The notes beneath the pieces were generated by a model, which saw only the letters and a program-made list of their open reading frames with translations, was not told where the DNA came from and ran no database searches. The position numbers and the translations under genes were made by a program. Of a DNA stretch of 34,945 nucleotides, positions 1 through 34,945 are shown piece after piece. Source of the stretch: Hyphomicrobiales bacterium (GTDB lineage: Bacteria > Pseudomonadota > Alphaproteobacteria > Rhizobiales > Rhizobiaceae); contig JAJFHT010000089.1 in the NCBI GenBank assembly GCA_021775495.1, positions 1-34,945 of the forward strand, in the 5' to 3' direction. Every line of letters begins with the position of its first letter. The stretch's first letter is position 1.

Positions 1-500
1 GCTGCAGTCATGACGATGAAATTGTCGGTGAGGGCTACCGCGGAAAGAACCGTATCGAACGAGAAAACAAGGTTCATTGCGACTATCCAGAACAGCGCCT
101 TTCGGATTGAGGTAACTGTCCGCATCTGCTCGCTGTGTTCCAGGTCGTCAACACCCAGCATGTGATAGATTTCCTTTATGGCGGTGTAGATCAGAAACAC
201 ACCGCCGAGCAGAACAATGATTGCATGTCCCGATACCGCACCCTTGATGAACGGGATGGTGATATTCAGGAACGGCTCCTGAAACAGGTCGATGAGCTGC
301 AGGACGACAAACAGCAGGACAATACGCAACACGATCGCCAGGATAATACCCATCCGCCGCACCCAGGCTTCGCGCTCCGGCGCGACCCGTTTGGCTTCCA
401 GTGAAATGTAAAGCAAATTGTCGAAACCGAGCACCGTCTCCAACATGGTCAGGACGAGAAAGGTTGTCAGATTCTGAACAGTGAAGAGTTCGGCAAGCAT
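1..500 (-). CDS. TerC family integral membrane protein (3' part cut by window edge)
   Basis: Reading the minus strand from the ATG at 500 gives an open frame of about 166 residues that runs off the window start. It is hydrophobic and shows TerC-family hallmarks: an acidic motif in the first helix (LETVLGFDNLLYIS, residues 20-33, with E21 and D27) and the second-half motif FSFDTVLSAV. TerC-like proteins are multi-spanning inner-membrane proteins linked to tellurite resistance and, in several bacteria, to manganese efflux or metal loading of exported enzymes. The start has a GGAG ribosome binding site eight bases upstream. The C-terminal half lies outside the window. The family call is firm; the substrate is not known from sequence. 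Confidence 0.85.
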   Translation of the reverse strand, partial: MLAELFTVQNLTTFLVLTMLETVLGFDNLLYISLEAKRVAPEREAWVRRMGIILAIVLRIVLLFVVLQLIDLFQEPFLNITIPFIKGAVSGHAIIVLLGGVFLIYTAIKEIYHMLGVDDLEHSEQMRTVTSIRKALFWIVAMNLVFSFDTVLSAVALTDNFIVMTA

Positions 501-643
501 GATGCGGCTCCGTTTTGAGTGGAGCCTGACTAGCAGAACTTCATGGCCGATGTCATCGCTGATCGGGGGAAAATTCGGGATACTTCAATGGTGTGTGGCT
601 CGACCGCTCCGTTGACACCGGCTTTCCAGCCGCACTACCCTTT
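501..643 (-). promoter_or_regulatory. Structured 5' leader of the TerC gene with SD-sequestering hairpin; possible yybP-ykoY-like element
   Basis: On the minus-strand mRNA, GGCUCC (526-521) can pair with GGAGCC (511-506) across a nine-base loop. The second arm contains the GGAG ribosome binding site of the TerC gene, so this hairpin would hide the start. Further upstream, GGGUAGUG (640-633) precedes a perfect five-base-pair hairpin with a GGAA loop (632-619), followed by GUGUCAAC (618-611). That order (GGGnAGUnG, hairpin, GU-UCAAC) recalls the yybP-ykoY manganese riboswitch that often precedes terC/alx genes. The resemblance was judged by eye, and I could not find a convincing closing P1 strand. 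Confidence 0.3.
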
Positions 644-668
644 TACTGAATGGACCGCGGAGTGAACG

Positions 669-1640
669 GTGCACATGCAGACTTGGTCTTCCGTCAGCGC
701 ACAAAGCGACGCTCCGTTTGGCAACTGGGCCGATAACCTTGCAAGTGCCTTTGTCCGGCTTGAGCCTTCGAAGATCTGCTCGGATCCTTTCAAGGGTCGG
801 ATTGGTCAAGCCGTTGCCGGAGATATCCAGATATCCAGAGTCGATGCGACCGCACATCGTGTCAGCAGGCTGCGCGAGCATATTCGCCCGGCATCACGGG
901 ATACCTGTTTCCTGAATCTTCAGATTGCCGGACCGGGATTGACCAGACAGCGCAATCAGGAACGCGTTGCAAGACCGGGCGATGTCGTCCTGGTCGACAC
1001 CACCGAACCGTTCCAGATTGAACATAGTGACCGGTTTTCACTCTTTTCGATTGCCGTTTCTCGCCGGCTGGTCCCTGATGCCGTGTTTGAAAGCCGGCTG
1101 ATTTCCCTTTCAGCAAGCGCACTTGGCCGTGAAATCAGCCAGGTGCTGCTCGGCCATGCGCAGCTGCTGCTGGACGCGCACCGGGCCGGATTGGCCGCAC
1201 CGGCAACACTTGGCCAGCATATGCTTGAGCTCATCTCCTTTGCACAGGATTCGGTTTCCGGCGAGCGGGACTCTGAGTTGACGCAATCCACCCAACTGGA
1301 CCTGATCCGCGGTCATATGAGCCGGAACTTCCGGGATGAGGATCTGAGTGCACGTGCAATCGCCCGGGCAGTCGGTCTTTCGCCGCGCTATGTGCACAGG
1401 CTTTTCGAGACCACCGGCAAAACCGTTTCCGAGCATATCAACCAGCTACGCCTTGAGGCCTGCGCGATCAATCTGCGCGGGTCGGCGGACAAAATCGAAA
1501 CCATTGCGGCAATTGCCTATCGAAACGGTTTTCGCGACATTTCCTACTTCAACCGGCGCTTCAGGCGGGCATTTGGTGAAACGCCGACGGATTATCGCCG
1601 GCGTCATGCGTTTGCTGAATCCGGCAAGGGTGCATCATAG
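669..1640 (+). CDS. AraC family transcriptional regulator
   Basis: This 323-residue protein has an N-terminal AraC-binding-like (cupin-type, FeaR/NphR-like) sensor region up to about residue 200 and a C-terminal double helix-turn-helix AraC domain at about 220-315. The second helix-turn-helix shows the usual IAYRNGFRDISYFNRRFRRAFGETP-type signature: the glycine-phenylalanine turn, the FNRRFRR recognition end and the GETPTDYRR tail. A GGAG box at 659-662 lies six bases before the GTG at 669 and twelve before an in-frame ATG at 675, so GTG is preferred. The next gene, a nitronate monooxygenase, starts 110 bases downstream on the same strand and is the natural candidate target. The effector is unknown. 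Confidence 0.88.
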   Translation: MHMQTWSSVSAQSDAPFGNWADNLASAFVRLEPSKICSDPFKGRIGQAVAGDIQISRVDATAHRVSRLREHIRPASRDTCFLNLQIAGPGLTRQRNQERVARPGDVVLVDTTEPFQIEHSDRFSLFSIAVSRRLVPDAVFESRLISLSASALGREISQVLLGHAQLLLDAHRAGLAAPATLGQHMLELISFAQDSVSGERDSELTQSTQLDLIRGHMSRNFRDEDLSARAIARAVGLSPRYVHRLFETTGKTVSEHINQLRLEACAINLRGSADKIETIAAIAYRNGFRDISYFNRRFRRAFGETPTDYRRRHAFAESGKGAS

Positions 1641-1750
1641 TCCAACGATTGTGTTCCCTCCGGTCCAAGACCGGAGACGGTGCACGGCTTACTCTTCCTG
1701 ATCATTTCAGATCCGGCCCGGCCGCTGAAAGATTGAGAGGAGACCATAAA

Positions 1751-2776
1751 ATGACCGGAATCACGACACGGCTGACTAAGAAATATGGCACCAGGCACGC
1801 CTTCGCCTCGGCGGGCATGGCCTTTGCAGGTGAAATGCCCGAACTCGCCGCCGCAGTCTGCGGTGCAGGCGGAATCGGGGCGATCGGTGTCGGGTTCACG
1901 CCGGGTGAGGTGCTGCGAAACCGGATCGGGACATTGCGATCGTTGACCTCGGCTCCGTTCAACATCAACTTCATCACCTGCTTTGGCAATGACGAACAGG
2001 TCGCAGTATGTGCCGAAGAAAAGGCACCCATTGTGTCGTTTCACTGGGGGCATCCCCCGGAACAGCAGATCAAGCAGCTGAAAGATGCCGGCTGTTCGCT
2101 ATGGGAGCAGGTGGGCAGCGTTGAAGACGGTGTTCGTGCAGCCGGTGACGGGATAGACGTGGTCGTTGCGCAGGGCTGGGAAGCAGGTGGCCACAATTAT
2201 GGTGGTTTGGGTACCATGGCACTGGTTCCTGCCATGCTGGATGCTGTCGGTGACACGGCGCTGGTTCTGGCCTCCGGTGGAATTGCAGATGCCCGCGGTG
2301 TTGCCGCCGCACTGGCTTTGGGCGCCGATGGGGTCTGGGTGGGAACCCGCCTGGTTGCTTCAAAGGAGGCTTATGTTCACCCGGAACATCACAGGCGGCT
2401 CTTGGCAGCGAAAGGCAAGGACACAGTTCGGTCGGCTGTTTTCGGACCGGAAATGCCGGATTTCAATCCGATGCGTCTGTTGCGGTGCGGAGTCGTCGAT
2501 AACTACACCGACCGACTGCAGGATGTGCCCAAACAACGTGACGATCTGCCGATTGTTGGGGAAACGATGTTTCTGGGGCACCCGCACACCAAACGAAAAT
2601 TCGATGTACTGCTGCCCACACCGGAAACGACCGGGGACTGGGAGGAAATGGCGTGGTTGTCAGGTCAGGGGGTTGGTCTGATCAAGGATATCAAGCCCGC
2701 AGCGGAAATCATTGCTGAGATGATGGACGGGGCAGCGGATGTCCTGCGCAACAAGGCGGGGGACATCGGAGATTAG
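1751..2776 (+). CDS. Nitronate monooxygenase (2-nitropropane dioxygenase family)
   Basis: This 341-residue FMN-dependent TIM-barrel protein oxidises alkyl nitronates, releasing nitrite and a carbonyl product. Visible motifs are the N-terminal AGMAFAGEMPELAAAV and GGIGAIGVGF segment (residues 21-49), the catalytic-histidine motif QGWEAGGH (141-148), and the FMN phosphate-binding ASGGI (174-178) with GVWVGTR (195-200). The C-terminal GQGVGLIKDIKPAAEII is also typical of the family. The frame is open further upstream, but a clear GAGAGGAGA ribosome binding site sits just before the ATG at 1751. It lies downstream of an AraC regulator and upstream of a YcbX-like MOSC gene, a grouping that may concern nitro or N-oxygenated compounds (inference). 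Some NMO-family members have other substrates. Confidence 0.88.
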   Translation: MTGITTRLTKKYGTRHAFASAGMAFAGEMPELAAAVCGAGGIGAIGVGFTPGEVLRNRIGTLRSLTSAPFNINFITCFGNDEQVAVCAEEKAPIVSFHWGHPPEQQIKQLKDAGCSLWEQVGSVEDGVRAAGDGIDVVVAQGWEAGGHNYGGLGTMALVPAMLDAVGDTALVLASGGIADARGVAAALALGADGVWVGTRLVASKEAYVHPEHHRRLLAAKGKDTVRSAVFGPEMPDFNPMRLLRCGVVDNYTDRLQDVPKQRDDLPIVGETMFLGHPHTKRKFDVLLPTPETTGDWEEMAWLSGQGVGLIKDIKPAAEIIAEMMDGAADVLRNKAGDIGD

Positions 2777-2869
2777 ACGAGAAATGTTTGTCTTACCTGC
2801 GGTGGTCAAATTCCCGAAGGTGTGATCTTTGGCGTCCCCTGTCTTATTGAAATGCAGATGGATTTGATG

Positions 2870-3643
2870 ATGGATGGCAAGATAGCAGATCTTTTTCATT
2901 TTCCGGTAAAGGGTCTCAGCGGGCAACCGTTGAAAATGGTTTCGCTCAGGCAGGGGGAGGGGTTCCCCTGTGACCGTGTGTTCGGACTCGCCCGTGCCGA
3001 TAGCGGATTCGATCCGGATGCCCCGCGTCCATTGCCGAAGAACCGCTTTCTGATGTTGATGAAAGACGAGCAACTGGCGGGCCTGAACACTTATCTTGAT
3101 CCCGAGACATTGAGGCTGACTGTTCGTGCAGACGGCAAACTGCTGCTCGACTGCGACATTTCCACTGAGGCAGGTGCCGAGAACACGGCGGCGTTTTTCT
3201 CGGGGATGTTCGGTTTTGGCGACGGCGAGCGTCCATTTCTTGCCCATGCGGCCCCGCATCGCTTCACGGATGTTTCGGTGGTGTCGCAGGAACTGATGAA
3301 TGCCGTGTCGCTGATAAACCTGGCATCGGTGACGGAGCTTGAAAGTCGCATCGGCAGGCAGGTCGATCCCATGCGCTTTCGCGGCAACATCTATTTTGAC
3401 GGCTGGCCGGCTTTCAGCGAACTCGACCTGGTGGATCAGGAGATCGAGATCGGAAAGGCGCGATTGAAAATACTCAAGCGCACACGGCGCTGCCCGGCAA
3501 CCGAGGTCAATCCGGCGACGGCCGAACGCGATATTGCCGTTCCGCAATTGCTGCAGGACCATTATGGCCATGCGGATATGGGTGTTTACGCGGTGGTCGT
3601 GTCACCGGGTGATATTCGACCAGGCGATACCATAAGGATGTGA
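2870..3643 (+). CDS. MOSC domain-containing protein (YcbX/mARC-like)
   Basis: The protein, about 257 residues, has an N-terminal MOSC_N-type barrel (starting KIADLFHFPVKGLSG) and a C-terminal MOSC domain. The conserved cysteine, expected to ligand molybdenum or carry sulfur, is in the RCPATEVNP motif. YcbX- and mARC-type MOSC proteins bind molybdenum cofactor and reduce N-hydroxylated compounds. The start is uncertain. The frame is open from a GTG at 2822, with ATGs at 2852, 2858, 2867 and 2870 and no strong ribosome binding site; 2870 places the first beta strand right after the start as in relatives. It follows the nitronate monooxygenase and converges on the hydrolase gene downstream, 31 bases away. 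Confidence 0.82.
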   Translation: MDGKIADLFHFPVKGLSGQPLKMVSLRQGEGFPCDRVFGLARADSGFDPDAPRPLPKNRFLMLMKDEQLAGLNTYLDPETLRLTVRADGKLLLDCDISTEAGAENTAAFFSGMFGFGDGERPFLAHAAPHRFTDVSVVSQELMNAVSLINLASVTELESRIGRQVDPMRFRGNIYFDGWPAFSELDLVDQEIEIGKARLKILKRTRRCPATEVNPATAERDIAVPQLLQDHYGHADMGVYAVVVSPGDIRPGDTIRM

Positions 3644-3674
3644 TCGGAACGGCGCATCGAACATTGTGGCTTCG

Positions 3675-4619
3675 TCAGGATGGCGTGAGTATCCGGTTCG
3701 CCCAGGCGGAAAAATCTTCCATGATGCCATCGCGGTTGATCTCGTTCAGGCTTTCGTGCCTTGTGTCCTCATAAATCCGGCCGGTGACATCGGCAAAGCC
3801 GAGGCGGCGCATGCGTTTTGCCAGGTCGGTTACCGCACGGCCATTGTCGGTAGCCGGGTCCTGGCCGCCGCCGACCAGGTGAAACGGGATCGAGCGCGCA
3901 TCAACCGTGTAATTACGATCGTTGGCACCATAGAAAATCATATCGAACACGCTCTCCCACATTCCCACCGAGGCATCCCAACCGCATAACGGATCGTTGA
4001 CGTATTTTTCGACTTCCGCCGGATCCCGCGAGAGCCAGTCGAACATCGTCCTGCCGTTCTTGACCTTCTTTGCCCAGTCCCGGAACGTCAATCTGGGCAG
4101 GATGTTGGAGATGGCGTCGGAACCAAGGCGCATGCGTTCATAGGCCAGAAACGCCTGGGCGATGCGGCCCAGAAAACCGGCTGAAAAATTGGCGTTCCAG
4201 ACAGCCGCGGCACGGATGTTTTGCGGGTGTCGCAGGGCATGGTTCAGCGTGATCAGACCGCCCATCGAATGCCCGAACATGATGAGCGGAAGGCTTGAGT
4301 GAATTTTCTGCGCCTGCTCTTGAACCGCCGCTACATCCTGTAGAACCTGTTCGACGCCGTTCTTCGCGCTGAAAACGCCGGATGGAGCGTCGGCAGCGCG
4401 GGTATAACCATGGCCTCGATGGTCATGGGCGTAGACATGGAAACCCCGCTTGGCGAGGAATGCGGCAAAGCGCGCATAGCGGGCGGCATGTTCGGCCAGA
4501 CCGTGATTGATCTGGATGATTCCGCGTTCATGGTTGCTTGCTGCTGGCTGGTAGTACAGGTTGAGATCCGCGCCCGACGGGCTTTTGAGGGCCGTTTGCG
4601 TGGCGAAAGTGTCGGCCAT
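3675..4619 (-). CDS. Alpha/beta hydrolase, monoacylglycerol lipase-like (Hydrolase_4)
   Basis: This 314-residue cytoplasmic alpha/beta hydrolase carries the nucleophile elbow GHSMGG at residues 116-121 (Ser118). Downstream are an acid-bearing region (GGGQDPATD) and a histidine motif (DTRHESLNE), completing a plausible Ser-Asp-His triad. The N-terminal oxyanion strand IIQINHGLAEHAARY and the following YAHDHRGHGYT are typical of monoacylglycerol lipases and lysophospholipase L2-like enzymes. No signal peptide is visible. AAGGAAAA lies just upstream of the ATG. The gene is transcribed alone, convergent with the MOSC gene. Substrate specificity cannot be assigned. Confidence 0.88.
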   Translation of the reverse strand: MADTFATQTALKSPSGADLNLYYQPAASNHERGIIQINHGLAEHAARYARFAAFLAKRGFHVYAHDHRGHGYTRAADAPSGVFSAKNGVEQVLQDVAAVQEQAQKIHSSLPLIMFGHSMGGLITLNHALRHPQNIRAAAVWNANFSAGFLGRIAQAFLAYERMRLGSDAISNILPRLTFRDWAKKVKNGRTMFDWLSRDPAEVEKYVNDPLCGWDASVGMWESVFDMIFYGANDRNYTVDARSIPFHLVGGGQDPATDNGRAVTDLAKRMRRLGFADVTGRIYEDTRHESLNEINRDGIMEDFSAWANRILTPS

Positions 4620-4767
4620 ATTGTTTTCCTTTTGACTGCAGGAAAAACCGACATCAGATCGAAGTCAATGCAAGCGTTTTTTCACCGGCTGTTTTGCCGT
4701 CAGAACCGTGCGTCTTTTGGCGGCCGGCCGTGCTCCCCTAACGGGTCTACCAGTTGCCTCGCGCAAA

Positions 4768-4950
4768 TCAGCCTTTGCCCTTGCTTCCCTTTTTCGCGCA
4801 ACACGGGTGATTGCTGTTGGCTTTCAGCGCGCAATCGATTCGGTCTGCACCACATTCGGCAAAGGCCGGCGGAGCGGCCGCGGGCAATGCGGCCGCAAGC
4901 CCACCGGTCACCAGCATCATGGTAAGGATTCTTTTCGATTTCGGATGCAT
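4768..4950 (-). CDS. Small secreted cysteine-containing peptide, unknown function
   Basis: The 60-residue product begins at the ATG at 4950, which is preceded by a good AGGAGACG ribosome binding site; the frame is open further upstream but without such a signal. Residues 1-31 form a clear signal peptide ending PAFA. The predicted mature form is only about 29 residues, with four cysteines (positions 33, 40, 50, 51, ending in a CC pair) and a lysine/glycine-rich tail. I do not recognise a family. It lies upstream of, and divergent from, ettA. It could be a periplasmic metal-binding or disulfide-bonded peptide, but nothing in the sequence decides that. Confidence 0.6.
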   Translation of the reverse strand: MHPKSKRILTMMLVTGGLAAALPAAAPPAFAECGADRIDCALKANSNHPCCAKKGSKGKG

Positions 4951-5196
4951 CGTCGTCTCCTGATAACTTTGCTTTGGTTGCTCCACCGTATCCGAAAAGC
5001 CGGACCGGTGTGGTCACAGCAGCTTTGCAACAATTCACTCTTTTGCGAGTGTTCGTTGATACCCCGACACGCGAAACCGAGCCTTGTTCAACAGCCGCCG
5101 GAAACATTCTTTTTCGCAGCGCATTGCCCCGGTTGCGGCTTTCGCCTACATAGCGCGCGAATTCACCTCATCGAACGTTAAGGATAATCGCGCGCA

Positions 5197-6846
5197 ATGG
5201 CACGCCAGTTCATCTATCACATGGCCGGCCTTTCCAAGGCTTACGGAGCCAAAAAGGTTCTCGATAACGTTCATCTGTCTTTCTACCCGGATGCCAAGAT
5301 AGGCATCCTTGGTCCAAACGGCGCCGGTAAATCGACAGTGCTGCGCATCATGGCTGGTTTGGACAGCGAATTTAACGGCGAAGCATGGCTGGCCGACGGC
5401 GCGACTTGTGGATACCTGTCGCAGGAGCCGGTTTTGGACGATTCCAAGACGGCGCTTGAGAATGTGATGGACGGCGTGTCCAAGAGCCAGGCCGTGCTTG
5501 ATCGCTACAATGAATTGATGATGAACTATTCCGACGAAACGGCAGATGAAGCCGCCGTTTTGCAGGACGAGATCGACGCAAAGAACCTGTGGGATCTGGA
5601 TTCGCAGGTGGAAATGGCGATGGAAGCGCTGCGCTGTCCGCCTGGCGATGCCGATGTGTCCAAATTGTCCGGTGGTGAGCGGCGACGTGTGGCCCTTTGC
5701 CGATTGCTGTTGTCGCAGCCGGATCTGCTGTTGCTGGATGAGCCGACAAACCACCTCGATGCCGAAACCGTCGCCTGGCTGGAAAAGCACTTGCGGGAAT
5801 ATCCCGGCGCCGTGCTGATCATCACCCATGACCGGTACTTCCTCGACAATGTTACCGGCTGGATACTGGAACTCGATCGCGGACGCGGCATTCCCTATGA
5901 GGGCAATTACACCGCCTATCTGGAAGCCAAGTCAAAGCGTATGGCGCAGGAAGGCCGCGAAGAAGCCTCTCGGCAGAAGGCGTTGGAGCGGGAGCGGGAG
6001 TGGATTTCAGCCAGCCCGAAGGCCCGCCAGGCCAAATCGAAGGCGCGCTTCAGGGCATATGACGAACTGGTCAAGGCCGCCAATGACCGGCGCCCCGGCG
6101 ACGCACAGATTGTCATTCCCGCCGGAGAACGGCTTGGTCAGCTTGTTATTGACGTTGATGGCGTCTCGAAGGGATACGGCGAAAAACTTCTGATCGACGA
6201 TCTGTCGTTCAAACTGCCACCCGGTGGGATTGTCGGCGTGATCGGTGCCAACGGCGCCGGCAAGACGACGCTGTTTCGCATGATCACCGGACAGGAGCAG
6301 CCCGACAGCGGCGAAATCCGGATCGGCGATACGGTGGATCTGGGTTATGTCGACCAGAGCCGGGACGCACTCGGCGCCGACAAATCGGTCTGGGAAGAGA
6401 TTTCCGGCGGTAATGACATTATCAAGCTTGGCCGGCACGAAGTGAACAGCCGGGCATATTGTTCTTCGTTCAATTTCAAGGGTGGGGATCAGCAGCAGAA
6501 AGTCGGCACGCTGTCGGGCGGTCAGCGCAACCGGGTGCATCTGGCAAAGATGCTGAAAAATGGCGGCAATGTCATGCTGCTCGATGAGCCGACCAACGAT
6601 CTCGACACCGAAACGCTGGCGGCGCTGGAAGATGCGCTGGAAAATTTCGCCGGCTGCGCCGTGATCATTTCGCATGACCGAATGTTTCTCGACCGGCTTG
6701 CCACACATATTCTTGCGTTTGAAGGCGATAGCCACGTCGAATGGTTCGAAGGCAATTTCGAGGACTATGAAGCCGACAAAATCCGTCGCCTCGGTCCCGA
6801 CAGCGTCAATCCGAAACGTGTCACGTACAAACGGCTGACCAGGTAG
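5197..6846 (+). CDS. ettA: Energy-dependent translational throttle protein EttA (ABC-F ATPase)
   Basis: This 549-residue soluble protein has two ABC ATPase domains and no membrane segment, the ABC-F arrangement. Domain 1 has Walker A GPNGAGKS (39-46), signature LSGGE (157-161) and Walker B DEPTNHLD (181-188). Domain 2 has GANGAGKT (350-357), LSGGQ and DEPTNDLD. The charged linker at about 240-300 ([16 protein letters not shown]) is the P-site tRNA interaction motif region. Length and N-terminus ([17 protein letters not shown]) match EttA, which binds the ribosomal E site and gates entry into elongation according to ADP/ATP ratio. An AAGGA box precedes the ATG. It appears monocistronic. Confidence 0.95.
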
Positions 6847-6863
6847 CGTTCTGACTCTGGCGG

Positions 6864-7280
6864 CTATTCGATCCGGCAGCAGAATGGGAAAAACGGTCCA
6901 CTCAGCCCTGGGGCGGCGCTCGGCGAGAATGTGAAATCGTGAACCGCATCGCTCTCGTCCCGGCAGCCTCCGGGGGTGTAGGCGATCGTCCCTTCAACGC
7001 CGGTACTGGTGCTGATCGTCCATGGGTTTTCGGTGAGAAATGTGACGCTTCCCGGTGTAGTGGTGATTTCATCGCCGGAAAACGCGTCGATGAAGTTGGA
7101 CGTCGTTTCGTTTCCGGAGCAAAGCAATTCCACTGCCCAATTTGGCTCGAAACCGGGACAGATGATTTTCTGGCCCGGTGCAATCAGTCCGTTGCAGGAC
7201 AAATCGGCGGCATGGGCGGTGTTGGCAACCAGAAGGGCAGCGCAGACGGTCATTGGAATTTTGGCAAACCGACGGGACAT
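6864..7280 (-). CDS. Secreted COG3650-like protein of unknown function
   Basis: The 138-residue product starts at the ATG at 7280, which is eight bases downstream of GGAGAG. In-frame upstream ATGs lack this signal and would spoil the signal peptide. Residues 1-24 (ending TAHA) are a Sec signal peptide. The mature chain has six cysteines (29, 41, 54, 106, 134, 135). The motif FEPNWAVEL (45-52) followed by CRDESDAVHDFTF resembles the GTEPFWSLEI and CSDxMSDxxY motifs of COG3650-type envelope proteins, so a related periplasmic role is likely. The family link is by eye. It converges on ettA, with 17 bases between the stops. Confidence 0.65.
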   Translation of the reverse strand: MSRRFAKIPMTVCAALLVANTAHAADLSCNGLIAPGQKIICPGFEPNWAVELLCSGNETTSNFIDAFSGDEITTTPGSVTFLTENPWTISTSTGVEGTIAYTPGGCRDESDAVHDFTFSPSAAPGLSGPFFPFCCRIE

Positions 7281-7566
7281 GGTCCATCTCTCCATCAAGA
7301 GTTGTTGCCCGCCCTCAAGATCCAGACTAAGGCAGCAAGCGGTTACGGTAAAGCCGGTTGACCCGCACATTGAAAATATGGTTTCGACCCGGTCGCAGCG
7401 GCAACTGGACACCAGATGCAGCTTTGAAATTCACTCTATTTCAGGCAAAGCTCTTCCATTACGGTGAGGATCACGTAAACCGCGTGCGGGAAACCGACAG
7501 ATACGGCTTAATTTGTTTCTCGGGATCACTTCGATCCGCAAGTGCGTTTGAAAGGCAATCAGCAAT

Positions 7567-8691
7567 ATGAAGCGTGCCATTATCAGCGGTACCGGAATTG
7601 AGATTCCGGCTGACGCTATTTCGAACGAAGAGCTCGTTGAAAGCTACAACGCATATGTGGAAACTGAAAACCCAAAACGCGCGGCACGTGGTGAACCGCC
7701 GCTGCAGCAATCCAACAAGGAATTCATTGTCGCGGCGTCCGGTATCAGTTCACGCCACGTGATCACTCGCGATGGGATTCTGGACGCCGATCGAATGGCG
7801 CCGCGGATGACATCGCGCGGCGACGACGAGCTTTCGATTGAAGCCGAATTCGGGGTCGTCTCGGCACGCCGCGCCCTCGATGATGCCGGCCTGCAGCCTT
7901 CTGATATCGACCTGGTCATCTGTTCGGCATCGCATCACCAGCGGCCTTACCCAGCTATTGCGATCGAGATTCAGAAAGAACTGGGAATCGAAGGGGCGGC
8001 GGCATTCGACATGGGGCTCGGCTGCTCTTCCGCCGCTGCAGGCCTGCATGTGGCCGTCGGGCTCGTCAGCAGCGGTATGCAAAAGCGGGTTCTGGTCGTC
8101 AGCCCGGAAATCCTTTCCGGGCATCTCAATTATCGGGACCGGCAGACTCATTTCATCTTCGGCGACGCATCGGTGTCCTTTGTCGTCGAAGCAATCGAGG
8201 AGGGCGAAACAAGGCCAGGCCGGTTTGAAATTCTCGACAGCCGCACCTGGACCGAAATGTCGAGCAATATCCGGACGAATTTCGGATTCCTCAACCGGGC
8301 CGAGTCGGATGATACGTCACGGGTGCTGATGGAAGACAAGCTGGTGATGCAGTCGGGCAACAAGGTGTTCAAGGACGTCACCCTAGCCGCGCACAAGTTC
8401 ATCGTGTCTTTTCTTGAGGACAATGGTCTCACTCCGGCTGACGTACGGCGCTACTGGCTGCACCAGGCAAATTCGCGCATGAATGCGCTGATCATGAAAT
8501 ATGTGCTCGGCCATGAAGCCGATGGGGATCGCGCTCCGATCGTTCTCGACCAGCTCGGCAACACGGCGGCTGCCGGAACGATTATCGCTTTCCACGAACA
8601 CAATGAGGACATGAAGCCCGGAGAATACGGTCTTCTATGCGCCTTTGGTGCCGGTTACTCGATCGGTGCCTCGCTGATCCGGAAAATGTGA
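7567..8691 (+). CDS. Beta-ketoacyl-ACP synthase III (FabH-like thiolase-fold enzyme)
   Basis: This 374-residue condensing enzyme has the complete KAS III catalytic triad: Cys153 in GLGCSSAAAG, His299 in WLHQANSRMN and Asn332 in LGNTAAAG. It is longer than canonical FabH (about 320 residues) because of an insertion at about residues 30-60. That layout resembles the Pseudomonas PA3286-type enzyme, which condenses octanoyl-CoA with malonyl-ACP rather than starting from acetyl-CoA; this subfamily assignment is from memory and length. AAAGG precedes the ATG. A MOSC-domain gene starts ten bases after its stop, so the two are probably co-transcribed. It is not in a fab cluster, which supports a specialised rather than primary initiation role. 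Confidence 0.88.
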   Translation: MKRAIISGTGIEIPADAISNEELVESYNAYVETENPKRAARGEPPLQQSNKEFIVAASGISSRHVITRDGILDADRMAPRMTSRGDDELSIEAEFGVVSARRALDDAGLQPSDIDLVICSASHHQRPYPAIAIEIQKELGIEGAAAFDMGLGCSSAAAGLHVAVGLVSSGMQKRVLVVSPEILSGHLNYRDRQTHFIFGDASVSFVVEAIEEGETRPGRFEILDSRTWTEMSSNIRTNFGFLNRAESDDTSRVLMEDKLVMQSGNKVFKDVTLAAHKFIVSFLEDNGLTPADVRRYWLHQANSRMNALIMKYVLGHEADGDRAPIVLDQLGNTAAAGTIIAFHEHNEDMKPGEYGLLCAFGAGYSIGASLIRKM

Positions 8692-8701
8692 TTTTATACC
8701 A

Positions 8702-9322
8702 ATGGCCTCCGACCTCTTTGGGCGCGATGATGCCGGCCCGAGCATTACCCCAGCCGGCAAACTGACAGCTGCGGTAGATGGCCTTTACCGTGCTGCCGGC
8801 GATGATTTTCGCAGTCGCAGCGTCGAGCAACTGGATCTGACCTTTGAGGGAATCAAGGGCGATTTCCATCGGGGCTTCACCCGCAGATCCGGTGGCCGTG
8901 AGCCATGGTATCCACGCGGCACCGAGATGCGCAATGAGCGACAATTGTCCATCGTGGCGCCGGATGAACTGCGGGACATTGCAAGTGCCATGGGCATTGC
9001 CGAGGTCAGGCCGGAATGGATCGGCGCCAATCTGATGCTGTCTGGCGTTCACCGACTTTCCATGTTGCCGCCCGGAACATTGCTGTTTTTCAAAGGCGGG
9101 GTAACCCTGAAGGTTGACGGGCAGAACCGGCCTTGCCGGGTGGCCGGCGGTTCGGTCGCCCAAAATGCCGGCATGGACGACTGCGATGCCGCCGCAATTG
9201 TGTTTGCCAGGGTTGCGCGGCGTCTGCGTGGATTGGTGGCGTGGGTCGAGAAACCGGGTTCGATTGCGGCGGGTGAAGAGGTTTCTGTTCGCTTGCCGGA
9301 GCAGTGGATTTATCAGTCCTGA
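8702..9322 (+). CDS. MOSC domain-containing protein (single-domain)
   Basis: This 206-residue protein consists essentially of one MOSC domain. The typical opening LDLTFEGIKGDFHRG (about 44-58) is followed by GTEMRNERQLSIVAPDEL, the ANLMLSG strand and the conserved cysteine in NRPCRVAGG (about residue 140). MOSC domains carry sulfur or molybdenum cofactor at that cysteine. Unlike the other MOSC protein in this window (2870-3643) it lacks the MOSC_N barrel. It starts ten bases after the ketosynthase stop and overlaps the end of the convergent DUF2293 gene by ten bases. Partner and substrate are unknown. Confidence 0.82.
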   Translation: MASDLFGRDDAGPSITPAGKLTAAVDGLYRAAGDDFRSRSVEQLDLTFEGIKGDFHRGFTRRSGGREPWYPRGTEMRNERQLSIVAPDELRDIASAMGIAEVRPEWIGANLMLSGVHRLSMLPPGTLLFFKGGVTLKVDGQNRPCRVAGGSVAQNAGMDDCDAAAIVFARVARRLRGLVAWVEKPGSIAAGEEVSVRLPEQWIYQS

Positions 9323-9645
9323 TCGTTCTCGTCGTCTTCTGTGACCTCGTCGGGGTCCAGCAGCCGCGTACTTCGCCATTCGGTCAGTTTTTCATTGATG
9401 GCGTCGACGACGAAGAAACGGGCAGCCTCGCGGTCGTATCCTTCCTCAAGCAGTGTGTCGTAATCGGTATAATTGTGCCGGACATAGGCGACAGCTGCGA
9501 GCCAAACCGAAAATTGCGGGGGCAGCGGTTTCATTTTCTTTCTGCCGGCCTTTTGCCGAATGACTTCCATATCGGCGAAAGGCCCAAGCGGCAGCAGAGT
9601 CGTCAAAGCCTTGGCAATTGCCCGCTGGCGTCCGGTTACAGCCAC
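9313..9645 (-). CDS. DUF2293 domain-containing protein
   Basis: This 110-residue cytoplasmic protein contains the segment LPPQFSVWLAAVAYVRHNYT followed by DYDTLLEEGYDREAARFFV and a C-terminal INEKLTEWRSTRLLDPDE. I associate these with DUF2293 proteins of alphaproteobacteria, whose function is not known. It begins with GTG at 9645 and ends in a very acidic tail. It lies 31 bases downstream of trmO on the same strand and is probably co-transcribed with it. Its 3' end overlaps that of the convergent MOSC gene by ten bases. The family name is from memory; that it is a gene is secure from conservation-like composition and spacing. Confidence 0.7.
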   Translation of the reverse strand: MAVTGRQRAIAKALTTLLPLGPFADMEVIRQKAGRKKMKPLPPQFSVWLAAVAYVRHNYTDYDTLLEEGYDREAARFFVVDAINEKLTEWRSTRLLDPDEVTEDDENDQD

Positions 9646-9676
9646 AATGTTCGAAACCTGCTGTTCTGGATCGATT

Positions 9677-10198
9677 TCAGTCCTCTTTCGGGCGTGCGCC
9701 GGTGACCGCCTCGGGAAATGAATCGATCGACGAAAAATAGGGCTTCAGATCGATAATCGGCGTAGCGTCGAGAACATCGATGGCATCGATCATGATTTTG
9801 CCGGACTGTTCGTCGATGTGCTCGATCTTGACGACATGCAGGCCGATCGGATTTGGCCGCGCCGGCGACCGAATGGAAAACACACCCCGTTCCCCGCCGC
9901 GATGCTGGGGATTTTGCAGGATGACATTGCGTGGCGCCCGGTCCATCCAGGTCAGCAAAATGCCGTGGCTGGCCCCCGAGAGGCCCATCAGGCCTGGCCG
10001 ATAGGGCTCGAAGAGTTCCAGCGTTGCGGCCTCTCCGCGTTCTCGCGCGGCATTCATGTTTTTTGGACAGTCCGCCCGCTGGGTCCACGCAGAGCGCACC
10101 CGCCCGATGAAGACGACATGTCCGTCATCGGCGGTTTCAGCCGGATCGAAACTCAGAGCCGTTTCGCCTTCGCGTAGTCCGAATTCAGTTGTTGCCAT
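9677..10198 (-). CDS. trmO: tRNA (adenine(37)-N6)-methyltransferase TrmO (TsaA/YaeB family)
   Basis: TrmO uses SAM to methylate the N6-threonylcarbamoyl-adenosine at position 37 of certain tRNAs. The 173-residue protein has the family layout: FIGRVRSAWTQRADCPKN near the N-terminus, LELFEPYRPGLMGLSGASH, the SAM-site segment GVFSIRSPARPNPIGLHVVKI, and DVLDATPIIDLKPYF at the end. It is the short bacterial form without the extra C-terminal domain of E. coli TrmO. An AAGGA box lies about ten bases before the ATG. A 51-codon open frame (10308-10153, minus) overlaps its start, and the DUF2293 gene follows. Confidence 0.88.
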   Translation of the reverse strand: MATTEFGLREGETALSFDPAETADDGHVVFIGRVRSAWTQRADCPKNMNAARERGEAATLELFEPYRPGLMGLSGASHGILLTWMDRAPRNVILQNPQHRGGERGVFSIRSPARPNPIGLHVVKIEHIDEQSGKIMIDAIDVLDATPIIDLKPYFSSIDSFPEAVTGARPKED

Positions 10199-10311
10199 TG
10201 TCGCTGGGGTCCTTTGGCCGGAAACACCGGAAGATCACTTTCGTGCTCGTACTGTGTAACGCAGCCCTTATGGCTGTCCAGCGTCGTTTCAAATCCCGTT
10301 GCGACCATAAA

Positions 10312-10866
10312 TCAGATCTTGTCCGGAAAATCCGCGGCAAACGGCTCCGGCGGCAGTTTGATGGCGTTGGTCAGGTAGGAAACAGTCCGGTAGAAACCGG
10401 CAAGCATCAGCATTTCCATCATGGCAGTGTCGGGAAAGCTAGCTGAGAGGTCGGTCCAGAGGCAGTCACTCACGGTACAATCATCGTGAAGTTCGTCGCA
10501 GAGGCGGATCAGCAGACGTTCCTCCTGTTCGATCCAGCAGCGATCATTGTGATCGCCGTGGGCAAGTGAGTGAACCTGCGCCGATGTCAGTTCCGCCCGC
10601 TTGGCAAAGAGGGCTATGTGCACCCCCCATTCATAGTCCGAACCGCAGCGGGCGAGGGTCCGATTGATCAGGATTTCGCGTTGCCTGAGTGTGAGATTAC
10701 CCTTGTCGAGCAGGCCACCGGACATGAACTTGCCGAACAGCCTTTGATCATTGGCCAGGGTCGTAAAGAGGCGCAGCGGTGCGACCCCCTCGGGCATGAC
10801 CGAATCCAGGGTCTGTTGAACTGCTGCAGGGAAGGGCGGCGCGGCTGGATCAATGCGTGCGGTCAT
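10312..10866 (-). CDS. Carboxymuconolactone decarboxylase (CMD) family protein
   Basis: The 184-residue, all-helical protein matches the CMD/AhpD-like family: the segment LTLRQREILINRTLARCGSDYEWGVHIALFAKRAELT (about 58-94) carries the conserved E-x-x-I-x-R, the cysteine and the Y-E-W-x-x-H motif. The second half (EERLLIRLCDELHDDCTVSD and MLMLAGFYRTVSYLTNAIKLP) is also typical. There is no CxxC peroxidase motif, so AhpD-type alkylhydroperoxidase activity is unlikely; members of this subgroup are often uncharacterised. It is divergent from an HxlR regulator across 68 bases holding repeated operator-like boxes, the usual arrangement for a regulator and its target. Confidence 0.85.
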   Translation of the reverse strand: MTARIDPAAPPFPAAVQQTLDSVMPEGVAPLRLFTTLANDQRLFGKFMSGGLLDKGNLTLRQREILINRTLARCGSDYEWGVHIALFAKRAELTSAQVHSLAHGDHNDRCWIEQEERLLIRLCDELHDDCTVSDCLWTDLSASFPDTAMMEMLMLAGFYRTVSYLTNAIKLPPEPFAADFPDKI

Positions 10867-10934
10867 GTTAGGGTCCGGTTGCTACAAAAACAATAGCGGA
10901 ATTAACATCACTTTGCTATGAAATCAATAGCGCC
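10867..10934. promoter_or_regulatory. CMD/HxlR divergent promoter region with three ATAGC boxes
   Basis: Between the divergent starts there are two direct copies of CAATAGCG (10891-10898 and 10925-10932) and one inverted copy TTGCTATG (10913-10920). The inner copy and its neighbours form inverted GCTAT/ATAGC pairs, as expected for dimeric HxlR binding. The last box ends two bases before the HxlR ATG, so binding there could also block the regulator's own expression. The arrangement is seen directly; assignment to the neighbouring HxlR protein is inference. Confidence 0.5.
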
Positions 10935-11270
10935 ATGACTCCCGTACCCGGCAAACCGGTTCGTGGCTCGACCACCGGCAAACCTGTCATGGCCCTTCTC
11001 GATCTGCTCGGGCGACGGACCTGTCTGCGGATTCTGTGGGAATTGCGCGACGGGCCGCTGAAGTTCCGGCCGCTTCAGTCAGCGGCCGGCACGAGTCCGG
11101 GTGTTCTCAACACCAGATTGTCCGAGTTGAAGGCGGCAAGTCTGGTTGAACACGCCGATCAGGGCTATCGGCTCACCACCGAAGGCCGACTACTGATCGC
11201 TGAACTGATGCCGTTGATGGGCTGGGCCGAGCGATGGGCAGAGGGTTTTCAGAGCTCCGAGCAATCGTGA
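10935..11270 (+). CDS. HxlR family transcriptional regulator
   Basis: This 111-residue winged-helix protein has the HxlR pattern: LLGRRTCLRILWELRDGPLKFRPLQ (about 24-48), TSPGVLNTRLSELKAASLVE as the recognition helix region (about 53-72), and the wing YRLTTEGRLLIAELMPLMGWAERW. HxlR proteins are small dimeric regulators, often of redox or electrophile stress genes, and they typically control a divergent neighbour. It lacks the N-terminal cysteine of HypR/QorR-type redox sensors. No ribosome binding site is visible before the ATG at 10935; an ATG at 10989 would also keep the whole domain. Confidence 0.87.
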   Translation: MTPVPGKPVRGSTTGKPVMALLDLLGRRTCLRILWELRDGPLKFRPLQSAAGTSPGVLNTRLSELKAASLVEHADQGYRLTTEGRLLIAELMPLMGWAERWAEGFQSSEQS

Positions 11271-11306
11271 GAAGGTCAGACTAGGTATTGATTTGTTCAG
11301 AAGAAT

Positions 11307-11328
11307 GATATAAACATATCTTTATGTC
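11307..11328. promoter_or_regulatory. 22-bp palindrome upstream of arsR-methyltransferase/metF operon
   Basis: The half sites GATATAAAC and ATCTTTATGTC form an AT-rich imperfect palindrome with nine of eleven base pairs matching, ending 15 bases before the ATG at 11344. Position, symmetry and AT-richness fit an ArsR-family operator, making the downstream regulator probably autoregulated together with metF. Known ArsR-type methionine-cycle regulators (SahR/SamR) of proteobacteria use comparable palindromes; I have not compared the exact consensus. Confidence 0.55.
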
Positions 11329-11343
11329 TTTTGAATTGAATCC

Positions 11344-12363
11344 ATGCTGACGAACACCAGGTCCGATCTTTCGGCGCTGGTCGATACGTTGAAGGCGGCT
11401 GCCGAGACCAGCCGGCTGCGGATTCTTTCCCTGTTGTCCTACGGCGATCTTACCGTTTCCGACCTGACCGAAATTCTCAACCAGTCACAGCCGCGGGTTT
11501 CGCGGCACTTGAAACTGTTGATGGAAGCTGGCCTGATCGAACGGTATCAGGAAGGGTCCTGGGCTTATTTCAGGCTGTCCGACAGTGATGCCGCCACCGA
11601 CTTCGTGGCCGGTGTTCTCGGCCGGCTCAATGCTGATGATCATCAGATCGAACGAGACCGCGAGCGCTTGGCAACCGTCAAACGCAGGCGGCGGGAAAAA
11701 GCGGCGGAATATTTTGCGGCCAATGCGGCAAGCTGGGATCAGATCCGGACGCTGCATGTGCCCGATGATGCCGTCGAGTCCGAATTGAAACGGCTGATCG
11801 GCGACCGGCCGATCCAATCCATGCTCGATCTTGGTACCGGAACGGGACGCCTGTTGGAACTGTTTGCGCCGATATACCGCCGCGGCATCGGAATAGACTT
11901 TTCACGCGATATGCTGTCGATTGCGCGGGCCAATCTTGACCGGGCACAGATTGCCCATGCACAGGTGCGGCAGGGTGACATCTATTCACCGCCCGTCGAT
12001 CGCAATATGTTCGACCTCGTTACGATGCATCAGGTGCTGCATTATCTCTACAATCCGTCACAGGCCGTTCAGGAAGCTGCCCGTCTGCTTCGCCCGGGGG
12101 GACGGTTTGTCGTGGTGGACTTTGCGCCGCATAATCACGAGTTCCTGCGCGACGAACACGCCCATGCTCGTCTCGGCTTTTCCGATGTTCAGATCACGAA
12201 CTGGTTCGAGGAAGCCGGGTTGGAAATGGAAGAAACGGTACAATTCGACCCGAAAGGCGATGCGGGTGACGGCCTGACGGTCAAACTCTGGCTCGGCAGG
12301 GATCAGCGCCAATTGATTGCTGACCAAACTGCGGCAGCGAGCCTACAAACGGAGACGGTGTGA
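11344..12363 (+). CDS. ArsR-type HTH regulator fused to SAM-dependent methyltransferase
   Basis: This 339-residue fusion has an ArsR winged helix at residues 10-85 (recognition helix QSQPRVSRHLKLLMEAGLIE) and a class I methyltransferase domain from about 120, with SAM motif I LDLGTGTGR at 161-169 and the later motifs FDLVTMHQVLHYL and LLRPGGRFVVVDFAPH. The ArsR part has no cysteines, so it is not a classical metal sensor. Its stop overlaps the metF start (TGATG), so the genes are translationally coupled. The natural reading is a regulator of the methionine cycle sensing SAM or S-adenosylhomocysteine through the methyltransferase fold. Whether that domain is catalytic is open. No clear ribosome binding site precedes the ATG. 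Confidence 0.88.
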   Translation: MLTNTRSDLSALVDTLKAAAETSRLRILSLLSYGDLTVSDLTEILNQSQPRVSRHLKLLMEAGLIERYQEGSWAYFRLSDSDAATDFVAGVLGRLNADDHQIERDRERLATVKRRRREKAAEYFAANAASWDQIRTLHVPDDAVESELKRLIGDRPIQSMLDLGTGTGRLLELFAPIYRRGIGIDFSRDMLSIARANLDRAQIAHAQVRQGDIYSPPVDRNMFDLVTMHQVLHYLYNPSQAVQEAARLLRPGGRFVVVDFAPHNHEFLRDEHAHARLGFSDVQITNWFEEAGLEMEETVQFDPKGDAGDGLTVKLWLGRDQRQLIADQTAAASLQTETV

Positions 12364-13283
12364 TGAGTGTTTTGCGGCTATCGAGGCGACCGCATATTGC
12401 GGACAATATAAGCGTGTCGTTCGAATTTTTTCCGCCCAAGAACGAGGACATGGAGAACCGGCTGTGGGACACGGTCACCCGGCTTGGCGCGCTGGAGCCC
12501 GAATTTGTCTCGGTTACATATGGCGCTGGCGGATCGACCCGTGAGCGTACCGTGCGCACGGTAAAACGCATTCTGACGGAAACCGATCTGGTCCCGGCCG
12601 CGCACCTCACCTGCATAGATGCCAGTAGGGAAGAGGTCGATGCCGTGGTGCGAGATTTCGCATCGCTTGGCGTAAAGCGTTTCGTCGCCCTTCGGGGTGA
12701 TCCGGCGGAAGGAACCGGAGCCAGCTACAGGCCGCATGATGACGGATATCAGAACGCCGCGTCGCTGGTTGCCGGACTGAAAGCATTCGCGGATTTTGAC
12801 ATCACAGTTTCAGCCTATCCCGAAAAACACCCTGAAAGCCCGGATTTCGCCACCGATATCGATATGCTCAAGCGCAAGGTCGACAATGGTGCGACACGGG
12901 CAATTACCCAGTTCTTTTTCGACAATGACTTGTTTGAGAATTATGTAGAACGGGTGCGGCGTGCCGGAATCTATATTCCGATAATTCCCGGCGTTCTGCC
13001 GATCCACAATTTCACACAGGTTGCGAATTTTGCCGCACGCTGCGGAACACACGTTCCAGACTGGCTGGCCGAACGATTCGATGGGTTGGAGCGCGATCCG
13101 CAAACGCACGCGCTTGTTGCCGCGGCGGTTGCGGCAGAACAGGTTCTCGATCTGGTCGAACGCGGAACGCAGAACTTTCACTTCTATACGATGAACCGAT
13201 CCGATCTCGCGTTTGCGATCTGCCATCTGATCGGGATTCGCGGCGGTAGCCGCGGCCTGAGCCAGGACAATCAGGCGGCCTGA
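12363..13283 (+). CDS. metF: Methylenetetrahydrofolate reductase (NAD(P)H)
   Basis: MetF reduces 5,10-methylene-THF to 5-methyl-THF, the methyl donor for methionine synthesis, using FAD. The 306-residue TIM-barrel protein has the N-terminal VSFEFFPPK motif (18-26, with the catalytic-type glutamate), VTYGAGGST (51-59), AAHLTCID, FVALRGDP and the FFFDND motif. ATG 12363 shares its A with the upstream stop codon and has GGAGA seven bases before it, so it is preferred over the GTG at 12360. A strong terminator lies 30 bases after the stop, closing the two-gene operon. Confidence 0.95.
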   Translation: MSVLRLSRRPHIADNISVSFEFFPPKNEDMENRLWDTVTRLGALEPEFVSVTYGAGGSTRERTVRTVKRILTETDLVPAAHLTCIDASREEVDAVVRDFASLGVKRFVALRGDPAEGTGASYRPHDDGYQNAASLVAGLKAFADFDITVSAYPEKHPESPDFATDIDMLKRKVDNGATRAITQFFFDNDLFENYVERVRRAGIYIPIIPGVLPIHNFTQVANFAARCGTHVPDWLAERFDGLERDPQTHALVAAAVAAEQVLDLVERGTQNFHFYTMNRSDLAFAICHLIGIRGGSRGLSQDNQAA

Positions 13284-13313
13284 GCCGACTACGTCAGGCG
13301 GATACAGAGACGG

Positions 13314-13343
13314 AAAAGGCCGGGCAGATATGCCCGGCCTTTT
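13314..13343 (+). terminator. Rho-independent terminator after metF
   Basis: The arms AAAAGGCCGGGCA and TGCCCGGCCTTTT are perfectly complementary around a GATA loop, giving a 13-bp stem that is GC-rich inside and ends in a T-run. The symmetric A- and T-runs mean it could also terminate transcription from the opposite strand, that is, transcription coming from the small membrane peptide gene. Confidence 0.92.
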
Positions 13344-13370
13344 GCCATTGTTGGTTCAAATACGCGAATG

Positions 13371-13457
13371 TTACGGCAACACACCAATGATCAGCGCACC
13401 GATAAATCCGAATGCCACACAAATCATGAGCATGTTGAATGATCGTGTCAGTCCCAT
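13371..13457 (-). CDS. 28-residue single-helix membrane peptide
   Basis: A 29-codon frame runs from the ATG at 13457 to TAA at 13371 on the minus strand and encodes a 28-residue peptide. It has a basic N-terminus (MGLTRSFN), then one continuous hydrophobic stretch (residues 9-27) rich in Met, Ile, Val, Phe and Gly, and ends LP. An almost perfect ribosome binding site, AGAGGAGG, lies seven to eight bases upstream of the start. The bidirectional metF terminator sits 27 bases downstream of its stop. Together these support a real small-protein gene. I recognise no family; a single-pass inner-membrane peptide modulating a membrane complex is the generic expectation. Confidence 0.6.
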   Translation of the reverse strand: MGLTRSFNMLMICVAFGFIGALIIGVLP

Positions 13458-13814
13458 GACCTTGCCTCCTCTAGCAACTGGTCCAAGAATCTAAGTGAGT
13501 TTGGGCCACGAGCAAGGAAAATCGTTGCTGCATTGCGGTAGAGATTGGAAATATTTGCCAGGGCAGGGCCTGTAGCTACTTGATTTGTTTCTGAAAAACC
13601 GCCGATTCAGATTTTGTTAACATCGGTAAACTTTGGCGATTTCACCCGGATCGATTGTGTCCGAAAAGTGGCCCGGATCGCCGATCGGTGACTATCGCCG
13701 ATGCGCAAGCTGTTTCCCGGCATTGGCTGAATTCGTTGATCCGGTGAACCAAAATGTTCCCCGCTGCGACCAACCGAATGAGAAACCCCAAACTCATCGA
13801 CAGGAAAACCAGCC
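13458..13814. other. Intergenic region between the 28-aa peptide and the 114-aa secreted protein
   Basis: It must hold divergent promoters for the 28-residue peptide (minus) and the secreted protein (plus). An AT-rich patch at 13578-13632, including TTGTTAACATCGGTAAAC, is the likely promoter area. I see no convincing open frame with a ribosome binding site inside it. Confidence 0.4.
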
Positions 13815-14159
13815 ATGAAGAACAAAACCATCCTGGTCGTCTCAGCAGCATTGCTGGCTATCGGCAGCCCAGCCGACGCTAAGGTCAACATCGCCTGCAA
13901 AAGCGAAGTCCGGGCCATCGGGCACGAGTCACCCACTCAATCGAAGGCCAGAACGGAGGCACGATCGAAGTGGGTTGAGGTGGTCGCAGCCAAATACGGA
14001 CCATCATGGTCACACCTCTCTCTGGCAAGGAACAAGAATTACACTTGCAGGGGCGGCGACAACCGCTGGGCCTGCCGGTTTGAAGCGCGCCCCTGCGGTC
14101 AGGTCAGTTATCCGACGCCGAAAGCCCATCGAAACACTCCCGCCCCTCTCAGGCCGTAG
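13815..14159 (+). CDS. Small secreted protein of unknown function
   Basis: This 114-residue protein begins with a Sec signal peptide (MKNKTILVVSAALLAIGSPADA, cut near residue 22). The mature part has four cysteines (28, 78, 87, 94) and an aromatic, basic core: KARTEARSKWVEVVAAKYG followed by NYTCRGG and RWACRFEARPC. The C-terminus is a Pro/Arg-rich tail. AGGAAAA lies before the ATG. I do not recognise a named family, although spacing of the cysteines and the ARxxWxxxVxxxYG stretch look like a conserved rhizobial periplasmic domain. The gene stands alone. Confidence 0.72.
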   Translation: MKNKTILVVSAALLAIGSPADAKVNIACKSEVRAIGHESPTQSKARTEARSKWVEVVAAKYGPSWSHLSLARNKNYTCRGGDNRWACRFEARPCGQVSYPTPKAHRNTPAPLRP

Positions 14160-14491
14160 CCCGGTGCTTTGGATTTCCTGTCTAACCCCTCACACTGGAA
14201 ACCACAGCAAATTTGCGACCAAATCCTGCCGGGATCGCATCAGGCGTATCAGCCGCCCGTCAATGGTGACGAACCCAAACGCGATCAGGGTCATTCCCAA
14301 CATCACGGATTTTGCAGTCGTTCGCCGGGAAAGCTGGCCCAATGCGCTTGCCGGGACGATCAGCGTTGGTGGTGCCGGCCAAAGTCAACTGGTTCCGGCA
14401 TCGGACAAAGCGTTCTTGGAGTTCTGACGCCAAAATGAGGCTGACTTGCGGGCGCGCCGGCGCTACGGTCGTGCAGGAATGAGGAGTGTTC
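14160..14491. other. Intergenic region, no supportable gene
   Basis: The open frames here on either strand lack ribosome binding sites and convincing composition. A 37-codon minus-strand frame (14303-14190) starts with a short hydrophobic stretch but has no usable start signal. The right end carries the GAGGAG site for the following decarboxylase (14481-14486). Confidence 0.4.
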
Positions 14492-15712
14492 ATGCAACAA
14501 TTCGACAACGCCCGGAAAGCAGCGCTGGAATTGCGTCCGGATGAGCCCGTGTATTGCTTCCGACCCGACGTGCTGCGGCAGGATGTTCAGCATTTCATGG
14601 GCATGTTTCCCGGAAAGACCGCCTATGCGGTGAAAACCAACGGCGAACCCATGGTGCTTAAGGCGTTGTCCGATGCCGGGGTGTCCGCATTCGATGTTGC
14701 GTCACCGGCCGAATTCGCCGCCGTGCGCGAAGTGGCCCCAAACGCTGAACTGCTCTACATGCACCCGGTCAAGGCTCAGTCGGATATCCGGTTGGCACTC
14801 GAAACCTATCGAATCAGAAGCATTGCGGTCGATCATGAAGACGAGGTCACAAAACTGACCCGGATTGTCCGCGCGCTCGACGTCGATCCGACGACGCTGA
14901 CCGTTTTTGTCCGGCTTCAGACCAAGGGGCACGCGGCTTACGAGCTTTCCAAGAAGTTCGGCGCGCCGCCGGCGCTGGCGGTGGAACTTTTGCAGCGCCT
15001 GCGGCGGACCGGATACAAGGTCGGGCTATGTTTTCACGTTGGAAGCCAGATAGAGGATCCCGCCGCCTATGAACGGGCGCTTGCATCGGCAGACTGGGTG
15101 CGCAACCGGGCCAATGTCAAACTTGCCGCCCTGGATGTCGGTGGCGGTTTTCCGGCCGAGTACGGGCACGACCCGCGCCGCAAGACCCCGGACGTCCCGT
15201 CATTGGAAACACTGATGGAACAATTGAGGGGCAACCTGACCGAATGGGGTTTCGACGACATGCCGCTGGTGGCCGAACCGGGCCGGGTCGTTGTTGCCAG
15301 GGCATTCTCGCTGATCGTCCGGGTATTGCTGCGCAAGGGCAGGCGGCTCTACATCAATGACGGCATCTGGGCGTCGCTATCGGATTCCTGGACCGGAAAG
15401 ATCACGCTTCCGGCTCGGTTCATTCCGGACCCGGCGATCCGCAGCCGCAATGGCTCGGCGAAAAACATCGTCCCCTTTCGCGTTTGTGGCGCGACCTGCG
15501 ATTCGGTTGATATCCTGTCGCGGCCGTTCTGGCTGCCGGAAACGGTCGACACCGGTGACTGGATTGAGATCGGCCATATCGGTGCGTATTCGTTGTCGTT
15601 GCGAACACGGTTCAACGGGTTCTATCCCGACAAATTCGTCGAGGTGACCACGCCATTCGATGAGGGCGGCGCGCCGGAGAGCTTTGCCAGTCTGGAAACC
15701 ATGGCGGATTGA
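14492..15712 (+). CDS. PLP-dependent ornithine/lysine decarboxylase-like protein (fold type III)
   Basis: This 406-residue enzyme belongs to the alanine-racemase-fold decarboxylases. Visible are the PLP lysine in YAVKTN (Lys48), the histidine that stacks on PLP in CFHVGSQ (His182), the glycine loop DVGGGFP, the phosphate-binding EPGR, and the second-subunit motif CGATCDSVD with catalytic cysteine. The C-terminal GAYSLSLRTRFNGF is also characteristic. These place it with eukaryotic-type ornithine (or ornithine/lysine) decarboxylases making putrescine or cadaverine, rather than diaminopimelate decarboxylase. GAGGAG five bases before the ATG at 14492 fixes the start; an upstream in-frame GTG overlaps this site. 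Substrate is not certain from sequence. Confidence 0.85.
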   Translation: MQQFDNARKAALELRPDEPVYCFRPDVLRQDVQHFMGMFPGKTAYAVKTNGEPMVLKALSDAGVSAFDVASPAEFAAVREVAPNAELLYMHPVKAQSDIRLALETYRIRSIAVDHEDEVTKLTRIVRALDVDPTTLTVFVRLQTKGHAAYELSKKFGAPPALAVELLQRLRRTGYKVGLCFHVGSQIEDPAAYERALASADWVRNRANVKLAALDVGGGFPAEYGHDPRRKTPDVPSLETLMEQLRGNLTEWGFDDMPLVAEPGRVVVARAFSLIVRVLLRKGRRLYINDGIWASLSDSWTGKITLPARFIPDPAIRSRNGSAKNIVPFRVCGATCDSVDILSRPFWLPETVDTGDWIEIGHIGAYSLSLRTRFNGFYPDKFVEVTTPFDEGGAPESFASLETMAD

Positions 15713-15843
15713 TGTGCTTGGGCGGATGCTTTGCCGGCCTCGCCGCACAACGGCCATGTTTGACATGAAACGGCATAAAGTCGGAGAAGTTGTGAATTTC
15801 AGTTGAGCGGTACGGCAAGACACCGCGGGGGCGAGGATCGCAT

Positions 15844-17244
15844 TTGGAACAGGCCGCACATCATTCGGCACCGCTGACCGAAATTGCCTTTGTCATCGTC
15901 ATCGCGGTGGCAATGGGGCTGGGTCTGATGCGGCTGAAGCAGCCGCCGCTGGTTGGATTTATTCTTGCCGGCGTGCTGATGGGACCGACCGGTTTTGGCC
16001 TGATCGCCACCAATGACAATGTGACCGCCTTGGCCGAATTGGGCGTGCTGATGCTGCTGTTTTTCATTGGCACCGAACTGTCGCTGAAGGCCTTTGCGGC
16101 CGATCTGAAAGCCGCCGTCATCATTGCCGGAGGACAATTGGCAGCGTCGATGCTGATCGGCTTCGGGGTTGTGCTGGCGACCGGGCAAAGCTGGGCCGAA
16201 GGCATCATTCTCGGCTTCATCATTGCCCTGTCGAGCACGGTCGTTGCCATGAAGATGCTCGATGATATGGGCGAACTGCGGCGCGGTCCGGGGAGAATCA
16301 CCGTCGCGGTGCTGATCGCGCAGGATATCGCCGTCGTTCCGATGCTAATCCTGGTGTCGTCGCTCGGCGGCAGCGAATTCAATCCGCTGGAAATCGCGGT
16401 GAAAATAACCATCGCAGTGGTCATCCTCGGTGTTTTGTTGTGGTGGCTCGGCCAGCGCGGCAAGATCCGCGTGCCGTTTGCGGCGCAGATCGAGGACAAG
16501 GTCGAAATTCTCGCCCTTGGCGCCATGGCAATGTGTTTCGGTGCGGCCGCGATTTCGGGAGTGATCGGCCTGTCACCAGCCTATGGTGCGTTTATCGGCG
16601 GCCTGATCGTCGGCAATTCAATGCTGCGCAATCGCATCATCCCTGTGATCGAACCGATCCAAAGTGTGCTTCTGGTGGTGTTCTTCCTGTCGATCGGACT
16701 GCTGATCGACCTCGGTTATATCTGGCAGAACCTGGCGGTGGTCGTGCTGGCATCGCTGGCGGTGATTGCCACAAAAACCCTGCTCAACGTGTTTCTCCTG
16801 CGCATCACCGGGCATGACCGCGATACCGCGCTCATTGGTGGACTTTCGATGGCCCAGATCGGCGAGTTCTCGTTTGTGGTCGCCGCTGCGGGCCTGTCCG
16901 CCAGTGCGCTTGGTGCCGATATCTACCGGCTTGCGATAGCCGTTATCGCGGTCACGCTGCTGCTGTCTCCGGCCTGGATGGCGGTGATGCACCGCATCGA
17001 GGATCTGGCCAGCGAAGGATATTCATCCTACCGCGAGGCGCTTGCCAACGCCTATGCCGGTGAGATCGACAATGTCGGCGAGGGCCTGTGGTGGATCAAG
17101 GTGCGCTACCGCGCCGGTCGCATCGCTTTCAGGCGCCGCAAGGCACGGCGCGCCGAGGCAAAGGCATCGACATCTGATGCCGTGGAGAAGGACGAGGCGG
17201 AAACCGTCTCCAGTGACCCTGAAGACAAGTCCGAAAACGCGTAG
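15844..17244 (+). CDS. CPA2 family cation:proton antiporter (Kef-type, no RCK domain)
   Basis: This 466-residue protein has about 12-13 transmembrane helices, from the N-terminal EIAFVIVIAVAMGLGL to about residue 385. It carries the Kef/CPA2 motif AQDIAVVP, which holds the transport aspartate, and the family stretches ILAGVLMGPTGFG and LSMAQIGEFSFVV. The cytoplasmic tail is short, basic and then acidic; the TrkA-N/RCK nucleotide-binding domain of KefB/KefC is absent. The start appears to be TTG at 15844 with GAGG about nine bases upstream; the next ATGs lie within the first helix. It stands alone after the decarboxylase gene. K+ or Na+ selectivity cannot be told. Confidence 0.87.
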   Translation: MEQAAHHSAPLTEIAFVIVIAVAMGLGLMRLKQPPLVGFILAGVLMGPTGFGLIATNDNVTALAELGVLMLLFFIGTELSLKAFAADLKAAVIIAGGQLAASMLIGFGVVLATGQSWAEGIILGFIIALSSTVVAMKMLDDMGELRRGPGRITVAVLIAQDIAVVPMLILVSSLGGSEFNPLEIAVKITIAVVILGVLLWWLGQRGKIRVPFAAQIEDKVEILALGAMAMCFGAAAISGVIGLSPAYGAFIGGLIVGNSMLRNRIIPVIEPIQSVLLVVFFLSIGLLIDLGYIWQNLAVVVLASLAVIATKTLLNVFLLRITGHDRDTALIGGLSMAQIGEFSFVVAAAGLSASALGADIYRLAIAVIAVTLLLSPAWMAVMHRIEDLASEGYSSYREALANAYAGEIDNVGEGLWWIKVRYRAGRIAFRRRKARRAEAKASTSDAVEKDEAETVSSDPEDKSENA

Positions 17245-17546
17245 TGTAGCGGCCGGATAAACGTGCAGTCATCCGACGCGTGATGCCCATCGCTCGGTAA
17301 CAACCTATTCCGTTAATTGTTCCATTTGAGAAACAAACTGACTGAAAGAACGGTCGCAAATAGTGTCCGCGCAGCCGAGCGATCAAATATCACTCATTGA
17401 ATCTCGCATGAATTGGGCTCCAATTAAACGATTTATGAAGTTTTCTGCATGATAATACCGATTACTACTATCAACCTGTCTGAATTTTGGTTGAGTTAAC
17501 AATAGCATGTGGGGATTTATTGACGTTTGCGCTCAGGAGGCCGTCA
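17245..17546. other. AT-rich intergenic region upstream of the diguanylate cyclase
   Basis: This region is markedly more AT-rich than its surroundings (especially 17390-17520), consistent with a promoter for the GGDEF gene. The frame of the GGDEF gene is open from a TTG at 17487, but the ribosome binding site lies later. No gene is visible. Confidence 0.4.
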
Positions 17547-18323
17547 ATGTGGAAGATTGTTGATGCCGTTTCCCCTACGGGTCCATGGGATTTCGTCGTA
17601 AAATCTTTCTTGCTGGTTGCGGTCTTCACGGTGTTCGACGGCTGGATCAGCGAGCTTACAAGCAGTTTTACGTTTGACAATCAGGTACGAGAAAGCCTGA
17701 TAACTTTCCTGGTCGGTGCACCATTCGGACTTTTTGTCATGAGCATCATGGCGTCGCAACGCCAGCTGAAAGAGCGGCTTTCACATCTCGCAAACACAGA
17801 TATGTTGACCGGACTGCCCAACCGACAGGCATTCATGCAACAAGCAAGTTCGTTGATTGAGACGACAAGAAGCGGCGCAATACTGATGATCGATGTGGAC
17901 CATTTCAAGGGCATCAACGACACATATGGTCATTCGGTAGGTGACGCGTGTCTCGCTCAGGTCGGCGCGCATCTTCGAAAACAAATGCGTTCATATGACC
18001 TCGTTGGAAGGATTGGAGGCGAAGAATTCGCAGTCTTCCTGCAAGATGCCAAAGTCGATGAGGCTAACGGTGTTGCTTTGCGTATTTGTAAGAGTGTTTC
18101 CATTGATACGACTTCGCTGTCGGGCGATGTGCCTGAGAAGTTGAGCATCACTCTGTCCATAGGGTGCGTACTTGCCGAGCCAAGTCGTTCTCTCAAAGAT
18201 CTGCTCGCCTGCGCGGATGCGGCAATGTACAGCGCGAAATCAAACGGACGTGCGAGGGTGGAATGGTCGCACGGACCAGGCGCTGGGGCTGCGCATGCAT
18301 CATCAGCACTGTATGTAAACTAG
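17547..18323 (+). CDS. Membrane-anchored diguanylate cyclase (GGDEF domain)
   Basis: This 258-residue protein has two predicted membrane segments (about 16-34 and 51-69) and a C-terminal GGDEF domain from about residue 80. The active-site motif is GGEEF (157-161), and the allosteric I-site RSYD (148-151) lies exactly five residues upstream, so it should synthesise cyclic-di-GMP with product inhibition. The substrate helix DMLTGLPNRQAF and DVDHFKGINDTYGH are intact. There is almost no periplasmic or cytoplasmic sensor region, so any input must come through the membrane part. AGGAGG seven bases before the ATG at 17547 sets the start. Confidence 0.9.
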   Translation: MWKIVDAVSPTGPWDFVVKSFLLVAVFTVFDGWISELTSSFTFDNQVRESLITFLVGAPFGLFVMSIMASQRQLKERLSHLANTDMLTGLPNRQAFMQQASSLIETTRSGAILMIDVDHFKGINDTYGHSVGDACLAQVGAHLRKQMRSYDLVGRIGGEEFAVFLQDAKVDEANGVALRICKSVSIDTTSLSGDVPEKLSITLSIGCVLAEPSRSLKDLLACADAAMYSAKSNGRARVEWSHGPGAGAAHASSALYVN

Positions 18324-18479
18324 CCGTCCAGAACGTATCCAGTAGCATCTACTTCGGGCGACTCAAGAATCTTCTGTCACTGACGCATCTGGGCCATGTG
18401 CATCGAACTCTCCCATGTCCGATCAAACTTTTGTAACCGGGCACCGCTGCTTATGATCTAACGAACGAACCTCAGTGAG
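18324..18479. other. Short intergenic region between convergent genes
   Basis: It separates the convergent ends of the diguanylate cyclase and lytic transglycosylase genes. I found no clear GC hairpin with a T-run and no supportable small gene. Confidence 0.35.
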
Positions 18480-19658
18480 CTAAAGCTTCGACAATAGGCT
18501 CTTGGTCGGCCAGGCATCTGCCGGAAGGCCAAGGCGTTTCTGCTCCGCCCGTATTGCCGCCCGGCTTCCGAAACCGAGAATCCCGTCGATCTTGCCGACA
18601 TCATGCCCGCGGGCGGCGAGCTTCTTCTGCAGGGACTTCATCTGGTTCTGCGAGAATCCCGGGCTCGGATTGCCCTTGTTGTAGCGTTTTGCGCCGGAAA
18701 GCCGTGTCGCCAGATAGGCGGCGGTCACGGTGTAGACGAATGACTTGTTCCATTCGAGATAGATATTGTAGTTGGAATAGCCGAGAAAGGCCGGTCCCTT
18801 GCGGCCCATCGGCATCAGCAGCGCGGCCCGCAATTTGTCGGATTTCAGCGGGCCGTTGCGGCCGGTCACACCCCATTCAACCCATTGCGAGCGTGGCAGC
18901 GGATTGTCGAGCCGGGCCTCTTCCCAAGGCAAATTCTTGGGTAGTTTGACTTCCTCCAGCCATGGTTCGCCTGCGCGCCAGCCGAGATCCCTGAGAAAGG
19001 CCGCGGTCGTCATGATGACGTCGGGCGCGCTGCGCTTCAGGTCAACGCGACCGTCTCCATCGCCATCGCGGCCGCGTTCGAGATAATCGCTCGGCAGCAT
19101 CTGAGTCTGTCCGATCTCGCCGGCCCAGGCGCCTTTGACATTGGCGGGACCGATGCCGAGCTGGATCAGTTGCGCGAGGGCGATCAATTGCGGGCGGAAG
19201 AGTTCCGGTCTGCGGCAGTCATGTCCAAGTGTCGCCAGCGCATTCAGTGTCGAGAAATTTCCCTGCACCGCTCCGAAATCGGTCTCCAGCGCCCAGAAGG
19301 CGGCGATGACCGGACCGGGCACGCCGAATTGCTTTTTCGCTTCGGCAAAGACGCGCTTGTATTTCCTCAGATTGGCCGCGCCTTGTTTCAGCCGGTGGCC
19401 CGAAATCATGCGACCCGAAAACTTCAGAAATGTCTGGGTGAAGACGCCCTGGGCGCGATCACGGCTGATCACTTTCGGGTCGCGGCGGGCCTTAGACAGC
19501 GCTGCCAGTCCGGCTCCCGATATGCCCTTTTGCTGTGCTTCCTGTTTGACGTCTTTCAGCCAGGCGGAGAAATTGCCGCCGCAGCTTTGAGCTGCCGCAG
19601 GCGTCGAGAGCATCATAACCAATCCAAAAATTAGTATTGTGGATTTCAGCAGGTTCAT
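18480..19658 (-). CDS. Lytic murein transglycosylase (SLT_2, MltB-like) with C-terminal peptidoglycan-binding domain
   Basis: This 392-residue exported enzyme has a signal peptide (residues 1-23, ending TPAAAQ) and an SLT_2/MltB-type catalytic domain with the catalytic glutamate in FWALETDFG (Glu125). Supporting motifs are WAGEIGQTQMLPSDYL and DGDGDGRVDLKRSAPD. The last 60 residues are a PG_binding_1 repeat (LQKKLAARGHDVGKIDGILGFGSRAAIRAEQ). It cleaves glycan strands with formation of 1,6-anhydro-muramic acid. AAGGGAAA precedes the ATG. It lies 54 bases downstream of the GH25 lysozyme gene on the same strand, suggesting joint transcription. Confidence 0.92.
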   Translation of the reverse strand: MNLLKSTILIFGLVMMLSTPAAAQSCGGNFSAWLKDVKQEAQQKGISGAGLAALSKARRDPKVISRDRAQGVFTQTFLKFSGRMISGHRLKQGAANLRKYKRVFAEAKKQFGVPGPVIAAFWALETDFGAVQGNFSTLNALATLGHDCRRPELFRPQLIALAQLIQLGIGPANVKGAWAGEIGQTQMLPSDYLERGRDGDGDGRVDLKRSAPDVIMTTAAFLRDLGWRAGEPWLEEVKLPKNLPWEEARLDNPLPRSQWVEWGVTGRNGPLKSDKLRAALLMPMGRKGPAFLGYSNYNIYLEWNKSFVYTVTAAYLATRLSGAKRYNKGNPSPGFSQNQMKSLQKKLAARGHDVGKIDGILGFGSRAAIRAEQKRLGLPADAWPTKSLLSKL

Positions 19659-19712
19659 GGTCGGTTTCCCTTGTCAGATGGTGCAGTCGAATGCCGTCGG
19701 CAATGGCGATTT

Positions 19713-20486
19713 CTATCCGGTATGTTTCTTCAGCCATTTGCGCCACGCATCCTTGCTGCCGTTGAATACGTTGATGTCGGCGTCGCCGGTGATGCCCGGC
19801 ACGATTCCCGTTCCGGTATATTGCCAGAAGCGCCATTGCTTGCGTCCGTATTTCTGCGCCGGATGACCGGCAGTCGACCGCAGCCAGAAATCATAACCTT
19901 GAAATCCCGAAAGATTATTGTCCGCGAAAAAGTCGACCGTGGTGTAGATCAGCGGACGCTTGCCGTAATGACGGGAAATTTTTTGCAGGAAGACCCGCAT
20001 CTCGGCGCGGACATCTTTTGCCGGCGGCCGTTTCGTGCAGGTCGGTGATTTCGGGTTCCATTCCATGTCGAGAACCGGCGGCAGTGCGGAGGCATCGCGC
20101 GGCACATTGCGGATGAACCATTGTGCCTGCTCGATCGCCGGCCGGCAGAAATAGAAGAAATGATAGGCGCCGCGGGCTATGCCGGCGCGGCGCGCCGCTC
20201 TCCAGTTTTCTGCGAACCGGCCGTCGACCCGATCACCGCCCTCGGTCGCCTTGATGAAAGCAAAGGAAATGCCTGATGATTTGACGCGGCCCCAATCGAT
20301 CGTTTTCTGGAATTTGGAAACATCAACACCATGAACGGCATAGATGGCCGGTGAGGTGCCGGTCCATTCGTACGGGTCGCTGTCACCAAATGGCAATTTG
20401 CCGGCAGTAACATCGGAGAAGTCGTAACTCACCGTGTTGCAGGCCGCCAGAAAGCTCATCAGGGCAAAAACCGCAATTCGGCGCAT
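19713..20486 (-). CDS. GH25 family lysozyme, predicted lipoprotein
   Basis: This 257-residue product has an N-terminal lipoprotein signal with lipobox LAAC (Cys16) and a GH25 (Chalaropsis-type) muramidase domain from about residue 50. The domain has GVDVSKFQ (Asp55), KATEG, GAYHFFYF and the catalytic DxE pair in VLDMEW (Asp140, Glu142). GGAGA seven bases before the ATG at 20486 and the lipobox spacing select this start over an upstream open frame. It probably acts on peptidoglycan while anchored to the outer membrane, next to the lytic transglycosylase encoded downstream. Confidence 0.88.
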   Translation of the reverse strand: MRRIAVFALMSFLAACNTVSYDFSDVTAGKLPFGDSDPYEWTGTSPAIYAVHGVDVSKFQKTIDWGRVKSSGISFAFIKATEGGDRVDGRFAENWRAARRAGIARGAYHFFYFCRPAIEQAQWFIRNVPRDASALPPVLDMEWNPKSPTCTKRPPAKDVRAEMRVFLQKISRHYGKRPLIYTTVDFFADNNLSGFQGYDFWLRSTAGHPAQKYGRKQWRFWQYTGTGIVPGITGDADINVFNGSKDAWRKWLKKHTG

Positions 20487-20672
20487 TGCCAATTCTCCGC
20501 TGCGAATCACAATCCATCCCGCCCGGCAAGCGATAAGGCATTGTGACCGGATCGTCATCACTTCAGGGCGCAGGCCTAACATCGGCTGCTTGCGCGAAAC
20601 TTTGCGAACAGACTTTTTTACCAGGCACCTTTTGGAGGAGGCGGCGCTGGCCTATGGATGTGGCACAATGGT

Positions 20673-20939
20673 TTAGAGCGTATCTTGTTCATACGGAATC
20701 ATTTGACTGGAATTACGGGTTTGCTGGCTAGGCGCGTTCCATGCCGTGGTCTCTATGACCACAAATGGAGCGCAACGTAGTCCAGCGGGCGCGTAAATCC
20801 AGCCTTCGGTGGGCCATATCGGATCGTCGGCGTCGTTGCGAAGCTTGCCCGATGAACCACATCGCGCTGCGCTCCGCGCCTAGACGAGCAAACCGATCTG
20901 GCCCATCAAATGCTTCCGTATGAACAAGATACGCTCTAA
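20673..20939. mobile_element. 267-bp MITE-like palindromic element with long terminal inverted repeats
   Basis: The outer 26 bases are perfect inverted repeats: TTAGAGCGTATCTTGTTC onward at 20673-20698, and the complement at 20914-20939. Inside them, similarity between the two ends continues imperfectly to about 65 bases, ending TAGGCGCG on both sides. The interior has no transposase; the minus-strand frame across it reads like the translated repeats often predicted as short hypothetical proteins in rhizobial genomes (from memory). No clear target-site duplication is visible. It is best seen as a non-autonomous element or a REP/RIME-type intergenic repeat. Confidence 0.8.
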
Positions 20940-20955
20940 TGCACGGGGAAAACAC

Positions 20956-22344
20956 ATGTTGAGGTTGAAAACAGTTTTGAAAAAACTGTTCTGGTTTTTG
21001 CTGCTGGTTTTGGCTGGTCTGGCGGGATGGCTCTATTTTGCTCCACCCGAGATGATCCGCGTTGGTGCGAACTATGCCGCAAAAATGGTCTGCTCGAACG
21101 TTTTCCTCGCCGGACGCGATGCCGGTGAGGTTCTTGAACGGGATGTGCAGGCTCCGGGCCATCCGATCCTGCGCCTCATTCGGGTCAATGTGGACGAAAG
21201 CGAGGGAACGGTACGGGCAGGTCTGTTTGGCCTGTTCGGCAAGGGACTTGCCGTTCATCGCTCCGGAACTGGTTGCGCGGCGGTTGCGGACGGCGATCTG
21301 GCCGCGGCGCAAAATGGCGCCAACGTAGCGGATCCTGCGGTCACCAACGGGGACGGATTGTGGCCCGACGGTGAACGGGTCGATTCGCCTTCGAACCAGC
21401 CGGTCATGGAAATTCTCGAGCGCGAACGGAATGAATCCCCTGGAACTCGTGCAATTGTTGTCGTGCATGACGGCCGGATAATCGCCGAAACCTATGGCGA
21501 TGGCTTTTCCGCCGACACACCGCTGCTCGGCTGGTCGATGACCAAAACGGTCACGGCGGCGATCATCGGCACACTTGTGCGAGACGGGAAGCTGTCACTG
21601 TCCGACAGCGCGTTGTTCGAACAATGGAAAGCGGACGACCGTGCAGCGATTACCATGGCGGACCTGCTGGCAATGTCGAGTTCTCTGGCGTGGAACGAAG
21701 GATACGGCACGGTCAGCGATGTTACCCGAATGCTCTACCTGGAACCCGATATGGTCACGACCGGACGAACCCAGCCGATCGAGGGTGAGCCCGGCGCCAG
21801 TTTCGAATATTCGAGCGGGACTTCGGTGATGCTGTCGCGAATCTGGCAGGCCGCTATCGGTAACCCGGAGAAGGCACTTGCTTATCCGCGCAGAGCATTA
21901 TTCGGTCCACTTGGGATGACCAGCGCCGTGTTGGAGACCGATGCCCGCGGTACGTTTGTCGGCTCGTCCTATCTCTATGCGACGGCTCGCGACTGGGCGC
22001 GGTTTGGCCAGTTCCTGCTGCAGGACGGTAAATGGAATGGCCGCGTGATCCTGCCGCCAGGTTACGTGAAGATGATGGGCGAGCCGGCTGCGGCCTCAAG
22101 CGGTGATTACGGCAAAGGCCATATCTGGTTGCACGGTCCGACGGCCGGAACACCGGAGAGTGAAGATCCCGATGCCGGTTTTTACCTGCCGAAAGACACC
22201 ATGTGGATGCTTGGGCATGACGGCCAGACCGTCACCATCATTCCGTCCAGCCGGCTCGTGGTAGTCCGGCTTGGGTTGACCCCCTCGAAACTCGGTTACA
22301 AGCCGCAGGGAATGGTCGAGGCGTTGGTGCAAGCCTTCGAGTAG
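20956..22344 (+). CDS. Serine hydrolase, beta-lactamase class C / penicillin-binding-like family
   Basis: This 462-residue protein has one N-terminal membrane segment (residues 9-28) and a large exported domain. The SxxK nucleophile motif is SMTK (194-197), YSSG takes the YxN place, and GHDGQ stands where KTG would be, as in esterase or D-aminopeptidase-like class C relatives. LFGPLGMTSAVLETDARGTF and SSYLYATARDWARFGQFLL are typical of the family. GGGGAAAA precedes the ATG at 20956; an earlier in-frame ATG at 20920 falls inside the MITE. The element ends 16 bases before the start, so the promoter must lie within or beyond it. True beta-lactamase activity is not implied. Confidence 0.87.
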   Translation: MLRLKTVLKKLFWFLLLVLAGLAGWLYFAPPEMIRVGANYAAKMVCSNVFLAGRDAGEVLERDVQAPGHPILRLIRVNVDESEGTVRAGLFGLFGKGLAVHRSGTGCAAVADGDLAAAQNGANVADPAVTNGDGLWPDGERVDSPSNQPVMEILERERNESPGTRAIVVVHDGRIIAETYGDGFSADTPLLGWSMTKTVTAAIIGTLVRDGKLSLSDSALFEQWKADDRAAITMADLLAMSSSLAWNEGYGTVSDVTRMLYLEPDMVTTGRTQPIEGEPGASFEYSSGTSVMLSRIWQAAIGNPEKALAYPRRALFGPLGMTSAVLETDARGTFVGSSYLYATARDWARFGQFLLQDGKWNGRVILPPGYVKMMGEPAAASSGDYGKGHIWLHGPTAGTPESEDPDAGFYLPKDTMWMLGHDGQTVTIIPSSRLVVVRLGLTPSKLGYKPQGMVEALVQAFE

Positions 22345-22358
22345 CAATTTTCCGCTAT

Positions 22359-25300
22359 TCAAGGCTTGCCAAATCCGCCGGCGGTCGGCGTGGTGAGCAC
22401 GACCCGCTCTCCGACATCGATGACCGTCTGATCACAGGCTCCGAGGGTTTCGACCGAACCGTCATTGCGCAGGACTTCGGTGCTGCCCGGTTGACCATCA
22501 CCGCCGCCGTCCATGCCGCGCGGCGGATGTGTGCGGTGTGATGACAGGATGGCGCATTCCATCTTTTCCAGGAACCGGATCGTACGTTTGGTGCCGTCGC
22601 CGGCGTCGAACTTGCCGCGTCCGCCGGAACCCTGCCGGATATGGAAATCCTCCAGCAGCACCGGAAACCGCAATTCCAGAATCTCCGGATCGGTCAGGCG
22701 AGAATTGGTCATGTGGACATGCACGCCGGAGGTACCGGAAAAGCCCATGCCATTGTTGAACTGGCCGGCCGGCGAACCGGAACAGATTGTCTCGTAATAT
22801 TGATGCCTGTCATTGCCGAACGTCAGATTGTTCATCGTCCCCTGACTGTTGGCCAGCGCACCCATGGCGCCAAAAATGGCGTTGGTGACATGTTGCGAGG
22901 TTTCGACATTTCCGGCGACAACGGCCGCCGGATAGGACGGTCTGAGCATGCAGTCGTCGGGAACAACGATGCGGATTGGCCGCAGGCAGCCGGCATTCAT
23001 CGGAATCGACCCTTCGACCATGACACGGAAAGCATAGAGCACCGCCGCCCGCGTGACCGGTTCCGGCGCGTTGAAATTGTTTTGTTCCACCGGAGACGTC
23101 CCGGTGAAATCGACCGTCGCTTCGCGCGCGGCGCGATCGATCGTCACCTTGACCTTGATGACCTGGCCGGTGTCGGTCGGATATTCGTAGCTGGACGAGT
23201 CCGGCAGGCGGTCGAGCACATTGCGGACGCTTTCGGCGGCGTTGTCCTGCACGTGTCCCATATAGGCGTTGACGACATCGAGCCCGAAATGCCCGACCAT
23301 CTTTTTCAGTTCGGCGACGCCCTTTTCGTTCGCTGCGATCTGGGCCTTTAGGTCGGCGACATTCTGGTGAACGTTGCGCACCGGGTAGGGGTGGTCGGTC
23401 AGCAGTTCGATCAACTCAGGCTCACGAAAATGACCGCCAGCAACCAGTTGGAAATTGTCGATCAGAACGCCTTCCTCATCGACATTGGTGGCCAGCGGGG
23501 TCATTGACCCCGGTGCACTGCCGCCAACATCGGCATGGTGTCCGCGCGACGCGACATAGAAAAGAATCCCTGGTGCGTCCGACGGATCAGTGGTCTCGTC
23601 GAAGACCGGGGTCACCACGGTGATGTCGGGCAGATGCGTACCGCCATTATAAGGCGCGTTGAGTGCAAAAACGTCGCCCGGAAGAATGTTGCCTTCGTTC
23701 AATCGGATGATGGTTTCGACAGAGCGGTCCATGGAACCAAGATGCACAGGCATGTGCGGGGCATTTGCCACCAGTGCACCATCTGTATCGAAGACTGCAC
23801 AGGAGAAATCGAGCCTCTCCTTGATGTTGACCGAATAGGCGGTGTTTTGCAGCGTCACACCCATCTGTTCGGCGATCGACATGAACAGATTGTTGAACAC
23901 CTCCAGCATGACCGGGTCGGCATCGGTACCGACAGCAGCAAGACGTTCCTTGCGTTCGACACGTCGCATGAGAACGTGATCCTTGACCGTGATTTCCGCC
24001 TGCCAGCCGGCATCGACGATGATTGTCTGATGGCCTTCGACGATCATCGCCGGCCCGTTGAGCCGATGGCCCGCTTTCAGCTTGTCGCGCCGGTAGACGC
24101 CGGCATCGTGCCATGCGCCTTCGCCGTATATCTTTCGTGTCTCGTCAATTTTTGGCGCGCCCTCGGTCAGCGGCAGATCGTGTTCATCGCGGCCGTCGTC
24201 ACGCATATCGATGCCTTCGACGCTGATCGCTTCGATGACCATCGGTTTGTTGTCGTAGATGAATCCAAACTGCGCCTTGTGCGCGGCTTCAAATTCAGCG
24301 CGGGCTTCCTCGACGGAAAACGAGGAAAAATCAACGGGCAGGGTGGTGTCCGATCCGTCGTAACGCAATTGCAGGATCGGCCTCCAGGCAAAATCGCTCT
24401 CAGTAATGCCCTGGTCGAAAAGTTCTTTGAACACAGCCTTTTTCAAGTGCTCTGCAACGGGACGGATTGCATCCAGCGTGCTGTCGTCCAGCGGTTTCAG
24501 GATGGCCTGCTGGCGTGAGGCGAACACGGCGGCAAGTCCAATTCCATAGGCTGACAAAAGGCCGGAGAACGGGTGAACAAGTACTGATTCCATGCCCAGC
24601 GAATCGGCGACCTGGCAAGCGTGCTGGCCACCGGCGCCGCCGAAGCAGTTGAGCAGATATTCTGTCACGTCGTAACCGCGTTGCACCGAGATCTTCTTAA
24701 TCGCGTTGGCCATGTTTTCCACTGCGATGGTGACGAAACCGCTGGCAACATCCGCAGCCGTCCGGCCGTCGCCGGCCTCGATTGCCAAGGCTTCGAATTT
24801 TGCCCGTACCACCTCGGTATCAAGGCGTTCGTTCTGTGAGGGTCCGAAGATTGCCGGGAACAAGTCCGGTTGAAGCTTGCCGAGCATGACATTGGCGTCG
24901 GTCAGCGCAAGCGGCCCGCCGCGGCGATAACAGGCTGGACCGGGATTGGCACCGGCGGAATCCGGACCGACCTGGAACCGGCCCGATTCGAAGTGGAGAA
25001 TGGAACCGCCGCCGGCGGCGACGGTGTGAATGCGCATCATTGGCGCGCGAATACGTACGCCGGCGACTTCGGTGTCAAACACCCGCTCATACTCGCCGTC
25101 ATAATGGGCAACGTCCGTCGACGTACCGCCCATGTCAAAGCCGATCGCCTTTTCAAACCCGGCGATCCGGGCGGTTTCGACCATGCCGACCACACCGCCG
25201 GCCGGACCGGACAGGATGGCGTCCTTGCCCTGAAACAGGTCCGCGGCGGTCAGGCCGCCGGACGACATCATGAATTTCAGCCGCGGGCCGTCCTTGTCTC

Positions 25301-26018
25301 GTTGCTCGCCACCATCGATATCGGCGCCCAGTTCTTCGGCCACATGGCGAACATAGCGGGACAGAATCGGGGACAGGTAAGCATCGACCACGGTGGTGTC
25401 ACCGCGTCCGACAAATTTCACCAACGGCGACACCTGGTGGCTGACCGAAATCTGGGAAAAGCCGATCTGGTTGGCCAGGCTTGCCGTCATGATTTCATGC
25501 GCCGGGTGGTTCCAGGCATGCATGAAGACGATTGCGACCGCGTCGATGCCATCATCCAGTGCCTGCTGAAGCTGCGGGCGAACCGGCTCGAGATCAGGCA
25601 CGGTTTCGACATGTCCGTCGGCGTGGACGCGTTCCTCAACCTCGATGACGCGCTCGTAAAGCTGTTCGGGGAGGATGATTTCCTTGGCAAAAATATCCGG
25701 ACGGGCCTGATAGGCGATTTTAAGCGCGTCGCGAAATCCCTTGGTGACAAGCAGCAAGGTGCGATCGCCCTGGCGCTCCAGCAGCGCATTTGTCGCGACC
25801 GTTGTACCCATTTTGACATTGCGGATCTGATCGGACGGGATCGGATCCCCCTTTTTCAGGCCGAGAAGCTCACGGATTCCCTGGATGGCGGCGTCGCGAT
25901 AGGCCTCCGGGTTTTCGGAGAGTAGCTTGTGCGGATGCAATTTTCCGTCAGGCGCCCGGCCGATTATATCGGTGAATGTGCCGCCACGATCGATCCAAAA
26001 ATCCCACTTTGCTTCCAA
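22359..26018 (-). CDS. 5-oxoprolinase / hydantoinase (fused HyuA-HyuB)
   Basis: This is a single polypeptide of about 1219 residues with a hydantoinase A half (DRGGTFTDI at about 10-18, [29 protein letters not shown]) and, from about residue 690, a hydantoinase B half ([40 protein letters not shown]). ATP-dependent 5-oxoprolinases that open pyroglutamate to glutamate have this fused form; other hydantoin-like substrates remain possible. The frame is open back to 26090 but has no ATG. A GGGAGAAA site seven bases before the TTG at 26018 gives the N-terminus [17 protein letters not shown], as in relatives. It is divergent from a MarR-type regulator. Confidence 0.9.
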
Positions 26019-26111
26019 AACCGTTTCTCCCGTCGCGATGGACTTGCCGTTTGATTTTGCTACATTGACAAATATAAAATGAAACGTCAATAATTTGTCG
26101 ATAAAATATCA
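26019..26111. promoter_or_regulatory. AT-rich divergent promoter region, 5-oxoprolinase / MarR regulator
   Basis: The region contains an inverted repeat ATTGAC (26064-26069) and GTCAAT (26086-26091) flanking 16 AT-rich bases. A second short symmetric site, GATA-AAA-TATC, lies at about 26100-26110, next to the regulator's ATG. These are plausible sites for the adjacent MarR-type protein, which would then control both itself and the 5-oxoprolinase. Confidence 0.4.
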
Positions 26112-26666
26112 ATGAAATCGGAGATTGAATTGATGGCGGCGAATGTGAATGACCCCTCCGACCCGGTCGGCCCGGTTGTCTCGGCAGCTCATCTGGCGGA
26201 CGGTGCAGTCCCTGCATTGTCAGAACTGGAATTTGCCCTGACTGTCGCCGGTAATGCTTTCCAGCGCTGGATGGTTCACTGCATGACGGCGGCGGGCGTG
26301 CCCGGGCTGACATCCATAGAGGTGCAATTGCTGCATGCGGTCAACCACCGTGACCGGGACAAGACGCAGTCCGACCTGTGCATGATGTTCAACATAGAAG
26401 ACACGCATATCGTGACCTACGCGCTGAAGAAGCTGCAGGCTCAGGATCTGATATCGACGGGACGCCGGGGCAAGGAAAAAACGGTCATCATCACAGTGCA
26501 GGGGCGGGACGCGTGCTCCCGATATCGCGAAATTCGGGAGAAGCTGCTGGCCTCCAGCCTCAAGGCGCTGAATGTCGATCAGTCCGCAATGCGTTCTGTA
26601 GCATCATTGCTGCAGGTTCTCTCCGGCCAATATGATCAGGCGGCCAGGAGCGCCGCCAGCCTTTGA
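26112..26666 (+). CDS. MarR-type winged-helix transcriptional regulator (COG5631-like)
   Basis: This 184-residue protein contains a winged helix-turn-helix of MarR type from about residue 65 to 140: LTSIEVQLLHAVNHRDRDKTQSDLCMMFNIEDTHIVTYALKKLQAQDLI, then the wing GRRGKEKTVIITVQGRDA. It resembles COG5631 regulators, which accompany hydantoinase or oxoprolinase genes (from memory). The ATG at 26112 lacks a strong ribosome binding site; an ATG at 26133 with GGAG ten bases upstream is an alternative. It diverges from the 5-oxoprolinase gene and precedes an aldo/keto reductase by 66 bases. The effector may be 5-oxoproline or a related lactam (inference). Confidence 0.8.
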   Translation: MKSEIELMAANVNDPSDPVGPVVSAAHLADGAVPALSELEFALTVAGNAFQRWMVHCMTAAGVPGLTSIEVQLLHAVNHRDRDKTQSDLCMMFNIEDTHIVTYALKKLQAQDLISTGRRGKEKTVIITVQGRDACSRYREIREKLLASSLKALNVDQSAMRSVASLLQVLSGQYDQAARSAASL

Positions 26667-26732
26667 CAAATCGATCGCAAAGCGGGTAGCCGTCATCACC
26701 GATCAACAGAGTTTCAGTGGAGTTCCGCAAAA

Positions 26733-27716
26733 ATGGAATATGTCAGACTGGGAAAGACCGGACTGAAAGTATCGCGCCTTTGCCTCGGGTGCATGAGTTT
26801 TGGCAAACCGGGCTGGAGCGTGCATCCTTGGGTGCTCGACCGGGACCAGTCGATGCCGTTTTTCAAACGGGCGCAGGAGTCCGGGATCAATTTTCTCGAC
26901 ACGGCCGATTTTTATTCTCAAGGCGTCAGTGAGGAAATCACCGGCGAGGCGGTGCGCACATATTTTCGCCGTGACGAAACCGTTGTCGCCACCAAGCTCG
27001 GGTTGCCGATGGGCGAGGGCCCGAATCTTGCCGGCCTGTCGCGCAAGCACATTGTCGAGGCGGTCGATGCGTCCCTGAAGCGCCTCGGGCTTGATCATAT
27101 CGATCTGCTCTACATTCACCGGCTCGATCCAAATACCGAGATGGAGGAAATCGTGATGGGGCTGGATCACGTCGTCAGGCAGGGCAAGGTCACCTATCTC
27201 GGCGCGTCCTCGATGTGGACATGGCAGTTTGCCAAAATGCGGGCGCTGCAAAAGCAGAACGGGCTGGCTGAATTCGTTGCAATGCAGAACTTCTACAATC
27301 TTGCCTATCGCGAGGAAGAACGCGAGATGAACCCGTACTGCGCTTCGGAAGGGGTGGGACTGGTTCCCTGGTCACCGATCGCCCGCGGCTTTCTGGCAGG
27401 CAATCGGCCAAAGGACGGCAAAGCCACCGAGCGCGCCAAAACCGACAAGATGGCACTGGGTTATTTCGGATCCCGGCAGGACTACGCCATTCTTGAAAAG
27501 GTCAAACGCGCCGCCACGAAGTTTGGTGTTTCATCTGCTCAGATCGCCTATGCATGGGTTTTGTCAAAACCATCGGTCACCGCTCCCATCGTTGGGACAA
27601 CCAAGATCGAACAGCTCAACGAGGCAATCGCGGCGCTTGACGTCGATCTGGACGCGCGCACGATCAAATCGCTTGAGGCACCCTACAGCGCAAGGGATGT
27701 GATGGGGCACGAATAG
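26733..27716 (+). CDS. Aldo/keto reductase
   Basis: This 327-residue TIM-barrel NAD(P)H oxidoreductase has the catalytic tetrad Asp56, Tyr61 (DTADFYSQG), Lys88 (ATKLG) and His129 (LYIHRLD). The cofactor-binding motifs PWSPIARGFLAG and the C-terminal PIVGTTKIEQLNEAI are present. The N-terminus YVRLGKTGLKVSRLCLGCMSFG places it with YajO/Tas-type and YhdN-like reductases. It follows the MarR-type gene on the same strand, possibly as a second gene of that unit. The physiological carbonyl substrate is not evident. Confidence 0.92.
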   Translation: MEYVRLGKTGLKVSRLCLGCMSFGKPGWSVHPWVLDRDQSMPFFKRAQESGINFLDTADFYSQGVSEEITGEAVRTYFRRDETVVATKLGLPMGEGPNLAGLSRKHIVEAVDASLKRLGLDHIDLLYIHRLDPNTEMEEIVMGLDHVVRQGKVTYLGASSMWTWQFAKMRALQKQNGLAEFVAMQNFYNLAYREEEREMNPYCASEGVGLVPWSPIARGFLAGNRPKDGKATERAKTDKMALGYFGSRQDYAILEKVKRAATKFGVSSAQIAYAWVLSKPSVTAPIVGTTKIEQLNEAIAALDVDLDARTIKSLEAPYSARDVMGHE

Positions 27717-28232
27717 TATATCGGTTGTGGTCTAAATCTATCGATTGACCACAACGGATACTCCAGGACGCTGTCTCGTAGACAGCTAGCCACCGTTTGA
27801 TAGCTGTGAGCGTAACGAGAGCAAGTTTGGATCCGGCAAATCAGCCGCCATTCGGCGTCGTTGAGGGAGTGTCGCCCATTCCTGGTTCCTTCTTGGAGCT
27901 TGGATCACACCTGAATGTCCACTTTGTCTCTAGAAATAGTGCACCGACTTCTGCAGTCGGGGCGACCGCGGGACTTCACAGCATGGCCCTTCGTCAACAA
28001 ATGCTTTGACGATACAGGGTTACGGGCGGATTTCGAATAAAACGCAGCGAATATATCCTAGTCGACCTCCGAGAAAGGGAGTGCCGAAGGCAATCCCCAC
28101 ATCGTCGACGTTGACAGGTGCTGTTCAAACAACTCTGATGTTTCGAAAATCAATAAATCTACGTGTGGGCGTCCTTTGGAAAATGAGAGTTCTCAGCGTC
28201 AGGAACGCGATCTGGAAAATTGGTCTGCACCG
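27717..28232. other. 516-bp intergenic region with three hairpins
   Basis: Directly after the aldo/keto reductase, TCGGTTGTGGTC (27721-27732) pairs with GACCACAACGGA (27747-27758), giving twelve positions with one mismatch. Next, CTGTCT (27771-27776) pairs with AGACAG (27780-27785), and CCGACT (27944-27949) with AGTCGG (27955-27960). None is followed by a T-run, so the first may be a weak terminator or an RNA structure. A 70-codon frame at 27797-28009 has no ribosome binding site and is not convincing. The rest should contain the promoter of the LuxR-type gene. Confidence 0.5.
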
Positions 28233-29987
28233 ATGACTGAAACATCCACGACTGAGTCTTCAATCGACGATGTTCTGGGTGTGATTTACGATGTTGCATT
28301 GGACCCCATGCGCTATGAAGAACTGTGCGTATCCTGGGAGGCTGTGCTTTGGCCGCAGATACAGCAGGGCGCCAATACAAGTTTGGAATCAAGAGTTGTT
28401 TCCCATTTCACGCGGGCTGAAGATGTCCTTGATCTGATCGAATCGCACCCGAGCGATGCCGGTTTACCCGAAATTGCAGGGTTCCTGGAGGGCGTCGGAT
28501 CAGCCGCAGCACTGGTCATTGATCACGATCTGCTGGTTGCTGCGATCAATTCCGCAGGTGTCAGGTTGTTGTCGGCCGAGGTCGGATCCAAAGTGTCTAA
28601 CCTGCCCATCCTTGAAGACGACGTTGGCTCGTTCTTGAAACATGTTCAAGGGATGCTCAAACGGTCAGACGGGGCCGATTCAATCATCCGTGTAAGACGT
28701 CAAAAAAGTGAGCACTTGATCGTGTTTCACCTGCGCGCGTTGCGCACCCAATCCGGGCAACGCTGTGTCGCTGCGATAACGTCAGATCTGCACTGGCCGC
28801 AATCTTTTCAAGCAACGCTAAGGAATGCTTTTTCGCTGTCCAAAGCCGAAAGCGACATTGTTCGCATGATCGTGGATTGCAATAGCGTCAATGGCATTGC
28901 GACCCAGCGCGGACGTTCTATCGGTACAGTCCGCAACCAAATAAAGAGCATCCTCGCCAAAACGGGTTCCCGCAGTCAGATCGAACTTGTGCGCCTTGTC
29001 ATGTCAGTGATGGAGGTGGCAACCAACAATGATGAGCCGCATCCGGGCGAAACGCGAACCATGATTGCTTCAGGTAGCGGTCTGCCACCGGCGCAACAGT
29101 GTTTTGTTACCGGTGCGGATGGGCGCAAGCTCGAATATTTGATCCTGGGCGATCGGGAAGGCGCGCCGGTCTACTATTTGCAAACCGAGTTGGGGCTGTC
29201 CCGGCTGCCCGCGTTCATTGAAGAAGACGCCTGTCGCCGTGGGATCCGGGTTATTTCTCCGATCCGGGCCGGGTTTGGCCAATCCGATCCTGTGCCAAAA
29301 GGCGGCAATTTCGGCGAGCAGGTTGCCCGGGACCTCTTGACGATAATGGACGAGGAAGGAATTTCCGCGCTGCCGGTCATCACTATGGCGGCTGACAATG
29401 CCTTTCCCGCCCGCATGCATATTCTCCGCCCGGGTTCCGTATCCGCCATTATCGCGACAAGCGGTTGTTTTCCCATCATCAATGATGAGCAAGCCGCCAG
29501 GCAACAACGGATGCATAGGCTGATGCATTCGACGGCCCGCTATTTCCCCAAGCTGCTTCCATTTGTGGCCAAAGCCAGTTTCAAAGCCGTTCGAAAGATG
29601 GGGAAGAAGTGGATGGTCGAAAGGCTGTTTGCCAATTCTCCTGCTGATCTTGCCGTTTTTGAGAATCCTGACGTGCAGGCCGCTGTTCTTGAGGGAAGTA
29701 ACGTGGCTCTGTCCGACACTCATAGCTCACACGAGGCTTTTATCCTGCAGTGCTTATCATACCACGGTTCCGATCAGCTTTCGTTGCTTCCAAGTGTTGA
29801 AAACCAAGTCCCACTTCATTCACTCAATGGTCTCAAAGACCCGGCGATGCATGCCGACACACTGGCTGAAAACCAGCGCCGGTACCCCTGGATCCAATTT
29901 CATATTTATCCCGATGCCGGTCAGTGGCTCTTGTTCCAATACCCTGATGATGTTTTCGACCTGGCTGAACGATATGTCGCTCGCTGA
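28233..29987 (+). CDS. LuxR-type regulator fused to a degenerate alpha/beta-hydrolase domain
   Basis: The 584-residue protein has an N-terminal PAS-like region (about 85-185), a LuxR/GerE helix-turn-helix at about 199-262 (LSKAESDIVRMIVDCNSVN, GTVRNQIKSILAKTGSRSQIELV), and a C-terminal alpha/beta-hydrolase fold from about 290 to the end. In the hydrolase part the nucleophile elbow reads TMAADNA (384-390) instead of GxSxG, and the final catalytic histidine position reads PDAGQW (Gln564), while an acidic residue (GLKDP) is kept. It therefore looks like a pseudo-enzyme that could bind a small ligand. The start is uncertain; ATG 28233 is the first in-frame ATG (the frame is open from a TTG at 28176). 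It converges on the phosphorelay operon, 36 bases away. Confidence 0.82.
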   Translation: MTETSTTESSIDDVLGVIYDVALDPMRYEELCVSWEAVLWPQIQQGANTSLESRVVSHFTRAEDVLDLIESHPSDAGLPEIAGFLEGVGSAAALVIDHDLLVAAINSAGVRLLSAEVGSKVSNLPILEDDVGSFLKHVQGMLKRSDGADSIIRVRRQKSEHLIVFHLRALRTQSGQRCVAAITSDLHWPQSFQATLRNAFSLSKAESDIVRMIVDCNSVNGIATQRGRSIGTVRNQIKSILAKTGSRSQIELVRLVMSVMEVATNNDEPHPGETRTMIASGSGLPPAQQCFVTGADGRKLEYLILGDREGAPVYYLQTELGLSRLPAFIEEDACRRGIRVISPIRAGFGQSDPVPKGGNFGEQVARDLLTIMDEEGISALPVITMAADNAFPARMHILRPGSVSAIIATSGCFPIINDEQAARQQRMHRLMHSTARYFPKLLPFVAKASFKAVRKMGKKWMVERLFANSPADLAVFENPDVQAAVLEGSNVALSDTHSSHEAFILQCLSYHGSDQLSLLPSVENQVPLHSLNGLKDPAMHADTLAENQRRYPWIQFHIYPDAGQWLLFQYPDDVFDLAERYVAR

Positions 29988-30023
29988 CAGGCCGATCTCT
30001 TTTTGGGCGGCAACGAGAATTAC

Positions 30024-31535
30024 CTATGAGCGCGCAAAATCACGCTTGATCGTAATTGGCTGGTCTGACGTTTTGGACTCCACCAGATACATGCCAATCA
30101 GTACAAGAATGATGGCAACCCATGCTAGGGCGGTCAATGTTTCGCCAAGCAACAACATGCCCCAAACAATGCCGGACAAGGCCTGAACATACGCAGTTTG
30201 ACTGGCAAAAACTGGACCTGAAAATTTTAGGAGGTACAGGAAGCTGACGTTCGCTGCGATTGAAATCACCGTCAACGCCAAAACAATCGGACCCAGTGGG
30301 GACAATATCTCTGACAGAGGAATAAAGCTGCCGGTGACCGCGGCTAACGGTACGGCGAATGCTGCAGAGAAAACAAACATCAGACCGATGCTGGTCAGTG
30401 GATCGATATGTTGAGGCCGCTTGCTCGACAGCGCCAATGTTTCGATTGCATACAAGATCGGAGCGACGAGTGCTGCGAAGAGCCAGAAATTCTGATCCGA
30501 AATTCCGTGCTCGAATCTTTGATAGAGCGCCACCCCTATCCCTGTAAGACCAGCCATCAATCCCAGGATGCGACGGACCGATGCGTTTTCCATTCCGGTA
30601 CCCGCGGCAAAAATGAAAACCACAAGGCTCTCCAATGCCAGCATCAACGTCAAAAACGTCGCTTCGACATGTTCGGCCAAAATGAAGATTGTTAGATGTT
30701 GTACTATGCCGACGAGAAATGCCCAGGCAACAAAAAAGCCTATGTCGCCGCGCGACAGCCGAGGAAAACTTCGGCTTACCAGAACAAACAACAGAAAAAT
30801 GGCAGCAGCGATGACATCGACCAGGGCAGCCAGCCCAAGAGGATTGGAACCCCAACTGAATGCCATTCGCGACAATGCCGGCATTACTCCAATCAGTGTA
30901 CCGTTGATCAACAGAATCAAGCCGGCCTGCAGTGTTTGGATCCTCCGAAGCAGTTTGATTTCGCGCGCATGAATCTCGCGAGCCATGCCCAGGATTACCG
31001 ATGCGAGCCGGCCGATTGGGTCGCCAATGGTGGCCTCTTCTCGCAGGTTCAAACTGTTGTCATCGAACCGTCCGGCTTCGATGATTTCAGCGGCGTTGGT
31101 GAGCACTGCAACACGCCTGAAATATGTCAACTCCTGGTCGCGAAATTTCTTTTTTCGAAGGCATGCGCCGAGCCTTGCATTCAGGATTGCCGGGTCAAAT
31201 TTCTTGGGCAGGAAATCCTCCGCACCCAACTCAATCGCACGTGTAACGGCATCGGTGTCATCTTCCAGATCCGAGATGACGATTACCGGCAGATCGCGTA
31301 GAGCGGGCTCCGACTTGAGTTGATTGAGTACCTGGAAGCCATCCATTTCAGGCATCAGGAGATCCAGCAAAACCGTATCGAAATCTCCTTCGCGCGCGGC
31401 TTTCAGGCCATGTGCGCCGTCAATTGCAACCTCGGCGTCATGGCCAAGGTTTTCGACAGCCATGCGCAGTTTCTTTCTATTGATCAAATTGTCATCGACG
31501 ATCAGGATGCGTGCTTTGCGATCCTCAAACATCAT
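30024..31535 (-). CDS. Receiver-HAMP-EamA fusion: response-regulator-linked DMT transporter
   Basis: This 503-residue protein joins a CheY-like receiver to a permease. Residues 9-127 are a receiver with acidic pocket Asp14/Asp15, phospho-acceptor Asp58 (VLLDLLMPEMDG), Ser88 and Lys111. Residues about 139-193 resemble a HAMP domain (LTNAAEIIEAG, then GDPIGRLASVILGMAREI). From 203 on there are ten hydrophobic helices forming two EamA repeats, the second ending in the typical SGPVFASQTAYVQALSGIVWGMLLLGE. The frame is open from 31583, but ATGs at 31535/31532 start just before the first receiver strand and overlap the HPt stop by 8-11 bases, indicating translational coupling. Phosphorylation from the neighbouring kinase/HPt probably controls transport; the substrate is unknown. 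Confidence 0.85.
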   Translation of the reverse strand: MMFEDRKARILIVDDNLINRKKLRMAVENLGHDAEVAIDGAHGLKAAREGDFDTVLLDLLMPEMDGFQVLNQLKSEPALRDLPVIVISDLEDDTDAVTRAIELGAEDFLPKKFDPAILNARLGACLRKKKFRDQELTYFRRVAVLTNAAEIIEAGRFDDNSLNLREEATIGDPIGRLASVILGMAREIHAREIKLLRRIQTLQAGLILLINGTLIGVMPALSRMAFSWGSNPLGLAALVDVIAAAIFLLFVLVSRSFPRLSRGDIGFFVAWAFLVGIVQHLTIFILAEHVEATFLTLMLALESLVVFIFAAGTGMENASVRRILGLMAGLTGIGVALYQRFEHGISDQNFWLFAALVAPILYAIETLALSSKRPQHIDPLTSIGLMFVFSAAFAVPLAAVTGSFIPLSEILSPLGPIVLALTVISIAANVSFLYLLKFSGPVFASQTAYVQALSGIVWGMLLLGETLTALAWVAIILVLIGMYLVESKTSDQPITIKRDFARS

Positions 31536-31884
31536 TGGGATCCAGTTTTGAAAGCGTTTCATGAACGGCAATGGCTTCTTCATGAATAGCGTTCAATTGG
31601 TCGCCCAATCCGGTTGGGGCACCCACCTTGCATTGCAGTTCCAGTTCCGCGCAAAGATCACCCAACCGAAGTGCGCCAAGATCCCTGGAGTTGGATTTGC
31701 AACTGTGGGAGGTTATGCGCAGGGCTATCCAGTCACAAGCAATCGACTGTGCTTCCATACGTTCAACCTGCCTAGGCAAAGTTGAAACAAAATCATGGAT
31801 CAGTTCGGTCAGATCTTCAGTATCACCTCCAATTACAGCCTTGAGCTGACGGATTGTCGCCACATCTATGATGGCTCGTGCCAT
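31525..31884 (-). CDS. Stand-alone histidine phosphotransfer (HPt) protein
   Basis: This 119-residue helical protein carries the HPt motif SHSCKSNSRDLGALRLGDLCAELE, in which His60 is followed by the conserved lysine and, at the expected distance, LGA-x-x-L. HPt proteins shuttle phosphate between a hybrid kinase receiver and a final receiver. GGAGAGG five bases before the ATG at 31884 sets the start and removes a poorly conserved N-terminal stretch. The start lies inside the end of the kinase gene (19-base overlap) and its stop lies inside the start of the transporter fusion, so all three are one operon. Confidence 0.87.
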   Translation of the reverse strand: MARAIIDVATIRQLKAVIGGDTEDLTELIHDFVSTLPRQVERMEAQSIACDWIALRITSHSCKSNSRDLGALRLGDLCAELELQCKVGAPTGLGDQLNAIHEEAIAVHETLSKLDPNDV

Positions 31885-34800
31885 GATGCCTCTCCGATTA
31901 CAGTGGTTGTGCGCGATGCTCGCTTGATTTTTTGGTGACGCTGCGCGCGGTTCAGGCATTCGAGCAGATGTTCGATTACGATCGGCTTGCTGAGATAGTC
32001 ATCCATGCCGGCGCGCAAATAGCTTTCCCGGTCAGACACCATCGCGTTCGCAGTCAGGGCGACAATGTAGGGTTGTTGCGGTTCGGGGAGTTGCCGACGC
32101 AGCGCGGCCGTGGCTGCCAGGCCATCCATGCCTGGCATTTCGATATCCATGAAAACCGTATCAAATGCCTGTTCCAGACATCTTGAAATCGCCGTTTCGC
32201 CGCTGCTGACGACGACCGGATCGATTCCCAGTCGCTTGAGGATTTTGGATCCGATTTTCCGGTTGATTGCATTGTCGTCCACCAGCAACACATCCATCTC
32301 GGCATTGAATATGCCCCAATCCGGTACCGGCAGTTCTCGATTGTCTTGAGAAAGATCGACCTCTGGTCGCATCGCTTTGGCCAAAGTCGTCAGCATCTGC
32401 AACGTCTTGGCGGGCTTCATCAATTGCCCGGCAAACCGCGCCGCATCAAAGCGTGCCCGCATCTGGCTGTCGAGCAACGAAATCGAACTGTAAAGTATCA
32501 TCGGCGGCGCATCAGCTCCGAGCATTTCACGCACGCCGAAAGCCAGATCCAAACCGGTTTTGCCCGGCATTTTGTAATCCATAACAATGGCATCGAATTC
32601 GAAACCATCTCGCAGCAACTGCAAGGCCTTTTCCGGATCGCTGGCCAATTCGGGTTGTATGTCCCAGCCCAACAGCCGTTCGCCCGCGATTGTCAGATTG
32701 GTCGGGTTGTCGTCAACAACGAGTATGCGACGGTCTTTCACAAGAGCCAGCATGTCCGACACGTTTCTGGTCACCGGAATCTCTGTTTCGACAAACGGTA
32801 AAAGAACGGAAAAAGTGGTTCCGACATCCGGCGTGCTTTCAACAGTGATTTTGCCACCCATCAATTCAAGCAGCCGCTGCGTGATCACCAGCCCCAACCC
32901 TGTTCCGCCAAACCGGCGGGACGTTGACGCATCAACCTGACTGAACGATTTGAACAACCGGTCCATTCGATCGGCAGGAATACCGATTCCGGTGTCGCGG
33001 ACGTTGATCAGGAGCTTCGGCTCATCATTGGTCGGTTTCACCACATCCACGGAAAGAACAACCTCTCCTTCGTCAGTGAATTTGATGGCGTTGTTCAGAA
33101 GGTTCAGCAGAATCTGTTTCAGCCGAATGCTGTCGCCGAGAATGGCACGAGGCACGCTATGCGATACACCACAGGCGAATTCGATTCCCTTTTCGCTGGC
33201 CTTGGACGCCAAAAGCTCGGCAGCGCTTTCAATAGTTTCGGTCAGATCGATTGGCACCCGCTCAAGATCCATGGCGCCAGCTTCAACCTTGGAAAAATCC
33301 AGAATGTCGTTGATGATTGTAAGGAGCGTTTCTGCCGCCTGATTGATCGTTGTGGCAAAATCGCGCTGCTCGTAGTCCAGTTGCGTACCGCTGAGCAAAG
33401 CCGACATCCCCATGATGCCATTCAATGGTGTGCGGATTTCATGGCTCATGGAAGCAAGGAATGTGCTTTTGGCCTCATTGGCAGCCTCGGCCTCGTCCTT
33501 TGCCTGGCCGAGCTCTTGGGAGATCCGCTTGACTTCAGTAATGTCGGACAGGACGACAACCGTGCCGACCTGATCGGCACGACGAACCGTCACTTGGGCC
33601 CATTGATCGGTATCGAATTGTTCATTGAACGTATCGGCGCCTGATCGAACCCGCTTAACATGATCGCGAGACCAGGCTGCCGGATCGTCCATGGCCGATG
33701 CAAAACGCCCGGAATTCGCCGCCGATTTGACAATCTGCTTGAGTGGCAAACCTTCTGGTGCGGCAGAAGAAGAATCCCCCAGCATGATTTCGAGATAGCG
33801 CGTGTTGCAGATAAGCAGCTTGTTGTCCTCGTCAAACAACGCAAATCCTTGCGACAAACTGCCAATGGCTTCTTGCAGGCGCTGGCGAGCGGTTTGGATT
33901 TCAACGAGATTTGACTTTTGCACCTCAACAGCTGTGTCGCGGAAGACCAATAGAGCTCTGGCCATGTGACCGATTTCGTCGTTGTTTCCGGGATCCGGCA
34001 ATTCTTGATCGAGATTGCCGGCCGCGATCGACAGCATGCTGCGAGACAAATCCAGGAGCCGTCCGATCAGGTTGCGACTGACATAGAGCCAACCAATCAG
34101 GACCGAGCACAGCAGGCTCGTGACCACCATGGCCTGCAACACTGTGGTATTGACCTGCTTGACCGCTCCAGCGTCGGTTTTGGCTATGTCGATTTTTAAC
34201 CTCGCTGCCTCAACCAGCGTACCGACGGACGCAATGAGATCATTTGCCAACCGTGCATTATATTCCAGACTGAGCCTGCTACTCTCGATGAGTTCCAACT
34301 CAGCCCTTCGCAAATCCGCCAGGTTATGTTTGCCTTCTCCGGCAGATTTCAGGGTCGAAACCTGTCGCAAAAGTCGGGCTCTAGAGCGATCTGGTGCTGT
34401 GTCTGCAGCTACTGCGACGTCATCAACTGCGCGGGCGACACCGAATGCCAGTATTCCCACTTCTTCGATGCTGCCAGCTTCGGTTAGCGATTGCAGCTCA
34501 ACCGTCAAGTTGCCCAATTTGGTGAGCAGTTCCAGCTGCGGAAGCAGGTCGATGATGTCTTTCGCCAATTGAGCTTCGGGTTCGGAAAACCGCTCCTTCT
34601 CCGCCGCTCCACCGGCGGTCCATTCTGCCAGATGTCCGCCGAGCACCCGTTCAGCCGGTTGGGCCAACCGGATCGAGACTTCGGCGGCCTTTAACATTCG
34701 TGCGCTCAGTTCCTCGCGATCGCGGGTCGCTTCCAAACGCTTCTTGACGACGCCGTCCAGGCGAAGAAGGCTTGAATAAAACGCCTCAACCAAGGTGCGG

Positions 34801-34945
34801 GGTTCTTGAGCATCGACGTCCAGGATTCGTTGGCGCAACGCCTCGGCATCGCGCAACACGACCGATGAAGTAAGGATGCGCTCTTCTTCATTGTTTACGA
34901 TCAACAGTGCCGGCGCGGCGCGCAATATTCGTTGGGATTGCAGCG
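31866..34945 (-). CDS. Hybrid sensor histidine kinase (HAMP-PAS-HisKA-HATPase-REC-REC), N-terminus beyond window
   Basis: The frame is open to the window end, so the first membrane segment and part of the sensor are missing; about 1025 residues are visible. Numbering here is from the TTG at 34925. In order they show a long helical, probably periplasmic sensor (1-260), a membrane helix (about 266-284), HAMP (285-335), a PAS_7-like domain (345-465), HisKA with His495 in [12 protein letters not shown], HATPase_c (N box NNAIKF, DTGIGIP, GGTGLGL), and two receivers. Phospho-acceptor aspartates are Asp783 (IVMDYKMPG) and Asp927 (VFMDIEMPG), with conserved lysines LMKPA and LSKPI. The layout recalls TorS/BarA-type kinases, except that the HPt domain is a separate protein encoded next. 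The signal is unknown. Confidence 0.92.

Follow-up and report, generated by a model that had tools for sequence, protein, structure and literature searches.

A LuxR-type regulator with a C-terminal alpha/beta-hydrolase domain lacking the catalytic nucleophile and histidine, a possible ligand-binding module

What might a hydrolase domain without its catalytic residues do on a DNA-binding protein? The question is raised by one gene in the window, the 34,945-nucleotide stretch of a Hyphomicrobiales bacterium contig (JAJFHT010000089.1) analysed here. The whole gene (28233..29987, plus strand) is an open reading frame of 584 codons for a PAS-LuxR-alpha/beta-hydrolase (ABH) regulator of 584 aa. An in-frame TTG at 28176 is a possible earlier start that would add 19 residues, and the alignment of the best homologues begins at about residue 8–14 of the 584-aa frame. 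Based on two predicted models and structure searches, the protein consists of N-terminal helices (residues 1–85, 28233..28487, placed by model and conservation) that include His58, which is kept across the family, a PAS-fold domain (about residues 86–188, 28488..28796), a LuxR/GerE helix-turn-helix (about residues 189–265, 28797..29027) and an ABH domain without catalytic nucleophile or histidine (residues 287–584, 29091..29984), all on the plus strand. PAS-LuxR one-component regulators carry the helix-turn-helix at the C-terminal end, whereas here it lies in the middle of the protein because the ABH domain stands behind a complete PAS-LuxR protein. A reading made earlier from the sequence alone (the sequence-only reading) had described this mid-protein position correctly.

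The front half was examined with a fragment model of residues 2–268 (mean pLDDT 91.2), which showed a helical lead, a PAS domain and a LuxR/GerE helix-turn-helix. Using VIA-align, PAS structures were matched at Z 10.6–12.3 over model residues ~74–185, in agreement with PAS matches from Foldseek, and the helix-turn-helix was matched by the DNA-binding domains of VraR/LiaR at Z ~11. Pfam GerE was found in the window protein at E 4.8e-4 and 20.1 bits, under the 23.5 cut-off, and in 18 of 21 aligned family members at E 0.01. The N-terminal autoinducer-binding domain of acyl-homoserine-lactone LuxR proteins was absent from the Pfam matches of the window protein (E up to 1) and from the 11 Pfam families matched by the 21 members (E 0.01); the N-terminal fold is PAS. 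VqmA, a quorum receptor, and EL222, a light regulator, sense via PAS-type domains, and in VqmA the ligand DPO sits in the PAS domain. In Foldseek, the N-terminal part matched chains of these two proteins best, and DPO is named as the VqmA ligand in PDB titles. The window protein resembles such regulators in its order of PAS and then GerE helix-turn-helix, but superposition across both domains gave an rmsd of at least 8 Å, with good agreement only domain by domain, and an ABH stretch of some 300 residues comes after the helix-turn-helix. The likeness favours a reading that we consider possible and distinctly below even, in which PAS is the sole sensor and the dead ABH domain serves as a dimerisation or partner-protein-binding module; further evidence on it is weighed below.

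The C-terminal part has the fold of a catalytic alpha/beta-hydrolase. Pfam gave Abhydrolase_6 at E 0.22 in the window protein; at E 0.01, Abhydrolase_1 was found in 20 of the 21 aligned family members and the window protein itself had only its GerE match. In the predicted model (mean pLDDT 83.9), residues 288–582 aligned to 9wlv, an alpha/beta-fold hydrolase of Microlunatus sagamiharensis, at Z 27.8 and 2.5 Å over 283 residues. The next best match had Z 22.4, and matches at that level and below were mainly dehalogenases, epoxide hydrolases and esterases. Like 9wlv and similar stand-alone hydrolases, the C-terminal domain is a whole ABH fold, but 9wlv has no DNA-binding part and carries Ser and His where the window has Ala and Gln. 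In a profile alignment, the elbow Ser (GWSGG) and the His (EGH) of 9wlv fall at the elbow and the AGQ motif of the family, and the missing residues claimed by the sequence-only reading were confirmed. Specifically, the elbow reads TMAADNA at residues 384–390, and its dead core T384-M-A386-A-D388 (29382..29396, plus strand) stands in place of the canonical G-x-S-x-G, with Ala386 at the nucleophile position and no Ser, Cys or Asp there. The AGQ at 562–564 puts Gln564 (29922..29924, plus strand) at the position of the catalytic His. The acid position is kept as Asp536 (29838..29840, plus strand) in an NGLKDP motif. The claim that fold motifs and an acidic residue remain held for the ABH fold and for Asp536, but not for the HG oxyanion motif, which is replaced by YLQTELGL, or for the elbow glycines, both of which are gone, the final one being Asp388. 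By its sequence, the ABH domain of the window protein would be catalytically dead.

The family was surveyed with a protein query and a profile query, with the window's own genome counted in every genome tally. The protein query (E 1e-5) had matches in 49/201 genomes, many of them to the helix-turn-helix only, and places without a locus were included only where the family-wide profile search also had them. The profile query (E 1e-40) had matches in 56/394 genomes of the taxonomic family, 13/385 of the class and 39/398 of the phylum, with at most three candidates scored per genome. Of 167 hits, three without a helix-turn-helix, six that were too short and 27 repeats were removed, which left 131 distinct two-domain fusions for the alignment; this set omits L084–L138. 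G645 from the family search and G121 from the phylum search, each without one domain, were left out. A separate 99-row alignment was not used for frequencies because its rows were partly picked by HGMLDG/GHMAG-type patterns. One alignment slip affects the counts, as L042 was scored Gly at the nucleophile site and is Gln by eye. A scan of genome contigs with the single protein as query gave no match. Two further family members are present in the window's genome, L002 (GHMAG, AGQ) and L003 (AHQGG), the latter with its end, including the His site, cut off by the contig end.

The nucleophile site varied widely over the 131 rows, with 14 residue types (Ser 37, Ala 16, Gly 15, Met 13, Leu 11, Gln 10, Asp 9, others 20) and the His site was most often Gln (Gln 62, His 32, Asn 9, others 28). 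The acid site was Asp in 112/131 rows. A possible nucleophile (Ser, Cys or Asp) plus His was found in 22/131 fusions, and a full Ser-Asp-His, read off the rows, in 14/131, all of them outside the window's clade. On the 131-row tree, the label intact or dead changes at least 12 times, and therefore loss, or regain, occurred many times. In a genome family of the same phylum and another class, with small genomes (f231), the fusion is frequent (L204, L213, L219, L220 and others), and several of its fusions carry Ser-Asp-His. A further seven fusions (L018, L043, L046–L048, L174, L203) have Asp at the nucleophile site with His kept, such as AHDIG/AGH; these recall the Asp-nucleophile dehalogenases or epoxide hydrolases and are possibly active enzyme-regulators. 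Fusion genes were also seen in pairs close by (L041/L052 in G322; G846:C44:263831-268375; L092), with elbow letters that differ per copy, which suggests candidate paired receptors.

The window's clade comprises 17 rows, window included, set apart from the rest by a branch with SH-aLRT 99 in a quick tree of the 131 rows. None of the 17 has His at the His site (15 Gln, one Glu, one Leu), none keeps the HG motif, Ser386 is present in only five, and Asp536 aligns with Asp in all 17. Asp388 is found in 17/17 clade rows vs. 0/114 outside. Judged by these alignments, the shared catalytic loss is a trait of the clade and not chance. The loss of the His described by the sequence-only reading is thus shared by the clade relatives, and the intact-looking members that could have spoken against it occur in the wider family and not in the clade. 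In an ABH-only tree (102 rows, IQ-TREE), eight clade genes grouped with the plasmid gene L138 of Aliiroseovarius sp. M344 with a support of 100/100; L138, 37% identical, was the window's sister.

Some features of the clade might point to an enzyme-regulator whose ABH domain still catalyses a reaction, with catalytic residues that are atypical or have moved. Examples would be Asp388, present in every clade row, and His500, present in 14/17 (12 rows with SAH, the window with SSH and L192 with NAH). The Ser386 of five clade rows and the nucleophile plus His of 22 members of the wider family could be read in the same way. We consider such residual catalysis unlikely, as the window lacks nucleophile, His, HG motif and both elbow glycines, and His500 is missing from L154, L159 and L199.

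Our preferred reading, which we hold to be somewhat better than even, is that the protein is a cytoplasmic one-component regulator in which an ABH domain without catalysis now acts as a ligand-binding or allosteric module. The front part would be an ordinary PAS-LuxR protein of VqmA/EL222 layout, and the ABH domain of the clade would have lost catalysis by exchange of His564 for Gln and of the elbow Gly388 for Asp and by loss of the HG motif, with Ser left at the nucleophile site in only 5/17 rows. A small ligand, probably ester-, lactone- or acyl-like, would bind in what was once the active-site pocket, now remodelled with Asp388 and Gln564, and its binding would rearrange the helix-turn-helix dimer and hence alter transcription. 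PAS may provide a second sensor. Ligand sensing would be the likeliest job of the ABH domain. Column 388 is strongly conserved in the clade (rank 10), but column 564 shows no more than moderate conservation (rank 49 of 295 ABH columns), which counts against the rebuilt pocket as a sensor. If a dead pocket does bind a ligand, a bacterial receptor class would be hidden under two misleading annotations, as a regulator or as a hydrolase.

Whether the ABH domain is maintained was investigated with close pairs of relatives without His. ABH dN/dS was 0.05–0.25 in 13/13 such pairs, and that of the N-terminal part was 0.05–0.40 in the same pairs; ABH exceeded the helix-turn-helix in 11/13. Two of the 13 pairs were from the window's clade, with ABH values of 0.135 and 0.193. 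The pairs are partly non-independent, as four share Parvibaculum-like rows, and ABH dS was at least 1 in 5/13, with some dS near saturation. Purifying selection on the His-less ABH domain of the relatives means that the domain still does something. Such selection is compatible with any structural role, and a dimerisation or partner-binding module would also accommodate a nucleophile position as variable as the one observed. Against such a module, the acid (112/131), Asp388 (17/17 in the clade) and Gln at the His site (62/131) are kept, and an interface would not obviously need those former active-site residues.

For the window copy's own dN/dS, no relative near enough was found. Compared with seven relatives, the window copy keeps 47 of the 68 ABH residues invariant in them (21 lost) and 19 of 26 such helix-turn-helix residues. 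Mean ABH identity to the relatives was 35.7% vs. 49.4% among them, and helix-turn-helix identity was 44.7% vs. 57.0%. In the ABH-only tree, the window branch was 1.2 vs. 0.47 in its sister L138. The window copy may be under looser constraint than its relatives. The long branch, the lost invariant residues and the low ABH identity are what one would expect if the ABH domain of this genome were a decaying remnant and the regulator worked via PAS and helix-turn-helix only. We consider decay improbable, since the frame is open, the predicted fold is confident and close pairs elsewhere are under constraint; the helix-turn-helix is also faster-changing, which suggests a raised rate of evolution for the entire protein.

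A possible origin is indicated by three stand-alone ABH proteins (L029, L035, L053) with a GVSGGG elbow and GH. The fused protein L045, in which GerE was found, groups with them and is similar in outline (GISGG, WGH). This fits a scenario in which an enzyme was joined to a regulator and lost its catalytic residues afterwards. Because the root of the tree is not fixed and several long branches meet, the tree does not establish one fusion with later losses in preference to several. If a dead pocket binds a ligand, Ser-Asp-His, Gln and intermediate members in one alignable set of 131 would make a path from enzyme to receptor testable on present-day proteins.

ABH proteins are used for signalling elsewhere, including D14/DAD2, KAI2 and RsbQ. 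The triad of RsbQ is intact, and the window protein differs from this group in lacking two of the three residues of the Ser-His-Asp triad. Excerpts of PMC3531792 describe the gibberellin receptor GID1 as thought to be hydrolase-derived by loss of the catalytic His, with a retained Ser that contacts the hormone, and the strigolactone receptor DAD2 as having a whole triad, with a Ser mutant that fails in partner binding and complementation. The proposed analogy to plant hydrolase-derived receptors therefore stood in part: GID1, by its published description and not by sequence comparison, lost the same His, but GID1 keeps its Ser whereas the window has Ala386 and only five of the 17 clade rows have Ser. 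GID1 is moreover a plant protein that signals via DELLA and SCF. The strigolactone-like comparison fared poorly because DAD2, in the same excerpts, depends on an intact triad, and GID1 would be the sounder plant parallel. A wider reading, which we offer only tentatively, is that PAS-LuxR-ABH proteins correspond in bacteria, as DNA-binding receptors, to GID1 in plants. In this single fusion family, hydrolases would have lost catalysis in several lineages and turned into transcription-factor receptors, and with intact-looking, half-dead and fully dead members still in existence, each stage on the way from enzyme to receptor could be traced. PAS-LuxR one-component regulators are a known type, here extended by a C-terminal pseudo-hydrolase. 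In the literature searched, with subscription papers outside its scope, no LuxR-ABH fusion was described by title or abstract, and no word beginning with "hydrolase" occurred in PMC3466318. Plasmid records in PLSDB label such genes either "LuxR C-terminal-related transcriptional regulator" or "alpha/beta (fold) hydrolase".

Gene neighbourhoods were compared with all ORFs, which recovered the regulator in 61/63 loci; keeping only the longest of overlapping ORFs hides real genes in GC-rich loci, including the regulator of L140, and then reveals shared neighbours in the Leisingera group alone. The window and its clade relatives L141 and L142 have eight ORF families in common (synteny), and one ORF family, perhaps an antisense frame, is common to L139, L143 and L144. 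Beyond the synteny of the window, L141 and L142, the all-ORF comparison found no gene running through the whole clade, which counts against the preferred pocket-sensor reading.

In the wider family, the all-ORF comparison does show neighbours in common, namely IalB-like genes. These were found in the flanks of 10/54 loci of the GHMAG subfamily, a sister subfamily, and Pfam IalB (PF06776) was confirmed in 6/6 genes tested. The IalB-like gene lies at most ~400 bases from the regulator in L095, L097, L099, L102, L114, L119 and L122 and further away in L098, L118 and L120, with two IalB-type genes each in L102 and L114. The background of 108 matches in 31 genomes, ~1 per megabase (calculated by hand), predicts ~1 in 100 such stretches by chance; this level is rough, as the 31 genomes are the window's relatives, not the hosts of the loci, and the loci are mutually related. 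The association is far above that rough level. An IalB-type gene is a possible regulatory target in the GHMAG sister subfamily; this lead does not extend to the regulator of the window. No IalB gene was found in the window or in its seven clade contexts, and the three IalB places in the window's genome are all on other contigs.

Upstream of the regulator gene, a 14-base inverted repeat (27719–27732/27747–27760) lies just behind an aldo/keto reductase gene, with shorter dyads and one weak promoter-like match on the opposite strand. A MarR-like winged-helix regulator (26112–26663, plus strand) is located beside the aldo/keto reductase (26733–27716), just upstream of the regulator gene. On the other side, 30024–31583 (minus strand) encodes a 519-aa protein in which a receiver domain (residues 26–137) is fused to an EamA-type transporter. 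This gene adjoins a hybrid histidine kinase (31866–34925, minus strand), and its product is possibly a transporter controlled by phosphorylation.
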